Positions 1-64,000 of a DNA stretch of 64,000 bases are shown here, piece after piece. Under the pieces are notes generated by a model that searched no databases, was not told the DNA's origin, and saw nothing but the letters and a program-made list of their open reading frames with translations. A program made the position numbers and the translations under genes. The first letter of the stretch is position 1. Every line of letters begins with the position of its first letter. The stretch comes from Carbonactinospora thermoautotrophica (GTDB lineage: Bacteria > Actinomycetota > Actinomycetes > Streptomycetales > Carbonactinosporaceae), in NCBI RefSeq assembly GCF_001543895.1, contig NZ_JYIJ01000010.1, positions 124,001-188,000 of the forward strand, read 5' to 3'.

Positions 1-138
1 AGGAGAGCTGATCTTGGTGGTCGTTGCCGAATCGCTATCAGATTGATGGCGTAACCCCCTCTCGGCGTGATCGTGTCCTCGCTACCCTCCGGCCAGAGCT
101 GGTTCAACCGAGCCGGCTTCCTTGGCACGCGCGAGGTG

Positions 139-1785
139 ATGCGAGTGAACGGCAAGCGTCGTCGGCGGCTGCTGGCCCTCGCCCTGGCCGGCACCCTGGC
201 TGGTGCGCTGGCGGCTTGCGGTGGGCAGGGCGGAGGCGGCGGCAAGGACGTCTTCGTCTTCGGTACCGGCAGTGAGCCGAAAACCATCTACGGCCCGTAC
301 GCGAGCGACGGCGAGACCTTCCGGGTGGTCCGCCAGATCTACGAGGGCCTGGTCACGAACGAGCCCGGTACCACGAAGATCGTCCCCGCCCTCGCTGAGA
401 AGTGGGAGGCGGACGCCAGCGGCAAGGTCTGGACCTTCCACCTGCGCCAGGGTGTGAAGTTCCACGACGGCACGGACTTCAACGCCCAGGCCGTCTGCTT
501 CAACTTCGACCGCTGGTACAACTACACGGGCGCGTCGCAGAGCCCGGACGTCACCTACTACTGGCAGACCGTTTTCGGGGGTTTCAAGAAGAACGAGGAC
601 CCCAAGCTGGGGCCCAGCCTGTACCAGTCGTGCGAGGCGAAGGACCCCCAGACGGCGGTCATCACGCTCAGCAAGCCGTCGGCGAGCTTCATCCCGGCGC
701 TCTCGCTGCCGGCGTTCTCCATCGCGAGCCCGGCCGCGCTGCAGAAGTACGGCGACCAGCTCACGATCTCGAACGGCAGCGTCCAGTACACCGGAAAGAT
801 CGGTGAGAACCCGGTCGGCACCGGACCGTACAAGTTCAAGGAGTGGAAGCGCGGCGACCGGCTCGTCCTGGAGCGCAACGACGAGTACTGGGGCGAGAAG
901 GCCAAGATCAAGACGCTGGTCTTCCGCGCCATCTCCGACAACCAGGCGCGCCTGCAGGAGCTGCAATCGGGCGGCATCGACGGGTACGACCTGGTCGCCG
1001 CCGAGGACATCCCGAAGCTGCGGGACCAGTACAACCTGCTGGAGCGCGAGGCGCTCAACGTCGCCTACATCGGCTTCAACCAGAAGAAGAAGCCGCTCGA
1101 CGACATCCGGGTGCGCAAGGCGATCGCGCACGCGATCAACCGGGAGGCCCTGGTCAAGTCCAAGTACCCGCCGGGCGCGGAGGTGGCCAAGGAGTTCCTG
1201 GCCCCGGCCATCGAAGGGTGGACCCCGGACGTCCCGCAGTACGAGTACAACCCGGACAAAGCCAAGCAGTTGCTGGCCGAGGCGGGCCAGACCAACCTGA
1301 CGCTGGAGTTCTGGTACCCCTCCAGCGGCGGCTCGCGGCCGTACGCGCCCGACCCGAGCGCCAACTTCCAGTCGTTCAAGGCCGACCTGGAGAAGGTCGG
1401 CATCAAGGTCGTCGCCAAGGGCGTGCCGTGGACGCCGGACTTCCTCGGCGCGGTCGACAGCGGCAAGGCCCAGATGTACCTGATCGGCTGGAACGCGGAC
1501 TTCGCCGACGCGGACAACTTCCTCGGCGTCTTCTTCCAGGCCGAGCAGCCGCGCTTCGGCTTCAACAACCCGCAGATCTTCAACCTGCTGAACCAGGCCG
1601 AGCAGGAGACCGACCCGGCGAAGCGGGTCGAGCTGTACCAGCAGGCGAACAAGGTGGTCATGGACTTCCTGCCGGGCGTCCCGTACGCCCACACCAAGTC
1701 GTACCTGGTCATCCGCAAGGAGTTCACCGGCCTGAAGGCCGACCCGCTCAGCAACGAGGTCTTCGCGAAGGTTTCCCCCGCCTGA
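139..1785 (+). CDS. ABC transporter substrate-binding lipoprotein (family 5, oligopeptide/dipeptide/nickel type)
   Basis: Extracytoplasmic binding protein that delivers a ligand to the ABC permease encoded immediately downstream. The N-terminus is a lipoprotein signal: basic KRRRRLL, a hydrophobic stretch and the lipobox LAAC, so the mature protein would be anchored by a lipidated Cys. The body shows the SBP family 5 pattern (EPKTIYGPY, LAEKWEAD, WTFHLRQGVKFHDGT, NPVGTGPYKF). The ATG at 139 and a GTG at 145 are both possible; GAGGTG at 133-138 is better spaced for the GTG. The stop overlaps the permease start by one base. The ligand cannot be told from sequence. It is first in a five-gene operon; its promoter may lie at or before the left edge. 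Confidence 0.93.
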   Translation: MRVNGKRRRRLLALALAGTLAGALAACGGQGGGGGKDVFVFGTGSEPKTIYGPYASDGETFRVVRQIYEGLVTNEPGTTKIVPALAEKWEADASGKVWTFHLRQGVKFHDGTDFNAQAVCFNFDRWYNYTGASQSPDVTYYWQTVFGGFKKNEDPKLGPSLYQSCEAKDPQTAVITLSKPSASFIPALSLPAFSIASPAALQKYGDQLTISNGSVQYTGKIGENPVGTGPYKFKEWKRGDRLVLERNDEYWGEKAKIKTLVFRAISDNQARLQELQSGGIDGYDLVAAEDIPKLRDQYNLLEREALNVAYIGFNQKKKPLDDIRVRKAIAHAINREALVKSKYPPGAEVAKEFLAPAIEGWTPDVPQYEYNPDKAKQLLAEAGQTNLTLEFWYPSSGGSRPYAPDPSANFQSFKADLEKVGIKVVAKGVPWTPDFLGAVDSGKAQMYLIGWNADFADADNFLGVFFQAEQPRFGFNNPQIFNLLNQAEQETDPAKRVELYQQANKVVMDFLPGVPYAHTKSYLVIRKEFTGLKADPLSNEVFAKVSPA

Positions 1786-2792
1786 TGCTGCGTTTCGTCA
1801 TCCGGCGACTGTTGCTGCTGGTCCCGATCCTGTTCGGGCTCTCGGTGGCGCTGTTCGCGTGGGTCCGCGCTCTCCCGGGATCGCCCGCCCAGGCGCTCCT
1901 GGGAGAGCGGGCCACGCCCGAGACCATCAAGCGGATCGAGGAGCTGTACGGACTCAACGAGCCGCTCCACGTCCAGTACTGGAAGTTCCTGGTCCAGGCG
2001 GCCCAGCTGGACTTCGGCTCCTCCATCCAGACCAACCGCCCGGTGACCGAGGAGATGCTGGACCGCTTCCCGGCCACGTTCGAGCTGGCCGTGGCGGCGC
2101 TGGTGTTCGCCGTCGCCCTCGGCGTCCCCCTCGGCTACTTCGCGGCGCGCCGGTACCGCACCTGGCTCGACCAGGTCTCGGTGACCGGCTCACTGATCGG
2201 GATCACCATCCCGGTCTTCTTCCTCGCCTACCTGCTCAAGTACGTGTTCTCGGTCCAGCTCGGCTGGCTGCCGGCCTCCGGGCGGCAGGACACCCGGATC
2301 TTCGACGCCGAGCACCCCACCGGCTTCTACGTGCTCGACGGGCTCATCACCGGCAACATGCCGGCCTTCTGGGACGCGCTCGCGCACCTGGTCCTGCCGG
2401 CCATCGCCCTCGGCACGATCCCGCTCGCGATCGTCACCCGGATCACCCGCGCCGCCGTGCTCGACGTGCTCCACGAGGACTACGTGCGCACCGCCGAGGC
2501 CAAGGGCCTGGCCCGGCGGGTGGTCACCCGCCGGCACGTGCTGCGCAACGCCCTGCTGCCGGTCTCCACGGTGGTCGGCCTGCAGTTCGGCCTGCTCATG
2601 TCCGGCGCGGTCCTCACCGAGACCGTGTTCGCCTGGAACGGCGTCGGCAGTTTCGTGGCGAGCGCGATCTTCCGGCGGGACTACCCGACGCTGCAGGGGT
2701 TCATCCTGGTGATCGCGCTGCTGTTCGCGCTGGTCAACCTGCTGGTCGACATCTCCTACGGCCTCATCGACCCGAGGGTGAGGGTGAAATGA
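1785..2792 (+). CDS. ABC transporter permease (DppB/OppB type)
   Basis: Inner-membrane permease subunit of the importer. It starts MLRFVIRRLLLLVPILFGLS, the usual first transmembrane helix of DppB/OppB proteins. It has the conserved segment GSPAQALLGERATPE and a C-terminal EAA-type loop (EDYVRTAEAKGLARRVVTRR) that docks on the ATPases. Length (335 aa) is normal for the family. The start codon overlaps the stop of the binding-protein gene (TGATG), indicating translational coupling, and its own stop overlaps the start of the second permease. Confidence 0.93.
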   Translation: MLRFVIRRLLLLVPILFGLSVALFAWVRALPGSPAQALLGERATPETIKRIEELYGLNEPLHVQYWKFLVQAAQLDFGSSIQTNRPVTEEMLDRFPATFELAVAALVFAVALGVPLGYFAARRYRTWLDQVSVTGSLIGITIPVFFLAYLLKYVFSVQLGWLPASGRQDTRIFDAEHPTGFYVLDGLITGNMPAFWDALAHLVLPAIALGTIPLAIVTRITRAAVLDVLHEDYVRTAEAKGLARRVVTRRHVLRNALLPVSTVVGLQFGLLMSGAVLTETVFAWNGVGSFVASAIFRRDYPTLQGFILVIALLFALVNLLVDISYGLIDPRVRVK

Positions 2793-3685
2793 GCCTGCAG
2801 ACGACGGCCAGCGTCGAGGAGACCGGCGGCGGCGTGGTCCGCGAGGCCTTCCAGCGGCTGCGCCGCAACCCGTCGGCGATCACCGGGTTCGTCCTCATCG
2901 TCTTGTTCGTCCTCGTCGCGCTGTTCGCGCCGCTGCTGGCGCCGTACGACCCCAAGGACGTCGACCTGTCGCAGGTCCCGCGCGCCGGGGAGATCCCCGG
3001 ACCGTCGGCCGAGCACTGGCTGGGCGTGGACGAACTCGGCCGCGACGAGCTGTCCCGTCTCCTCTTCGGAGCCCGCCAGTCCCTGGTCATCGGCGTGGGC
3101 TCGCTGCTCATGGGCCTGGTCGTCGGCGTGCTGCTCGGGCTACTCGCCGGAGCGTTCGGCGGCTGGGTCGACACTCTGATCATGCGCGTGGTCGACATGA
3201 TGCTCGCGGTGCCGGGACTGCTGTTCGCCATCGCGGTCGCGGCGATGCTCGGCCCCAGCACCACCTCGGTCATGATCGCGATCGCGGTGGTGACGGTGCC
3301 GGTCTTCGCCCGGCTGCTGCGCGGGCAGATGCTCGCGCAACGCGAGTCCGACTACGTGCTCGCGGCGCGCTCGCTCGGCGTGCGGCAGCGGGACATCGTG
3401 CTGCGGCACGTGCTGCCCAACTCCCTCACGCCGGTCCTGGTGCAGGGGACGCTGACCCTGGCCACCGCGATCATCGACGCGGCCGGCCTGGCGTTCCTCG
3501 GGCTGTCCGGCAACGACCCCTCGACACCGGAGTGGGGACGCATGCTCGCGGACACCCAGCGGTACCTGTCCGCCGCGCCCCAGCTCGCCGTCTTCCCCGG
3601 CCTGGCGATCGTCATCTCCGCACTCGGCTTCACCCTGCTCGGTGAGGCGATGCGCGAAGCCCTCGACCCCAAGTACCGGCGGTAA
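2789..3685 (+). CDS. ABC transporter permease (DppC/OppC type)
   Basis: Second membrane permease of the importer, pairing with the upstream one. It shows the typical OppC N-terminal segment (ALFAPLLAPYDP), the HWLGVDELGRDELSRLLFGAR signature and the EAA loop (ESDYVLAARSLGVRQRDIVLRH). It starts at an ATGA overlap with the preceding gene and is followed after three bases by the first ATPase gene. At 298 aa it has the family's usual length. Confidence 0.93.
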   Translation: MSLQTTASVEETGGGVVREAFQRLRRNPSAITGFVLIVLFVLVALFAPLLAPYDPKDVDLSQVPRAGEIPGPSAEHWLGVDELGRDELSRLLFGARQSLVIGVGSLLMGLVVGVLLGLLAGAFGGWVDTLIMRVVDMMLAVPGLLFAIAVAAMLGPSTTSVMIAIAVVTVPVFARLLRGQMLAQRESDYVLAARSLGVRQRDIVLRHVLPNSLTPVLVQGTLTLATAIIDAAGLAFLGLSGNDPSTPEWGRMLADTQRYLSAAPQLAVFPGLAIVISALGFTLLGEAMREALDPKYRR

Positions 3686-3688
3686 CCC

Positions 3689-4686
<998 letters not shown>

Positions 4687-4690
<4 letters not shown>

Positions 4691-5778
4691 CGGAGCAGAC
4701 GGCCAGCCCGGCGTCGCGGCAGGCCGCCCGCGACACCCTGCTCCGGGTGCGTGGGCTGAAGGTGCACTTCCCGATCAAGCGGGGCATCCTGATCGACCGG
4801 ACCGTCGGCCATGTGCGGGCGGTGGACGGGGTCGACCTGGACGTGCCGCGCGGCACCACGTTCGGCCTGGTGGGGGAGTCCGGCTGCGGCAAGTCCACGC
4901 TCGGCCGGGCGATCCTGCGGCTGGTCGAGCCCACCGCCGGCACGGTCGAGTTCGCGGGCGTGGACGTCGCGAAGCTCAAGGGCGAGGAGCTGCGCCGGTT
5001 CCGCCGCCGCATGCAGATGGTTTTCCAGGACCCGATGGCGAGCCTGAACCCGCGCCAGAGCGTGGGCTCGATCCTCGCCGAGCCGCTGCGCGCGCACGGC
5101 GTGGCGGGCGGCCGGGAGGCGCACGCCCGCCGGGTCCGCGAGCTGCTCGACCTGGTCGGCCTGCCGGCGAGCGCGGCCTCCCGGTACCCGCACGAGTTCT
5201 CCGGCGGCCAGCGCCAGCGCATCGGCATCGCCCGCGCGATCGCGCTCAACCCGGACCTGATCATCGCCGACGAGCCGGTGTCCGCGCTCGACGTGTCGAT
5301 CCAGGCCCAGGTCATCAACCTGTTGGAGGAGCTGCAGGAGCGGCTGGGCCTCACCTACCTCGTGATCGCCCACGACCTGGCCGTGGTACGGCACATCAGC
5401 GAGACGATCGGGGTCATGTACCTCGGCGCGCTCGTCGAGCAGGCGCCGTCGGACGAGCTGTACCGCCAGCCGCTCCACCCGTACACGATCGCGCTCATGT
5501 CCGCGGTCCCGGTCCCCGACCCGGAGGTCGAGGACCGGCGGGAGCGGATCCTGCTCACCGGGGACTTGCCGTCCCCGGCCGACCCGCCGGCCGGCTGCCG
5601 GTTCCACACGCGCTGCCCGTTCCGCCAGCCGACCCGCTGCGCGGACGAGCGCCCGCAGTTGCGGGAGATCGCGCCCGGCCGCAAGGTGGCCTGCCATTGG
5701 GCCGAGGACATCCGCGACGGCCGCATCCAGCCGCAGGCCACGTCCTCGGAGCTCCCGACCGAGGCGCCGGCGGCCTGA
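4687..5778 (+). CDS. ABC transporter ATP-binding protein (DppF/OppF type)
   Basis: Second ATPase of the importer, forming a heterodimer with the preceding one. It has Walker A GESGCGKS, signature FSGGQRQR, Walker [13 protein letters not shown], the H-loop IAHDLAVV and the C-terminal extension with [15 protein letters not shown]. It starts at an ATGA overlap and is the last gene of the operon; a hairpin follows directly. Specificity (dipeptide, oligopeptide, nickel or other) is unresolved because it depends on the binding protein. Confidence 0.94.
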
Positions 5779-5785
5779 CCCCGTC

Positions 5786-5816
5786 GAGTGTGCGTGTCGT
5801 CATGCGAAGCACACTC
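5786..5816. terminator. Probable bidirectional terminator between convergent genes
   Basis: The arms GAGTGTGC (5786-5793) and GCACACTC (5809-5816) form a perfect 8-bp stem with a 15-nt loop in the 36-bp gap between the ABC operon and the converging FAD dehydrogenase gene. The right arm touches the dehydrogenase stop codon. There is no T-run, as is common in high-GC actinomycetes. Confidence 0.6.
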
Positions 5817-8694
5817 AACGTCCGAGGCCCAGGGCGAGGGCCTCGGCCAGGTGGAGGGCCCGGCGGCCGGCGCCCTGGGCGATCTGGGTGCGGCAGCTGA
5901 AGCCGTCGGCGAGCACCAGGGTGCCGGGATCGGCGGCCCGGACGGCGGGCAGCAGGACCCGCTCGGCGAGCGCCATCGACACCTCGTAGTGGCCGCGCTC
6001 GAACCCGAAGTCGCCGGCCAGGCCGCAGCAGCCGGAGTCCAGCCGCTGGTTGGCGACGCCGGCCCGGCGCAGCAGCTCCTCCTCGGCGGCCGTGCCGAGC
6101 ACCGCGTGCTGGTGGCAGTGGACCTGGGTGATCGCGGGGCGGTCGAGGCGAGGCGGCGCCCAGTCCGGGGCGTGCTCGGCGAGGAACCCAGCGAACGTGT
6201 ACGTCCGTTCGGCCAGCGCCCGGGCCCGCGCGTCGCCGGGCAGCAGCTCGGGCAGGTCGGAGCGGAACAGCGCGGTGCAGCTCGGCTCCAGGCCGACCAC
6301 GGGCACGCCCGCGTCGAGCACCGGGCCGAGGGTGTCCAAGGTGCGGCGCATGACCCGCCTGGCGATCCCGAGCTGTCCGGTCGAGACCCAGGTGAGCCCG
6401 CAGCACACGGGCCGCTCGGGCAGCACCACGCGAAAGCCCGCGTCCTCCAGCACGGCCACCGCGGCCCGCCCCACCCCCGGGTCGAGGTGGTTGGTGAACG
6501 TGTCCGGCCACAGCAGCACGGTCCGCCCGGCGGGCGCGGGGGCCGGGCGGCGGCGGAACCAGCGCGTGAACGGCTGGTCCGCGAACCGTGGGATGTCCCG
6601 CTCCGGCGCCACGCCGCCGAGCCGCTTCACCACCCGCGCCAGCGCCGGCCGCCCGGTCACCGCGTTGACCAGGCCGGGCGCGACCGAGGCCAGCCGCGCC
6701 CACACCGGCAGCCAGCCCATCGAGTAGTGCGACAGCGGCCGGACCCGCCCGGCGTAGTGGTGGTGCAGGAACTCCGCCTTGTACGTGGCCATGTCCACGT
6801 TGACCGGGCAGTCGCTCTTGCACCCCTTGCACGCCAGGCACAGGTCGAGCGCCTCGCGGACCTCCGGCGAGCGCCAGCCGGCGGTCACCAGGTCGCCGGC
6901 CAGCATCTCGTACAGCAGGTGGGCGCGCCCCCGCGTGGAGTGCTTCTCCTCGCGGGTGACCTGGTAGCTGGGGCACATGACGCCGCCCGGCGGGTGCGCG
7001 TCGCGGCACTTGCCCACGCCCACGCACCGGCGCATCGCCGCGGCGAAGTCGCCCCCGTCGTCCGGGTAGGCGAATACGGTGCGCGGCCCGCGGCCGACCG
7101 CGGCGAACCGCAGGTGGTCGTCGACCTGGTGCGGGCGCACCACCACGCCCGGGTTCATCCGGTCGTCGGGGTCCCAGATCGCCTTGAACCGCTCGAACAG
7201 CTCGATGACGTCCCGGGAGTACATGCGGGGCAGCAGCTCGGCGCGGGCCTGGCCGTCGCCGTGCTCGCCGGACAGCGAACCCCCGTACCGGACGACCAGG
7301 TCCGCGGCCTCCTCCAGGAACCGGCGGAACCCGGCCACGCCGGCGGGGGTGATCAGGTCGAAGTCGATGCGGACGTGGACGCAGCCCTCGCCGAAGTGGC
7401 CGTACGTCACGCCGCGCCGGCCGTGCCGGGCGAGCAGCGCCTTGAAGTCCCGCAGGTAGTCGCCGAGCCGTTCCGGCGGCACGGCCGCGTCCTCCCAACC
7501 GGGCCACGCCTCGGACCCGTCGGCCATCCGGGTGGCGAGCCCGGCCCCCTCCTCGCGGATCCGCCACAGCGCCCGCTGCTCGGCCGGGTCGGACACCACC
7601 AGTGCGCTGCCCTGCCGGCCCAGCGCCGCCGTGATCTGCCGGGCCCGGTCGACGGCCTCCTCCGGGGAGTCCCCGCCCACCTCGACGAACAGCCATCCCC
7701 GGCCGTCGGGCAGCGCCACCCCGGGCCGCCGCCCGCGCGCCAGCAGCGCCTCCACCAGCAGGTCGTCTATGCCCTCGACGGTGAGCGGGCGCAGCGGCAG
7801 GAGTTCGGGCACCGCCCGGGCCGCGGCCACGTCGTCGGCGAACCCCAGCACCAGCAGCGCCCGCGCCCGCGGCGCCTCGACCAGGCGCACCGTGGCCTCC
7901 AGCACGGTCACGCAGGTGCCCTCGGTGCCGACCAGCGCTCGCGCCACGTGGTGGCCGTGCTCGGGCAGCAGGTGGTGCAGCCCGTACCCGGACACCTGTC
8001 GGCCGAACCGGCCCAGCTCCTGGCGGATCACCGCGAGGTTCCGGTACGCCAGGTCGCGCAGGGCCGCGTACACCTGGCCGGCCCGCCCCGGCCGGGCGGC
8101 CAGCCGGTCCAGCTCCGCGCGCGGCACCGGCCCCACCCGCAGCCGCGTCCCGTCGTAGAGCAGGACGTCCAGCTCCTCGACGTTGTCGGCGGTGGTGCCC
8201 CAGGCGACCGAGTGGGAGCCGCACGCGTTGTTGCCGATCATGCCGCCGAGCGTGCAGCGGCTGCGCGTGGACGGGTCGGGGCCGAAGGTGAGCCCGTACC
8301 GCGCGGCGGCGGCCCGCAGGTCGTCCAGCACCACGCCCGGCTGCACCCGCGCCACCCGGCGGTCGGGGTCGAGCTGGAGGATCCGGGTCAGGTGCCGGGA
8401 GGTGTCGATGACCACGCCCTCGCCGGTGGCGTTGCCGGCGATGCTGGTGCCGCCCCCGCGCGGCACCACCGGCACGCCGAACTCCCGGCACGCCGCGACC
8501 GTGGCCACCACGTCGTCGACGTCCCGGGGCAGGACCACGCCGAGCGGGCGGCGGCGGTAGTTGGAGGCGTCCATCGAGTACAGGGCGCGGCTGCCGGCGT
8601 CGAACCCCACCGTCCCGGCGATCGTCTCCCGCAGCCACCGCTCCAGGCCCCGCACGTCCACGTCGCTGGTGTTGACCGGCGTCAGGGAAACCAC
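5815..8694 (-). CDS. FAD-linked oxidase / Fe-S dehydrogenase fusion (glycolate, D-lactate or D-2-hydroxyglutarate dehydrogenase-like)
   Basis: Large flavoprotein (about 959 aa) fusing three modules. The first is an FAD_binding_4 domain (VVLPRDVDDVV...VVPRGGGTSIAGNATG) with an FAD-oxidase C-terminal domain. The second is a ferredoxin-like segment with two cysteine clusters, around residues 555-561 (CVGVGKC) and 616-626 (CLACKGCKSDC). The third is a tail with two CCG-type motifs (CCGLTWVS and GCCGLAGDFG), as in GlpC/heterodisulfide-reductase proteins. The family oxidizes 2-hydroxyacids and passes electrons to quinone or cytochrome. The start is uncertain: a GTG at 8694 is used, but its RBS-like GGAGAG is too close and an internal GTG near 8660 is possible. 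The substrate is not predictable. Confidence 0.88.
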   Translation of the reverse strand: MVSLTPVNTSDVDVRGLERWLRETIAGTVGFDAGSRALYSMDASNYRRRPLGVVLPRDVDDVVATVAACREFGVPVVPRGGGTSIAGNATGEGVVIDTSRHLTRILQLDPDRRVARVQPGVVLDDLRAAAARYGLTFGPDPSTRSRCTLGGMIGNNACGSHSVAWGTTADNVEELDVLLYDGTRLRVGPVPRAELDRLAARPGRAGQVYAALRDLAYRNLAVIRQELGRFGRQVSGYGLHHLLPEHGHHVARALVGTEGTCVTVLEATVRLVEAPRARALLVLGFADDVAAARAVPELLPLRPLTVEGIDDLLVEALLARGRRPGVALPDGRGWLFVEVGGDSPEEAVDRARQITAALGRQGSALVVSDPAEQRALWRIREEGAGLATRMADGSEAWPGWEDAAVPPERLGDYLRDFKALLARHGRRGVTYGHFGEGCVHVRIDFDLITPAGVAGFRRFLEEAADLVVRYGGSLSGEHGDGQARAELLPRMYSRDVIELFERFKAIWDPDDRMNPGVVVRPHQVDDHLRFAAVGRGPRTVFAYPDDGGDFAAAMRRCVGVGKCRDAHPPGGVMCPSYQVTREEKHSTRGRAHLLYEMLAGDLVTAGWRSPEVREALDLCLACKGCKSDCPVNVDMATYKAEFLHHHYAGRVRPLSHYSMGWLPVWARLASVAPGLVNAVTGRPALARVVKRLGGVAPERDIPRFADQPFTRWFRRRPAPAPAGRTVLLWPDTFTNHLDPGVGRAAVAVLEDAGFRVVLPERPVCCGLTWVSTGQLGIARRVMRRTLDTLGPVLDAGVPVVGLEPSCTALFRSDLPELLPGDARARALAERTYTFAGFLAEHAPDWAPPRLDRPAITQVHCHQHAVLGTAAEEELLRRAGVANQRLDSGCCGLAGDFGFERGHYEVSMALAERVLLPAVRAADPGTLVLADGFSCRTQIAQGAGRRALHLAEALALGLGR

Positions 8695-8861
8695 CTCTCC
8701 ACGGTCCCACGACCCTGCCCAGAGCGCCGTACCTGGTGCCGTCGCCGCTGGATCCCAGCCGCGCCGGTCGGTCTCCAGACCGGGCGTACCTGCCCGTGCT
8801 CGCACCGGCGACGCCCGGCCCGTCCGGCTCCTCCCGCAGGGGGCCGTCCCCGGGCGGGAGG

Positions 8862-9794
8862 CTACACCTCGTCCGCGCGGGACCGGGGCGAGGGGACTTC
8901 GAGGTCCGGCGGGGCGGCGTGCGCGGGCAGCGGCGGCGGGGTGCCGCCGAACGCCGGGCACAGCGCTTGGTGGTGGCACCAGTCGCACAGCCGGCTCGGG
9001 TTGGCGCGCCACTCCCCGGTCTGCGTCGCCCGGGCGATCGCCGCCCACAGCGCCTCCAGCTTGCGCTCGGTGGCCCGCAGGTCGGCCTCGTCCGGGTCGT
9101 ACCGGATCACCTCGCCGCTGCCCAGGTACATGAGCTGCAGCCGCCGCGGCACGCGCCCGCGCAGCCGCCACAGCACGAGCGCGTAGAACTTCATCTGGAA
9201 CAGCGCCTTGGCCTCGAACCCCGCGTTCGGCGCCTTCCCGGTCTTGTAGTCGACCACCCGTATCTCGCCGGTGGGGGCCACGTCCAGCCGGTCGACGTAC
9301 CCGCGCAGCGTGAGCCCGGAGTCGAGCCGGGTCTCCACGTACAGCTCGCGTTCGGCCGGCTGCAGCCGGTTCGGGTCCTCCAGCCGGAAGTACGCCTCGA
9401 CCAGATCCCGGGCGCTGGCCAGCCAGGCGGCGAACTCGCTGCCGTCGGCGTCGTCCGCGAACAGTTGGGCGAGCTCGGGATCCGCGGCGAGCAGCCGCCG
9501 CCACTCCGGCTCGACCATCTCCACGGCCCGCTCCGCCGTGCGCTCGCCGGGCGGCAGGTCGAACAGCCGCTCCAGCACGGCGTGCACCACGGTGCCGCGG
9601 GTGGCCACCAGGCTCGGCGGCTCGGGCAACTGGTCGATCACGCGGAACCGGTACAACAGCGGGCACTGCATGAAGTCGCTCGCCCGGGAGGGGCTCAGGG
9701 CCGCGCCCCGCGTCCGGGCAGAAGCGCTCGTCCGCTGCTCTGTCGTTTTCACGCCCAGCAGCGTAGGGGTCAGAACCGACGATCCGCGGCGCAC
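8862..9794 (-). CDS. RecB-family PD-(D/E)XK exonuclease-like protein
   Basis: Single-domain nuclease of the RecB/Cas4-like superfamily. Catalytic motifs are visible in order: GTVVHAVLERL (His near residue 70), the Asp of YVDRLDV (near 165) and VVDYKTGK (D and K near 181-187). Four cysteines, one in MQCPLLYRF and three in CDWCHHQALCP, fit the Fe-S cluster of Cas4/AddB-type nucleases. Two GTG starts are possible, 9794 and 9752. In many actinomycetes this gene stands next to the M50 protease and trmI; here those lie about 8.4 kb away on the other side of the amino-sugar module. Confidence 0.85.
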   Translation of the reverse strand: MRRGSSVLTPTLLGVKTTEQRTSASARTRGAALSPSRASDFMQCPLLYRFRVIDQLPEPPSLVATRGTVVHAVLERLFDLPPGERTAERAVEMVEPEWRRLLAADPELAQLFADDADGSEFAAWLASARDLVEAYFRLEDPNRLQPAERELYVETRLDSGLTLRGYVDRLDVAPTGEIRVVDYKTGKAPNAGFEAKALFQMKFYALVLWRLRGRVPRRLQLMYLGSGEVIRYDPDEADLRATERKLEALWAAIARATQTGEWRANPSRLCDWCHHQALCPAFGGTPPPLPAHAAPPDLEVPSPRSRADEV

Positions 9795-9822
9795 ACCGCG
9801 TTCGCCGGCTTCGTGTCCCCGG

Positions 9823-9851
9823 TTGACGCTGGCACGGGGCGGTGATTAGCT
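9823..9851 (+). promoter_or_regulatory. Candidate promoter of the GH3 hexosaminidase gene
   Basis: TTGACG (9823-9828), a 17-bp spacer, then TTAGCT (9846-9851), about 70 bp ahead of the GTG start. The -35 is good and the -10 weak but T/A-initial. The reading rests on position and spacing only. Confidence 0.4.
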
Positions 9852-9871
9852 TTCCAAGTGCCACTGTTTCT

Positions 9872-9886
9872 AGTAAGTCGTTTACT
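9872..9886. promoter_or_regulatory. Inverted repeat, candidate operator
   Basis: AGTAA-gtcgt-TTACT, perfect 5-bp arms just downstream of the candidate promoter. A comparable AAGTAACTT palindrome sits at about 12989-12997, ahead of the RpiR-type regulator gene. Both could be targets of that regulator, but the arms are short and the resemblance is limited. Confidence 0.3.
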
Positions 9887-9921
9887 GATTCCCGCCGCTC
9901 GCCCCCGGTGCGGGAGGAAGC

Positions 9922-11760
9922 GTGCCTGACGGAGCAGCCCCGACCCGCAGGCGCTGGCTCGCCAGCACGGCGCTCGGCACGGCGGCGCTCGGCGCGCTGC
10001 GCGTGCCCCCGTCCGCCAGCGCGGACGTGGCGCCTGGCGACGCCGTGTCCGGCCCGGCGCCGGAACCCCTGGCCTCCCTGGTCCGGGACATGGCTGTGGC
10101 GGACAAGGTCGGGCAGCTGTTCGTCACCTACGCGTTCGGCGACCGCGCCGACACCGCCGACCCGGCCGACGTGGCCGAGAACCGCAAGCGGCACGGGGTC
10201 GACAACGCCCAACAGCTCATCGACCGGTACCGGCTGGGCGGGATCGTCTACTTCACCTGGTCGCGCAACCTCCGGCAGCCCACGCAGATCGCCGAGCTGT
10301 CCAACGGCCTGCAGCGCGCCGCGCTCGGGAGACCGGGCGGGATCCCGCTGCTCATCAGCATCGACCAGGAGCAGGGCGTGGTGAACCGGCTCGGCGCGCT
10401 CGCCACCCAGTTCCCCGGCGCGATGCCGCTGGGCGCCGGCGGCAGCTTCGGCGACGCGCTCACCGCCGCCCGGATCACTGGGTCCGAGCTGCGCGCCCTC
10501 GGCGTCAACCAGAACTACGCGCCGGTCGCCGACGTCAACGTCAACCCGGCCAACCCGGTCATCGGGGTCCGCTCGTTCGGCGCCGACCCGGCGCTCGCCG
10601 CCCGCCTGACCGCGGCCCAGGTGCGCGGCTACCAGGAACCCGCCCCCCACGGCGCGGGCGTGGCCGCCACCGCCAAGCACTTCCCGGGCCACGGCGACAC
10701 CGCGGTGGACAGCCACTACGGCCTCCCGCTGATCACGCACACCCGCGAGCAGTGGGAGCGGATCGACGCCCTGCCGTTCCGAGCCGCGATCAAGGCCGGC
10801 GTGGACGTGATCATGACCGCGCACATCGTCGTGCCTGCCCTGGACCCCGCCGGGGATCCGGCCACCCTGTCCCGGCCGATCCTCACCGGCCTCCTGCGCG
10901 AGCACCTCGGGTACGACGGTGTGGTGATCACAGACGCCCTCGACATGGCCGGCGTCCGCCAGAAGTACGGCGACGAGCGGGTCCCCGTGCTGGCGATCAA
11001 GGCCGGCGCCGACATGCTGCTCATGCCGCCGGACCTGGATATCGCCTACCGCTCGGTGCTCGCCGCGGTCCGGTCCGGGGAAATCAGCCAGGCCCGCCTG
11101 GACGAGTCGGTCCTCCGGATCCTGCGGCTCAAGGCCAAGCGCGGCCTGTTCGCCGACCCGTACGTGGACCCGGGCGCCGCGCCGGGGCGGGTCGCCACCC
11201 CGCGGCACCTGGCCGCGGCCCAACGGGTGGCCGACCGGACGGTCACCCTCATCAAGGACGACGCGCGCCTGCTGCCGCTGCCGCCCGGGCCGGGTCGCCG
11301 CGTGCTGGTGGTCGGTGCCGACGAGAACGCCACGGGGGTTCTCGCCGGTGCCGTCGGCCGGCGCGGCCCGTCGACCACCCCCCTGGCCACCGGTGCCCGG
11401 CCCGGGCAAGACCGGATCGACGCGGCAGCGGCGGCGGCGCGCGTCCACGACCTGGTCGTGGTCGCCACGAACCGGGCCTGGCAGGTCGAGGAGCAGCAAC
11501 GCCTGGTCGGCGCCCTGCTCGGCACCGGCAGGCCGGTCGTCGTGATCGCGGTGCGCGACCCGTACGACATCGCGTACTTCACCGGTGCGCCCACGTACCT
11601 GGCTACGTACTCGTTCTCCCCGCCGTCGCTCGAGGCCGCGGCCCGGGTGCTGTTCGGCGAGTGCGAGCCGACCGGCCGGCTGCCGGTCCCGATCCCAGTC
11701 GCCGGCCAGCCCGACCGGACGCTGTACCCGTACGGCCACGGGCTCGGGTACGGCGGCTGA
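9922..11760 (+). CDS. Exported glycoside hydrolase family 3 beta-N-acetylhexosaminidase (NagZ-like)
   Basis: Predicted to release GlcNAc from muropeptides or chitin fragments outside the cytoplasm. The N-terminus is a twin-arginine signal (TRRRWLAS, then a hydrophobic stretch and an ASA-type cleavage site), so export by the Tat system is likely. Family 3 landmarks are visible: KHFPGHGDTAVDSH (the NagZ His-containing catalytic loop) and VVITDALDMAGV (with the Asp nucleophile). At 612 aa it is longer than cytoplasmic NagZ because of a C-terminal GH3_C domain. The GTG start is supported by GGGAGGAAG at 9912-9920. Its neighbours (kinase, MurR-like regulator, MurQ, sugar importer) indicate peptidoglycan recycling. 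Confidence 0.9.
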   Translation: MPDGAAPTRRRWLASTALGTAALGALRVPPSASADVAPGDAVSGPAPEPLASLVRDMAVADKVGQLFVTYAFGDRADTADPADVAENRKRHGVDNAQQLIDRYRLGGIVYFTWSRNLRQPTQIAELSNGLQRAALGRPGGIPLLISIDQEQGVVNRLGALATQFPGAMPLGAGGSFGDALTAARITGSELRALGVNQNYAPVADVNVNPANPVIGVRSFGADPALAARLTAAQVRGYQEPAPHGAGVAATAKHFPGHGDTAVDSHYGLPLITHTREQWERIDALPFRAAIKAGVDVIMTAHIVVPALDPAGDPATLSRPILTGLLREHLGYDGVVITDALDMAGVRQKYGDERVPVLAIKAGADMLLMPPDLDIAYRSVLAAVRSGEISQARLDESVLRILRLKAKRGLFADPYVDPGAAPGRVATPRHLAAAQRVADRTVTLIKDDARLLPLPPGPGRRVLVVGADENATGVLAGAVGRRGPSTTPLATGARPGQDRIDAAAAAARVHDLVVVATNRAWQVEEQQRLVGALLGTGRPVVVIAVRDPYDIAYFTGAPTYLATYSFSPPSLEAAARVLFGECEPTGRLPVPIPVAGQPDRTLYPYGHGLGYGG

Positions 11761-11893
11761 CCCGCGCGGAACCCGGGGCGGTGACCAGGGCAGCCCCGCA
11801 TCGCCCGGGGAGCCGAACCCTGGCCGCCCTGCTGGCTGCCGCCGACGCGGCCCGCTACCAGGCGAGCGGCTGGGTCAGGGCAGGTAGCCGCGT

Positions 11894-12931
11894 TCAGCCC
11901 GCCGAGTCCAGCAGCTTCTCGTGCGCGGCACGGGCCCGGGCGGTGTCGCCCAGGTGGTGGCGCAACGCCAGGGCGGCGGCCCCCACCGCGCCCTCGTGCG
12001 CCCGGACCGGCTCCACCCCGTACCGTTCGCGCACGCCCTGGGCCACCAACTCGGCGACCAGCGTCGGCCGGGTCAGCACCGAGCCGGACAGCACCACCGG
12101 CAGGCCGTCCGCGGCCTGCCCGGCCCGGACCGAGTCCAGCGTGTGCAGCAACCGCTCGGCCGCCTCGGCGAGGATGCGGTGGGCCACGGCGTCGCCGGCC
12201 CGGGCGGCCTCGTCGACCACCGGCGCGACGCCGCCCAGCTCGGCCGGCGGTGCGCCGTACACCCGGGCGACCAGCGCCTGGGCCAGGTCCTCCCCCGGCG
12301 GCGGGGCGGACTGCCCGAGCAGCGCACGCGGCACCGTGTCCACCAGCGCGGTCCCCGGGTCGCGGCCGTCCATGGCGCCGAGCACCGCGCGCAGGGCCGC
12401 CCGGCCGATCCAGACGGCCGAACCCTCGTCGCCCAGCCACCACCCGTACCCGTCGCAGCGGCGGACCACCGAGGTGGTGTGGATCCGGGCGGCGACCGCG
12501 CCGGTGCCGGCGCTCAGCACCAACCCCTCGGGCGCGGCCGACCCGGCGGCGAACGCGGCGACGATGTCCATGCCCACCACGGGCAGCCCGGGGAGCCGCT
12601 GGCCGCGCCAGGCCGAGACCGCGGCCGCCCGCGCGGTGACGGCGCCGGCCCCGCCCGCCCCGGCGACGCCGAAGAAGCCGGCGGCGACCCGCTCCGGGTC
12701 GATGCCGGACAGCGCCGCCCGCAGCGCCTGCACGAGGCTTTCCGCCCACGCGTCACCGCTGGACCGCTGGTTGGCCCCGGGTGCGCGGCCGGACCTGAGC
12801 ACGAGGCCTTCCTCGGACACGACCAGGCAGCGGGTCCCGGTGGCGCCGGCGTCGACACCGACGACGACACTGGAGGTGGCGGCGTCGGTCCACATGGCGG
12901 TGCTGTCGTCCGGGATGTTCCTGTGCATCAT
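11894..12931 (-). CDS. BadF/BadG-type amino-sugar kinase (N-acetylglucosamine/N-acetylmuramate kinase-like)
   Basis: ASKHA-fold sugar kinase of 345 aa. It has the phosphate-1 motif VVGVDAGATGTRCLV at the N-terminus, a second phosphate loop VLSAGTGA and the adenosine region GLPVVLSGSVL. Family members phosphorylate GlcNAc; the clostridial MurK also phosphorylates MurNAc. Being divergent from murR-like/murQ, it would supply the MurNAc 6-phosphate that MurQ cleaves (inference). Tandem ATG codons sit at 12931 and 12926-12928 with a weak RBS; an ATG at about 12897 is an alternative. Confidence 0.85.
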   Translation of the reverse strand: MMHRNIPDDSTAMWTDAATSSVVVGVDAGATGTRCLVVSEEGLVLRSGRAPGANQRSSGDAWAESLVQALRAALSGIDPERVAAGFFGVAGAGGAGAVTARAAAVSAWRGQRLPGLPVVGMDIVAAFAAGSAAPEGLVLSAGTGAVAARIHTTSVVRRCDGYGWWLGDEGSAVWIGRAALRAVLGAMDGRDPGTALVDTVPRALLGQSAPPPGEDLAQALVARVYGAPPAELGGVAPVVDEAARAGDAVAHRILAEAAERLLHTLDSVRAGQAADGLPVVLSGSVLTRPTLVAELVAQGVRERYGVEPVRAHEGAVGAAALALRHHLGDTARARAAHEKLLDSAG

Positions 12932-13003
12932 GACGTGAGTCAGCCAATCCCGACGGTAAATGAATTGTTGACCGAGAATAGCTTTTGCAAGTAACTTTCC
13001 AAC

Positions 13004-13987
13004 ATGTCGAGAAGAGCCAGGGCAGCAGGCCGGGCCGCGCGGCAGAATCCGGACGTCGCAGGCCCCGTCGCGTCCGGGGCGCGGGACGACGACGTCACCG
13101 CGCGGTCCCCGGAGACGGGCGTTCGCATCCGCGCCCTGCTCCCGTCCCTGCCACCGGCCGAGCAGCGGGTGGCCCGGCGGATCATCGAGGACCCGGCGGG
13201 CGTGGCCGCCATGACCATCGGCGAGCTGGCCCAGGCATGCGAGACTTCCGAGACCACGGTCATCCGATTCTGCCGGGCGGTCGGCTTCGGCGGGTACCCC
13301 GAGCTGCGCCTGACCCTCGCCACCGAGGTCGGCCGCGCCCAGGGGCAGGACCGCACCGGGCGGGTGATCGACGCCGACATCAACCCCGAAGACAGCCTCG
13401 CCGAGGTCGTCGAGAAGATCGCCTTCACCGACGCCCGCGCGGTCGAGGATACCGCGGCCCAGCTGGACATCGGCGTGCTGGAGCAGGTGGTCGACAAGCT
13501 GGTCACCGCCGCGCGGGTCAACGTCTACGGCGTGGGCGCGAGCGCCTGCGTGGCGCTCGACCTGCAACAGAAGCTCCACCGGATCGGCAAGGCGGTGTTC
13601 GCCTGGCCCGACGTGCACATGGCGCTTACCAGCGCCGCGCTGCTCGGCCCGGGCGACGTCGCGATCGGCGTCTCGCACACCGGGGAGACCATCGACACGA
13701 TCGACGTGCTCGCCGAGGCGCGCCGGCACGGCGCGACCACCGTGGCCATCACCAACTTCCCGCGCTCGCCGATCGCCGAGGTGGCCGACCACGTGCTCAC
13801 CACGGCGGCCCGGGAGACCACGTTCCGCTCCGGCGCCACGGCCAGCCGCCTGGCCCAGCTCACCGTCATCGACTGCCTGTTCGTCGGGGTCGCCCAGCGC
13901 ACGTACGACCGGACGAAGACCGCGCTGACCGCCACCTACGAGGCGGTGCGGAGCCGGCGCGTACGGCCGGAACGGGGGCGAAGATGA
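13004..13987 (+). CDS. RpiR/MurR-family transcriptional regulator
   Basis: N-terminal HTH_6 domain (LPPAEQRVARRIIEDP...TIGELAQACETSETTVIRFCRAVGF) followed by a SIS sugar-phosphate-binding domain (VNVYGVGASACVALD...GVSHTGETIDTIDV). Family members sense phosphosugars. In B. subtilis and E. coli, MurR responds to MurNAc 6-phosphate and represses murQ. Here the gene overlaps murQ by four bases (ATGA), so the two are co-translated, suggesting autoregulation of the module. The first 30 or so residues are basic and extend beyond the usual start, so a later start is possible. Confidence 0.9.
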   Translation: MSRRARAAGRAARQNPDVAGPVASGARDDDVTARSPETGVRIRALLPSLPPAEQRVARRIIEDPAGVAAMTIGELAQACETSETTVIRFCRAVGFGGYPELRLTLATEVGRAQGQDRTGRVIDADINPEDSLAEVVEKIAFTDARAVEDTAAQLDIGVLEQVVDKLVTAARVNVYGVGASACVALDLQQKLHRIGKAVFAWPDVHMALTSAALLGPGDVAIGVSHTGETIDTIDVLAEARRHGATTVAITNFPRSPIAEVADHVLTTAARETTFRSGATASRLAQLTVIDCLFVGVAQRTYDRTKTALTATYEAVRSRRVRPERGRR

Positions 13988-14925
13988 CCCAAGGACCGGT
14001 CGAGTCGGCGTCCGGCGCCTTCGCGGTGCGGGTCGACTCGCCGACGGAGGGCCGCAACCCGCGGACCCTGGACATCGACCGGCTGCCCACGCTGGAGATC
14101 CTGCGGCTGATCAACGCCGAGGACGCCCAGGTCGCGCCGGCCGTCGCCGGGGCGCTGCCCGAACTCGCCCGCGTGGTCGACCTGGCCGTCGGGGCCCTGC
14201 GTCGCGGCGGGCGCGTCCACTACTTCGGCGCCGGCACCTCCGGCCGGATCGGCGTCCTGGACGCCGTCGAGCTGTGGCCCACCTTCCAGCTCGAGCCGAA
14301 CCGGGTGATCGCCCACCACGCGGGCGGCGTCGGCGCGCTTTACCAGGCGGTCGAGGGCGTGGAGGACGACCCGGAGCTCGGCGCCCGGGACGCCGCCGGG
14401 GTCGCGGCGGGCGACGTCGCGATCGGGCTCACCGCCAGCGGCCGTACCCCGTACGTCGCCGGGGCGCTGCGCGTGGCCCGGGAGCGCGGCGCCGCCACCG
14501 TGCTGGTGAGCGCCAACCCCCGCGCGCCGATCGCCCAGCAGGTGGACGTGTGCGTCGCGGCCGACACCGGACCGGAGGTGATCGCCGGGTCGACCCGGAT
14601 GAAGGCCGGCACCGCCCAGAAGCTGATCCTCAACGCGTTCTCGACCGCGGTGATGATCAGGCTGGGCCGCACCTACTCGAACCTGATGGTCGACCTGAAG
14701 GCCACGAACACGAAGCTGCGCGGTCGGCTGGTCACGATCCTGGTCGAGGCGACCGGGGCCGAGGAGGCCGCCTGCCGCCGCGTCCTCGCCCAGGCCGGCG
14801 GCGACCTGAAGGTCGCGCTCGTCTCGCTGCTCGCCGGCGTGCCGCCCGACCGGGCCGAGGTCGCGCTGGCGGCGGCGGACGGCGTGGTACGGCAAGCCCT
14901 GGTGGAGGCCTCACGCAACGGTTAG
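13984..14925 (+). CDS. murQ: N-acetylmuramic acid 6-phosphate etherase
   Basis: Cleaves the lactyl ether of MurNAc 6-phosphate to give GlcNAc 6-phosphate and D-lactate in the cytoplasm. The MurQ pattern is clear: TEGRNPRTLDIDRL, GRVHYFGAGTSGRIGVLDA (SIS sugar-binding loop), the catalytic-region Glu in AVEGVEDDPELGARD, GLTASGRTPYV and the signature GPEVIAGSTRMKAGTAQK. The length of 313 aa is typical. It is coupled to the upstream regulator and followed 24 bp later by a sugar importer, making uptake and catabolism of wall sugars a single operon. Confidence 0.96.
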   Translation: MTQGPVESASGAFAVRVDSPTEGRNPRTLDIDRLPTLEILRLINAEDAQVAPAVAGALPELARVVDLAVGALRRGGRVHYFGAGTSGRIGVLDAVELWPTFQLEPNRVIAHHAGGVGALYQAVEGVEDDPELGARDAAGVAAGDVAIGLTASGRTPYVAGALRVARERGAATVLVSANPRAPIAQQVDVCVAADTGPEVIAGSTRMKAGTAQKLILNAFSTAVMIRLGRTYSNLMVDLKATNTKLRGRLVTILVEATGAEEAACRRVLAQAGGDLKVALVSLLAGVPPDRAEVALAAADGVVRQALVEASRNG

Positions 14926-14949
14926 CCGTCCCTGGTGCAAGGGGGAACC

Positions 14950-16248
14950 ATGACACGACTGCGGGCCTGGCGGGTGTCCACCCGGGTCGCCGGCGTGCTT
15001 CTCGGCGCCCTGAGTCTCGCCGCGTGCGCTCCGTCCACCGGCGACAGCGCGGCTGGCGGCCACTCGGCCAAGGTCAAGCTGACCGTGTGGTCCTGGCGCG
15101 TGGAGGACGTCGCCGCCTACCAGAAGATCTTCGACGCGTACGAGGAGAAGCATCCGGGCGTCACCGTCGAGTTCCAGACGTTCAAGAGCACCGAGTACGA
15201 GACCAAGCTCGGCACCGGGCTCGGCCAGCAGGGCGGCCCGGACGTCGCGCAGGTGAAGTCGTACGGCAAGCTCCAGCCGTTCATCGAGGCCGGCCAGCTC
15301 GCGCCGCTGGATGGCAAGGTGCCCGGCCTGGAGAAGTTCGACAAGACCGTCCTCGACGGGGCTCGCGGCAAGAAGGACGGCAAGATCTACGGGGTGCCGT
15401 TCGCGGTCCAGACCCTCCAGGTCTTCTACAACAAGGAACTGTTCGCCCGGCACGGCATCCAGCCGCCTGCCACCTGGGACCAGATGCTCGCCGCCGCCGG
15501 GAAGCTCGAGCAGGCGGGCGTCATCCCGTTCTCGGTGTCCGGTAAGGAGCTGTGGGTGCTGCCGATCGTGCACGAGGTGTTCGGCGCCGCCCGGTACGGT
15601 GGCCGGGATTTTGAGCAGGCGGTGCTTTCTGGCCGCAAGACCTTCACCGACCCCGACTACGTCGCCTCGCTCGACCTGGTCAAGCAGCTCCAGCCGTACT
15701 TCCCGGAGAACGTGACCGGCGTCTCCTACGCCGAGTCGCAGCTGCTGTTCACCTCGGGTCGGGCCGCCATGTTCCCCGGCGGCGCCTACGAGCTGGGCTT
15801 CTTCCAGTCCCAGGCGCCCGACCTGGACATCGGCGTCTTCGAGGTCCCCCCGCCGCCCGGCGCGAGGGTCCAGCACCCGTTGACCCCCGGCTACGCCGAC
15901 GGCTCGTACGCGGTCAGCGCGAAGTCCGCGCACCCGCGGGAAGCGCTGGAGCTGGTGCGCTGGATGGCCACCCCGGAGTTCGGCCAGCTGTTCAGCGACA
16001 AGCTCAAGCAGATCTCCCCGGTCCCCGGCGTCACCGCCGAGGACCCGCTGGTGCGGCAGATGGCCGGCAACTACGCTGAGCGCGGCAGCACGTACCTGAT
16101 GCTGGTCCACTTCCGGTACGGCCGGCCGGTCGGCACCGACGTGGCGGGGGCCGCCGTCCAGGCGATGCTGCTCGGCCGCGCGACCGGGCAGCAGGCCGGC
16201 CAGCGGATCGCCACGGAGCTCGGCAAATGGTTCAGGCCCGGGTCCTGA
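14950..16248 (+). CDS. Sugar ABC transporter substrate-binding lipoprotein (family 1)
   Basis: Carbohydrate-binding lipoprotein of the CUT1 type. It has a signal peptide with lipobox LAAC (SLAACAPS) and a family 1 core (KLTVWSWRVEDVAAYQKIF, YEEKHPGVTVEFQTF, GVPFAVQTLQVFYNKELFA). The start is an ATG with AGGGGGAA ahead. It lies in the murQ operon and is followed by two permeases but no ATPase gene; CUT1 systems in actinomycetes often share an MsiK-type ATPase encoded elsewhere. The ligand is likely a MurNAc/GlcNAc-containing sugar (inference from context). Confidence 0.92.
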   Translation: MTRLRAWRVSTRVAGVLLGALSLAACAPSTGDSAAGGHSAKVKLTVWSWRVEDVAAYQKIFDAYEEKHPGVTVEFQTFKSTEYETKLGTGLGQQGGPDVAQVKSYGKLQPFIEAGQLAPLDGKVPGLEKFDKTVLDGARGKKDGKIYGVPFAVQTLQVFYNKELFARHGIQPPATWDQMLAAAGKLEQAGVIPFSVSGKELWVLPIVHEVFGAARYGGRDFEQAVLSGRKTFTDPDYVASLDLVKQLQPYFPENVTGVSYAESQLLFTSGRAAMFPGGAYELGFFQSQAPDLDIGVFEVPPPPGARVQHPLTPGYADGSYAVSAKSAHPREALELVRWMATPEFGQLFSDKLKQISPVPGVTAEDPLVRQMAGNYAERGSTYLMLVHFRYGRPVGTDVAGAAVQAMLLGRATGQQAGQRIATELGKWFRPGS

Positions 16249-17192
16249 CCGCGCGGCGTCAGGCGGGGGACGCCGCCCGGCGCGGGGGCGCGGGCGCCCG
16301 CCCCGGCTGGCCGGTCCTCGCCGCCTTCCTGGCCCCGGCCTTCGGGCTGTACACGCTGTTCATCGTCTACCCGATGCTCAGCGCGCTGCAGTACAGCTTC
16401 TTCCGCTGGCGCGGCACCGCGCAGGCCGGGTTCGCCGGGTTCGCCAACTACCAGGACCTGTTCACCGTGCACGGTGAACAGCTCGGCCGGGCGTTCTGGC
16501 ACAACTGCCTGATCTTCGCCGGCGCCATGCTCGTGCAGAACACCCTCGGCCTGCTGTTCGCCGTGCTGCTGCACCGCAACCGGTTCGGCCGGCGGTTCTT
16601 CCAGACCGCGTACACCCTGCCGTACCTGATCAACCCGCTGGTCATCGGCCTGCTCTGGAAGCTGCTGCTCAGCGACTACTTCGGGGTCAACGTGGTGCTG
16701 CGCGAGGCCGGCCTGGGCGGGCTCGCCCTGAACTGGCTCGGCCGCCCCGAGCTGGCCCTGCCGGTGGAGATCGCGATCTTCACCTGGGCCTGGGTGGGCA
16801 TTCCCATGCTGCTGTTCGGCGCGGCCCTCGCCGGCATCCCGGAGGAGTACGGGGAGGCCGCGCGGGTGGACGGCGCGTCGAGCTGGCAGGTGTTCCGCCA
16901 CGTCACGCTGCCGCTGCTGACCCCGGCGATCGGCCTGGTCAGCGTGATCACGTTCGTGGACACGTTCAACCTGTTCGGCCTGGCCTTCGGGCTCGGCGGC
17001 GAGAACGGCGATCCGGCGTACGGCACCGACGTCCTCGGCCTGCTCTTCTACCGGATGGCCTGGCGGGCGGACGGCGAGGTCAACGCGATCGGACCATCCA
17101 GCGCGCTCGCGGTGCTCATGTTCGTGTTCGTCTTCGGCGTCTCGCTGCTCACCCTGCGGATACTGCGCAAGCGCGAGGAGCGGCTGTCTTGA
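16227..17192 (+). CDS. Sugar ABC transporter permease (MalF/UgpA type)
   Basis: First membrane subunit of the sugar importer. Its first transmembrane helix (LAAFLAPAFGLYTLFIVYPM) is typical, and the EAA loop EEYGEAARVDGASSWQVFRH contacts the ATPase. The start ATG lies inside the end of the binding-protein gene (22-bp overlap); no better-placed start is evident. Length is 321 aa. Confidence 0.92.
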   Translation: MVQARVLTARRQAGDAARRGGAGARPGWPVLAAFLAPAFGLYTLFIVYPMLSALQYSFFRWRGTAQAGFAGFANYQDLFTVHGEQLGRAFWHNCLIFAGAMLVQNTLGLLFAVLLHRNRFGRRFFQTAYTLPYLINPLVIGLLWKLLLSDYFGVNVVLREAGLGGLALNWLGRPELALPVEIAIFTWAWVGIPMLLFGAALAGIPEEYGEAARVDGASSWQVFRHVTLPLLTPAIGLVSVITFVDTFNLFGLAFGLGGENGDPAYGTDVLGLLFYRMAWRADGEVNAIGPSSALAVLMFVFVFGVSLLTLRILRKREERLS

Positions 17193-18067
17193 GCGTGCTG
17201 ACCCAGACCCGGCCGGTACCCGCCCCGGCGCCGCCCCTCGCGGCGCCGCGCCGCCGGCTCGCCCCGGTCGCGGCGCAGGCGCTGCTGTGGGCGTACGCGA
17301 TGGTGGCGCTCGCGCCGTTGGCGCTCATGCTGCTCAACTCGCTGCGCACCACCGGCGACATCGCCCGGGAGCCGGTCGCGCTGCCCGTCCCGCCCGTTCT
17401 GGAGTCGTACGCCCAGGCGTGGTCGCAGGCGTCCTTCGGCCGGTACTTCTGGAACTCCCTGCTCGTCACCGTGTGCGCGGTCCTGCTCGGCACCGCGGTG
17501 TCCGTGCTGGCCGCCTACCCGCTCGGCCGGTACGCGTTCCCCGGCAGCCGGCTCCTCGCCGCGTACTTCATCGCCGGGCTCATGCTGCCGATCCGGCTCA
17601 GCGTGGTGCCGATCTTCTACCTGCTCGACGCGCTCGGGCTGAACAACTCCCTGCTCGGGCTGATCCTGCTGTACGCGGCGAGCGGGGTCCCGTTCTCGGT
17701 GTTCGTGCTCACCGCCTTCTTCCGGCAGCTGCCCGCCGAGCTGGCCGAGTCCGCGCGGATCGACGGGGCGGGGGAGTTCCGGATCTTCGGGCAGATCATG
17801 CTGCCGCTGATCCGGCCGGCCGTCGCCACCGTGGTGATCTTCCAGTTCGTGCCGCTGTGGAAAGAGTTCCTGTTCCCGCTCGTGCTCATGACCGACAAGA
17901 GCAAGTGGACGATCCCGGTGGGGCTGTCGAGCTTCTTCGGCGAGTACGGCACCCAGTACGGCCCCATGTACGCGGGTCTGGTGATCGCCACGGTCCCGCT
18001 CGTGGTGCTGTTCCTGCTCGCCACCAAGCAGGTCGTGGCCGGGCTCACCGCTGGCATGTCGCGCTGA
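17189..18067 (+). CDS. Sugar ABC transporter permease (MalG/UgpE type)
   Basis: Second membrane subunit of the sugar importer, with an EAA loop (AELAESARIDGAGEFRIFGQ) and a normal length of 292 aa. It starts with TTG in a TTGA overlap with the preceding stop, with GAGGAG at 17175-17180 as RBS; a GTG at 17195 is the alternative. It is the last gene of the amino-sugar module, and no ATPase gene follows. Confidence 0.91.
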   Translation: MSVLTQTRPVPAPAPPLAAPRRRLAPVAAQALLWAYAMVALAPLALMLLNSLRTTGDIAREPVALPVPPVLESYAQAWSQASFGRYFWNSLLVTVCAVLLGTAVSVLAAYPLGRYAFPGSRLLAAYFIAGLMLPIRLSVVPIFYLLDALGLNNSLLGLILLYAASGVPFSVFVLTAFFRQLPAELAESARIDGAGEFRIFGQIMLPLIRPAVATVVIFQFVPLWKEFLFPLVLMTDKSKWTIPVGLSSFFGEYGTQYGPMYAGLVIATVPLVVLFLLATKQVVAGLTAGMSR

Positions 18068-18109
18068 GAGCCCTTGCGCGCCGGACGTGGTTCCTGTGGG
18101 GCCGGACAG

Positions 18110-18122
18110 AAGATAACAGGCC
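18110..18122 (-). promoter_or_regulatory. AAGATAACAGGCC element, possible leftward -10 region
   Basis: This 13-mer recurs exactly at 32761-32773 between DUF3866 and pafB. Read leftward it gives TGTTATC, a plausible -10, and a near relative (CGATAACAAG) lies ahead of the leftward ferredoxin gene. Here no leftward gene follows it. One reading is a relict divergent promoter of the RecB-like gene, now displaced. Confidence 0.3.
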
Positions 18123-18220
18123 CGAGCTGGGCAACGAGCCGTCCGCCGAGACGAGGCCCGTGGCCTGTCAAGATCCCGACCGGCCGGACAGCCACGGCAT
18201 GGGGCACATAGCATCGGAGC

Positions 18221-19387
18221 GTGAGTGATTCCCAGCGGGACCCGGGGCACGGGAACAGCCAGGGCGACGACGGCCAGCGGAACGCCGGGTCGGGGCTGCT
18301 GATCGGCCGGCCGTTCGGCATCCCGGTCTACGTGTCGCCGAGTTGGTTCATCGTGGCCGCGCTCATCACGGTCGCGTTCGAGCCGGCGGTCCGGGAGCAG
18401 CTCGGCAGCGGCGCGCCGTTCAGCTACCTCGTCGCGTTCACCTTCGCGGTCCTGCTGTACGCCTCGGTACTCGTCCACGAGCTCAGCCACTCGGTCGTCG
18501 CGCGGTGCCTGGGGCTGCCTGTGCGGCGTATCTCCCTGTACCTGCTCGGCGGGGTGTCCGAGATCGAGCGGGAGCCCCGCACACCCGGGCAGGAGTTCCT
18601 GGTCGCCTTCGCCGGGCCGCTGCTGTCCCTGGTGCTCGGCGGGTGCGGGATCCTCGCCCTCCAGGTGGTGGAGGGGCCCGGCGTCGGCTACCTGCTCCTG
18701 TTCGAGCTCACCTTCGCCAACCTGCTCGTCGGCGGCTTCAACCTCGTCCCCGGCCTCCCGCTGGACGGCGGCCGGGTGCTGCGCGCCGCCGTCTGGAAGC
18801 TCACCGGGCGGTCCTTCACGGGCACCGTCGTCGCCGCCTGGGTGGGACGCGCCGCCGCGCTGGTCATCATCGCCCTGCCCGCGCTGGCCGCGCTGGCCGG
18901 CCGCTCGCCCGGCCTGATCACGCTGGCCTGGGCCCTGCTCATCGGATCGTTCATCTGGATGGGCGCCGCCCAGGCCGTCCGGCACGCCCGCATCCGGGAG
19001 CGGCTGCCCCTGCTGCGCGCCCGCACCCTGACCCGTCGCGCCCTCCCGGTCTCCGCGGACCTGCCGCTGTCGGAGGCGCTGCGCCGGGCCGGCGAGGTCG
19101 GGGCGAACGCCTTCGTCGTGGTGGACCACGAGGACAAGCCCGTGGCCGTGGTCAGCGGGGCCGCGGTCGCGGCCGTCCCGCCGCAGCGCCGTCCCTGGGT
19201 GCAGGTCGGCCACCTCGCCCGCACGCTCGAACCTGGCATGATCATCTCCGCGGAGCTGAGCGGCGAGCGACTCATCGCCGCCCTGCGCGCCGTGCCTGCC
19301 ACCGAGTACCTCGTCGTGGAACCGACCGGGGAGGTGTTCGGCGTGCTCGCCGCCGCCGACGTGGAGCGGGCGTTCGTCAAGAGCTGA
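18221..19387 (+). CDS. Site-2 protease family membrane metalloprotease (M50) with CBS-like C-terminus
   Basis: Integral-membrane zinc protease. The metal-binding HExxH is LVHELSHSVVA near residue 88, and the second motif NLVPGLPLDGGR carries the third ligand Asp. Around these are about five to six hydrophobic segments. The last 120 residues resemble a CBS-type regulatory pair (NAFVVVDHEDKPVAVV...EYLVVEPTGEVFGVLAAADV). Proteins of this type (mycobacterial Rip-like) cleave membrane-bound substrates, but the substrate here is unknown. The GTG start has GGAG five bases ahead. It directly precedes trmI, a conserved actinobacterial arrangement. Confidence 0.88.
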   Translation: MSDSQRDPGHGNSQGDDGQRNAGSGLLIGRPFGIPVYVSPSWFIVAALITVAFEPAVREQLGSGAPFSYLVAFTFAVLLYASVLVHELSHSVVARCLGLPVRRISLYLLGGVSEIEREPRTPGQEFLVAFAGPLLSLVLGGCGILALQVVEGPGVGYLLLFELTFANLLVGGFNLVPGLPLDGGRVLRAAVWKLTGRSFTGTVVAAWVGRAAALVIIALPALAALAGRSPGLITLAWALLIGSFIWMGAAQAVRHARIRERLPLLRARTLTRRALPVSADLPLSEALRRAGEVGANAFVVVDHEDKPVAVVSGAAVAAVPPQRRPWVQVGHLARTLEPGMIISAELSGERLIAALRAVPATEYLVVEPTGEVFGVLAAADVERAFVKS

Positions 19388-19456
19388 CCCGGCCGGCGAG
19401 GATGACCGGCCCCCTGCCGTGAATTCCCCGGTCCACGCCCGGCTAGGCTGGCGAGC

Positions 19457-20365
19457 ATGTCCGAACCGACCGGCGCAGCACACCGGCGCGGGCCGTTCCA
19501 GATCGGGGATCGGGTCCAGCTGACCGACCCCAAGGGCCGCAACTACCGGATCACCCTCCAGGAAGGGAAGATCTTCCACACCCACAAGGGCCAGATCGCC
19601 CACGACGAGATCATCGGCCGGCCCGAGGGGATCGTGGTCCGCTCCAGCAGCGGGGTCGAGTACCTGGCCATGCGCCCGCTCCTCGCCGACTACGTGGTCT
19701 CGATGCCGCGCGGCGCGGCCGTGATCTACCCCAAGGACGCCGCGCAGATCATCGGCATGGCCGACGTCTTCCCCGGCGCCCGCGTGGTCGAGGCGGGGGT
19801 CGGCTCGGGCGCCCTCACCTGCTGGCTGCTCCAGGCCGTCGGCGATCAAGGTATGGTCCACTCCTATGAACGGCGCGCGGACTTCGCCGAGATCGCCCGG
19901 CGCAACGTGGAGACCTTCTTCCACGGGCCGCACCCGGCCTGGCGGCTGACCATCGGCGACTTCGCCGAGTCACTCACCGACACCGAGGTGGACCGAGTCA
20001 TCCTCGACATGCTCGCCCCGTGGGAGTGCCTGGAAGCGGCCGCCAAGGCGCTCATCCCCGGCGGCGTGGTCTGCTGCTACGTGGCCACCACCACCCAGCT
20101 CGCACGGACCGTGGAGACCTTGCGCAGCCAGGGGAGTTTCACCGAACCGGTCGCGTGGGAATCGATGGTCCGCACCTGGCACGTGGAGGGCCTGGCCGTG
20201 CGGCCCGACCACCGGATGATCGGCCACACCGGCTTCCTGGTCATGTCCCGCCGGCTCGCCGAGGGGGTCACCCCGCCGACGCGCAAGCGTCGCCCGGCCA
20301 AGGGGGCATACCCCGAGGACGCCAAGGGCATATACCCCGAGGAAACGCAGGACGCGGCTGAGTGA
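19457..20365 (+). CDS. trmI: tRNA (adenine-N1-)-methyltransferase, m1A58
   Basis: SAM-dependent enzyme making m1A at position 58 of the tRNA T-loop. The N-terminal barrel (FQIGDRVQLTDPKGRNYRI) is followed by the TrmI core: PKDAAQIIGMADVFPGARV, SAM motif VVEAGVGSGALTCWLL, the acidic loop YERRADFAEIARRN and the catalytic-region motif RVILDMLAPWE. It is the usual first gene of the actinobacterial proteasome neighbourhood. The last 25 residues are a basic/acidic tail with an eight-residue tandem repeat (KGAYPEDA, KGIYPEET) that is not part of the fold. Confidence 0.95.
   Translation: MSEPTGAAHRRGPFQIGDRVQLTDPKGRNYRITLQEGKIFHTHKGQIAHDEIIGRPEGIVVRSSSGVEYLAMRPLLADYVVSMPRGAAVIYPKDAAQIIGMADVFPGARVVEAGVGSGALTCWLLQAVGDQGMVHSYERRADFAEIARRNVETFFHGPHPAWRLTIGDFAESLTDTEVDRVILDMLAPWECLEAAAKALIPGGVVCCYVATTTQLARTVETLRSQGSFTEPVAWESMVRTWHVEGLAVRPDHRMIGHTGFLVMSRRLAEGVTPPTRKRRPAKGAYPEDAKGIYPEETQDAAE
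20297..20344 (+). repeat. 24-bp imperfect tandem duplication inside the trmI 3' end
   Basis: Two adjacent 24-bp copies (20297-20320 and 20321-20344) encode AKGAYPED and AKGIYPEE. It is an in-frame expansion of the C-terminal tail. Confidence 0.8.
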
Positions 20366-20391
20366 GGGCTTCGCGGCGCCGCGAAGAGCCC
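20366..20391. terminator. Hairpin after trmI
   Basis: It begins at the base after the trmI stop. GGGCT plus TCGCG pairs with CGCGA and AGCCC around a GCGC loop, with a two-base bulge. It lies between convergent trmI and the ferredoxin gene and probably acts as a terminator. Confidence 0.6.
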
Positions 20392-20440
20392 GATGCGTGA
20401 TGTTCGCTGTTGGCGTACTCGGCGTGGGAAGAGCCCCCGC

Positions 20441-20722
20441 TCACTCCTCGGCGTTCGGTCCCGCGATCTCCACACCGTCGGGTTCGCGTACCACGTGGAT
20501 GCACTCGCCCGGGCACTCCTTGGCCGAGTCGATCACGTTCAGTACCAGGTCCGGCGGTACCGGCACGCTCGCGCAGTGCTGCTGCCGCAGCTCGCCGTCA
20601 GGGCCCTTGACGTACGCGAGACCGTCGATATCCAGCTCAAACACGTCAGGGGCGTACTGCGCGCACAGCCCATCCCCGGTGCACAGGTTCTGGTCGATCC
20701 AGACCTTCAGGGGTTCGGCCAT
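20441..20722 (-). CDS. Ferredoxin, 3Fe-4S/4Fe-4S type
   Basis: Small acidic electron carrier (93 aa) starting MAEPLKVWIDQNLCTGDG. Its cluster cysteines are the C-x5-C pair in CTGDGLC and the CPGEC near residue 70. Family members donate electrons to P450s and other oxygenases. A ferredoxin gene at this spot, opposite to arc, recurs in actinobacterial proteasome loci. The GAGACGAG upstream of the ATG serves as RBS. The partner enzyme is unknown. Confidence 0.9.
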   Translation of the reverse strand: MAEPLKVWIDQNLCTGDGLCAQYAPDVFELDIDGLAYVKGPDGELRQQHCASVPVPPDLVLNVIDSAKECPGECIHVVREPDGVEIAGPNAEE

Positions 20723-20973
20723 CTCGTCTCGCTCTCTGCAACGCTGCTACGGTCCGCTCGTGCCACGAGCCGTGGTCAGGACGATAACAAGCGGGGGAAC
20801 GGCAACCCACAAGTATGTGTCCTACCCACTGGAAGGGTCTTTCCCTACGGTGAGATTCGACCACAATCATCGTGATGGAGGACACGCCAAGATCGATTTT
20901 TCCGTGAACAGTTCAGTTGACGCCCCCGCCGGGTAGGGTCGAAGCGTCGCAGCTCCACGAGGAGGTGAGGACC

Positions 20974-22737
20974 GTGCCGGCCCACGACGACGATGACACC
21001 CGAACCGCGCGGCACGCGCTGGAGTCCGATGACCTCGCCGCCCAGGTGGCTTTCCTGGAGCAGGAGGTCACCAATTTGCGCCGCAAGCTGGCTGAGTCAC
21101 CTCGGCAAGTCCGGATGTTGGAAGAGCGCCTCGTCGAGCTTCAGAGCCACCTGGCGAGCGTGACCGCACACAACGAACGGCTGGTCGCCACGCTCAAGCA
21201 AGCCCGCGACCAGATCGTGGCGCTGAAGGAGGAGATCGACCGGTTGGCCCAGCCGCCGTCCGGTTTCGGTGTCTTCCTGCAGGCCAACGACGACGGGACA
21301 GTGGACATCTTCACAGGTGGCCGCAAGCTTCGCGTCAACGTGAGCCCTGACATCGACACCTCCGCGTTGCAGCGCGGCCAGGAAGTCATGCTGAACGAAG
21401 CGCTCAACGTCGTCGCGGCGATGGATTTCGAGCGCATCGGCGACGTCGTGATGCTCAAGGAGGTGCTCGAGGACAGGGAGCGCGCGCTCGTCATCGGCAA
21501 CACCGATGAAGAGAAGATCGTGTACCTCGCCGAGCCGCTGCGCGGCCAGACGCTCCGCGCCGGCGACTCGCTCCTGCTGGAGCCCCGTTCCGGCTACGTG
21601 TACGAGCGGATCCCGAAGGCCGAGGTCGAGGAGCTGATCCTCGAGGAGGTCCCGGACATCCGCTACGAGGACATCGGTGGCCTGGCCCGCCAGATCGAGC
21701 AGATCCGCGACGCGATCGAGCTGCCGTACCTGCACCCGGACCTGTTCAAGGAGCACAAGCTGCGACCGCCCAAGGGCGTGCTCCTGTACGGCCCGCCCGG
21801 ATGCGGCAAGACGCTGATCGCCAAGGCGGTGGCCAACTCGCTGGCGAAGAAGGTCGCCGAGGCGACCGGGCAGCAGGGCAAGAGCTACTTCCTGAACATC
21901 AAGGGCCCTGAGCTGCTCAACAAGTACGTCGGTGAGACCGAGCGGCACATCCGGCTGGTCTTCCAGCGGGCCCGGGAGAAGGCGTCTGAGGGCATGCCGG
22001 TCGTGGTGTTCTTCGACGAGATGGACTCGCTGTTCCGCACCCGCGGCTCCGGCGTCTCCAGCGACGTCGAGAACACGATCGTGCCGCAGCTGCTGAGCGA
22101 GATCGACGGCGTCGAGGGGTTGGAGAACGTCATCGTCATCGGCGCCTCCAACCGTGAGGACATGATCGACCCGGCGATCCTGCGTCCCGGGCGGCTCGAC
22201 GTGAAGATCAAGATCGAGCGGCCGGACGCCGAGGCGGCCAAGGACATCTTCTCGAAGTACATCACCCCGGACCTGCCGCTCCACCCCGAAGACCTGGCCG
22301 AGCACGGCGGCAACCGTGAGGCCACGGTCCAGGCGATGATCCAGCGGGTCACCGAGCGGATGTACGCCGAGACCGAGGAGAACCGCTTCCTGGAGGTCAC
22401 CTACGCCAATGGGGACAAGGAGATCCTGTACTTCAAGGACTTCAACTCCGGCGCGATGATCCAGAACATCGTCGACCGGGCGAAGAAGATGGCGATCAAG
22501 GACTACCTGGAGACCGGCCAGAAGGGTCTGCGGGTCCAGCATCTGCTCAACGCCTGCGTCGATGAGTTCAAGGAGAACGAGGACCTGCCCAACACCACCA
22601 ACCCGGACGACTGGGCCAGGATCTCGGGCAAGAAGGGCGAGCGGATCGTCTACATCCGCACCCTGGTCTCCGGCAAGCAGGGGACCGAGGCGGGGAGGTC
22701 CATCGACACGGTGGCCAACACCGGCCAGTACCTGTAG
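20974..22737 (+). CDS. arc: Proteasome-associated ATPase ARC/Mpa
   Basis: Hexameric AAA ATPase that recognises pupylated proteins, unfolds them and threads them into the 20S proteasome. Order of elements: an N-terminal coiled coil (about residues 20-80) that binds Pup, OB-type domains ([13 protein letters not shown]...), then the AAA module with Walker A GPPGCGKT (about 273-280) and Walker [12 protein letters not shown]. The C-terminus ends GQYL, the tail that docks on the proteasome alpha ring. The start is set at GTG 20974, which has a strong GAGGAGGTGAGG ahead. It is 587 aa, close to other ARC proteins. Confidence 0.97.
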
Positions 22738-22762
22738 ACCGACCACGTCGGGACCGGCACGC

Positions 22763-22795
22763 GGTTGGCGCCTCCCCCGGCGGGAGGCGCCAACC
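22763..22795 (+). terminator. Strong hairpin between arc and dop
   Basis: Perfect 14-bp stem GGTTGGCGCCTCCC / GGGAGGCGCCAACC around a ccggc loop, followed by GTTTC. It probably terminates or attenuates arc transcription, so dop may use its own promoter. Confidence 0.75.
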
Positions 22796-22881
22796 GTTTC
22801 AGACGGAGCCAGCGGGGCAACAGCACCAAGCTCGCGGGCGAACAATAGGCTCGTGGTTGAGCATCGCAAGGAGGCCGTCGC

Positions 22882-24396
22882 ATGAGTGTGTGGCGAGTGA
22901 TGGGCACCGAGACCGAATTCGGGATCGCCGTACCCGGTCATCCGACGGCCAACGCGATGTTGACCTCCTCCCAGGTCGTCAACGCGTACGCGGCAGCGAT
23001 GAACCAGGCCCGGCGCGCTCGCTGGGACTTCGAGGAGGAGAACCCGCTGCGGGACGCCCGCGGCTTCGACCTCGCCCGGGAGTTGGCCGACGCCAGCCAG
23101 TTGACCGACGAGGACATCGGTCTGGCTAACGTGATCCTCACCAACGGGGCGCGGCTGTACGTGGACCACGCGCACCCGGAGTACTCCACGCCGGAGACCA
23201 CCAACCCGCGCGACGCGGTGATCTGGGACAAGGCGGGGGAGCGGGTCATGGCCGAGGCCGCGCGGCACGCTTCCCAACTGCCCGGCAGCCAGCCGATCCA
23301 GCTGTACAAGAACAACACCGACAACAAGGGCGCGTCCTACGGCTGCCACGAGAACTACCTGATGCAGCGCGCGACGCCCTTCGCCGACATCGTCCGCCAT
23401 CTCACCCCGTTCTTCGTGTCCCGCCAGGTGGTGTGCGGGGCCGGCCGGGTCGGCATCGGCCAGGACGGCCGCGGCGAGGGCTTCCAGATCAGCCAGCGCG
23501 CGGACTTCTTCGAAGTCGAGGTTGGCCTGGAGACCACGCTGAAGCGGCCCATCATCAACACGCGCGACGAGCCGCACGCCGACCCGGAGAAGTACCGCCG
23601 GCTGCACGTGATCATCGGCGACGCGAACCTGTCGGAGATCTCGACGTACCTCAAGCTCGGCACCACCGCGCTGGTGCTGTCGATGATCGAGGACCGGTTC
23701 CTCACCGTGGATCTCTCCGTCGAGCACCCGGTCCGGGCCCTGCACGAGGTCTCCCACGACCCGTCGCTGCGCTACCTCGTCACGCTGCGCTCCGGCCGCA
23801 AGCTCACCGCCGTCCAGCTCCAGATGGAGTACCTGGAACAGGCCCGCAAGTACTGCGAGGACAAGTACGGGACGGACGTCGACGAGATGACCCGGGACGT
23901 CCTCGACCGGTGGGAGTCGGTGCTGACCCGGCTGGAGAACGACCCGATGAGTCTCGCCCGGGAGCTCGACTGGGTCGCGAAGCTGTCCCTGCTGGAGGGC
24001 TACCGGCAGCGGGACGGCCTGGACTGGAGCCACCCCCGGCTGCACCTGGTCGACCTGCAGTACTCCGACGTGCGCGAGGACAAGGGCCTGTACAACCGGT
24101 TGGTCGCGCGCGGCCGGATCGAACGCCTGGTCACCGAGGAGCAGGTGCTGCGCGCCATGCGGGTCCCGCCGGAGGACACCCGCGCCTACTTCCGGGGCCG
24201 CTGCCTGGACAAGTACGCCGAGGAGGTCGCGGCCGCGTCCTGGGACTCGGTCATCTTCGACCTGCCGGGGCATGAGTCCCTGCAGCGCGTCCCGACCATG
24301 GAGCCGCTGCGCGGCACCCGGGCGCATGTGAAGGACCTGCTCGACTCCAGCCCGACCGCGAGCGATCTGGTGCGCAAGCTCACGGGCGGGACCTGA
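22882..24396 (+). CDS. dop: Deamidase/depupylase of Pup
   Basis: Converts the C-terminal Gln of Pup to Glu and can remove Pup from substrates. It belongs to the glutamine-synthetase-like carboxylate-amine fold. Landmarks are MGTETEFGI at the N-terminus, Asp95 in [14 protein letters not shown] (catalytic Asp), [18 protein letters not shown], and [13 protein letters not shown] shared with PafA. The 504-aa length and the insert after residue 40, the Dop-specific loop, separate it from PafA. The pup gene in this window encodes a Gln-ended Pup, so Dop is required. It ends 11 bp before an opposite-strand gene. Confidence 0.97.
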
Positions 24397-24407
24397 GCGG
24401 CGGGCGA

Positions 24408-25337
24408 TCAGCGCGTCAGGTCCGCCGGGTCGGCGTTCCCGCCGCAGACGACGACCGCCACGCGCTCGTCCGGACCGGGTACGTAGGCGCCGCAGAGGAG
24501 CGCGGCCAGGGCGCACGAGCCGCCGGGCTCGGCCGCGACCCGGCACTGGTCCCAAAGCAGCCGGCGCGCCCGCCGGATGGCCTCGTCGGGCACCAAGACG
24601 CTGCGTACGCCGGTGCCGACCGCCACCCGGTAGGCGATGTCCCCGATGCGCCGCGCGCCCAGCGAATCGGCCGCCACGCCGCCTACGGGGACGTCCACCG
24701 GGCCACCCGCGGCGAGCGCGTGGTGCAGGGTGGGGATGGCCTCCGGCTCCACGGCGACCACCCGGGCACGGCCGGCCACGGCGGTCGCCACGCCGGCCAG
24801 CAGCCCGCCGCCGCCCACGGCGACGACCACGGTCTCCACGTCCGGCATCTGCTGGAGCAGTTCTCGGCCGAGCGTGCCCTGGCCGGCGGCCACCTCCGGC
24901 TGGTCGTACGCGTGGATCACCAGCGCCCCGGTCTCGGCGGCCCGCCTCCGGCTGGCCTGGTACGCCTCCGCGTAGTACGCGCCGGTGACGGTGACCTGGG
25001 CGCCGAGCGCGTGCAGGCGGGCCACCTTCACGGGCGGGGTGGACTCCGGCACGAAGATCTCGGCCGGAACCCCCAACTCGCGGGCCGCGTACGCGACACC
25101 GAGCCCGTGGTTGCCGCCGGAGGCCGCGATGACGCCGGATCCGGGGACCCCGGCCGCCAGCATGCGGTTGAAGGCCCCGCGCGGCTTGAACGAGGCCGTG
25201 TGCTGGAACAGCTCGAGCTTGAGCGTCACCGGGCAGGGCAGCCCGAACGCGGCCGGCTCCACGGTCAGCACCGGCGTGGTGCGCACCCGGCCGGCGATAC
25301 GGCCCGCCGCGGTCTCCACATCAGTTTTCGTAATCAC
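24408..25337 (-). CDS. PLP-dependent threonine/serine dehydratase-like enzyme
   Basis: Fold-type II PLP enzyme of 309 aa. The Schiff-base Lys51 is in ASFKPRGAFNRM, the substrate loop is ASGGNHG and the phosphate-binding Gly loop is VAVGGGGLLAG. There is no C-terminal ACT domain, so it resembles catabolic threonine dehydratase or serine racemase rather than allosteric IlvA. The start is GTG 25337, with GGGAGGACCG ahead. Unusually, it lies on the opposite strand between dop and pup, which are normally adjacent. A link to the proteasome is not evident. Confidence 0.85.
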   Translation of the reverse strand: MITKTDVETAAGRIAGRVRTTPVLTVEPAAFGLPCPVTLKLELFQHTASFKPRGAFNRMLAAGVPGSGVIAASGGNHGLGVAYAARELGVPAEIFVPESTPPVKVARLHALGAQVTVTGAYYAEAYQASRRRAAETGALVIHAYDQPEVAAGQGTLGRELLQQMPDVETVVVAVGGGGLLAGVATAVAGRARVVAVEPEAIPTLHHALAAGGPVDVPVGGVAADSLGARRIGDIAYRVAVGTGVRSVLVPDEAIRRARRLLWDQCRVAAEPGGSCALAALLCGAYVPGPDERVAVVVCGGNADPADLTR

Positions 25338-25566
25338 CGAACGGTCCTCCCAGTCCGCTGGGCCGACGCTATCGGAGGGTGGAACCGCTTTCCCGGACGC
25401 TTCAGCTTCTAGCGGAATGGGCATGCGAAACGCGTGCACCGGGAAACTTCGTGGTCCAAGATTCGTTCTGGAAGGGTCGAGAGCGAGACATGGATTAGGA
25501 CACATCGTGGGTGGTCAACGTTAAGGTGACGCTCAGGGACACCGGGAACCAGCCTGGGAGGTAGTG

Positions 25567-25782
25567 ATGGCGACCAAGGACACCGGAGGCCAGCAGCGCC
25601 CGACCCGCAAGGCCGAGGAGGTCGACGAGACCGCTCCGCAGGCCGAGGTCAGCGAGGATGTCAAGGAGCGCAAGGAGAAGATCGACGAGGACGTCGACAC
25701 GATCCTGGACGAGATCGACGAGGTCCTCGAGGAGAACGCGGAGGACTTCGTGCGGGGCTTCGTGCAGAAGGGCGGACAGTAA
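25567..25782 (+). CDS. pup: Prokaryotic ubiquitin-like protein Pup
   Basis: Intrinsically disordered tag of 71 aa, rich in Glu, Asp and Lys. The C-terminal coiled-coil-forming region (VDTILDEIDEVLEENAEDF) binds ARC, and the protein ends GGQ, so Dop must deamidate it before PafA attaches it to lysines. ATG 25567 is preferred to GTG 25564, being five bases from GGGAGG. It heads the pup-prcB-prcA run; its promoter lies in the 229 bp between it and the divergent dehydratase gene. Confidence 0.97.
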   Translation: MATKDTGGQQRPTRKAEEVDETAPQAEVSEDVKERKEKIDEDVDTILDEIDEVLEENAEDFVRGFVQKGGQ

Positions 25783-25964
25783 CCGTCCCAGGGGATGCGG
25801 TAGACCCGACAGCGGAACGGTATGCGCCCGGGTGACGGACGACTGGTCCAGGACCTGGTGCGTTTTGCTTACGAGACGCCGTTCCGTTAGGACAGTTGCG
25901 AGATCGCAGCGCTAGCCCTTTCCACGGCCTCGCGCCGGGCAGCGGACTACTTGGAAGGAGTCGT

Positions 25965-26810
25965 GTGGCAACCGAGACGGGTTACCCGGGGCGTCTACCG
26001 TCTGCCTTCATGACGCCGGGTTCGTCGTCCTTCACCGAGTTCCTGGCCTCGTACGCGCCGGAACTGCTCCCAGGACGGCGCACGCCACCGCAGCAGGCGG
26101 TGACGACCGAGGCGCCGCACGGCACGACGATCGTCGCGGTCGTCTTCCGCGACGGCGTGGTCATGGCCGGCGACCGGCGCGCCACCATGGGCAACGTGAT
26201 CGCCCAGCGGGACATCGAGAAGGTCTATCCGGCGGACGATTACTCCTGCATCGGCATCGCCGGCAGCGCGGGCATGGCCCTGGAGATCGTCCGGCTGTTC
26301 CAGGTCGAGCTGGAGCACTACGAGAAGATCGAGGGCAACCCGCTGTCGCTGGACGGCAAGGCCAACAAGCTCGCCCAGATGATCCGCGCCAACCTGGGCA
26401 TGGCCATGCAGGGCCTGGCGGTCGTGCCGCTGTTCGCCGGGTACGACCTGGATCGGAACGAAGGCCGGATCTTCAGCTACGACGTGACCGGCGGCCGGTA
26501 CGAGGAGCACTCGTTCCACTCGGTCGGCTCCGGGTCTCTGTTCGCCCGCGGCGCGCTGAAGAAGCTGTACCGGGAGGGCCTGAGCACCGAGGAGGCGATC
26601 CTGGCCTGTGTCCACGCCCTGTACGACGCGGCCGACGACGACTCCGCGACCGGCAGCCCGGACCTCACCCGCAAGATCTACCCCGTGGTCGCCGCCGTCA
26701 CCGCGGACGGTTTCCGCCGGATAAGCGACGAGGAGACCGGCCAGATCGTGCAGCGGGTGGTCGACGCCCGGATGATCGAACCGAACGGCCCCAAGGCGCC
26801 GCTGAGCTGA
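25965..26810 (+). CDS. prcB: 20S proteasome subunit beta
   Basis: Catalytic subunit of the core particle. It is made with a propeptide of about 53 residues, and processing before Thr54 ([16 protein letters not shown]) exposes the nucleophilic threonine. Active-site support residues lie in [11 protein letters not shown] (Asp, Arg) and in the Lys-containing [21 protein letters not shown] region. The GTG start at 25965 follows GGAAGGAG. It is 182 bp downstream of pup and 53 bp ahead of prcA. Confidence 0.96.
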
Positions 26811-26863
26811 GCAAGAACCCACTGGCTTCCGACCGACGATCCGACTAGAAGGTGACCGCGAAG

Positions 26864-27637
26864 GTGTCCACGCCGTTCTACGTCTCGCCCGAACAGCAGA
26901 TGAAGGACCGGGCCGACTATGCCCGCAAGGGCATCGCCCGGGGCCGGAGCGTCATCGTGATGGCGTACGCGGAGGGGATCCTCTTCGTCGCCGAGAACCC
27001 CTCCCGGGCGCTGCACAAGATCAGCGAGATCTACGACCGGATCGCCTTCGCCGCGGTCGGAAAGTACAACGAGTTCGAGAACCTGCGGCTGGCCGGGGTC
27101 CGCTGGGCCGACGTGCGCGGCTACGCCTACGACCGGCGCGACGTGACCGCCCGGGGTCTGGCGAACGCGTACGCCCAGACCCTCGGCACCATCTTCTCCA
27201 TCCCCATGGAGAAGCCGTACGAGGTCGAGATCGTGGTCGCCGAGGTGGGCGACACCCCTGAGGAGGACCAGATCTACCGGCTCACCTACGACGGGTCGGT
27301 CGCGGACGAGCACGGCTTCGTGGTCATGGGCGGGTCGGCCGAGCAGATCAGCAAGGCGCTGGAGCAGCGGTACCGGGAGGGCATGCCGCTGGCCGACGCG
27401 CTGCGCACGGCCGTGGAGGCGCTGTCGCGCGACCAGGGCGAGGACAAGCGGCGCGACATCTCCCCGTCCCAGTTGGAGGTCGCGGTGCTGGACCGCACCC
27501 GCCCGAAGCGGCGGTTCAAGCGGCTGGTCGGCCCGCAGTTGACCGAGCTGCTCGGCGCCGCCGAGACCGAGAGCGCGGCCACCGGGCCCACGCCGCCCAC
27601 CGGACCCACCCCACCGACCAGTGGCGAGGTGTCCTGA
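26864..27637 (+). CDS. prcA: 20S proteasome subunit alpha
   Basis: Non-catalytic outer-ring subunit that gates the chamber and binds ARC. The N-terminus ([22 protein letters not shown]) is the alpha-ring gate helix. The GTG at 26864 is chosen because the resulting [11 protein letters not shown] matches the family start; GTG 26852 would add four residues. The C-terminal tail is a Pro/Thr-rich repeat ([12 protein letters not shown]), common as variable tails in actinobacterial PrcA. A strong terminator follows. Confidence 0.95.
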
Positions 27638-27652
27638 GGTGTCTCAGTCTTT

Positions 27653-27682
27653 GGGCCGGGCACGAGCGTTCGTGCCCGGCCC
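27653..27682 (+). terminator. Terminator after prcA
   Basis: Perfect 13-bp stem GGGCCGGGCACGA / TCGTGCCCGGCCC with loop GCGT, 16 bp after the prcA stop. It ends the pup-prcBA transcription unit. Confidence 0.8.
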
Positions 27683-27739
27683 AGAGGCTGTTTAGGGCCG
27701 GGTCGGCCGGGCAGGGGCTGGAAGAGGAGGTGTGACCTG

Positions 27740-28150
27740 ATGCCTGGCCGTGAGGACATGCCCTCCACGCTGCGCCGTTCCCCGAAGAAGGCGCAGGAGA
27801 TCTGGGTGAGGGCGCACGACAGCGCCGTCAAGACGTACGGCGAGGGGGCCCGTGCCCACCGGACCGCCTTCGCGGCGCTCAAGCACCAGTTCGAGAAGGT
27901 CGGCGACCACTGGGAGCACAAAGGCCGCAAGGGCCCGTCGGACCCGCAGGCCGCCAAGAAAGGCGCGGCAGCGTCACGCGAATTCGGTGAGACCGCGGGC
28001 GGGGTGGACGCGAACGCCAGCAAGGAACACCTGTACCGGATCGCCCAGAAGCTGGACATCAAGGGTCGCTCCGCCATGACCAAGAAGGAGCTGGTCGAGG
28101 CGATCCAGCAGGCCAACCAGCGGAAGACCGCCGAGGCCCGGGCGAGGTGA
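27740..28150 (+). CDS. ChaB-domain protein with C-terminal Rho-N/SAP-like motif
   Basis: Basic protein of 136 aa. The N-terminal half is ChaB-like (MPSTLRRSPKKAQEIWVRAHDSAVKTYGEG...AHRTAFAALKHQFEKVGDHW). The C-terminal 40 residues (SKEHLYRIAQKLDIKGRSAMTKKELVEAIQQAN) form the helix-extended-loop-helix of Rho-N/SAP nucleic-acid-binding domains. The exact role of ChaB proteins is unclear. It has a strong RBS (GAGGAGG). It sits between prcA and pafA, but nothing in the protein itself indicates a proteasome function. Confidence 0.8.
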   Translation: MPGREDMPSTLRRSPKKAQEIWVRAHDSAVKTYGEGARAHRTAFAALKHQFEKVGDHWEHKGRKGPSDPQAAKKGAAASREFGETAGGVDANASKEHLYRIAQKLDIKGRSAMTKKELVEAIQQANQRKTAEARAR

Positions 28151-28250
28151 TCCCGCGCGGCGGCAGGATGCCGGGCTCTCCAGGGATGGTGAACCCGGCG
28201 GGTGTTTGCTGGTAGCTCACAAAACCACGACAGGTGTCGCTTCCGCCCCG

Positions 28251-28256
28251 TAATGT
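28251..28256 (+). promoter_or_regulatory. -10 element of a leaderless pafA promoter
   Basis: TAATGT lies six bases before the pafA ATG, so transcription would begin at or next to the start codon. No RBS is present. A GACAGGTGTC palindrome at 28229-28238 occupies the -35 area and could bind a regulator. Confidence 0.5.
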
Positions 28257-28262
28257 GTGGGC

Positions 28263-29624
28263 ATGGACCGGCGTATTTTCGGGCTCGAGAACGAGTACGG
28301 CGTCACGTGCACCTTCCGCGGGCAGCGCAGGCTGTCCCCGGACGAGGTGGCACGCTATCTGTTCCGGCGGGTCGTCTCCTGGGGCCGCAGCAGTAACGTG
28401 TTCCTGCGCAACGGGGCCCGCCTGTACCTCGACGTGGGGAGCCATCCCGAGTACGCCACGCCGGAGTGCGACTCGATCATCGACCTGGTCATCCACGACA
28501 AGGCCGGGGAGCGCATCCTGGAGGGGCTGCTCGTGGACGCCGAGCGGCGGCTGCGCGAGGAGGGCATCGCAGGCGACGTCTACCTGTTCAAGAACAACAC
28601 CGACTCGGCCGGCAACTCCTACGGGTGCCATGAGAACTACCTGGTCGGCCGGCACGGCGAGTTCGCGCGGCTGGCGGACGTGCTCATCCCGTTCCTGGTC
28701 ACCCGGCAGCTCATCTGCGGTGCCGGCAAGGTGCTGCAGACGCCGCGCGGCGCGGTCTACTGCGTGAGCCAGCGCGCCGAGCACATCTGGGAGGGGGTCT
28801 CGTCCGCCACCACCCGGTCCCGGCCGATCATCAACACCCGCGACGAACCGCACGCCGACGCCGAGCGGTACCGCCGGCTGCACGTCATCGTCGGCGACTC
28901 GAACATGAGCGAGACCACGACCATGCTCAAGGTCGGCACCACCGACCTGGTGCTGCGCATGGTCGAGGCCGGGATCGTCATGCGGGACCTGACGCTGGAG
29001 AACCCGATCCGGGCGATCCGCGAGGTCAGCCACGACATGACCGGCCGCCGCAAGATGCGGCTCGCCAACGGGCGGGAGGCCAGCGCCCTGGAGATCCAGT
29101 CCGAGTACCTGGAGAAGGCCCGTGACTTCGCCTCCCGGCGCGGCATCGACGACGGGGTCGTCAAGCGGGTGCTGGACCTGTGGGAGCGCACGCTCACCGC
29201 GGTCTCCACCCAGGACTTCGACCCGGTGGCGCGGGAGATCGACTGGATCATCAAGTACCGGCTGATCGAGCGGTACCGGGCCAAGCATGATCTGCCGATC
29301 TCCAGCCCGCGCGTCGCGCAGCTCGACCTGGCCTACCACGACATCCACCGCGGCCGGGGCCTGTACTACCTGCTGGAGCGGCACGGCCAGGTGGAGCGGG
29401 TCGCCCGCGACCTGCAGATCTTCGAGGCCAAGTCGATCCCGCCGCAGACCACCCGAGCCCGGTTGCGCGGCGAGTTCATCCGGCGAGCCCAGGAGAAGCG
29501 GCGTGACTTCACGGTGGATTGGGTGCACCTGAAGCTCAACGACCAGGCCCAGCGCACGGTGCTCTGCAAGGACCCGTACCGTTCCGTCGACGAGCGTGTG
29601 GAGAAGCTGATCGCCAGTATGTGA
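28263..29624 (+). CDS. pafA: Pup-protein ligase
   Basis: Attaches deamidated Pup through its C-terminal Glu gamma-carboxylate to substrate lysines, using ATP. It shares the glutamine-synthetase-like fold with Dop: [12 protein letters not shown] at the N-terminus, catalytic Asp57 in [36 protein letters not shown] and [13 protein letters not shown]. The 453-aa length and absence of the Dop loop identify it as PafA. The ATG at 28263 (MDRRIFG) matches the family; an in-frame ATG-less extension of two residues is unlikely. Confidence 0.97.
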
Positions 29625-29700
29625 TCGCCCGTCCCGCACACCCGGTGGCGGTGATCCGGCCCGGCCGCGTTAATGTTTGGCGATCTGTCAGCAAACGAGA

Positions 29701-30633
29701 ATGAGGTCTGCCGTGCGCCGTGCTGTCGCACTGTTGATCGGTTCGCTGCTGCTTCTGGCCGGATGCGGTGGCGACCAGGGTGAGGACCTGCCGCAGGTGT
29801 CCGGCAAGTTCGGCGAGAAGCCGACCGTGACGCTGCCGAAGGGCGAGCCGGGCAAGGAGTTCCGGGTCAAGACCCTGATCGAGGGTGACGGGCCTGAGGT
29901 CAAGAAGGGCGACATCCTCTTTGCCCACCTCCTGCTCAAGAGGTGGCAGGGCGACGAGGAGCTGGGGGCCACCTACGACAGCAACCAGCTGTACGCCACC
30001 CCGGCCCCGATCGGCACCGGCCAGATGCCCAAGGCGCTGGACGAGGGGCTGGTCGGCAAGAAGGCCGGCAGCCGGGTCCTGATGGTCGTGCCGCCGGAGA
30101 AGGGCTACGGCGCCAACCCGCCGCAGGGCAGCCCCATCAAGCCCGACGACACGCTGGTCTTTGTGGTCGACGTGTACGGCTCCTACCCGCCCTCGGCGAG
30201 CGCCACCGGCCGGCCGGTCGGGAAGACCGACCCGAAGCTGCCCACGGTGCAGGGCCAGCCGGGTGAGAAGCCGACGATCAAACTGCCCCCCGGGGCCGCC
30301 CCGAAGCAGCTCGTGAGCCAGGTGCTCGTCGAGGGCACCGGGCCGGAGGTCAAGGCCGGCCAGTTCCTCATCGGCCAGTACGTCGGCGTGATCTGGCCCG
30401 GGGGCAAGGAGTTCGACGCCTCCTGGAACCGCCAGCAGCCCGCCGCCTTCCAGATCGGCACCGGGCAGGTGATCAAGGGCTGGGACGAGGGGCTGGTCGG
30501 CAAGAAGACCGGCAGCCGGGTCCTGCTCGTGATCCCGCCGGACAAGGGCTACGGCACCAGCGGCAGGCCAGAGGTCGGCATCAAGGGCACCGATACCCTG
30601 GTCTTCGTGGTCGACATCCTCGGCTCGCGCTAA
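29701..30633 (+). CDS. Tandem FKBP-type peptidyl-prolyl isomerase lipoprotein
   Basis: Exported lipoprotein (lipobox LLAGC near residue 21) with two FKBP domains. Each contains the core MPKALDEGLVGKKAGSRVLM or IKGWDEGLVGKKTGSRVLLV, then PPEKGYG or PPDKGYG and a DDTLVFVVDV-type last strand. The first domain lacks the usual WxxG tryptophan before the EGL segment (PKALDEGL), so it may be less active than the second (GWDEGL). A role in folding of secreted proteins is likely. FKBP genes after pafA are a conserved actinobacterial feature. Confidence 0.92.
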   Translation: MRSAVRRAVALLIGSLLLLAGCGGDQGEDLPQVSGKFGEKPTVTLPKGEPGKEFRVKTLIEGDGPEVKKGDILFAHLLLKRWQGDEELGATYDSNQLYATPAPIGTGQMPKALDEGLVGKKAGSRVLMVVPPEKGYGANPPQGSPIKPDDTLVFVVDVYGSYPPSASATGRPVGKTDPKLPTVQGQPGEKPTIKLPPGAAPKQLVSQVLVEGTGPEVKAGQFLIGQYVGVIWPGGKEFDASWNRQQPAAFQIGTGQVIKGWDEGLVGKKTGSRVLLVIPPDKGYGTSGRPEVGIKGTDTLVFVVDILGSR

Positions 30634-30654
30634 GGCCCCTCCCCCACCTCGCAG

Positions 30655-30688
30655 ATCGGGACGGCTCGGCGTGCTGAGCCGTCCCGAT
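30655..30688 (+). terminator. Terminator after the FKBP gene
   Basis: Perfect 13-bp stem ATCGGGACGGCTC / GAGCCGTCCCGAT with an eight-base loop, between the FKBP gene and the converging methyltransferase gene. Confidence 0.75.
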
Positions 30689-30831
30689 CCCAGGTTGGCC
30701 CCACCCGGCGACGATCCTCGTCGTGGATCTTGCCCAGGTCGGCTCTTCTCCACCGAGTCCGGTCGGCGGCGGGTGGACACCCCGGTGCCGGGAACGGACA
30801 CCCGCGCCCGCCGTGCCTGGGCCTGACCAGG

Positions 30832-31428
30832 TCAGTCCCGGATGGCGCGCACCAGGGTGTCCACCGCCTCGCGGGGACCCTGCGGGGTCTCCACCGGGCG
30901 CCGCACCCGCTCGGCCCGTTCGACGCGCAGGCCGGCCAGGTCGGCCGCCACGTCCTGGGGGGTGTAGAGCACCTCGGGGTTTTGCGGCCCGCCCACCCCC
31001 TCGGTGAGGTTGGCCAGGTCATGGGCGACCACCAGCAGGGTCCCACCCGGCCGTAGCGCCTCCCCGGCCCGGTGCAGGACCGCCGTCCGCTCTGCCGGCG
31101 GCAGTTGCACGTAGGCGATCAGCACCAGGTCGAAGCTGCCCGGGGGAGGGACGAAGGAGCGCAGGTCCGCCAGGACCCACTCGACCTCCACACCTCGCTC
31201 CTCGGCGAGTGCCTGGGCCTTGGCGAGCCCGACCTCGGAGAAGTCGACCCCGGTGACCTTCCAGCCGCGTTCGGCCAGCCACACCGCGTTGCGTCCCTCG
31301 CCTGCGCCCAGGTCGATCGCCCGGCCCGGCGGCAGGTCGGCCAGCTCGGCGACGACGAACCGGTTCGGTTCTGTGGTCCAGACGAACCCTGCCTCGCTGT
31401 AGCGGCGATCCCACTCGTGGCGGTCCAA
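30832..31428 (-). CDS. Class I SAM-dependent methyltransferase
   Basis: Compact Rossmann-fold methyltransferase (198 aa). Motif I is AIDLGAGEGRNAVWLAERG, motif II is VTGVDFSEVGLAKAQ and motif IV is FDLVLIAYVQLP. The N-terminus WDRRYSEAGFVWTTEPNRF resembles the TehB/thiopurine-methyltransferase-like group. The substrate is unknown. The start is TTG 31428, with GGGAGGAGAG immediately ahead. The 207 bp between it and the gene behind it shows no recognised element. Confidence 0.82.
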   Translation of the reverse strand: MDRHEWDRRYSEAGFVWTTEPNRFVVAELADLPPGRAIDLGAGEGRNAVWLAERGWKVTGVDFSEVGLAKAQALAEERGVEVEWVLADLRSFVPPPGSFDLVLIAYVQLPPAERTAVLHRAGEALRPGGTLLVVAHDLANLTEGVGGPQNPEVLYTPQDVAADLAGLRVERAERVRRPVETPQGPREAVDTLVRAIRD

Positions 31429-31635
31429 CTCTCCTCCCGGTATCTGCTCCGCGCCAGGCTCCTCCTGGCAGTCTGCATCATGCCCTGCTCACCGAGACGC
31501 TTCCGCAGGATCTGGCACCGCCGACACCGCGGGCCTGCCCCTGGTCCGGGCGACGAGCACCCGCCATCACGCCTGCTGACCGCCGGGAGCGCAGGCGGCG
31601 ACACGTCGGCCCCGCGCGGAACACCCCGGGGTACC

Positions 31636-32715
31636 CTAACGGTCGCCAAGGAGCGCCGCTGCGTACCGGCCGGCCGCAGCCGCGGCCAGGAAGTACGCGG
31701 TGTCCTCGTCCAGCCCGCGGCCCATCGTGGACAGCTTGACCGGGGCGCGGCGCAGCGCGTCCAGCAGGCCGTCCACGGGGACCCGGACGACGCGGTGGCG
31801 GGTCCGCAGCGGTTCGACGGCGTCGCGGACCTGGTCGCCGAAGGGGCCGGGCAGGTCCGGCACGACGAGGTCGGCGGAGGCGAGGGCGACGCGCCCGTAC
31901 GCGGTCAGGCTGTGGTGGGAGACGCCCCGGTGCCGCGGGCGGGGATCCGCCTCGGAGACGCGCAACGAGCCGACCGGCCGGCCGTCCAGCGCGGCGACCG
32001 CGTTGACCGCCTCACCGGAGGACACGCCGGAGAAGCCCCATCGGGTGCCGGTGCCGAGGTTGCCCGGGCCCTGGGAGACGACCGTAAGCTCCGCGCCGAG
32101 CACGTGGCGGGCAGCGAGCAGGCCGGTGTGCAGGGTGACCGCCTCCAGGTCGCCGCCGAAGGACTGGCCGACTGTGACCGAGCCGAGCAGCCACCCGGCC
32201 CGCCGCAGCTCGGCGGCCGTGCGGGAGAACCACAACGGCAGGGCGCCGCCGTCGCTCATCACGTAGGCGATGCGGGTGCCGGGCCGCGCGGCGAGCACGG
32301 CGGCGCAGATCGCGGGCAGGGCGGAGTGCAGGTCCGCGATCACCACCGGCATGCCGTCCAGGCTGTCCGCCTCGCGCAGCAGGTCGTGGTGCGGGGAGTC
32401 CTGCTCGTCCGCGCCCTGGACGACGGCCTGCAGCGGCGTGTAGCGGGCCTTGACCAGGTGGCCGGGGAAATCCGGATCCGGCGGCAGCCGGTCGGGCAGG
32501 GCGACCACGAGCGCGTATCCGCCGGTGCCCAGGCCGAGCGCGAGCGCGTTGGTGTTGAGCAGTACGCGGTCGCCCGGCTCGGGTCGCCCGACGAGCGCTG
32601 GGTAGGCGAGGGCGGGTAGCTCATCGCCCTCGGGCTTCGTCCGCACCGTCAACTCGACCGTGCCGGCCCACTCTCGCCGGACGGACAGGACCTCGCCGTC
32701 ACGCCACCGGATCAT
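31636..32715 (-). CDS. DUF3866 family protein
   Basis: Soluble protein of 359 aa with the DUF3866 pattern (MIRWRDGEVLSVRREWAGTVEL...GDRVLLNTNALALGLGTGGYALVVALPD). It contains GxG-rich stretches (VSQGPGNLGTGTRWGFSG) suggestive of nucleotide or cofactor binding. Function is not established. It regularly occurs divergent to pafB/pafC, as here, with a 121-bp shared promoter region. Confidence 0.82.
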   Translation of the reverse strand: MIRWRDGEVLSVRREWAGTVELTVRTKPEGDELPALAYPALVGRPEPGDRVLLNTNALALGLGTGGYALVVALPDRLPPDPDFPGHLVKARYTPLQAVVQGADEQDSPHHDLLREADSLDGMPVVIADLHSALPAICAAVLAARPGTRIAYVMSDGGALPLWFSRTAAELRRAGWLLGSVTVGQSFGGDLEAVTLHTGLLAARHVLGAELTVVSQGPGNLGTGTRWGFSGVSSGEAVNAVAALDGRPVGSLRVSEADPRPRHRGVSHHSLTAYGRVALASADLVVPDLPGPFGDQVRDAVEPLRTRHRVVRVPVDGLLDALRRAPVKLSTMGRGLDEDTAYFLAAAAAGRYAAALLGDR

Positions 32716-32760
32716 GAGGGCAGGCTAGCGGGTCGCGGGCGACGTGTCCCCCGAGCGGCA

Positions 32761-32773
32761 AAGATAACAGGCC
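32761..32773 (-). promoter_or_regulatory. AAGATAACAGGCC element, candidate -10 region for the DUF3866 gene
   Basis: Reading leftward it gives GGCCTGTTATCTT, with TGTTAT/TTATCT as a possible -10 about 48 bp ahead of the DUF3866 ATG. The same 13-mer occurs at 18110. Its position in the divergent DUF3866-pafB gap fits a promoter. Confidence 0.4.
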
Positions 32774-32836
32774 TAAGCGTTTCGATCATACTTCGCCCCA
32801 AAACGCGATAACGTCGGAACCGGGGAAGGAGCTTCG

Positions 32837-33799
32837 ATGTCGGCCCGCAAGACCGAACGACTAATGAACTTGGTGATCTGCTTGCTCGCGGCGCGCGGCT
32901 ACGTGAGCAAGGAGCGGATCCGTCGGACCGTCGCCGGCTACGAGCACTGCAAGACCGACGAGGCCTTCGAGCGCATGTTCGATCGCGACAAGGAAGAGCT
33001 GCGCGAGATGGGCATCCCGCTTGAGGTCGGCACGCACAGCGCCTGGTTCGAGGACGAGCCCGGGTACCGGATCCGGCCGAACGCGTACGCCCTTCCGGAC
33101 CTCGATCTGGAGCCGGACGAGGCCGCGGTGCTCAGCCTGGCCGCGCGGTTCTGGCAGCACGCGTCGCTGGCCCGCGCCGCCTCGGACGCGCTGCTGAAGC
33201 TCAAGGCTGCGGGCGTGGAGACCGGCGAGGTGTCGCTGACCGGGATCGAGCCGCGGGTGACGGCCGGGGAACCGGCGTTCGAGCCGCTGTGGCAGGCGGT
33301 GCGGGACCGGTACCCGGTCACGTTCCCCTACCGGCGGGCGACCGCGACCGAGCCGCAGGAGCGACACGTGGAGCCGTGGGGGATCGTGTGCTGGCACGGC
33401 CGGTGGTACCTGGGCGGGTACGACCGGGACCGGCAGGCCCCACGGGTGTTCCGGCTCGACCGCGTCGCCGGCGAGGTACGGCCGATCGGCGCGCCCGGCA
33501 GCGTACGCGTGCCGGAGGAGGTGAACATCCGCGCGATGGTCGTGGAGACCGATGATGAGCGGGCCCGCGGCCAGGCGCGGCTGCGGCTGCGCGCGGGAGC
33601 CGGCTTCCCGCTGCGACGGAGCGCGGCCTCGGTCACGCCCGAATCCGAGGAGTGGGACATCGTCGAGGTCTGGTACCGGGACCCGGAGGACTTCGCGCAG
33701 TGGCTCGCCACGTTCGGCGCCGACGTGGTGGTGCTGGACCCGCCCGAAGTCCGTGACGCGGTGATACGGCGCCTGAAGGCGGTTGCGGGGATGTCATGA
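32837..33799 (+). CDS. pafB: WYL-domain transcriptional regulator PafB
   Basis: Subunit of the PafBC activator that drives the mycobacterial LexA-independent DNA-damage response. It has an N-terminal winged helix (KTERLMNLVICLLAARGYVSKERIRR) and a WYL ligand-sensing domain (HVEPWGIVCWHGRWYLGGYDRDRQAPRVFRLDRV). Start ATG with GAAGGAG ahead. It overlaps pafC by four bases (ATGA), so both subunits are co-translated. In mycobacteria these genes lie beside pafA. Confidence 0.94.
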   Translation: MSARKTERLMNLVICLLAARGYVSKERIRRTVAGYEHCKTDEAFERMFDRDKEELREMGIPLEVGTHSAWFEDEPGYRIRPNAYALPDLDLEPDEAAVLSLAARFWQHASLARAASDALLKLKAAGVETGEVSLTGIEPRVTAGEPAFEPLWQAVRDRYPVTFPYRRATATEPQERHVEPWGIVCWHGRWYLGGYDRDRQAPRVFRLDRVAGEVRPIGAPGSVRVPEEVNIRAMVVETDDERARGQARLRLRAGAGFPLRRSAASVTPESEEWDIVEVWYRDPEDFAQWLATFGADVVVLDPPEVRDAVIRRLKAVAGMS

Positions 33800-34773
33800 A
33801 CGAGCAGAGGCGAAGCGGAGCGACCGCGGGGGAGCGGCTGTCCCGGCTGCTGGCGCTGGTGCCGTACCTGCTGGCCCGGCCCGGGGCGCGGGTGGAGGAC
33901 GTGGCCCGGGAGTTCGGGATCAGCGAGGACCAGCTGGTCAAGGACCTGAAGCTGATCTGGTTCTGCGGCCTGCCCGGATACCTGCCAGGCGACCTGATCG
34001 AGGTCGACATCGAAGGCGGGCACATCCACGTGTCCAACGCGGAGACGATCTCCCGGCCCTTGCGGCTCGGCGCCGACGAGGCGACCGCGCTGCTCGTGGC
34101 GCTGCGGGCGCTCGCCGAGGTGCCCGGGCTGCGTGACCGGGACGCGCTGCACCGCACCATCGCGAAGCTGGAGCGCGCCGCCGGGGACGCGGCAGAGGCC
34201 AGCCACCACGTCCGGGTGGAGGTGGAGGCCGAGGAGCGGGTGGTGGCGACCGTGCAGACGGCGCTGGCCGAGCGGCGGCGCGTGCACCTGACGTACTACG
34301 TGCCGGGGCGGGACGAGACCACCGAACGGGACGTGGACCCCATGCGCCTGGTCCTGGAGGGTGGCCGCTCGTACCTGGAGGGCTGGTGCCACCGGGCGGA
34401 GGCGGTGCGTCTGTTCCGGGTGGACCGGGTGGTCTCGATCGACCTGCTGGACGAGCCGGCGCAGGTCCCCCGCGACGCCGAGCCGATCAACCTGGACGCG
34501 GGTCTGTTCCAGCCCTCGCCGACCGATCTGCTGGTGACGCTGGAGCTGGCTCCTCCGGCGCGCTGGGTCGCCGAGTACTACCCGTGCGAGTCGGTGGAGG
34601 AACTGGGCGAGGGCCGGCTGCGGGTACGGCTGCGCACGCCCGAGCCGGGTTGGATCACCCGGCTGGCGCTGCGGTTGGGCGACAACGGCCGTGTGGTCGA
34701 TCCCCCGGAGCTGGTCGCCCGGGTCCGGCAGACGGCGGCGGCGGCTCTTGCGGCGTACGAGCGGACAGGGTAG
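33796..34773 (+). CDS. pafC: WYL-domain transcriptional regulator PafC
   Basis: Partner of PafB. The N-terminal winged helix (RLSRLLALVPYLLARPGARVEDVAREFGISEDQLVKDL) is followed by a WYL domain (VDPMRLVLEGGRSYLEGWCHRAEAVRLFRVDRV) and a C-terminal extension. Its HTH is divergent from PafB's, as expected for the heterodimer. Length is 325 aa. Confidence 0.94.
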   Translation: MNEQRRSGATAGERLSRLLALVPYLLARPGARVEDVAREFGISEDQLVKDLKLIWFCGLPGYLPGDLIEVDIEGGHIHVSNAETISRPLRLGADEATALLVALRALAEVPGLRDRDALHRTIAKLERAAGDAAEASHHVRVEVEAEERVVATVQTALAERRRVHLTYYVPGRDETTERDVDPMRLVLEGGRSYLEGWCHRAEAVRLFRVDRVVSIDLLDEPAQVPRDAEPINLDAGLFQPSPTDLLVTLELAPPARWVAEYYPCESVEELGEGRLRVRLRTPEPGWITRLALRLGDNGRVVDPPELVARVRQTAAAALAAYERTG

Positions 34774-34827
34774 ACATGCATCACAGATGATCTTGGTGGT
34801 GGCGGGGACACGGGGAGGGGAGCGGCG

Positions 34828-35037
34828 TTGTCCAAGAGGTTCAAGGCGTCGTGCCCATGCTGCGGGAGCGTGGAGCTGTCCGCCGCCGAACTGCGGCTCG
34901 TGGTGAGCCCCCGACGCTCGTTCTACCTGTTCCGCTGCCCGCGTTGCGAGCAGGCGGTGCGCAAGCCGGCCGGGCCACGGATCATCGAGCTGCTGACCGA
35001 CGGGGGAGTCCTGTCGGTGCGCGTCCACGCGTCCTGA
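34828..35037 (+). CDS. Small zinc-ribbon protein
   Basis: Protein of 69 aa with two CxxC knuckles, CPCC near residue 9 and CPRC near residue 38, so probably a single zinc ribbon. The middle is basic. It starts with TTG 34828, with a GGGGAGGGGAG stretch ahead. It lies 54 bp after pafC and may be in its operon. No specific function can be assigned. Confidence 0.65.
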   Translation: MSKRFKASCPCCGSVELSAAELRLVVSPRRSFYLFRCPRCEQAVRKPAGPRIIELLTDGGVLSVRVHAS

Positions 35038-35088
35038 GGCGGGGCGGCCGGCGTGGCCCAGGTTCCGGCGTGGACTAGGGTCTGTGTC

Positions 35089-35298
35089 ATGGTCTGGGTG
35101 GTTGTGAACGTGTTGCTTGCCGTGGCGGGCCTGGCGGTGCTCGCCGTACTGGGTTGGCGGCTGTGGCGGGACGTGCGGGCGCTGGGCCGGGCCGTTACGG
35201 CGGCGGCGGACCGGCTGAACACGGCCGTCGCCCAGCTGGAGGCGGCGACCCGCGGCCAGGGCCGGCACGAGGTGGGGCCGCAGCGACCAGGGGATTAA
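35089..35298 (+). CDS. Small single-pass membrane protein
   Basis: Protein of 69 aa: one N-terminal transmembrane helix (VVVNVLLAVAGLAVLAVLGW), then an amphipathic helix (LWRDVRALGRAVTAAADRLNTAVAQLE) and a short polar tail. The ATG at 35089 is chosen because TAGGGT at 35076-35081 is a good -10 seven bases upstream, giving a leaderless mRNA; an upstream GTG at 35053 would bring this promoter into the ORF. Similar small proteins precede tatA in other actinomycetes. Confidence 0.65.
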   Translation: MVWVVVNVLLAVAGLAVLAVLGWRLWRDVRALGRAVTAAADRLNTAVAQLEAATRGQGRHEVGPQRPGD

Positions 35299-35407
35299 CC
35301 GTGGCTGACGCCGAGGCGACCATTTGTGACCTCCCGTGAGCTTTGCCGCGACGTGAACCGTGGCCGGCCTATGATGGCGACGACCGCTCCATGAAGAGGT
35401 GCCCACC

Positions 35408-35686
35408 ATGCCTTTCAACCTGCAGATGCCCGAGCTGATCCTGATCCTGCTCGTCGTCGTGCTGCTGTTCGGCGCGAAGCGGCTCCCGGAGACGGCCCGG
35501 GCGCTGGGCAAGTCGCTGCGCATCTTCAAGGCCGAGACGAAGGCCATGAAGGAGGACGACACACCGACCCGGAGCGACGCGGCCCAGCCCGCCCAGCCGG
35601 CTGAGCCGCGGGCGATCGAGGCGCGACCCGGCCAGCCGGTCCAGCACGTGCCCGGGGCCGCGGAGCCTCGCAAGGGCGAGAACTGA
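35408..35686 (+). CDS. tatA: Sec-independent protein translocase subunit TatA
   Basis: Pore-forming subunit of the twin-arginine pathway. One N-terminal transmembrane helix ([20 protein letters not shown]) carries the conserved FGxKRLPE hinge, followed by an amphipathic helix ([16 protein letters not shown]) and a Pro/Ala-rich tail. Start ATG, eight bases after AAGAGG. A TATGAT -10-like hexamer is at 35370-35375. It is 36 bp ahead of tatC. The Tat-signal hexosaminidase at 9.9 kb is a plausible client. Confidence 0.94.
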
Positions 35687-35722
35687 TCTGATCGTCGGCA
35701 GAGTCGTCGGTACGGTGCTGAT

Positions 35723-36598
35723 GTGAGCCCGGTCAAGGGTCTGCGGTTGCCGAAACGGCGGGAGAGGGATCCCGAGGGGCGGATGCCCTTCACGGAGCAC
35801 ATCCGTGAGCTGCGCGATCGGATGATCAAGTCCCTGATCGCGATCCTGATCGGCAGCGTCGTCGGTTTCTACTTCTACGAGCCGTTGATGCGGCTCCTCA
35901 CCGACCCGGTCTGCGATCTGCGGAACGTCGGGAAGATCAGCGGTGCGGACTGCGCCGGCGGGGTGCTGGTCCTCGAAGGCGTGCTGGGCCCCTTCACCCT
36001 GAGCATCAAGGTGGCCCTCTTCGCGGGGCTCGTGCTGGCCTCGCCGGTGTGGCTGTACCAGGTGTGGGCGTTCCTGTCCCCCGGCCTGCACCGGCACGAG
36101 AAGCGGTACGCGCTGTCGTTCGTCTCGACCGGCGTGCCGCTGTTCCTGGTCGGGGCGGTCTTCGGCTACCTGATCCTGCCGAAGGCCCTGGACACGCTGC
36201 TCGGGTTCACCCCGGAGAGCGTGCGCAACCAGCTCAACCTGGAGCAGTACATCGACTTCGTGCTGCGCCTGGTGCTGGTGTTCGGGCTGTCGTTCGAACT
36301 GCCGTTGCTGCTGGTGCTGTTCAACTTCATGGGCGTGCTCACCGGGCAGCGGATGCTCGGCTGGTGGCGTTGGATGGTGCTGGGCATCTTCGTGTTCGCC
36401 GCGGTGGCCACCCCCACCGGTGACCCGATCACGATGTCGGCGATGGCCCTGCCGATGACCGTGTTCTACTTCCTCGCGGTCGGTGTCTCCTGCCTGAACG
36501 ACAAGCGCCGCCGTGGCGCGGACCCGGACGCGAATCTCAGCCCGGACGAGGCGTCCGTGATCGACACCCGCCCGAGCTCGCTCGACGACGTCCCCTGA
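35723..36598 (+). CDS. tatC: Sec-independent protein translocase subunit TatC
   Basis: Polytopic receptor of the Tat pathway. The N-terminal motif MPFTEHIRELRDRMIKSL is diagnostic (signal-binding Glu in the HIREL region), followed by about six transmembrane helices and the conserved FEL/PLLLVLF segment. The GTG start follows directly after the tatA gap. The C-terminus is a charged cytoplasmic tail. In related genomes helY lies close downstream; here it is 11.5 kb away. Confidence 0.95.
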   Translation: MSPVKGLRLPKRRERDPEGRMPFTEHIRELRDRMIKSLIAILIGSVVGFYFYEPLMRLLTDPVCDLRNVGKISGADCAGGVLVLEGVLGPFTLSIKVALFAGLVLASPVWLYQVWAFLSPGLHRHEKRYALSFVSTGVPLFLVGAVFGYLILPKALDTLLGFTPESVRNQLNLEQYIDFVLRLVLVFGLSFELPLLLVLFNFMGVLTGQRMLGWWRWMVLGIFVFAAVATPTGDPITMSAMALPMTVFYFLAVGVSCLNDKRRRGADPDANLSPDEASVIDTRPSSLDDVP

Positions 36599-36620
36599 TC
36601 CGGGCGTGTTCGCCCGGATC
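36597..36620. terminator. Terminator overlapping the tatC stop
   Basis: Perfect 10-bp stem GATCCGGGCG / CGCCCGGATC with loop TGTT. It starts within the tatC stop codon and lies between converging genes. The rest of the gap to 36761 shows nothing recognisable. Confidence 0.75.
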
Positions 36621-36761
36621 AGACAGTGGCTGCGGCGCCCGGCGGGCGCGCCGGCCGGGCGCCCACCGGTGACCGTGAACAAGGCCCGTGCCGGAAGCCC
36701 GACGCTCGGCATGCGGGCCCGCGCCTTTGCGCTAGTCGTCCGCCGCGGGCGTGTGCCGCCG

Positions 36762-38855
36762 TCACCCGGAGCGGCCCGCCAGGCCGGGGTACAGGTCCAG
36801 GGTGAGCACGCCGCTGTCCTCACCGGCCAGGGCGACCCGGCCGGGGCGGACGAACACGGCGGTGGAGAAGCTGGCGCCGAGCTCGATCGTGTGGAGCAGT
36901 TCGCCGGACTCCGCGGCCCAGATCCGCGCGGCCCCGGCGTGGTGGACCGACAAGAGGATCGGGTCGCCGTCGGAAAGCGTGCCGAGGACCACGGCTTCGG
37001 CAGGGTCGTCCGGCAGTTCGCGCGCCCAGCCGCGCCGCCAGGCCCCGTTCTCGAAGAGCCACGCCTGGAGGGTCTTTTGCCGGCCGGAGGTCACCACGAC
37101 CGGTTTCCCGGCGGGTAGCGTGCCCGCGGTGAGGTGCCGGCTCTGCTCGCACCCGGCGTTGACCGGTTCCGCGATCTGCTTGCCGGTGTCGAGGGACCAG
37201 GTGCGCAGGACTCCGGAGCGTTCGCTGGTCATGACCGCGGTCGTGCCGTCGGGCAGGGAGACGACGGCCAGGTTCGCGATCCAGGCGTCCTTTGGAAGCT
37301 GCCAGCCGCGGCGGGCGGCCCTACCGGTCAGGGGATCCGACACGCGTACGTGCCCCTGGCTGTCGGCCGACACGATGACCGTCGGCCGCCCCGGCCGTTC
37401 GGCAACGGCCAGCCCGGCGATGTAGCCCTTGGCGTGGCGGATGCGCAGGAGGCAGTTCGGCCCGCGGGCCGGGTCCCACACCTGCACCTGCGCGCCGTCC
37501 CCGCTGGCGGCCAGGATCGGGCGGCCGTCGCCGGTGCGTCCCGCGGCCAATTGGTTGAACGGTCCGCCGTGCGAGGTGAACACGCCGTGCGCGGTGCCGG
37601 TGTCCGCGTCGAACAGCCGGATCCGGCCGGCCTCGTCGCAGGTCATCAGCACCCGCCCGAACCGGGGCAGGTCGACCACGGTCAGGGCGTGCGCCAGGGG
37701 CGGGTGGCCGTCACCCGGCTCGGCCGCACGCTGGCCGGACACGCCGAAGCTGCCGGAGACGGGTTTTGGGGCGCCGTGGTCGGCCGGGTACCACAGGTAG
37801 ATCTTGCCGAACACGGTCACGGAAGCCAGCGCCAGCCGCTCGTCATCCAGCCACAGCATGGCGAGGTTGCTGAGCGCGGACTGGTGCGCCGGGACCGGCT
37901 GGCGGAGCAGGCGCGCGTGGTGCGCGTCCCACGCGGCGTCCCGCCCCAGGTCCCAAGCGACCAGGTGACCCCACATGTCGGTCACCGCCAGCGCCCACCG
38001 CTCGTCAGCGCGCTCCCGCAACGCCACACCCCGGATCTGGGCGCCCGGCCACCGTAGGGGGACGCCGAGCAGGCAGTCCGCCTCAAGATCCCACACCCGG
38101 GTCACCCCCGTGTCATCCCCGGCGGCCAGCACCGGCCGGCCGCTCGACAGCACGCGCACGTCCAGCGCCTTGACCTGGACCAGGGAGTTCAGCGTCAATG
38201 TCCGCGCCACGTCGAGGTCCTGGCCCAGCTCCCACACCCGGGTCGGCCCGTCCGAGGCGGCCGCCGCGAGGAACAGCCGCCCGTCAGGGGCGCAGTCCAG
38301 CGCCAACGCGCCGATCAGCTCGTCCTCAGGTGCGTCCACTCGGGCGAGCGCCCTGTTGGACCTCAGGTCGAACAGCCGCACTTCCCGGGTGCCAGCCACC
38401 GCGGCCAGCAGCGACCCGTCGGGGAGGCAGGCGGCGGCTACCGCCGAGCCGCCCACGGACGTGGTCGCCGCGCCGGTCAGCACCCCGGTCAGCAGGTCGT
38501 GCGCGGTCGGCCCCCGATCCCAGGCGGCCGTGACCGCCAGGGGCCGGCCACATCGGTCGAGTGTCAGCGCGATCGAGGGCAGCACCCCGGACACGCTCGT
38601 CACCACGTGCCACGTGGGGATGTGCCGCGACCACGCCCAGCGCGGCCACCACGCGGCGTCACCCGCTGGCGCCTCGGCGCGCAGTGCCTGGCCGAGCTGC
38701 AGCGCGGCCAGGCGGGCGTACGCGGCATGTTCGATGACGGGCTTGGTCCGCAGATGGTGCGCGACCCGCTCCCGTACCCGGACAGCCAGTGGCCGCACGT
38801 CCTCGCCCAGCCGGACGAGCGGCATCAGGTTCACAGCATCGATCAGCGGGCCCAT
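36762..38855 (-). CDS. WD40-repeat (beta-propeller) protein
   Basis: Protein of 697 aa built mostly of degenerate WD40 units. Recurrent strand endings such as VRLFDLRSNRALARV, TRVWELGQDL, TRVWDLEADCLLG, IRLFDADTGTAHG, VQVWDPARGP, LRTWSLDTGKQI and ARIWAAESGELL suggest one or two propellers of about seven blades. The N-terminal 100 residues are non-repetitive with no signal peptide, so it is probably cytoplasmic. It resembles the propeller halves of actinobacterial AAA/kinase-WD40 proteins but has no ATPase or kinase domain. ATG 38855 follows a GGGGGAA-type RBS. Function unknown. Confidence 0.8.
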   Translation of the reverse strand: MGPLIDAVNLMPLVRLGEDVRPLAVRVRERVAHHLRTKPVIEHAAYARLAALQLGQALRAEAPAGDAAWWPRWAWSRHIPTWHVVTSVSGVLPSIALTLDRCGRPLAVTAAWDRGPTAHDLLTGVLTGAATTSVGGSAVAAACLPDGSLLAAVAGTREVRLFDLRSNRALARVDAPEDELIGALALDCAPDGRLFLAAAASDGPTRVWELGQDLDVARTLTLNSLVQVKALDVRVLSSGRPVLAAGDDTGVTRVWDLEADCLLGVPLRWPGAQIRGVALRERADERWALAVTDMWGHLVAWDLGRDAAWDAHHARLLRQPVPAHQSALSNLAMLWLDDERLALASVTVFGKIYLWYPADHGAPKPVSGSFGVSGQRAAEPGDGHPPLAHALTVVDLPRFGRVLMTCDEAGRIRLFDADTGTAHGVFTSHGGPFNQLAAGRTGDGRPILAASGDGAQVQVWDPARGPNCLLRIRHAKGYIAGLAVAERPGRPTVIVSADSQGHVRVSDPLTGRAARRGWQLPKDAWIANLAVVSLPDGTTAVMTSERSGVLRTWSLDTGKQIAEPVNAGCEQSRHLTAGTLPAGKPVVVTSGRQKTLQAWLFENGAWRRGWARELPDDPAEAVVLGTLSDGDPILLSVHHAGAARIWAAESGELLHTIELGASFSTAVFVRPGRVALAGEDSGVLTLDLYPGLAGRSG

Positions 38856-39251
38856 CACATTCCCCCGGTGAATGAGGAAAATCGGGATATATAACCTAAC
38901 CACTTACAATTCAGGCCGGATCTGAATCGGGCAGCCATCGCTCGCACGAGTGAAAACCCTCGCGCGACACCGGCCGGGAGCCCGCTGCCGAGGTGATGAC
39001 GGCCGCAAGTGGTCTCGGCGCGCGACGGCTCGTCCCGAGCTCGCCTGGCGAACGCCGGTAGGCTGTCGGGTCGCCGGCTCCGTATCGAGGCTGGCTCTGG
39101 CGTCCCCGCGCGGCACCGCCGCGTTTCGGCTGACCCGGGCACGTGCCACTGCGGTACGGGCCTGGCATGCCGCCTCGGTGGGACCTGGCATGCCGCCTGC
39201 CAGCCGATGACCGGGAACTCACCGGACAGGCCCTGGGTCTGGAGGGAGTGC
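38856..39251. other. 396-bp intergenic region
   Basis: Divergent gap between the WD40 gene and the PfkB gene. The left 60 bp is AT-rich for this genome (ATATATAACC region, 38889-38898) and probably holds the leftward promoter. The rest is GC-rich with no ORF I can support and no clear hairpin. Confidence 0.5.
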
Positions 39252-40211
39252 GTGTTGAGCGAGGTGTTGACCGGGGAGCCGGCCGCGACGTCCGCTGATC
39301 CGCGCGGCCTGTTCGTCGGGTTGGCCACGCTGGACATGGTCTACCGCGTCCCGGAGCACCCCGGCCCGAACCGCAAGGTCGTGGCGGTGCGGCAGGATCT
39401 CGCCGCCGGCGGCCCGGCCGCCAACGCCGCGGTCACCTTCGCGGCGCTCGGGGGCGCGGCGAGGCTGGTGACCGGGCTCGGCGCGCACCCCCTGGGCCGG
39501 TTCGCCGCCGCGGAGCTGGCCGGGCGCGGCGTCGTGGTTCGCGACACCGCTATGGAGTGGGCCGAGCCGCCCGCCGTGGCCAGCATCCTGGTCCAGGACT
39601 CCACCGGCGAGCGGGCGGTGGTGTCGACGCACGCGGCCGGGATGACCGTGACCCCGCCGGACGATCTCGCCGTCGAGGTGGCGAAGGCGGACGTGCTGCT
39701 GGTAGACGGCCACCACCCGGCGCTGGCGCTGCCCGCCGCCCGGGCGGCGGCCGAGGCCAGCGTGCCTGTGATCCTGGACGGCGGCAGCTGGAAGCTGGCC
39801 ACCGAGAAGCTGCTGCCGTACGTGACCGTGGCCGCCTGCTCGGCGGACTTCCGGGTGCCCGGCTGCGCTTCCCCGCCGGAGGCGGCGCGCGCCCTGGCAC
39901 GGTACGGGGTGGTGACCGTGCTGGTCACCCGCGGCCCGGATCCGGTGCTGTGGTGGTCCGGCGGGCGGTCCGGGTCTGTCCCGGTGCCGCAGGTCGTCGC
40001 CCGGGACACGCTCGGCGCCGGGGACGTCTTCCACGGCGCGTTGTGCTGGGCCGTGGCGCTGGGCGCGGACGTGGTCGTGCCGGAGGCCGCGGTGAGGTTC
40101 GCGGCGGCCGTGGCCGCGCTCCGGTGCTCGATCGTCGGCCCGCGCGCCTGGCTCGACGACCCGGCCCTGGCGGAACTGGCGCGGTCCTTTCCCAAGGAGT
40201 TCCCGGGTTGA
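39252..40211 (+). CDS. PfkB-family carbohydrate kinase
   Basis: Ribokinase-fold sugar kinase of 319 aa. The substrate-binding N-terminal motif is AAGGPAANAAVTFAALGG and the C-terminal signature DTLGAGDVFHGAL includes the catalytic Asp and the anion hole. Family members phosphorylate ribose, fructose, adenosine or ketodeoxygluconate; the substrate here is unclear. GTG 39252 follows GGAGGGAG closely; TTG 39255 is a slightly better-spaced alternative. Confidence 0.88.
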   Translation: MLSEVLTGEPAATSADPRGLFVGLATLDMVYRVPEHPGPNRKVVAVRQDLAAGGPAANAAVTFAALGGAARLVTGLGAHPLGRFAAAELAGRGVVVRDTAMEWAEPPAVASILVQDSTGERAVVSTHAAGMTVTPPDDLAVEVAKADVLLVDGHHPALALPAARAAAEASVPVILDGGSWKLATEKLLPYVTVAACSADFRVPGCASPPEAARALARYGVVTVLVTRGPDPVLWWSGGRSGSVPVPQVVARDTLGAGDVFHGALCWAVALGADVVVPEAAVRFAAAVAALRCSIVGPRAWLDDPALAELARSFPKEFPG

Positions 40212-40232
40212 TCACCGGCGGTGCCTGACGGC

Positions 40233-41147
40233 ATGACGTGGCGAGGACGCGGGGTGGCGAAGGGGACGGCGAGCTGGCTGCTGGTGCGGCGGACCGTGCT
40301 GGCGGCGTGGGAGCACCGGGTGCTGGGCTTGGCGGCCGAGGCCGGGTTCTGGGGGCTGCTGTCGCTGCCGCCGCTGTTGCTGACCCTGCTGAGCCTGATC
40401 GGCTACGTCACCGACGCGCTGTCACCGCTTCAGGTGGACGCGCTGGAGGAGGCGATGCTGGAGATCGCCTCCGGGCTGCTCGTCCCCTCCGTGGTGACCT
40501 CGGTGGTGCACCCGTTGGTCCACCAGATGCTCACCCAGGGGCGCAGCGACGTCGCCTCCCTGGCGTTTGTCGGGTCGCTGTGGGCCGGGTCCACCGCGAC
40601 CCACACGTACGTGAACACGATCGCGATCGCCTACGGCAAGCGGGACGCCCGTTCGGCGGTCCGCAGCCGGCTGCTGGCGTTGGCCCTGTACCTGGGGGGA
40701 GTGGTGGTCAGCGCGGTGCTGCTGCCCCTGCTCGTGGTCGGGCCGCGGGTGCTCGGGCACCTGCTCCCGGCGCGGGTCGCGACCGTGGTCCACTCGCCGG
40801 TCGGGTACTGGGCGGTGGTGCTGCCCGGGTGCGCCGTCGTGATCACCACGCTGTACCGGATGACGGTGCCGGGACGCAGCCGCTGGTGGGCGCACCTGCC
40901 CGGCGGGGTCCTGGCGGCCGTGGGATGGGCGGTCGGCAGCCTGGGGCTGCGCTGGTACGTGCGGTTCGCGTTCGCCCACGCCAATATCTACGGTCCGCTG
41001 GCGGCACCTGCGGCGGCCCTGCTGTTCCTGTACGTGACGGCCCTCGCGGTGCTGGTGGGCGCCGAGCTCAACGCGCAGCTCGCGCGCCAGCCCCGGGCCG
41101 AGGCCGCGCCCACCCGGGCCGTGGCGCTCGCGCTGCCGCGCCGCTGA
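40233..41147 (+). CDS. YihY/BrkB-type inner-membrane protein
   Basis: Membrane protein with about six transmembrane segments and the YihY-domain pattern (AAEAGFWGLLSLPPLLLTLLSLIGY...LPGGVLAAVGWAVGSLGLRWYVRF...IYGPLAAPAAALLFLYVTALAVLVGAELNA). Function is not established for the family despite the historic ribonuclease BN label. Possible starts are GTG 40221, ATG 40233 and GTG 40254; the last has the best RBS (GAGGA). It converges on qcrB. Confidence 0.85.
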   Translation: MTWRGRGVAKGTASWLLVRRTVLAAWEHRVLGLAAEAGFWGLLSLPPLLLTLLSLIGYVTDALSPLQVDALEEAMLEIASGLLVPSVVTSVVHPLVHQMLTQGRSDVASLAFVGSLWAGSTATHTYVNTIAIAYGKRDARSAVRSRLLALALYLGGVVVSAVLLPLLVVGPRVLGHLLPARVATVVHSPVGYWAVVLPGCAVVITTLYRMTVPGRSRWWAHLPGGVLAAVGWAVGSLGLRWYVRFAFAHANIYGPLAAPAAALLFLYVTALAVLVGAELNAQLARQPRAEAAPTRAVALALPRR

Positions 41148-41236
41148 TCACGCGCGGGCGGGCCGGCTGGGCGGCGCGTTCCCGGCGGCCGCCCCGGATA
41201 CCGCGACGCTCGTGGCACCGGCCCCTGCGGACGCGG

Positions 41237-42832
41237 TCACCCTTCGCGCCGCGTGATCTGGCGCTGCTCCTCGGCGCTCGGCGGCTCGACGCGCCGCCCG
41301 TACCACCACTGGTTGAGCCGGACCCGGACGCGTTCGGTGTGGCTTACCTGCCGGCGCACACCGTTCTCGTCGACGGGCGAGGGCAGCTCGAGCGGCTTGG
41401 GCGCCTCGTAGTTGGAGAGCGCGTAGCGGGTCGCGGCGGGCAGCGGCGTGTGGACCTCGACGTACTCGCCGCTGGGCAGCCGCTTGATGACGCCGGTCTC
41501 CTCCCCGTGCAGGAGACGCTCCCGGTCCCGCGCCTGCAGGCCCAGGCATGCCGCGCGGGTGACGAAGAAGGCGATCAGCGGGAGGACTACCAACCCGATG
41601 CGGGTGAACCAGGTGATCTGGTTCAGCGACAGGTCGAAGTCGGCGGCGATGACGTCGTTGCCGCCGTTGATGATCAGGACGGTGAAGAAGGTGATGGCGG
41701 CGACACCGATTGCGGTGCGGGTGGGCCGGTTGCGGGGCCGGTCGAGCACGTTGTGCTCGCGATGGTCACCGGTGATCCAGGCCTCGATGAACGGGTACAG
41801 CGCGAGCAGGGTGAACATTAGCCCGGGGAGCAGGATCGCGGGGATGAAGGCGCTCATAGGGAAGGTCCAGCCGAACACGGTGAACTCCCAGCCCGGCATC
41901 GCGCGCAGCGCTCCCTCCAGCCAGCCGATGTACCAGTCCGGTTGGGCGTCGGTGGTCGCGTCGACGGGGTTGTACGGGCCGTAGGCCCAGATCGGGTTGA
42001 TCTGCACCATCCCGCCGAGCAGGGCGCACACGCCGAAGACCACGAAGAAGAACCCGCCGGCCTTGGCCGTGTAGACAGGCAGGAGCGGCAGCCCGACGAC
42101 GTTGCGGTCGGTACGCCCGGGGCCGGGGAACTGGGTGTGCTTCTGGTAGACGATCAGCATCAGGTGCACCGTGATCAGCGCGAGCAGCAGGGCGGGCACG
42201 AGCAGCACGTGTGCGATGTACAACCGGGGGATGATCTCCGTGCCCGGGAACTCGCCTCCGAAGATCATGAAGTGCAGGTAGGTGCCCACGATGGGGATCG
42301 ACAGGACGATCCCGGCCGCGATACGCAGCCCCATCCCGGACAGCAGGTCATCGGGGAGGGAGTAGCCGGCGAAGCCCTCGAGGACGGCGAGTATCAGCAT
42401 CACCACGCCGATCAGCCAGTTGAGTTCGCGCGGCTTGCGGAAGGCCCCGGTGAAGAAGATCCGCAGCAGGTGCACGCTGATCGCGGTGACGAACAGCAGC
42501 GCCGACCAGTGGTGGATCTGCCGCATGAGCAGCCCGGCCCGCACGTCGAAGCTGATGTCCAGGGTGGAGGCGTAGGCCTCGGACACGGGGATGCCGCGCA
42601 GCGGCACGTACGAGCCCTGGTAGACGACCTCCGCCATCGACGGCTTGAAGAAGAACGTCAGGAACGTGCCGGACAGCAGCAGCACGACGAAGGAATACAG
42701 GGCGATCTCGCCCAGCAGGAAGGACCAGTGGTCCGGGAAGACCTTGCGCAGGTTGTGCCGTGTGAGTGACGCGAGGGAAACCCGCTCGTCCAGGAACTCG
42801 GCGGGGCCGGCCAGGCGGGGCTTCGCGTTCAC
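41237..42832 (-). CDS. qcrB: Cytochrome b subunit of a bc complex, solitary
   Basis: Full-length (531 aa) actinobacterial-type cytochrome b. The two pairs of haem-ligand histidines are present, in RQIHHWSALLF / ISVHLLRIFF and LYIAHVLLV / ITVHLMLIV. The Qo-site motif appears as PDWY in AQPDWYIGWLEG. A long C-terminal extension follows the eighth helix, as in Mycobacterium QcrB. No qcrA, qcrC or ctaE is nearby, so this is likely an extra copy. The GTG start follows GGAGGTCGTA and overlaps the stop of the upstream unknown gene, with which it is coupled. Confidence 0.9.
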   Translation of the reverse strand: MNAKPRLAGPAEFLDERVSLASLTRHNLRKVFPDHWSFLLGEIALYSFVVLLLSGTFLTFFFKPSMAEVVYQGSYVPLRGIPVSEAYASTLDISFDVRAGLLMRQIHHWSALLFVTAISVHLLRIFFTGAFRKPRELNWLIGVVMLILAVLEGFAGYSLPDDLLSGMGLRIAAGIVLSIPIVGTYLHFMIFGGEFPGTEIIPRLYIAHVLLVPALLLALITVHLMLIVYQKHTQFPGPGRTDRNVVGLPLLPVYTAKAGGFFFVVFGVCALLGGMVQINPIWAYGPYNPVDATTDAQPDWYIGWLEGALRAMPGWEFTVFGWTFPMSAFIPAILLPGLMFTLLALYPFIEAWITGDHREHNVLDRPRNRPTRTAIGVAAITFFTVLIINGGNDVIAADFDLSLNQITWFTRIGLVVLPLIAFFVTRAACLGLQARDRERLLHGEETGVIKRLPSGEYVEVHTPLPAATRYALSNYEAPKPLELPSPVDENGVRRQVSHTERVRVRLNQWWYGRRVEPPSAEEQRQITRREG

Positions 42833-43401
42833 TACGACCTCCGCGGCGTCGGGGAGGCCGGGTCCTCCCGGTAGGGGTCCGGCCAGCCGTGGTCCCGGAC
42901 GACCCGGGACAGTTCGGCGCGGTCGGTCACGTGGACGAGCCGTACCGCGGCCAAGGCCTCGAACACCGCTCCTGCCCTGGGAAGGCACGCCGCCTCCTGC
43001 TGGGTGATGACTCCCACCCAGGGACTGTGGGCCGCCACGTACAGCACGTCGCCGACCGCCTCGGCCCACAGGATCGTCGGCGGGAACGCCCCCTCCTCGA
43101 CGGGGTCCAGCCGCGCGAACGTGTACCGGCCCTCCGACACCGTCCAGCGGCCCTCGCCGAGCAACGGCCACCCCGTCTCCTGCCTGTGTCCCGGGGAAAC
43201 CGCGGGCTCCGGCAGCGCCGACGACGGCAGCGCCAGCAGTGGCAGCGGGAGCAGCGGCCGCGTGGGAGGGGGAGCGCACGGGTCCGGCCACAGCACCAGG
43301 TACCCTTCGACGCGTACCCCCGCCGGGAGGAGGGCCGCGGGGTCTCGGGGGACGTCGAGCGGGCGCGCGGCGGTCTCCCGCCGTCGGGGACGAAGCCTCA
43401 C
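42832..43401 (-). CDS. Hypothetical protein coupled to qcrB
   Basis: I do not recognise this 189-aa protein. The N-terminal third is basic and proline/leucine-rich (PPPTRPLLPLPLLALPSS). The C-terminal half is more ordered (RWTVSEGRYTFARLDPVEEG, DVLYVAAHSPWVGVIT). There are no clear cysteine motifs, no convincing transmembrane helix and no signal peptide. Its stop shares a base with the qcrB start (TAGTG), so the two are probably co-translated; a role connected to the cytochrome is possible but unproven. Confidence 0.55.
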   Translation of the reverse strand: MRLRPRRRETAARPLDVPRDPAALLPAGVRVEGYLVLWPDPCAPPPTRPLLPLPLLALPSSALPEPAVSPGHRQETGWPLLGEGRWTVSEGRYTFARLDPVEEGAFPPTILWAEAVGDVLYVAAHSPWVGVITQQEAACLPRAGAVFEALAAVRLVHVTDRAELSRVVRDHGWPDPYREDPASPTPRRS

Positions 43402-43779
43402 GGATACCTCCGAGCAGGGCGTACTTCTAACGGCGTAACCGCCCTGAGCTACCTCAAACTTGCCTAGCGTTTAGAATCTTCGCTTTTCGTTCGAAATAGC
43501 GATAATTCCTTCGGTCGACCAGGTCGGCCGGGCAAGATTCGCGGAGGTTTCGAGTACTCCTTCAGCGGTATCCGCAAGTTCCCGACGGGCGCAGCGATGA
43601 AGGCTTCCGCGGCGTCCAGCAGCACGGCCAGCGCTATATCCTCATGCTGCTGGGCGCATGTCACACGGTGAGGTCGGCCCGCGTGCACGCCCCCGATGCC
43701 GTTGTCAGAGGGGCCGCGCGGCTACGACTTGAGAAAAGGACGGCTGCGTGCGCTGTGTTCTTCTCCGTAGGCTAGGGCC
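43402..43779. other. 378-bp region without a supported gene
   Basis: The left 100 bp is AT-rich (TTTAGAATCTTCGCTTTTCG region) and probably carries the promoter of the unknown-qcrB pair. An open frame on the minus strand at 43464-43688 (74 aa) has no recognisable domain and poor start context, so I do not call it. Confidence 0.5.
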
Positions 43780-44587
43780 CTAAGGCTTGCGGCCGACCCC
43801 GCCGTACGCCCAGCCGGCCAACTCCGGGTCCGCCGGGCTGGGGTCGGAGGGGTCCGGACGCCACGCATCAAGGGTCACCAGACCGGGCTCGACCAGTTCG
43901 AACCCCTCGAAGAACCGGGCCACCTCCGCATGCGTCCGGAAGAACAACGGTGTTGAGGTGGTTTCGTAGACGCTGCGGATCTGCTGCACCGCTTCGGCGG
44001 GCTTGCCGTCCCCGGTGATATGCGTGGCGGCCAGGTAGCTGCCAGACGGCAGGGCGTCACGCAGGTACCCCATGATCTGGGGACGCTCCTCGTCGGAGAT
44101 GAAATGGACCATCGCGATCAGCAGCACGCCGACCGGCTGGCTGAAGTCGATCAGCCGTTTCGTCTCCGGGTGGTCGAGCACCTCGGCCGGGCGGCGCATG
44201 TCCGCGGTGATCACCGTGGTGTGCTCGTTGTTCGCCAGGATCGCCCGGCCGTGGGCGAGCACGATCGGGTCGATGTCCACGTACACCACGCGCGTGTCCG
44301 GGACGAGCTGCTGGGCCACCTCGTGGGTGTTGTCCACCGTGGGCAGGCCCGAGCCGATGTCGATGATCTGCCGGATGCCCTGGTTCACCATGAACCGCAC
44401 CGCCCGGCGCAGGAACGCCCGGTTCTCCAGCCCCGACACGGGAGTTGGGTACGGCCGCGAGGACTCGTTCGGCGGCCTCCCGGTCCACGGCGAAGTTGTC
44501 CTTGCCGCCGAGGTAGTAGTCGTACATCCGCGCCACGCTCGGCCGGGTGGTGTCGATCCCGGCCGGCGCCCGCTCCTCCAGGCTCAT
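43780..44587 (-). pseudogene. Frameshifted SAM-dependent methyltransferase (DUF574 family)
   Basis: Two reading frames together make one DUF574 protein. The first (from ATG 44587) gives the family start RPSVARMYDYYLGGKDNFAV and AAERVLAAVPNS. The second (from about 44439 to 43780) continues with LENRAFLRRAVRFMVNQGIR, the SAM motif IIDIGSGLPTVDNTHEVAQ, VVYVDIDPIVLAHGRAIL and TVITADMRRP. The join is at a CCC run near 44440-44444, where removing one base restores a single frame of about 268 aa. It is either a recent inactivating mutation or a sequencing error. These enzymes are abundant in Streptomyces-type genomes; function unknown. Confidence 0.8.
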
Positions 44588-44697
44588 GGCTATCCCCCTG
44601 TGCGTGACGGCTGGTCACGGATCATAGTCCGCCGCCTGCCGTCCGCTGGGCTCTTGTCCGTGATTCTCCCTGAGCGGTCCTGAGTACCGGCTGGCGG

Positions 44698-45053
44698 TCA
44701 CGGCACCGGAAGAGACCAAGCCGCAGACACCAGCGCTCCCGGCCGTCCAGCAGCGGGCCGATCAGGATCGGCCAGGGGCGGGCGGGGAACCCGTACGGCA
44801 CGTCGCCACAACCACAGCAGCCCGAGCGTCACCGTCAGCCAGGCGCCGACGTGGAACAAGCCGTCGTGAGCTGGAGCCCGCCAAGAGTGGTCGGCGGGTA
44901 GGCGCGGGTGCTGGACAGCATGTGGTGCCATTGGAGGATCTGGTCGAGCAAGATCCCGTCCACGAACCCGCCCAGACCGAAGCCGATCAGCAGCCCGAGG
45001 ACGGACGATCGCGTAGCCACCTGCTCGGCTGTCGTGATCTGCCCGTGGGCCAT
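44698..45053 (-). pseudogene. Decayed DUF2243 membrane protein gene
   Basis: The first frame (ATG 45053) reads through the DUF2243 core LGLLIGFGLGGFVDGILLDQ, ILQWHHMLSSTRAYPPTTLGGL. It then needs a shift to continue as AHDGLFHVGAWLTVTLGLLW. A second shift is needed to reach PWPILIGPLLDG, after which the expected NLVEG...HHLL region is missing. At least two frameshifts plus a C-terminal loss indicate a dead gene. The family's function is unknown. Confidence 0.7.
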
Positions 45054-45260
45054 GGCTGCTCCTATCGGGGAGGGACCTGTCGGGCTGCTCCCCGTGCGCA
45101 TACCCGAAGGCCGATGCAAGCCGGTTGCCGGGCGCGGGCCCGCGTCTGCCAGAGCCGTCGTGCAGGGCTGGTTGGCGTACGGGAGTCACGCGGGACGCCT
45201 CCGGAGAAGCTGGAGCAGCGGGCCGGCTCATACCCCGCGCTGACCCGGAGCAGGCCATGC

Positions 45261-45743
45261 TCAGCCGAGCAGGACCGCGCCCAACCAGGTCGCGGTCACG
45301 AGCAGCCCGGCGGCGAGTTCGATCAGGATCGACAGCCCGACCGCCTTCAGGGCGTGGACGGTCGACCGCCAGGCTCCCTCGCGGGTCCTGAGCCGTAGCC
45401 ATTCCGCCGCGTAGACACCCAACACGAATCCCAGGACGAGGCCAGCCACGGGGACCAGGAAGAACCCGACGACCCCTAGGGCGCCGCCCAACGCCAGGCT
45501 GCTCCACGGGACACCGGCCGCACGCATCCGCCGCCCCGGGACGAGGTACTTGGCCACCTGGCTGAGCCCGATCAGAAGGGTCGCGACACCGAGCACCGCC
45601 CACGCCACCGCGGTCCGCTCCACCAGCGCCCAGACGAGCACGGCGGCCCAGCACAGCAGGAGGCCGGGGAGGACGGGCAGGACCACACCGGCGAGGCCGA
45701 CCAGGAGCGTCAGCCCGACGAGCACGAGGCCGGTGGTGTCCAT
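45261..45743 (-). CDS. DUF456 family membrane protein
   Basis: Small integral membrane protein (160 aa) with about four hydrophobic segments and the DUF456 features: an LPVLPGLLLCWAAVLVWAL first hairpin and a glycine-rich second half (LALGGALGVVGFFLVPVAGLVLGFVLGVYAAEWLR). Function not established. ATG 45743. It is the most intact gene in a stretch containing two decayed genes. Confidence 0.82.
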   Translation of the reverse strand: MDTTGLVLVGLTLLVGLAGVVLPVLPGLLLCWAAVLVWALVERTAVAWAVLGVATLLIGLSQVAKYLVPGRRMRAAGVPWSSLALGGALGVVGFFLVPVAGLVLGFVLGVYAAEWLRLRTREGAWRSTVHALKAVGLSILIELAAGLLVTATWLGAVLLG

Positions 45744-45806
45744 GCCGGTCCATTCTGCCGCCTCGGTGGGCGCGGCGTGCCTCCCCGGGCGCCAGACTGC
45801 CCGGGG

Positions 45807-47435
45807 CTACTTCACGGTGCGCCCGGGGCTGGGCCGGCTCTCCTGGTGCAGGCGGTCGAGCGCGGTCACGTAGTAGGTGTACGTCCGGCCGGGCTCGGCG
45901 CCGGTGTCGGTGAAGGTCCGCGTCCGGCCCGCGCGCACGATGGCGATCAGATGGCGGGCGTCGGCGAAGCCGCAGCGGGGCGCGGCGCCCGCGAAGCGGT
46001 AGATCGCGTACGCGGTGGCGTCGCCCTGGCGGGCCGCTGCGGCCCGCCAGGTCAGCGCCACGCCGCGAGCGGTGCGCTCGGCCCGGGTGATCACCGGCCG
46101 GGGCGGGGCCGCGCCGCCGAGGTGCGGCATGAGCGGGATCAGGGCCGGGTGCGCGTAGTGGTCGGCGGCCACCCGGGCCATCGCCCCGAGCCGGTTGGCT
46201 CGCACGTCCTTGGCGCTGAAGTAGACGTCACCGGCCACCCGCGGGTAGCGCCGGTTGACGGTGAGGTGACGCGTCATCTCGGTGGGTTCGGACCAGCCGG
46301 GCGACTGCGTGGTGGAGCCGACCTTGTAGAGGGCCTGGCCGATGTACAGGTGGACGCGGGTACCGGCGACCTGCCGCGCCCACCAGGGCACGAGCTTGGC
46401 GTAGTCGGCGGGCGCGTGGCCGATCGCCCAGTACACCTGGGGCACCACGTAGTCCAGCCACTCCTCGCGCACCCACTTCCGGGTGTCGGCGTACAGGTCG
46501 TCGTAGGTCTGCACGCCGGCCCGGGTGTCGGAGCCGGCAGGGTCGGTCGACTTGTTGCGCCACACCCCGAACGGGCTGACGCCGAACTTCACCCACGGCT
46601 TGAGCGCGTGGATCCGCCGCGACAGCTCGGACACGAGCAGGTCCACGTTGTGGCGCCGCCAGTCGGCCTTGCGGGCGAAGTCTGCCCCGTACCGGCGGTA
46701 GGTCGCGTCGTCGGGGAAGTCCTGACCGGCGACCGGGTACGGGTAGAAGTAGTCGTCGAAGTGGATGCCGTCGACGTCGTACCGCGCCACGGCGTCGAGG
46801 ATGGCGTCCTGGACGAACCGGCGCGCCTCCGGGACGCCCGGGTTGTAGTACAGCTTGCCGCCGTAACGGACGATCCACTCCGGGTGCTCGCGCGCCGGGT
46901 GCCCCGGCGCCAGCTTCGCCGGGTCGGCCTGCATGCTGACCCGGTACGGGTTGAACCAGGCGTGGAACTCCAGGTTGCGCTCGTGCGCGGCCCGGACGGC
47001 GAAGGCGAGCGGGTCGTAGCCCGGATGCTTGCCCTGCTGGCCGGTCAGCCACTGGGACCACGGCTCGTACCGGGAGGGCCAGAAGGCGTCGGCGGTCGGG
47101 CGGACCTGGAGGATCACGGCGTTCAGCCGGTACTTCCGCGCCACGTCCAGCAGGCTCAGATACTCGGCCTGCTGCTGGGCCACGGACAGGCCGGGCTTGG
47201 AAGGCCAGTCGATGTTGAGCACGCTGGCGATCCACAGGGCGCGGAACTGCCGTTTGGGCGCGGCCGGGTCGGGCCGGCAGTCGTCCGGCGCGGCCGGGCC
47301 GGACGAAGCCTCCGCCGGACCGGCGGCGGGGACGGTGGTGAGCACGCCGCACAGCGCCAGCGCCACGGCCCCGGCGGCCGCGGCGGCCCGGACCTGACGG
47401 GGAAGTCGGTGGGCGGGGACGCCTCGGTCACGCAT
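45807..47435 (-). CDS. Exported GHL10-type glycoside hydrolase (DUF187/YngK-like) with C-terminal fibronectin-III-like domain
   Basis: Secreted enzyme of 542 aa. The signal peptide (basic MRDRGVPAHRLPRQVR, hydrophobic core, ASS cleavage area) precedes the GHL10 TIM barrel: FRALWIASVLNIDWPSKPGL, LNAVILQVRPTADAFWPS, EFHAWFNPYRVS, YDVDGIHFDDYFYPYP (acidic catalytic-region residues) and KFGVSPFGVWRNKS. The tail (PRPVITRAERTARGVALTWRA...YTYYVTALD) is fibronectin-III-like. A family member, E. coli DigH, cleaves denuded peptidoglycan glycans, so a wall-remodelling role is plausible. Confidence 0.88.
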   Translation of the reverse strand: MRDRGVPAHRLPRQVRAAAAAGAVALALCGVLTTVPAAGPAEASSGPAAPDDCRPDPAAPKRQFRALWIASVLNIDWPSKPGLSVAQQQAEYLSLLDVARKYRLNAVILQVRPTADAFWPSRYEPWSQWLTGQQGKHPGYDPLAFAVRAAHERNLEFHAWFNPYRVSMQADPAKLAPGHPAREHPEWIVRYGGKLYYNPGVPEARRFVQDAILDAVARYDVDGIHFDDYFYPYPVAGQDFPDDATYRRYGADFARKADWRRHNVDLLVSELSRRIHALKPWVKFGVSPFGVWRNKSTDPAGSDTRAGVQTYDDLYADTRKWVREEWLDYVVPQVYWAIGHAPADYAKLVPWWARQVAGTRVHLYIGQALYKVGSTTQSPGWSEPTEMTRHLTVNRRYPRVAGDVYFSAKDVRANRLGAMARVAADHYAHPALIPLMPHLGGAAPPRPVITRAERTARGVALTWRAAAARQGDATAYAIYRFAGAAPRCGFADARHLIAIVRAGRTRTFTDTGAEPGRTYTYYVTALDRLHQESRPSPGRTVK

Positions 47436-47530
47436 GGCTGGACCTCCTCGGCGCCGGCTCTAGGTGTCGGCCCTCGGTATCGGCTCTCGGTGGCGGCAGG
47501 GCGTGGCGGCTCAACTCGATGGCAAGAAGT

Positions 47531-47557
47531 TTCGCAAGCTATCCGGACTTCGCAAGC
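47531..47557. repeat. Direct repeat upstream of the GHL10 gene
   Basis: TTCGCAAGC occurs at 47531-47539 and 47549-47557, 18 bp apart, i.e. on nearly the same face of the helix. On the gene's strand this reads GCTTGCGAA, reminiscent of LacI-family half-sites. It is a possible operator, about 100 bp before the start codon. Confidence 0.35.
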
Positions 47558-48095
47558 GTTTTTCGCCGGTTCGGGTGTAGTCGCTGACCCGATCCGGTCG
47601 AGGGTGCCCTCGACGGCATGGCCGTAGGTGACCGAGGGGAGGACCTGGTTGGTGGGACCGGGGTCGTCGGCGGTGCAGGCCCCCCTTGAGCCCGACGGCG
47701 TCGAGCCGGCGGCGGAAGGCCTGCTTGGCTTCCTCGGAGCAGAACTGGGTATCTCGTCCCCGAACCGGCCTTCCGCGTTCCCGCCGCGTGATGGGTGGGC
47801 GCTGCTTTGCTTTGCGAAGGAACTTTGCGTAATTTGTGGGTATGTCGATTTTGTAGGCTAAGTGCGCCTACAGGGAACTTACTTACCCTCGTCGACCACC
47901 CGCCTGGTTGCCCGTGGACGCCTGGTCGCGACAGGTCGGCCGCGACGCGCCCCGGTCAGCCGTGGACGCGGAATCCCGGCGTCGAGAACCGGGTACCTGG
48001 GCGGTGACAGCGTGGTGAAAGCGACAGCGCGGTGAACGCCGCGCCCCGGAGCATCAATCGGATATCCATTGCCGGACGGCAGTAGCCTGATGTCC
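47558..48095. other. 538-bp region without a supported gene
   Basis: Between the GHL10 and helY genes. A plus-strand open frame at 47628-47861 (77 aa) shows no domain, no good RBS and no codon pattern I trust. The short T/A-richer stretch around 47805-47865 may carry promoter sequence. Nothing else recognised. Confidence 0.5.
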
Positions 48096-50822
48096 ATGCC
48101 TTCCCCTGCCGAGCGGTACGCAGCCGCCCGCCGCCGGAACCATGAGGCCAAGACCGCCCTCGCGAGCTTCCGGGAGCTGTACCCCTTCGAACTGGACCCG
48201 TTCCAGGTGGACGCCTGCCGGGCGCTGGAAGCGGGGCACGGGGTGCTGGTCGCCGCGCCGACCGGGTCCGGCAAGACCGTGGTGGGGGAGTTCGCCGTGC
48301 ACCTGGCCCTCCAGGAGGGCCGCAAGTGCTTCTACACCACGCCGATCAAGGCGCTGTCCAACCAGAAGTACTCCGACCTGGTCCGGCGGTACGGCCCGCA
48401 GACGGTCGGCCTGCTGACCGGGGACAACACCATCAACAGCGAAGCGCCCGTCGTCGTCATGACGACCGAGGTGCTGCGCAACATGCTGTACGCCGGATCG
48501 GACACGCTGCGCGGCCTCGGGTACGTGGTCATGGACGAGGTGCACTACCTGTCCGACCGGTTCCGCGGCGCGGTCTGGGAGGAGGTCATCATCCACCTCC
48601 CCGACTCCGTGCGGCTGGTGTCGCTGTCGGCGACCGTGAGCAACGCCGAGGAGTTCGCCGACTGGCTCGTCGCCGTGCGCGGCGACACCACGGTGATCGT
48701 CGACGAGCACCGGCCCGTCCCGCTGTGGCAGCACGTCCTGGTCGGCGGCCGGTTGTACGACCTGTTCGTCGACGAGGAGCAGCAGAAGGTCAACCCCGAA
48801 CTGGTCCGCCTCGCCCGCGAGGAGGGGCGGTTCACCAGGATCAGCCCGCGCGGCGGGCGCAACCGCCGTGGCATGGGCCGCTTCTACACCCCCAGCCGGG
48901 TGGAGGTGATCGAGAAGCTGAACGCCGAGGGCCTGCTCCCGGCGATCACGTTCATCTTCTCCCGCGCCGGCTGTGACGCCGCCGTCCTGCAGTGCCTGCA
49001 CGCCGGCCTGCGCCTCAACGGACCCGAGGAGCGCGAGACGATCCGCCGGTACGTGGAGGAGCGCTGCGCGGAGATCCCACCCGAGGACCTGGGCGTGCTC
49101 GGATACTGGGAGTGGCTGGAGGGCCTGGAACGCGGTATCGCCGCCCACCACGCGGGCATGCTGCCCACGTTCAAGGAGGTCGTCGAGGAGCTGTTCGCCC
49201 GCGGCCTGGTCAAGGCGGTGTTCGCCACCGAGACCTTGGCGCTGGGCATCAACATGCCCGCCCGTTCGGTGGTGCTGGAGAAGCTCGTCAAGTGGAACGG
49301 CGAGACCCACGCCGACATCACCCCGGGCGAGTACACCCAGCTCACCGGGCGGGCCGGCCGGCGCGGCATCGACGTGGAGGGGCACGCGGTCGTGCTGTGG
49401 CAGCCCGGGTTCGACCCGCGCGCGCTGGCCGGTCTCGCCTCCACCCGCACCTACCCGCTGCGGTCCAGCTTCCGCCCCTCGTACAACATGGCCGTCAACC
49501 TGGTCGGCCAGTTCGGGCGCCAGCGGGCCCGCGACCTGCTGGAGACGTCGTTCGCGCAGTTCCAGGCCGACCGGGCCGTGGTGGGGCTGGCGCGGCAGGT
49601 GCAGCGCAACCTGGAGGGCCTGGAAGGCTACCGGGAGGCGATGACCTGCCACCTCGGCGACTTCGAGGAGTACTCGCGGCTGCGCCGTCAGCTGTCGGAC
49701 CGGGAGGCCGAGCTGGCCCGGCGGGGCAAGCAGCAGCAGCGCGCCGAAGCGGTCGCGTCGCTGGAGCGGCTGCGCATCGGCGACGTGATCATGGTTCCGG
49801 GCGGGCGCCGGCAGGGGCTGGCGGTCGTGCTCGACCCGGGCATCGCCGCCGGACTGGAAGGCCCGCGCCCGACCGTGCTGACTGTGGACCGGCAGGTCAA
49901 GCGGCTCTCGGTGGTGGACTTCCCCACGCCCGTGGAGCCGCTGGCCCGCATGCGCGTGCCCAAGAAGTTCAACTGGCGTTCCCCGCAGGCCCGCCGTGAC
50001 CTGGCCAGCGCCCTGCGCGAGCACGCGCCGGCCGAGCCGGTCAAGCCGCGCCGCGGCCACTCGCTCGCTGCGGACGACCCGGAGATCGCGCGCCTGCGCA
50101 AGGCGATCCGGCAACACCCCTGCCACAGGTGCGCGGACCGGGAGGAGCACGCCCGCTGGGCGGAGCGGTACTGGCGGCTGAAGAAGGAGACCGACCAGCT
50201 GGAGCGGCGCATCCAGGGCCGGACCAACACCATCGCCCGCACCTTCGACCGGGTCTGCGCGGCGCTCACCCAGTTGGGGTACCTGGACGAGGCCGACGGC
50301 GGCGAACTGACCGTCACCCCCCAGGGGGAGCTGCTCAGTCGCCTGTACACCGAGCTGGACCTGCTGGCCGCCGAGTGCCTGCGCGCCGGCCTGTGGGACC
50401 GGCTCACCCCGGCCGAGCTGGCCGCCTGCGTGTCCGTGCTGGTGTACGAGTCGCGCCAGCCCGACGACGTGGGCCCGCTGCGGCTCCCCGGCGGCAAGGT
50501 CCGCGACACCCTGGAGGCGATGGTCCGCCTGTGGGGCCGGTTGGACACCATGGAGAAGGACCACCACCTGGACTTCCTCCGCGAACCCGACCTGGGGTTC
50601 GCCTGGCCGGTGTACCGGTGGGCGTGCGGGCACCGGCTGGAGGCGGTGCTGACCGATTCCGACCTGCCCGCGGGCGACTTCGTCCGGTGGACCAAGCAGG
50701 TGATCGACCTGCTGGACCAGATCTCGGACGCGGTCCCCGACGACGCGCCGGTCCGCAAGACCGCGCACGCCGCGGTCGACGCGCTGCGGCGAGGAGTGGT
50801 GGCGTACTCGTCGGTCGGCTGA
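48096..50822 (+). CDS. helY: Ski2-like DEAD/DEAH RNA helicase HelY
   Basis: Large superfamily 2 helicase (908 aa) of the Mtr4/Ski2/HelY group. Motifs in order: FQVDACRALEAGHGVLVAAP, Walker A PTGSGKTVVGE, TPIKALSNQK, DEVH box VVMDEVHYLSD, motif III LSATVSN, motif IV ITFIFSR and motif VI TQLTGRAGRRGID. The C-terminal DSHCT domain includes FDRVCAALTQLGYLDE. Likely role is RNA unwinding in turnover or processing. ATG 48096 (MPSPAERYA) is chosen; ATG 48090 is also possible. Confidence 0.94.
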   Translation: MPSPAERYAAARRRNHEAKTALASFRELYPFELDPFQVDACRALEAGHGVLVAAPTGSGKTVVGEFAVHLALQEGRKCFYTTPIKALSNQKYSDLVRRYGPQTVGLLTGDNTINSEAPVVVMTTEVLRNMLYAGSDTLRGLGYVVMDEVHYLSDRFRGAVWEEVIIHLPDSVRLVSLSATVSNAEEFADWLVAVRGDTTVIVDEHRPVPLWQHVLVGGRLYDLFVDEEQQKVNPELVRLAREEGRFTRISPRGGRNRRGMGRFYTPSRVEVIEKLNAEGLLPAITFIFSRAGCDAAVLQCLHAGLRLNGPEERETIRRYVEERCAEIPPEDLGVLGYWEWLEGLERGIAAHHAGMLPTFKEVVEELFARGLVKAVFATETLALGINMPARSVVLEKLVKWNGETHADITPGEYTQLTGRAGRRGIDVEGHAVVLWQPGFDPRALAGLASTRTYPLRSSFRPSYNMAVNLVGQFGRQRARDLLETSFAQFQADRAVVGLARQVQRNLEGLEGYREAMTCHLGDFEEYSRLRRQLSDREAELARRGKQQQRAEAVASLERLRIGDVIMVPGGRRQGLAVVLDPGIAAGLEGPRPTVLTVDRQVKRLSVVDFPTPVEPLARMRVPKKFNWRSPQARRDLASALREHAPAEPVKPRRGHSLAADDPEIARLRKAIRQHPCHRCADREEHARWAERYWRLKKETDQLERRIQGRTNTIARTFDRVCAALTQLGYLDEADGGELTVTPQGELLSRLYTELDLLAAECLRAGLWDRLTPAELAACVSVLVYESRQPDDVGPLRLPGGKVRDTLEAMVRLWGRLDTMEKDHHLDFLREPDLGFAWPVYRWACGHRLEAVLTDSDLPAGDFVRWTKQVIDLLDQISDAVPDDAPVRKTAHAAVDALRRGVVAYSSVG

Positions 50823-50837
50823 TCCGGGGGGAACGAG

Positions 50838-52094
50838 GTGCGCAGGAGCTGGCGAGGCCTCGCGGCACTGGCGGTGTTGGCCGCCACGGCGTTGACCGGA
50901 TGCGGGGGCGGACGCCTGCTGGCCCTCGACCTGGGCGGCGCCACGAGCCCGGACCCACTCGCGAGATCCGGGTTCCGCGCGTCACAGGCCGCCGAGCCGC
51001 GGGCGGCCACCCCGGGTGGGCCGGTGCCGGCCGGCTTCGTCCCGGTCTCGGTCACCGCGCTGGACCCGGACACGTTCTGGGTGCTCGGCACCGCCTTGTG
51101 CGGGCACCAGTCGTGCACGTCGCTGGTGCGCACCCGGGACGGCGGCCGCAGCTTCGCGGCTCTGCCCGCGCCGGCCGCGCCGCTCGCAGAGATCGCGTAC
51201 GTGCCCGGCCCGATCCCGGGCCGCCCCGACACCCGCAAGGGCCGCATGGTCAACATCGGCGGGTCCGGCACGACCACCGACGTGTCGGTCGCCGACGTCC
51301 GGTTCGCCGACCCGGTCAACGGATGGGTGTACGGAGGAGCCCTCTTCGCCACCCACGACGGCGGCGCGACCTGGACCGAGCTTCCCATGCCCGGCCCGGT
51401 GACCCGGCTGGAGGCCGGGCAGGGCGTGGCGTGGGCGCTCACGCAGACCGGGCCCGGCGTCACCCTGTACCAGGCGGGCGTCACCGGCGACGACTGGCGG
51501 CCGGTGCCGCTGCCCGGCGGGCCGCTCGGCTCCTCCGCCGACCTCGCGGTCGTCCGCGACACGGCCGTGGTGGTCGCCGACACCGGTGACGGGCAGGCGC
51601 GGGCGTTCCGGGTGCCGCCGCGTGGTGCTCCCGCCGCGGCGCCCGTGTCGTGCCGGGCGGGCGCGCAGCGGGTGCTCTCCGCTGCTGGCGACCGTCTGTG
51701 GCTGGTGTGCCAGGACGAGCGGGGAGCGCAGCTGGCGCGCTCGACCGACGGCGGGCGGACGTTCACCCCGGTGCCGGTCCCGCCCGGGGTCCTCACCCCC
51801 GCGCCGCGCACCGCCCGGCTGGCGCTGCCGCCCGTGGTGGGCGCCTTGAGCGGGCAGGCGGCGCTGCTCGGCTCGGCCGGGCAACTCACCCGCACCACCG
51901 ACGGCGGCGCGACTTGGCCCCTGCTGGCGCTCCCCGGGCTGGTGTCCACCGGCCGGGACCCAGCCCAGTGGCGGTACGCCGGGTTCACCGGCCCTTCGGT
52001 CGGCTTCGTCGTGCAGTCCCTGCCCCGCCAGGTCCTGTGGCGCACCACCGACGGCGGGCGCACCTGGTCGAAGGTGGCCTTCTCCACCCGCTGA
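50838..52094 (+). CDS. Putative lipoprotein with Ycf48/BNR-like repeats
   Basis: Exported protein of 418 aa. It has a signal peptide with lipobox LTGC (ALTGCGGG), then several sialidase-type Asp-box units of the form S/T-x-D-G-G-x-T-W: TRDGGRSF, THDGGATW, STDGGRTF, TTDGGATW and TTDGGRTW. These are bladed-propeller structural motifs and do not imply sialidase activity, as the catalytic Arg triad is not apparent. It starts 16 bp after helY and may share its transcript. Function unknown. Confidence 0.78.
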   Translation: MRRSWRGLAALAVLAATALTGCGGGRLLALDLGGATSPDPLARSGFRASQAAEPRAATPGGPVPAGFVPVSVTALDPDTFWVLGTALCGHQSCTSLVRTRDGGRSFAALPAPAAPLAEIAYVPGPIPGRPDTRKGRMVNIGGSGTTTDVSVADVRFADPVNGWVYGGALFATHDGGATWTELPMPGPVTRLEAGQGVAWALTQTGPGVTLYQAGVTGDDWRPVPLPGGPLGSSADLAVVRDTAVVVADTGDGQARAFRVPPRGAPAAAPVSCRAGAQRVLSAAGDRLWLVCQDERGAQLARSTDGGRTFTPVPVPPGVLTPAPRTARLALPPVVGALSGQAALLGSAGQLTRTTDGGATWPLLALPGLVSTGRDPAQWRYAGFTGPSVGFVVQSLPRQVLWRTTDGGRTWSKVAFSTR

Positions 52095-52606
52095 GGGCCT
52101 GGTACGCCGCTGTTGCAGGCGGCGATGACCGTTCGGTGCGCCGGACCAGACAGCTTCAGGTCCTGGCGGTGCACGTTGTCGCGCAGAGCCAAGAAGGTGG
52201 CACTGAGCGACAAGCTTCCAGCCGTGGGCTTTCGCATGATGTCGGTCACCAATTGACCGTCGACTCCGCGAAGTGTCGCGGTACGAGGAGGTCTAATGCC
52301 TCGACGATTCTGGGGGCGAGAATCACGAGCCGTGCGATGGCCAGCAGTGTCTTCCCTTGAAAACGTGAACGAAGACGTGAACACCGTCGTCTTTGCGTAG
52401 CCGCACGGTTCAAGGACCGCGAGGAAGCCACCAGGGCTTCACGTTTGGACCACTCGTTGGTTGCTGTCGCTGAAGTACCTCATGAAGTGGTCCCGGGTGT
52501 ACCGCGGGCACCTGTAGATCTACGCGCAGATGATCTGGGGGAAGGCAGGTGCCGTTCGCGTCCTGCCGCCAGGTTTCGGTCCTTCCAAGAACCACCACGA
52601 CCGCAC
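52095..52606. other. 512-bp region upstream of the amidase leader
   Basis: No intact gene. A minus-strand frame (52246-52431) ends with LLAIARLVILAPRIVEALDL, faintly like a recombinase C-terminal segment, but is too short to call. There is a perfect 10-bp palindrome GTAGATCTAC at 52514-52523 and a direct repeat of ACGTGAAC near 52363-52382. The promoter of the amidase operon probably lies here, but no convincing -35/-10 pair is visible. Confidence 0.5.
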
Positions 52607-52655
52607 CGGTTTCCTGACCTTTCCGGGCCTCAGCCCGCGGCTGAAAGGGAAACCG
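52607..52655 (+). promoter_or_regulatory. Large potential RNA hairpin in the amidase-operon leader
   Basis: Three nested perfect stems: CGGTTTCC (52607-52614) with GGAAACCG (52648-52655), CTTTC (52619-52623) with GAAAG (52643-52647), and CGGGC (52624-52628) with GCCCG (52633-52637) around a CTCA loop. A competing hairpin TCAGCC-CGC-GGCTGA (52630-52644) would break the inner stems. No T-run follows, so it is not a simple terminator. It could be a riboregulatory leader acting on the amidase gene 36 bp downstream; no known riboswitch consensus was recognised. Confidence 0.5.
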
Positions 52656-52664
52656 CCACGCCGG

Positions 52665-52677
52665 CAGCTTTTAGCTG
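52665..52677 (+). promoter_or_regulatory. Mini-hairpin abutting the amidase RBS
   Basis: CAGCT-TTT-AGCTG is followed immediately by AAGGAG (52678-52683) and, after seven bases, the ATG at 52691. Its right side AGCTGAAGGAGA resembles GGCTGAAAGGGA inside the larger upstream hairpin, so the two could compete for the same pairing partner. Confidence 0.4.
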
Positions 52678-52690
52678 AAGGAGAATCTCG

Positions 52691-54241
52691 ATGGGTGTCG
52701 ACCCGCCTACCATCGCCGATCTCGCCGAGATCGCGCGGCACTATGAATTCCACCTCGGGGAATCCGATCTGGAGTCGTACCGCGCCCTGGTCACCGGCGC
52801 GCTCGAGTCTTACCGGATCGTCGAGCAGCTCTTCCAGGACACGCTGCCGGAACCACCGTCCGGACGTACCTACCAGCGGCCGCAACCAGAGCAGAATCCG
52901 CTGGGTGCGTGGTACGTGACCACCCGAATATCCACGGGGAAGGAAGGCCCGCTGACCGGCCGCACTGTGGCGGTCAAGGACAACGTCGCAGTGGCCGGGA
53001 TCCCGATGATGAACGGGTCGCGGTCGGTCGAGGGGTTCGTGCCGCGCCGGGACGCGACAGTGGTGACCCGACTGCTTGAGGCGGGTGCGACGGTAGTCGG
53101 CAAGGCGGTCTGCGAAGACCTGTGTTTCTCCGGCGCCAGCCACACCGCGGCTACCGGGCCGGTCCGCAACCCATGGGACCCCAACGTCACGGCCGGTGGG
53201 TCGTCCTCCGGCAGCGCCGTGCTGGTCGCCACCGGGGAAGCGGATCTCGCCGTGGGCGGCGACCAGGGCGGGTCGATCCGCATCCCCAGTGCGTTCTGCG
53301 GAGTCGTCGGACACAAGCCGACCCGAGGCCTGGTGCCCTACACCGGGGCGTTCCCCATCGAGAACACGCTGGACCACCTCGGTCCGATCACCTTCACCAC
53401 CCGCGACGCCGCGCTGATGCTCGGGGTGATGGCCGGCCCGGACGGCCTGGACCCGCGGCAGCGGGACCTGCCCCCGGCCAAGGACTACCTTGCCGACCTC
53501 GACGCCGGGATCAGTGGGCTGCGGGTGGCCGTGGTCGAGGAGGGTTTCGGTCTGCCAGGACTGTCGGACCCGCAAGTCGACGAGGAGGTGCTCGCCGCTA
53601 CCCGCAGATTGGAGCGCGCGGGCGCGAAGGTGAGCCACGTCAGCATTCCGTGGCACCGACACGGCGTGCACGTGTGGAACGTGATCGCTATCGAGGGCGC
53701 GACAACGCAGATGGTGGACGGCAACGGGTTCGGCATGAACTGGTCCGGTTACTACGACCCGGAACTCATCGCGCACTACGCCCAAGGCCGACGGGACCAT
53801 GCCGACAGCTTGTCCGACACCGTGAAGCTCACCGTGCTAGCCGGCCGATACACGATCAACCGATACGGCGGCCGTTACTACGGGATGGCGCAGAACCTGG
53901 CCCGGTCGCTCACTGCCGCGTACGACGCGGTGCTGGCGGAGTTCGACGTGCTGGTGATGCCCACGCTGCCCTACGTCGCTACGCCCATCGAGGATGCCTT
54001 GTCGTGCCGGGAGAATTACGTCGCCCGAGCGCTGGAGATGATCGTGAACACCGCGCCGTTCGACGTGACCGGCCACCCGGCGACAACGGTTCCGGCCGGC
54101 ATGGTCAAAAACCTGCCCGTCGGCATGATGATCATCGGACGACACTTCCAAGATGACGTGTGTCTCCGGGTAGCCCAGGCGTACGAGACAGCCGTCGGCG
54201 GGTTCACGCCACCACCCGGTTCCGCCCGGCGCGCCAGTTGA
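52691..54241 (+). CDS. Amidase (amidase-signature family, nitrile-hydratase-associated)
   Basis: Hydrolyses amides to carboxylic acids and ammonia, completing nitrile breakdown after nitrile hydratase. The Ser-cisSer-Lys triad is intact at the positions known for Rhodococcus amidase: Lys96 (GRTVAVKDNVA), Ser171 (TAGGSSSGSA) and the nucleophile Ser195 (GGDQGGSIRIPS). An N-terminal extension of about 75 residues is typical of this enantioselective-amidase subgroup. Length is 516 aa. ATG with AAGGAG ahead. First gene of the island, 41 bp ahead of the beta subunit gene. Confidence 0.94.
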   Translation: MGVDPPTIADLAEIARHYEFHLGESDLESYRALVTGALESYRIVEQLFQDTLPEPPSGRTYQRPQPEQNPLGAWYVTTRISTGKEGPLTGRTVAVKDNVAVAGIPMMNGSRSVEGFVPRRDATVVTRLLEAGATVVGKAVCEDLCFSGASHTAATGPVRNPWDPNVTAGGSSSGSAVLVATGEADLAVGGDQGGSIRIPSAFCGVVGHKPTRGLVPYTGAFPIENTLDHLGPITFTTRDAALMLGVMAGPDGLDPRQRDLPPAKDYLADLDAGISGLRVAVVEEGFGLPGLSDPQVDEEVLAATRRLERAGAKVSHVSIPWHRHGVHVWNVIAIEGATTQMVDGNGFGMNWSGYYDPELIAHYAQGRRDHADSLSDTVKLTVLAGRYTINRYGGRYYGMAQNLARSLTAAYDAVLAEFDVLVMPTLPYVATPIEDALSCRENYVARALEMIVNTAPFDVTGHPATTVPAGMVKNLPVGMMIIGRHFQDDVCLRVAQAYETAVGGFTPPPGSARRAS

Positions 54242-54282
54242 AAGTGCTCGGCACAGAACTTCGATCCTCCAGGAGGTACGCA

Positions 54283-54963
54283 GTGAACGGTGTCCACGAT
54301 TTGGGCGGCACCGACGGGCTCGGCACCATCGGCCCGGAGGAAAACGAACCCGTCTTCCACTCCGAGTGGGAGAAGGTGGTGTTCGCGCTGCTGCCGGCGA
54401 CGTTCGCGGCCGGGTACTACAACCTCGACCAGTTCCGGCACGGCATCGAGCAGATGCACCCGGTGGAGTACCTGTCCTCCCGGTACTACGAGCACTGGCT
54501 GCACACCATCACCCACCACGCCATTCGGGTCGGCGCCATCGATCCGGACGAGCTCGATGAGCGCACTCGGTACTACCGTGACAACCCGGACGCGCCGTTG
54601 CCTGACAGGCGGAACCCCGAGCTGCTCAAGCTAATGGAAACCATCGTGGCGCAAGGCAGCTCGGCTCGGCGACCGCTTGACTCCAAGCCGCGCTTCTCGA
54701 TCGGTGACCGGGTGCGGGTCGCCGACGATCACCCGTTTGGTCACACCCGCCGGGCTCGCTACATCCGCGGCAAGGTCGGCGTGATCGACCGCGTGCACGG
54801 CACGTTCATCTACCCCGACACCGCGGCGCGTGGCGAGGGAGACGACCCGCAGTGGGTCTACAGCGTGCGGTTCGACGCCAAGGAGCTGTGGGGCGAACAG
54901 TACGCCGATGCCAACGGATCGGTCTATTTCGACGTCTGGGAACCCTACATCGACCGCGTGTGA
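54283..54963 (+). CDS. nthB: Nitrile hydratase subunit beta
   Basis: Structural partner of the alpha subunit that shapes the active-site channel. It has the typical N-terminus MNGVHDLGGTDGLGTI, the central HWLHTITHHAI / GAIDPDEL region, and the C-terminal SH3-like barrel (FSIGDRVRVADDHPFGHTRRARYIRGKVGVIDRVHGTFIYPD). Length is 226 aa. GTG start with AGGAGG seven bases ahead. The order beta-alpha is that of cobalt-type enzymes such as those of R. rhodochrous J1. Confidence 0.95.
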   Translation: MNGVHDLGGTDGLGTIGPEENEPVFHSEWEKVVFALLPATFAAGYYNLDQFRHGIEQMHPVEYLSSRYYEHWLHTITHHAIRVGAIDPDELDERTRYYRDNPDAPLPDRRNPELLKLMETIVAQGSSARRPLDSKPRFSIGDRVRVADDHPFGHTRRARYIRGKVGVIDRVHGTFIYPDTAARGEGDDPQWVYSVRFDAKELWGEQYADANGSVYFDVWEPYIDRV

Positions 54964-54993
54964 CCCCTACTGGAAGTAAGGAGTGGAAATCAG

Positions 54994-55629
54994 ATGAGCA
55001 CTAGCCAGAGTCCGCCCCCGATCAGCGAGTCGTTCCCGAAGTCGGAGGAGGAGATCGCCGCTCGGGTGAAAGCGCTTGAATCGCTGCTGATTGAGAAGGG
55101 CGTGCTCACCACTGAGGTCGTCGACCGAATCGCGGAGATCTATGAGCACGAGGTCGGCCCCCACCTCGGCGCCAAGGTCGTCGCCAGGGCATGGGTGGAT
55201 CCGGAGTTCAAGAAGCGGCTGCTGGCCGACGCCTCGGCGGCGTGCCGAGAGCTTCATATCGGCGGACTGCAGGGTGAGGACATGGTCGTCGTGGAGAACA
55301 CCGACAGCGTGCACAACGTCGTCGTGTGCACGCTGTGCTCCTGCTACCCGTGGCCGGTGCTGGGGCTGCCGCCGAATTGGTACAAGTACCCGGCCTACCG
55401 GGCGCGGATCGTGCGCGAGCCGCGCACCGTGCTGCGTGAGGAGTTCGGCCTCGACCTGCCCGAGTCGGTGGAGATCAGAGTATGGGACAGCAGCGCTGAG
55501 TTGCGCTACTGGGTGCTCCCGCAGCGTCCTGCAGGCACCGAGCACCTCTCCGAGGAGCAGCTCGCGGCGCTGGTCACCCGCGACTCGATGATCGGCGTCG
55601 GCCTGCCGCGCAGCCCCCAGGAAGGATGA
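54994..55629 (+). CDS. nthA: Nitrile hydratase subunit alpha, cobalt type
   Basis: Metal-binding subunit that hydrates nitriles to amides. The metal loop is [21 protein letters not shown], with Cys112, Cys115 and Cys117; in the family the last two are oxidised to sulfinic and sulfenic acids. Thr at 113 (CTLCSC) is the signature of non-corrin cobalt enzymes, whereas iron enzymes have Ser. Length is 211 aa. The stop overlaps the accessory gene start (ATGA). Confidence 0.96.
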
Positions 55630-56081
55630 AGGCGATGACCTCAACGGCTCGTGATGTACGGCAGCGCTTCTTGCAGGACGTGAGCCAGGACAGGGCGAAG
55701 GTGGAGCAGCTGCTCGACCAGTTGCCCGAGGGCGCGGCGATTCCCAAGAAGTGCGGAGAGGCGTCGTTCGACAAGGCGTGGGAGATTCGGGCGTTCGCCC
55801 TGGCAGTCGCCGCGCACCAGGTAGGCCAGTACGAGTGGTCTGAGTTTCAGCGGGAGCTGATCGGCGCGATCTCGCGGTGGGAGAGCACCGCCGCGGACCA
55901 GCCCTGGCGGTACTACGACCGATGGCTGGAGGCGCTTGAGTCGCTGCTGGCCGCATCCGGGCTGGTCACCAAGTCCGAACTGGACGATCGAACCCGCAAG
56001 GTGCTCGCGACCCCGCGCGACACGAGCCACCAGCATGCACGCCGTGATCCGGTGGCCGTCGACAGCGGCAACCACGCCTGA
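55626..56081 (+). CDS. Nitrile hydratase accessory protein (beta-homologue/P14K-type activator)
   Basis: Protein of 151 aa resembling the N-terminal half of nitrile hydratase beta ([43 protein letters not shown]...[19 protein letters not shown]). In the family such proteins (P14K, NhlE) act as self-subunit-swapping chaperones that insert cobalt into alpha. It is translationally coupled to alpha by an ATGA overlap; ATG 55635 is an alternative. The cysteine in PKKCGE is a candidate metal-handling residue (inference). Confidence 0.9.
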
Positions 56082-56086
56082 GACCC

Positions 56087-56122
56087 GGGCCGGACGCGAC
56101 GAGGACAGGTCGCGTCCGGCCC
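56087..56122 (+). terminator. Strong hairpin between the accessory gene and nhlF
   Basis: Perfect 14-bp stem GGGCCGGACGCGAC / GTCGCGTCCGGCCC with loop gaggacag, six bases after the accessory-gene stop. It probably terminates or attenuates, so the cobalt transporter is made at a lower level or from its own promoter. Confidence 0.75.
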
Positions 56123-56187
56123 CTCGGTCGTCCTCCCTGTGCCGGCACAGCTGCTCGCCCCGGCGATCTCTCCGAAGGTGAACGCTC

Positions 56188-57363
56188 ATGCACCACATCC
56201 GTCCGACGGGCCACGCTGGCACCGCAGGCAGGACCGGAAGCGCCGGCTCGGGCCGGTGGCGGCGGGTCCGGGACAGTCTCGACGCCCGGGAGTGGCGGTC
56301 GCTCGGCGTGATGTTCGGCGTCATCGCCCTGCTGCACGTGATCGGGTTCGGCCTGCTCATGCTCGCCCTCCGGGGGAACCACCGGATCGACGCCACGACC
56401 ACGCTCGGCATCGGTACTGGTGTGCTGGCCTACACGTTGGGTATGCGGCACGCGTTCGACGCCGACCACATTGCCGCGATCGACAACACAACGCGCAAGC
56501 TCATAAGCGAGGGCAAGCGCCCGCTTAGCGCGGGTTTCTTCTTCGCCATGGGGCATTCCTCGGTCGCCGTGGCGCTGGTCGTCTTATTGAGCTTCGGCGT
56601 CAAGGCCTTGGCCAGTGCGGTGGTCAACGACGGCTCGGCGCTGCACCACTATGCGAGTCTCATCGGCACCACCGCCTCGGCGGTGTTCCTGCTGTTGATC
56701 GCCGCGCTCAACCTGGTCGTGCTCTGCTCGATCATCACGGTGTTCGTCACCATGCGTCGCAGCGACGGACACTGCGACGAGGAGTACCTGGAGGAGCAGC
56801 TGGCCAAGCGCGGGCTCATGACCCGGTTCTTCGGTTCGCTGACGCGTTCGATGGACTCCAGCTGGAAGATGTATCCGCTGGGTCTGCTGTTCGGACTCGG
56901 CTTCGAGACTGCCACCGAGGTGGCCATGCTGATCCTCGCTGGCACCGCATTCAGCGGCGGGCTGCCGTTTTGGGCGGTACTCAGCATGCCGATCCTGTTC
57001 ACCGCTGGCATGAGCCTGTTCGACACGCTGGACGGCGTGTTCATGAACTTCGCCTACGAGTGGGCGTTCGCGAAGCCGGTGCGCAAGATCTACTACAACA
57101 TCACGATCACCGGCCTGTCCGTCGCCGTCGCCGTGTTCGTCGGCGGGATCGAGGTCGCCCAGCTGACGAAGGAGCAGCTGGGACTCGTCGGCGGTCTGTG
57201 GGACTACGTCGCGGACTTCGACATCAACCGGGCGGGGTACGTCATCGTCGGCCTGTTCGTCGCGGTGTGGATTCTCGCCCTTGCGATCTGGAAATTCGGT
57301 CGGGTGGAGCAACGCTGGGAGACGACCCAGCAGTCCCGGTCTGGAGCGGTCGCTGACGCCTGA
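56188..57363 (+). CDS. nhlF: Cobalt/nickel transporter NhlF (NiCoT family)
   Basis: Cytoplasmic-membrane permease with about eight helices (391 aa). The NiCoT signature RHAFDADHIAAIDNTTRK (HAxDADH) is in helix II, followed by FFFAMGHSSVA and GLGFETATEV. In R. rhodochrous J1, NhlF supplies cobalt to nitrile hydratase, and the same role is expected here given the cobalt-type alpha subunit. ATG 56188. Confidence 0.94.
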   Translation: MHHIRPTGHAGTAGRTGSAGSGRWRRVRDSLDAREWRSLGVMFGVIALLHVIGFGLLMLALRGNHRIDATTTLGIGTGVLAYTLGMRHAFDADHIAAIDNTTRKLISEGKRPLSAGFFFAMGHSSVAVALVVLLSFGVKALASAVVNDGSALHHYASLIGTTASAVFLLLIAALNLVVLCSIITVFVTMRRSDGHCDEEYLEEQLAKRGLMTRFFGSLTRSMDSSWKMYPLGLLFGLGFETATEVAMLILAGTAFSGGLPFWAVLSMPILFTAGMSLFDTLDGVFMNFAYEWAFAKPVRKIYYNITITGLSVAVAVFVGGIEVAQLTKEQLGLVGGLWDYVADFDINRAGYVIVGLFVAVWILALAIWKFGRVEQRWETTQQSRSGAVADA

Positions 57364-57398
57364 ATAGGCACGTGCGTCGCGGAATGGTAAACACGTTA

Positions 57399-57427
57399 TT
57401 GCTACATGACATGTTGTCGCATGCTAT
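57399..57427 (+). promoter_or_regulatory. Promoter and candidate operator of the ArsR-type gene
   Basis: TTGCTA (57399-57404), a 17-bp spacer and TGCTAT (57422-57427), ten bases before the GTG start, so nearly leaderless. The spacer contains the perfect palindrome ACATG-A-CATGT (57404-57414) and the motif GACATGTTG (57408-57416), related to GACATATTG at 59266. Such a position fits autorepression. Confidence 0.5.
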
Positions 57428-57436
57428 GGGGGCACC

Positions 57437-57808
57437 GTGGCTGCTGACCTGGTGTTCGGCGCATTGGCCGATCCGGTGCGCCGGGAGATCCTGACCATCC
57501 TCGCCGAGCACGACGAGTGCAGCGCTGGCGAGGTCGCCAAGCGCGTCAGGAGCGTCGGACGCAGCGCGGTGTCCACCCACCTGAAGGTGCTGAAGCTGGC
57601 CGGTCTGGTGGTCGAGCGCAAGGAGGGCCGCTTCCGCTACTACTCCTTGGACAGCGCGGGTCCTGTGCGAGAGGTGCTGGGCTTCTTGCACGACCTCTTT
57701 CAGACCTCGCTCGACGACCTGAAGAGCTCGGCGGAGGCCAGGACCCGCGCACGGAAGGCCGACACACATGGACATCACGAGAGTGACGAATCCCGCCGGG
57801 TGTCCTGA
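57437..57808 (+). CDS. ArsR-family winged-helix regulator
   Basis: Small DNA-binding protein (123 aa): FGALADPVRREILTILAEHDECSAGEVAKRV and the recognition helix RSAVSTHLKVLKLAGLVVERKEGRFRYYSLD. It has only one cysteine and no metal-binding box of the SmtB/CadC type, so metal sensing is not indicated. It resembles the subgroup of ArsR proteins encoded next to SRPBCC (AHSA1) proteins. Its stop overlaps the start of exactly such a gene (TGATG). The C-terminal tail is His/Asp/Glu-rich (DTHGHHESDE), of unclear meaning. Confidence 0.88.
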   Translation: MAADLVFGALADPVRREILTILAEHDECSAGEVAKRVRSVGRSAVSTHLKVLKLAGLVVERKEGRFRYYSLDSAGPVREVLGFLHDLFQTSLDDLKSSAEARTRARKADTHGHHESDESRRVS

Positions 57809-59262
57809 TGGGCTCCATCGTCCTGACCGCTGAGCAGACCATCCAGGCATCACCCCAGGATGTTTTCAACATGTTCGGCGCCGGGCCGGGCCACGGCTGG
57901 GTGTTCGACGCACAGTGCGACGTCCTGGCCGTCGGCGCGGTCGTCACGCTACGGGTCCCGCTGCTCGGCGCCAGTAACTCCGGTTCGGTCGACATCCTCG
58001 GCCGGATCGTCGCGCTGCGGCCTGGCAGGCAGATCGTCATCGCACACGACCTGCCGTGGAGGGGCAGGCTGCGGTGCCTGTTCGAGCCGGACGGCCCGTG
58101 CAGTACCCGCGTCCGGCTCGTGGCCGATCTCGACGGGCAGGGGCTGGAGTGGCTGCTGCGCCGCCACGGCTGGCCGGTCCGCGACGAACCGACCACCGAC
58201 TCCCATCGGGTGGGGTTACTGACCAGCAAGTCCGGCCCGGGCAGCGTGTTCGCCACAGCCAGCGAATACCTGGCCCGAATGGCGATCGACGAGATCAACT
58301 CCGACGGTGGGATCCACGGCCGGCCGGTGGAGCTCATGGTCGCCGACGACGCTACCGATCCCGCCGTGGGTGCGAGCGAGGCCCGCCGGTTGGCACGCGC
58401 CGGCTGCCGCGCGATCCTGGCCAGCGTCACCTCCGCGACGTTCGCCCGCGCTGAACATGCCCTGCGCCGTGCCGGGGTGCTGCTCATACACACGGTGCTG
58501 AACGAGGGGGGCCGCGGGGACAACTGGTTGTTCCGGCTCGGCGAGCGGCCGCTCAACCAGCTGACCGCCGCAGTCCCACTGATGATGCGCGAAACCGGAG
58601 CCCGGCGCTGGTTCCTGATCGGCAACGACTACAGCTGGTCACACGGCGCCCACTACTGGGGCAAGCTGGTCATCGCCCGGCACAGAGGAGTCGTGGTGGG
58701 CGAGCGGTACACCCCGCTGGGCACCACGAACTTCGCCTCGCTGGTGGAGGAGATCGCGAGGTCCGGGGCCGAGTTGGTGCTGTCCAGCCTGGTCGGCGCG
58801 GACGAGGTCGCGTTCGAGCGCGAGTTCTACCGGGCCGGCCTGCGGGACACCTGCCGCACCCTGGCGCTGGTGCTCGATGAGTCGACTCGCGAGCGTATCG
58901 GTGATCCTGCCGCGACGGGGCTGTGGACGGCGTTCGGCTACTTCCAGCAACTACCGACATCGGCAAACGAGGCGTTCCTCACTCGGTACCGGCGCAGGTT
59001 CGGCCGGTGGGCACCGCCGGTGTCCAGCCTGACCGAGTCGGTCTATGAAGCAGTGCATCTCTACGCCGCCGCCGCGCGAGCGGCTCGCGAGGACACGCCG
59101 CCGGTGGTAGCCGAGTCGCTGCGCCACCTGAGCCTGATGGTGCCTCGCGGTGAGGTGTCGCTCTCCGGTCCGGTGGACTTCCGCCAACCGCTCTTTGTCG
59201 CCGAGGCGGTGCCCGGCGGTTACCGCTTCCTCACTGAATCACCCGCCGACATGTTAGTATGA
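57808..59262 (+). CDS. SRPBCC domain fused to an AmiC-like ligand-binding domain
   Basis: Unusual 484-aa fusion. Residues 1-128 form an SRPBCC/START-like domain (AEQTIQASPQDVFNMFGAGP...VGAVVTLRVPLLG...GRIVALRPGRQIVIAHDL). From about 133, a type 1 periplasmic-binding fold of the AmiC/branched-chain amino acid group follows (SHRVGLLTSKSGPGSVFATA, INSDGGIHGRPVELMVADDA, GTTNFASLVEEIARSGAELV). There is no signal peptide, so it is cytoplasmic. AmiC and NhhC bind amides and control amidase or nitrile hydratase synthesis; an amide-sensing role here, working through the coupled ArsR protein, is inferred. Confidence 0.82.
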   Translation: MGSIVLTAEQTIQASPQDVFNMFGAGPGHGWVFDAQCDVLAVGAVVTLRVPLLGASNSGSVDILGRIVALRPGRQIVIAHDLPWRGRLRCLFEPDGPCSTRVRLVADLDGQGLEWLLRRHGWPVRDEPTTDSHRVGLLTSKSGPGSVFATASEYLARMAIDEINSDGGIHGRPVELMVADDATDPAVGASEARRLARAGCRAILASVTSATFARAEHALRRAGVLLIHTVLNEGGRGDNWLFRLGERPLNQLTAAVPLMMRETGARRWFLIGNDYSWSHGAHYWGKLVIARHRGVVVGERYTPLGTTNFASLVEEIARSGAELVLSSLVGADEVAFEREFYRAGLRDTCRTLALVLDESTRERIGDPAATGLWTAFGYFQQLPTSANEAFLTRYRRRFGRWAPPVSSLTESVYEAVHLYAAAARAAREDTPPVVAESLRHLSLMVPRGEVSLSGPVDFRQPLFVAEAVPGGYRFLTESPADMLV

Positions 59263-59263
59263 C

Positions 59264-59291
59264 GCGACATATTGACATATCAATATGTCGC
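59264..59291. promoter_or_regulatory. Perfect 12-bp inverted repeat over the araC-type promoter
   Basis: The arms GCGACATATTGA (59264-59275) and TCAATATGTCGC (59280-59291) flank CATA. The centre supplies TTGACA (59272-59277), a consensus -35; CATAGC or ATAGCG follows 16-17 bp later. A repressor bound here would block the AraC-type gene. A further GACATGTTA lies at 59248. As RNA it could also form a hairpin, but it lacks a following T-run. Confidence 0.6.
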
Positions 59292-59358
59292 GCCATAGCG
59301 TTGCTTGGGTCACGACCGTGCCGGCGCAGGCTCCCACCGGGAAGGGGGTCAACCATCA

Positions 59359-60324
59359 ATGAATCCGGTACACGCCGACCAACCGCGGGCGCTCAAGTTG
59401 GCTCAAGCAAGCACGGTGGGAATGCGGCGAGACATCCAGGACAAATTCGTTGCCTTGGAGATCGCGCCACAGGGCGACGCGAGGTTCACTGGCGAGGTGT
59501 GGAGCGCGCGCTTCGGACACCTGCTAGCGGCGGAGATGTCCGCGGTGCCACAGTCCTTCCCCCGTACGGCCAAGCTCGTGTCCCGGGCCACCGAGGAGTG
59601 CTTCCAGGTAGGGCTCGTCGCCCGTGGATTCGCGCACGTGGTCCAAGATGGTCAGGAGTGCCGCCTGGCCGAGGGGGACTTCGTCGTTCACGAGGCCGGC
59701 CGACCGTTGTTCTGGAAACTGGACGGCGACTGGAAGCTGCTCGTGTTCACGTGGCCACGCGAGGCAATCGCGCTGGACCACGCCCAGCCCCAGCGGGTAA
59801 CCGCCCGGGTATTCCGCGGCAGCACGGGGCTGAACCGAATCATCGCGAACGTGCTTACCGCCCTCGCCATGACCCGACCGAACGTCCAGACATCCAATGT
59901 GGCCCGCCTAGCCGAGCAGGTCGGTACCCTCGTCGTCACCGCGGCGCTCGAACAGTGCGTTGATGAGGCGCCGGAACCGGAACAGCCGTCGGATCTGTTT
60001 CGAGCCGTTCAGGAGTACATCGAGGACAACCTCGACGACCCCCACCTGGATCCGGAGAGCATTGCGCGTGCCTTCTTTATCTCCACGCGCACCCTCCACC
60101 GGCTCTTCGCCCGGCAAGGGCAGACCGTCTCCCGATGGATCAGAACGCGGCGGCTGGAGAAAGCCCGGCGCAAACTGACCTCCCGCGAGGCGCGGGACCG
60201 ATCCATTACGGAGATCATGATCGACTGTGGGTTCTCTGATCTCGCGCTGTTCAGCCGAGCCTTCCGGGCAGAGTACGGCCTCAGCCCTCGCGAGTATCGC
60301 GCACGCCATGCCTTCACCGCTTGA
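59359..60324 (+). CDS. AraC-family transcriptional activator (NitR-like context)
   Basis: Protein of 321 aa. It has an N-terminal AraC_binding_2 domain (VGLVARGFAHVVQDGQECRLAEGDFVVHEAGRPL) and a C-terminal double HTH (DPESIARAFFISTRTLHRLFARQG...ITEIMIDCGFSDLALFSRAFRAEYGLSPREYR). AraC-type activators control nitrilase (NitR) and amide genes in Rhodococcus. Here it is the last gene of the nitrile/amide island and probably activates the amidase operon (inference). ATG 59359 has GGGAAGGGGG somewhat far upstream; no closer RBS is evident. Confidence 0.87.
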   Translation: MNPVHADQPRALKLAQASTVGMRRDIQDKFVALEIAPQGDARFTGEVWSARFGHLLAAEMSAVPQSFPRTAKLVSRATEECFQVGLVARGFAHVVQDGQECRLAEGDFVVHEAGRPLFWKLDGDWKLLVFTWPREAIALDHAQPQRVTARVFRGSTGLNRIIANVLTALAMTRPNVQTSNVARLAEQVGTLVVTAALEQCVDEAPEPEQPSDLFRAVQEYIEDNLDDPHLDPESIARAFFISTRTLHRLFARQGQTVSRWIRTRRLEKARRKLTSREARDRSITEIMIDCGFSDLALFSRAFRAEYGLSPREYRARHAFTA

Positions 60325-60994
60325 TCATGGCCGTTAACACCTGAGTTAACACCCGAATACTGCTGGGTTCCTAAAAGATCATGTACTTTGATCGTTAATC
60401 TTGGTGGGGGCGGGTGCTGCCCAGAAAGTCGCGCGGCTGCTGCAGGATGCGGGCCTTCCCGATGCTTTCGCCGATCAGCACGGTGCGTGTTCGCCGCTTT
60501 CGGGCGGTGACGGCCATGGCGTCGGCACGTTCGCCAAGGGGGCGGGTGAGGTCATGAGGCGTCGGTGAACTCCTGGAACTCCCGGTGAGTAGGAACGCCA
60601 CCTGCTCGGCGATGTCGACGGCGTGGCCGCCTGCCCCGTTCGAGCTGCCGCGAAACGGTCATCATGCGCAGCACTCACTCCAGGAGCTGCGGATCGCCGC
60701 CGCAGGCCGCCGTCTCCGAATATATGTCATCGATCTCGGCTGAGTGCAATCTTCCTCATCGAGGGTCTGGGCTCAAGTGATCACGGAATCGTTGACGCGA
60801 TCAAGGTGACTCTTAGGACACGGGCGATTCTGTCTGTTCCGAACCGGGATGAGTATTGGCGATTGAGCACTGATGAACACCCGGCAGACATAACGGTTTC
60901 ACCGACGAAGCGTCGATATCGGGCGTACGACGATGCTCCGTGATATTCATGTGAGCTCTATCATTTCCTTGTCGCCCGTATGAGAGGAGTCCAC
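60325..60994. other. 670-bp region without a supported gene
   Basis: It begins with a direct repeat, GTTAACACC at 60333-60341 and 60345-60353. The middle (60400-60680) is GC-rich with minus-strand open frames (for example ADAMAVTARKRRTRTVLIGE) that look like coding debris but match nothing I recognise. The right part (60715-60970) is AT-richer and probably holds the lsr2 promoter. Confidence 0.5.
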
Positions 60995-61324
60995 ATGGTC
61001 CAGAAAGTTGAAGTCCTCTTGGTCGATGACCTCGACGGCGGTAAGGCTGACGAGATAGTGACTTTCAGCCTTGATGGTGTGCAGTACGAGATCGACCTGA
61101 GTAGCGAGCACGCTGCCCAGCTCCGGGAGGAGCTGGCACGGTACGTGGGTGCTGCTCGGAAGGTGCCAGGTCGCCGCGGTCGTAGGCCAGGCCGCAAGGC
61201 TGCGGCTGGACAGCCGAGCAGTCGTGAGGTTCGGGAGTGGGCCAAGTCTCAAGGCATCGAGGTCAGTGAGCGTGGCCGTATCCCGCAGGATGTGTACGTG
61301 AAGTTCCAGGAGGCGCGGGGGTAG
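60995..61324 (+). CDS. lsr2: Lsr2, nucleoid-associated xenogeneic silencer
   Basis: H-NS-like DNA-bridging protein of 109 aa. The N-terminal oligomerisation domain (VQKVEVLLVDDLDGGKADEIVTFSLDGVQYEIDLS) is joined by a basic linker (GRRGRRPGRK) to the DNA-binding domain (SREVREWAKSQGIEVSERGRIP), with the RGR minor-groove motif. ATG 60995 follows GAGGAG. It silences AT-rich or horizontally acquired DNA, and its place beside the nitrile island is notable, but actinomycetes often carry several lsr2 genes. Confidence 0.95.
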   Translation: MVQKVEVLLVDDLDGGKADEIVTFSLDGVQYEIDLSSEHAAQLREELARYVGAARKVPGRRGRRPGRKAAAGQPSSREVREWAKSQGIEVSERGRIPQDVYVKFQEARG

Positions 61325-61390
61325 AGAACGGGTGTGCCCTGGCTCAGGCCCCGCTTGATCAGATCATGTCGCTGTTTCGGATTAGTCGGC

Positions 61391-61396
61391 TACCCT
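61391..61396 (+). promoter_or_regulatory. -10 element of a leaderless promoter for the GNAT gene
   Basis: TACCCT ends six bases before the ATG at 61403, and no RBS precedes the start. This suggests leaderless transcription. Confidence 0.4.
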
Positions 61397-61402
61397 TCGA
61401 TC

Positions 61403-61963
61403 ATGACCCCTGCCGTCACCGTCTCTCTTGGCACTGCCACTATGGCTCGTCAGCTCTTTGAGCCGATCTACCGGCTCTACTACGAGACCTTCTCCAAACC
61501 GCCGTATCAGTGGCCGGAGGGTGAGGAGGAGCAGTACCGGCGGCGCTTCGAGCGCCTGGTGGCCGATCCAACCTTTGGCATTGCTGTTGCTCAGTGCGGT
61601 GATGAGCTGGTTGGCTTCGCATACGGGTACACCCTCCGGCCTGACACCAAGTGGTGGGAGGGGTTTGTCACGCCAGTTCCCCCGGAGGTGACAACAGAAT
61701 GGGAGGGACGTACCTTCGCACTCATCGACTTCGCGGTGGATGAGTCGGTGCGGGGTAAGGGGGTTGGCCGGCGGCTGCATGACACCTTGCTCGGCAGTCG
61801 CCATGAGGAGCGGGCCACGCTGGCGGTAGAGCCACAGGCGCACGAGGCCAGAGGGATTTACGAGCATTGGGGTTGGCAGGTTGTTGGCCGGCTGAGAGGG
61901 CCAGCGACAGATTTCGCGCCAGAGTTCGACATTATGGTCTTGCCGCTGAGCTCGAAAGCTTAG
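61403..61963 (+). CDS. GNAT-family N-acetyltransferase
   Basis: Acetyl-CoA-dependent transferase of 186 aa. The acetyl-CoA-binding motif A is IDFAVDESVRGKGVGRRLHDTLL, with RGKGVG as the pyrophosphate loop; motif B is RGIYEHWGWQVVGRL. The substrate cannot be predicted. The first in-frame start gives an implausible extension, so ATG 61403 is used. Confidence 0.85.
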   Translation: MTPAVTVSLGTATMARQLFEPIYRLYYETFSKPPYQWPEGEEEQYRRRFERLVADPTFGIAVAQCGDELVGFAYGYTLRPDTKWWEGFVTPVPPEVTTEWEGRTFALIDFAVDESVRGKGVGRRLHDTLLGSRHEERATLAVEPQAHEARGIYEHWGWQVVGRLRGPATDFAPEFDIMVLPLSSKA

Positions 61964-61967
61964 GCGG

Positions 61968-62793
61968 TCAGCTCAGGTGGTAGGTGCGGAGCCGTTCATG
62001 CAGTTGCCGCACCGCTGCTGAGCGCCGCCAGGGTGACAACCGCTCAATCGCCGACCGGAGCCGTTCACGCAATCGGGCTGAGCGGTTCTGCACTGCGAGA
62101 GCCGCCGCCTCACCAATGACAATGGCAGCTTGGTCAATTTCCTTGGTGGCGGTGTAGGCGTCGCCGAGAAAGAGCTTGGTGAAGGCCAGGTTGCGCACAA
62201 AGGTACGGTCAACCAACGCCAGGGATTCTTCGCCTGCGCTGATGGCTCCTTGCACATCACCCAATCGCAGCAAGCAGTGGCTCTAGGTGCCCGCAAACTG
62301 ACCCCTAGTGTAGAAGTACATGCGGGATTCCTCGGGCTCTTGGTTGTCGCTGGCGACCAAGTTCGCCTCGGCAGTGTCGAGTTGTCGAAGGCAAGCAACC
62401 TTTTGGCCATCCCAGGCAAAGGCGCGAGCAGCGACATCGGCGGCATAGGCGCGGAGCCGTGGCTCGTTCGCCTGAGCTGCCCAACCTTGGGCCGCCACCG
62501 CATGGTCAATGCCCACACTGGTTGGCCACGCCAGGTGGCGAGGTGGCTCATAGTACAAAGCACCAGTGCGCCAAGCTCAGTATTTTCGGCCTCGTGTGCC
62601 GTGGTGCGGGCGTGTTCGTAGTAATAGTTAGCGCTGTCAAAGTCAGCGAGGTCATAGAGCAGCCAGCCGGCTTGCAGCGAATAATTGCTAAAAAGTGACA
62701 GGAGTCGCGGGCGTAGGTCGCTCGGACATTCGGGTAAGAGCATCCGAACCAAGTTGCGTTGGGCCAGCACCGCATCTAGTGCTGCAACGGCAT
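61968..62793 (-). pseudogene. Remnant of a TPR-containing regulator (XRE-TPR type)
   Basis: Coding similarity runs through several frames. The upstream part, ALDAVLAQRNLVRMLLPECP and SANYYYEHARTTAHEAENT, shifts frame near 62525-62545 to SVGIDHAVAAQGWAAQANE. The frame then meets a TAG stop at 62283-62285 and continues after it as LLRLGDVQGAISAGEESLAL to the end. The N-terminal HTH region is missing where it meets the insertion element. These TPR helices match the C-terminal half of the abundant actinobacterial XRE-type regulators. Clearly non-functional. Confidence 0.75.
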
Positions 62794-64000
62794 TTATCTG
62801 GGTGGGTGGCCGCGCCGGCGGTAGTGGCAGCTTCGGGCCTGGTGTTGGCGTCGTCGGCGTCAGCGTGACCAGGCGATTACCTGGTTGTTGGGGTGTAGGG
62901 GTGTCAGGAGCAGGGCGGTCAGGAGCCTGCGGATTTCGGGCACGGTGAGCGGGATCAGCTCACTGTCGCGGGGATCCTCGCCCCCTTTGCGGCGTTGGCG
63001 CGCGCGACGGTCAACCACGCGTGGGCCAGCATGGACAAGGTGATGTGGGCGTACCAGGCGCGGTAGTGGCGGGCCTGGTCGTGGTCCAGGCCGGCGTCGG
63101 TCTTGGCTTGGTGGAAGCATTCTTCGGTCGCCCAGCGGGTGCCGGCCACCCGGGCCAGTTCGGTCAGGGTGGCGTGGCGGGGCCCGGAGCAGACGTAGTA
63201 GGCGATCTCGGTGGGGTCGGCGATGGAGCGGCGGGCGAGCAGCCAGTGGCCGCGGCCGGGCCGCCAGGCGATGCGGATCGGGACGCGGGCCCAGTCGTAC
63301 CGGCGCGGGCCGTGGGCGCCGTCTGCGCAGGACAGTCGCCGCCAGGCCCGGGCGGGTAGGGCGGCGACGAGCTCGTCGGCCCGCCCAAAGCCGTGCCCCG
63401 GGGCGAGGACGTCGTTGTTGCGCCGAGTGGCCAGCACATACGCCAGATCGTGTTCTTCCAGCCACACCCGCGGGTACTTCACCTGGCCGTAGGTTTCGTC
63501 CGCGGTGACCCACGCGAACGGGATCTTCGCGTCCACGGCTCGGGCCAGTATCGCCATGGCCAGCCGCGGCTTGGTGGCGAACTCGATCTCCTCGGGAATG
63601 CCGGCATCCCGGCAGCGGTCACGGTCAACCGTCCACGACTCCGGCAGGTACAGCTCCCGGCAGGTACAGCTCCCGGTCGATGAGGGTGTGGCCGTGACGG
63701 GAGGCGTAGGCGAGGAAGACACCCACCTGGCAGTTCTCAGTCCGCCCCGCGGTGCCGGAGTACTGCCGCTGTACTCCCGCCGAGCGGGTGCCCTTCTTCA
63801 CAAACCCGGTGTCATCGACGATCAGTACCGCCCCGGTGTCGCCAAGGTGTTCGACGAGGTGTCCCGCAGGTCGTCGTGGACCCCGTCAACGTCCCACTCG
63901 GCCTTGCGTAACAGCCGCTGTATCCCGTCCGGGCAGCGCTCGCCCGCGTGTTCAGCCAGTGTCTACCCGTTCTTGCGCTCCAGACCGGCTGTCAGCCCAC
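62794..64000 (-). pseudogene. Decayed IS701/IS4-type transposase, continues past the right edge
   Basis: DDE transposase readable only by joining frames. From the right edge: GLERKNG then TAG for Trp (63963-63965); a one-base loss near 63858-63865 before [20 protein letters not shown] (first catalytic Asp); a 16-bp tandem duplication (63645-63676) after DRELYLP; the body with IPFAWVTADETYG and GTRWATEECFHQAK (catalytic-region Glu); a shift at a G5 run near 62985; the tail LIPLTVPEIRRLL; then TGA for Trp at 62860-62862, ending with TAA at 62794. Five lesions show long inactivity. Terminal inverted repeats were not identified. Confidence 0.85.
63645..63676. repeat. 16-bp perfect tandem duplication in the transposase remnant
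   Basis: CAGGTACAGCTCCCGG occurs twice back to back (63645-63660 and 63661-63676). One copy encodes RELYLP of the transposase; the extra 16 bp shift the frame. Confidence 0.9.

What the first reader, a model, noticed from the sequence alone, without database searches (positions are those of the whole stretch)
57437..59262. ArsR repressor coupled to a cytoplasmic SRPBCC / AmiC-like fusion: a candidate new amide-sensing switch
Seen: an ArsR-type gene overlaps (TGATG) a gene whose product joins an SRPBCC domain (residues 1-128) to a type 1 periplasmic-binding fold (about 133-484) with no signal peptide. Established: AmiC and NhhC are amide-binding regulators of this fold; ArsR genes are often paired with stand-alone SRPBCC genes. 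Inference: the fusion merges the two logics. Amide binding would change SRPBCC contact with ArsR and relieve repression of the nitrile/amide island. I do not know a described protein with this architecture.
Basis: partly seen in the sequence, partly recalled or inferred. Interest (0 to 1): 0.8.

Follow-up and report, generated by a model that had tools for sequence, protein, structure and literature searches.

The report
Amide-sensing partner for ArsR repressor
A bacterial repressor gene is locked to a neighbour that fuses a small lipid-pocket-type domain to an amide-sensor-like domain; the pair recurs beside nitrile- and amide-degrading genes across actinobacteria and is very probably the same regulator (NhlD/NhlC) known genetically from the industrial strain Rhodococcus rhodochrous J1, with a domain make-up and a DNA target site I have not found described.

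Summary
ArsR (57437-57808) overlaps (TGATG) a 484-aa fusion (57808-59262): an SRPBCC-fold domain (about 1-120; every listed structural match is SRPBCC) plus an AmiC/UrtA-like domain (133-484), with no signal peptide. It is not an assembly error: 12 further loci carry the full-length fusion (38-54% identity), always directly behind ArsR; 11 of the 13 have amidase nearby and 5 have nitrile hydratase (NHase).

The "new switch" reading is only partly right. The cluster in R. rhodochrous BAA-870, whose NHase is identical to J1 L-NHase, is ArsR-fusion-nthB-nthA-accessory-Co/Ni transporter-amidase, the order I recall for J1 nhlDCBAEF-amdA. The pair is therefore probably NhlD/NhlC, studied in 1996 (from memory: NhlD repressor, NhlC amide-dependent antirepressor).

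What looks new: (1) NhlC-type proteins carry an N-terminal SRPBCC domain that goes with an ArsR partner (NhhC lacks it; MarR partner); (2) a conserved 22-bp operator, tATGTCAAtanntaTTGACATa, found de novo, also predicting sites before NHase/amidase operons not used in training; (3) here the only strong site precedes an AraC-type gene, not the NHase operon, suggesting a cascade. Ligand, ArsR contact and DNA binding are inferred.

The parts
57437..57808 (+). ArsR-type repressor (NhlD-like), GTG start, 123 aa; no conserved metal-binding cysteines in the family
   Evidence: Pfam HTH_20 E 2.6e-12; alignment of 12 orthologues
57808..59262 (+). Fusion sensor protein (NhlC-like), 484 aa, ATG overlapping the ArsR stop (TGATG)
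57808..58167 (+). N-terminal SRPBCC-fold domain (residues 1-120)
   Evidence: model pLDDT 80; all 50 listed PDB matches are SRPBCC, Z up to 10.3
58204..59259 (+). Type 1 periplasmic-binding fold, AmiC/UrtA-like sensor domain (residues 133-484)
   Evidence: Peripla_BP_6 E 2.9e-72; Z 39.5 to 8tg1 and 39.2 to AmiC 1pea
59258..59279 (+). Best operator match TATGACGCGACATATTGACATA; overlaps the fusion stop codon and carries a TTGACA -35-like hexamer
   Evidence: rank 1 of the 64 kb window with a matrix trained without it, 18.6 bits against a maximum of 6.6 in 1-50000; only 0-mismatch match in 5.13 Mb
59258..59297 (.). Inverted repeat containing the operator (18-nt arms, 94% complementary, 4-nt spacer)
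57392..57413 (+). Weak operator-like site upstream of ArsR (possible autoregulation)
   Evidence: 12.9 bits in the joint model, 8.2 when the window is left out of training
59359..60324 (+). AraC-type regulator (FeaR/NitR-like), 321 aa from the ATG; the gene directly behind the strong operator
   Evidence: HTH_18 E 3.6e-23 and AraC_binding_2; a 32% identical Rhodococcus relative lies directly behind a carbon-nitrogen hydrolase gene
52691..54241 (+). Amidase
   Evidence: PF01425 E 2.9e-92; PRK07235 1.3e-229
54160..54963 (+). NHase beta subunit (listed start overlaps the amidase; the true start is probably later)
   Evidence: TIGR03888 E 3e-81
54994..55629 (+). NHase alpha subunit
   Evidence: TIGR01323 E 5e-94
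55626..56081 (+). NHase accessory protein (activator)
   Evidence: TIGR03889 E 4e-19
56188..57363 (+). Nickel/cobalt transporter (NhlF-like)
   Evidence: PF03824 E 1.9e-93; TIGR00802

Best explanation
An NhlD/NhlC-type, product-induced regulatory pair. ArsR (NhlD-like) represses promoters by binding the palindrome tATGTCAAtanntaTTGACATa, which overlaps the -35 region. The cytoplasmic fusion (NhlC-like) binds an amide, or a related small carbonyl-nitrogen compound, in its AmiC/UrtA-like domain. Closure of that domain is relayed to its N-terminal SRPBCC domain, which docks on ArsR and removes it from DNA. In Rhodococcus and Paenarthrobacter the operator sits directly before the amidase/NHase genes. 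In this window it sits before the AraC/NitR-like gene, so the most likely circuit is a cascade: amide, fusion, ArsR off, AraC activator made, amidase-NHase operon on. Shown by computation: domains, conserved linkage, operator motif. Inferred: ligand, SRPBCC-ArsR contact, direction of effect (antirepressor), binding of ArsR to the motif, the AraC step.
For: ArsR adjacent to the fusion in 13/13 loci and amidase near 11/13. BAA-870/BX2 gene order ArsR-fusion-nthB-nthA-accessory-NixA-amidase, with the BAA-870 NHase identical to J1 L-NHase, whose cluster paper title states induction by the reaction product (PMC6983157). De novo operator LLR 166 against 36+-3 (maximum 42.5) in shuffles; leave-one-out recovers it in most loci; sites absent from training lie before amdA-nthBA in Paenarthrobacter (28 bits), before nthB in Rhodococcus (16) and before the amidase-NHase operon in R. 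pyridinivorans (26); no strong site in the NhhC/NhhD cluster (best 8.6). The ArsR family lacks conserved cysteines, so metal sensing is unlikely. Sensor domain Z 39 to AmiC. The NhhC-type protein without the SRPBCC domain is paired with MarR instead.
Against: No binding or expression data. The sensor domain is as close to urea-binding UrtA as to AmiC. Two loci (L004, L038) have no amidase within about 9 kb. BAA-870 carries the pair yet its NHase is reported constitutive (PMC6941271). The J1 regulator sequences themselves were not available; the identification with NhlD/NhlC rests on synteny and on the identical NHase, plus my memory of the 1996 gene order and genetics.
Confidence: 0.68

Rival explanations
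1. AmiC logic reversed: the unliganded fusion is a corepressor that holds ArsR on DNA through the SRPBCC domain, and the amide dissolves the complex.
For: AmiC is a negative regulator that releases AmiR on amide binding (established knowledge; AmiC matches at Z 39). Obligate linkage of the two genes fits either direction.
Against: As I recall the J1 genetics, NhlC counteracts NhlD rather than assisting it. ArsR proteins usually bind DNA unaided.
Confidence: 0.17
2. The SRPBCC domain is itself a second sensor (for a hydrophobic nitrile, acid or acyl compound), so the protein integrates two ligands, or the domain only aids folding or dimerisation and the AmiC-like domain contacts ArsR.
For: SRPBCC folds commonly bind hydrophobic ligands (established). 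The domain has invariant residues W31, P83, W84 and R66. It is less conserved than the sensor domain in most orthologues (30-53% against 42-58%).
Against: The domain is present in all ArsR-paired members and absent in the MarR-paired NhhC type, which suggests a link to the ArsR partner.
Confidence: 0.25
3. The natural ligand is urea or another UrtA-type solute, and the link to nitrile genes is secondary.
For: The best structural and sequence match is a urea-binding protein. Acidimicrobiia loci and L039 carry a branched-chain/urea-type ABC transporter beside the pair.
Against: Those same loci also carry an amidase. Fusion-linked operators precede amidase and NHase genes in several genera. The pocket segment IHTVxNEGG differs from UrtA (LFYPVQYEG) and from AmiC (LCYPTPYEG).
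Confidence: 0.15

Closest known systems
NhlD/NhlC of Rhodococcus rhodochrous J1 (L-NHase cluster, Komeda et al. 1996, J Biol Chem 271:15796)
   Same: ArsR-type plus AmiC-like gene pair beside Co-NHase, accessory protein, Co/Ni transporter and amidase; the BAA-870 homologue (51% identical) sits with an NHase identical to J1 L-NHase
   Different: The window's gene order is rearranged (amidase-NHase upstream) and its strong operator precedes an AraC gene. I could not read the paper, so whether it noted the N-terminal domain is unknown to me
NhhC/NhhD (H-NHase cluster)
   Same: AmiC-like cytoplasmic sensor beside Co-NHase; about 34% identity over the sensor domain
   Different: No SRPBCC domain (361 aa), MarR-type partner, and no strong copy of the ArsR-linked operator in that locus
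AmiC (Pseudomonas aeruginosa amidase operon)
   Same: Same fold (Z 39.2, 24% identity), cytoplasmic amide sensor
   Different: Partner is the antiterminator AmiR; no SRPBCC domain; several aligned pocket residues differ
UrtA urea-binding proteins
   Same: Best sequence and structure match of the sensor domain (8tg1, Z 39.5)
   Different: Secreted ABC-transporter components; the fusion has no signal peptide and no own transporter in most loci
SRPBCC / AHSA1 domains
   Same: Fold of residues 1-120
   Different: Sequence below Pfam cut-offs; shortened C-terminal helix; fused to a sensor domain

Membership tests
NhlD/NhlC regulatory pair | ArsR-type gene directly followed by an AmiC-like gene without signal peptide | tested here: met
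NhlD/NhlC regulatory pair | Linkage to Co-NHase beta-alpha-accessory, Co/Ni transporter and amidase | tested here: met
   window; Rhodococcus
NhlD/NhlC regulatory pair | Same full-length architecture as J1 NhlC | tested here: inconclusive
   J1 sequence not held; the syntenic BAA-870/BX2 protein has the full architecture at 51% identity, and the BAA-870 NHase is identical to J1's
NhlD/NhlC regulatory pair | Amide-dependent derepression | not testable with these tools
   needs expression or binding assays
AmiC family | Type 1 periplasmic-binding fold of the AmiC/UrtA branch | tested here: met
   Z 39.2 to 1pea, 24% identity
AmiC family | AmiR (ANTAR) partner | tested here: not met
   Partner gene is ArsR in every locus
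SRPBCC superfamily | Helix-grip fold of residues 1-120 | tested here: met
   all listed matches are SRPBCC, Z 8.7-10.3; the C-terminal helix is short
SRPBCC superfamily | Sequence match above a Pfam gathering score | tested here: not met
   none for the window protein; AHSA1 21.4 bits against a cut-off of 22.1 in the Nonomuraea orthologue
ArsR/SmtB metalloregulators | Winged-helix ArsR DNA-binding domain | tested here: met
   NF033788 74.8 bits against a cut-off of 55; HTH_20, HTH_5
ArsR/SmtB metalloregulators | Conserved metal-ligand cysteines | tested here: not met
   no conserved Cys column in 12 orthologues

The most novel reading that the evidence does not exclude
The SRPBCC domain is a dedicated coupling module that turned an AmiC/UrtA-type sensor into an allosteric remover of ArsR: a modular way of giving a metal-free ArsR repressor a new chemical input. 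In this genome the module has been rewired to drive an AraC activator rather than the NHase operon itself.
Probability: 0.4. Interest if true: 0.65.

Novelty: new variant of a known kind. Interest (0 to 1): 0.5.

Why it matters
L-NHase of R. rhodochrous J1 and its relatives are industrial catalysts for acrylamide and nicotinamide. How their regulator senses the product has, as far as I could find, no structural explanation. A defined two-domain sensor, a repressor without conserved metal ligands and an explicit 22-bp operator turn this into a small set of direct tests, and could supply an amide-responsive biosensor part. It would also give ArsR proteins a protein-partner mode of induction instead of metal binding.

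Tried and rejected
Assembly error or chance join: rejected (12 further full-length homologues). Metal-sensing ArsR: judged unlikely (no conserved Cys). Secreted transporter component: rejected (no signal peptide; SRPBCC domain at the N-terminus). Operator before the amidase-NHase operon of the window: none convincing (best 9.0 bits at 52684, overlapping the amidase start codon). Riboswitch or other known RNA in 50-62 kb: none. Stand-alone SRPBCC next to ArsR in the same genome: none in seven loci. A whole-model fold search left the N-domain untested, so it was folded and searched alone (then 84, 90-91). Plasmid-derived proteins were not accepted for folding, so the models use nine sequences from the window and other loci. 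Literature: Komeda 1996 (JBC and PNAS) not held; no held paper names NhlC together with nitrile hydratase.

Full report
OBSERVATION. Pfam finds HTH_20/HTH_5 in ArsR and Peripla_BP_6 at residues 134-453 of the fusion (E 2.9e-72), and nothing in residues 1-130 of the window protein. In the Nonomuraea orthologue the N-terminal part scores just under the cut-off for AHSA1 (21.4 against 22.1 bits) and more weakly for Polyketide_cyc2.

STRUCTURE. AlphaFold2 on nine orthologues gives mean pLDDT 85.4, pTM 0.85 for the whole protein. The sensor domain (about 133-484) matches urea-binding 8tg1 (Z 39.5) and AmiC 1pea (Z 39.2) equally well. Folded alone, the N-domain (pLDDT 80, strand-helix-five strands-helix) matches only SRPBCC proteins in the listed top 50: Aha1, START, PR-10 and cyclases, best Z 10.3 at 3.3-3.9 A over 104-107 residues.

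NOT AN ARTEFACT, AND NOT UNIQUE. Full-length homologues occur in Nonomuraea (54%), Pseudonocardia, three near-identical Acidimicrobiia bins, three unnamed Actinomycetota genomes, Paenarthrobacter aurescens TC1 pTC2, and Rhodococcus rhodochrous and R. pyridinivorans plasmids. Of 1,763 plasmid records that match at all, only 8 cover at least 80% of the query; all 8 are Rhodococcus or Paenarthrobacter. The N-domain is rare: 3 of 396 sampled genomes of the phylum and 2 of 395 of the class, own genome included; one of the three is a weak partial match. In all 13 loci an ArsR gene ends within about 40 bp of the fusion start. Amidase is near 11 of 13, NHase near 5. In Nonomuraea the fusion is followed by an amidase and an amine oxidase; in Acidimicrobiia and one other genome by, or opposite, a branched-chain/urea-type ABC transporter with an amidase.

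IDENTITY. In R. rhodochrous BX2 and ATCC BAA-870 the order is ArsR, fusion, nthB, nthA, accessory, Ni/Co transporter, amidase. The BAA-870 NHase is stated to be identical in sequence to the J1 low-molecular-mass NHase, with Komeda et al. 1996 cited, whose title says the enzyme is 'induced by its reaction product' (PMC6983157). From memory, that J1 cluster is nhlD-nhlC-nhlB-nhlA-nhlE-nhlF-amdA, with NhlD ArsR/MerR-like and repressing, and NhlC AmiC-like and relieving repression with amide. The paper is not held, so this step is recall plus synteny. On that basis the pair is most likely NhlD/NhlC and the genetic switch is not new. By contrast the H-NHase-type locus has a 361-aa AmiC-like protein without the N-domain and a MarR partner. 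The N-domain therefore goes with ArsR, which is the main evidence that it couples the sensor to ArsR; it is a correlation over few cases.

OPERATOR. Expectation-maximisation on the 120 bp before arsR and the 180 bp around the fusion stop from these loci finds a palindrome, tATGTCAAtanntaTTGACATa, with log-likelihood 166 against 35.9 +- 2.8 (maximum 42.5) in dinucleotide shuffles. Training without each locus in turn recovers a strong site in all loci but L039. Sites that were never in the training set lie before amdA-nthB-nthA in Paenarthrobacter (L027:4410, 28 bits), before nthB in Rhodococcus (L028:14214, 16 bits) and before the amidase-NHase operon of R. pyridinivorans (L030:16963, 26 bits). 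The NhhC/NhhD control locus has nothing above 8.6. At several sites the right arm is a TTGACA -35-like hexamer. The ArsR recognition region (GRTAVSSHLRVLR) is conserved while no cysteine is. Caveat: sites before arsR are weak in the window, L003 and L039, and L004, L028, L030 and L039 have no site just behind the fusion. That ArsR binds this palindrome is inferred from its position and conservation.

WINDOW-SPECIFIC WIRING. With the matrix trained without it, the best of 64,000 positions is 59258-59279 (18.6 bits; the maximum in 1-50000 is 6.6), between the fusion and the AraC-type gene, inside an inverted repeat with 18-nt arms. It is the only zero-mismatch match to the core pattern in the 5.13-Mb genome. 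The site before arsR is weak (8.2-12.9 bits) and the amidase-NHase operon has none convincing (9.0 bits at best). The AraC protein is FeaR/NitR-like; a 32% identical relative on Rhodococcus pNit lies directly behind a carbon-nitrogen hydrolase gene, and nitrilase clusters with an AraC-family NitR are described (PMC8955678). Hence the proposed cascade amide, fusion, ArsR, AraC, NHase operon; the last step is inference.

CAVEATS. No ligand, binding or expression data exist here. BAA-870, which carries the pair, is reported to express its NHase constitutively (PMC6941271); the paper attributes this to loss of regulation. Urea cannot be excluded as ligand. The direction of the fusion's effect rests on recalled J1 genetics.

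VERDICT. A real, conserved protein architecture; most likely a member of the NhlD/NhlC kind with a newly recognised SRPBCC domain, a newly derived operator, and a variant target in this genome.

Noticed in passing
L029:4747-5112 with site L029:5131-5152: R. pyridinivorans p_4-4_B carries a second, solo ArsR paralogue next to the NHase genes with a near-ideal copy of the same operator (28 bits) before it; a further site (20 bits) lies before the acyl-CoA ligase upstream of nthB.
   Followed up: partly
L005-L007:10530 onward; L039:7224-8537: The pair sits beside a secreted binding protein about 39% identical to the fusion's sensor domain, with ABC transporter genes and an amidase: the cytoplasmic sensor looks like a recruited copy of a transporter component.
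   Followed up: partly
L003:10488-15389: Nonomuraea: fusion followed by amidase, amine oxidase (PF01593) and a 500-aa protein with no Pfam match; resembles an amino-acid monooxygenase/amidase route to acids through an amide.
   Followed up: no
56087-56122: Perfect 14-bp inverted repeat (GGGCCGGACGCGAC, 8-nt loop) between the NHase accessory gene and the Co/Ni transporter gene, possibly a terminator or processing site.
   Followed up: no
52363-52382: Direct repeat ACGTGAAC-gaag-ACGTGAAC about 310 bp before the amidase start; could be an activator site, could be chance.
   Followed up: no
62955-63722: Transposase-like reading frame near the contig end, about 2.6 kb behind the AraC gene; the nitrile island may be mobile.
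   Followed up: no
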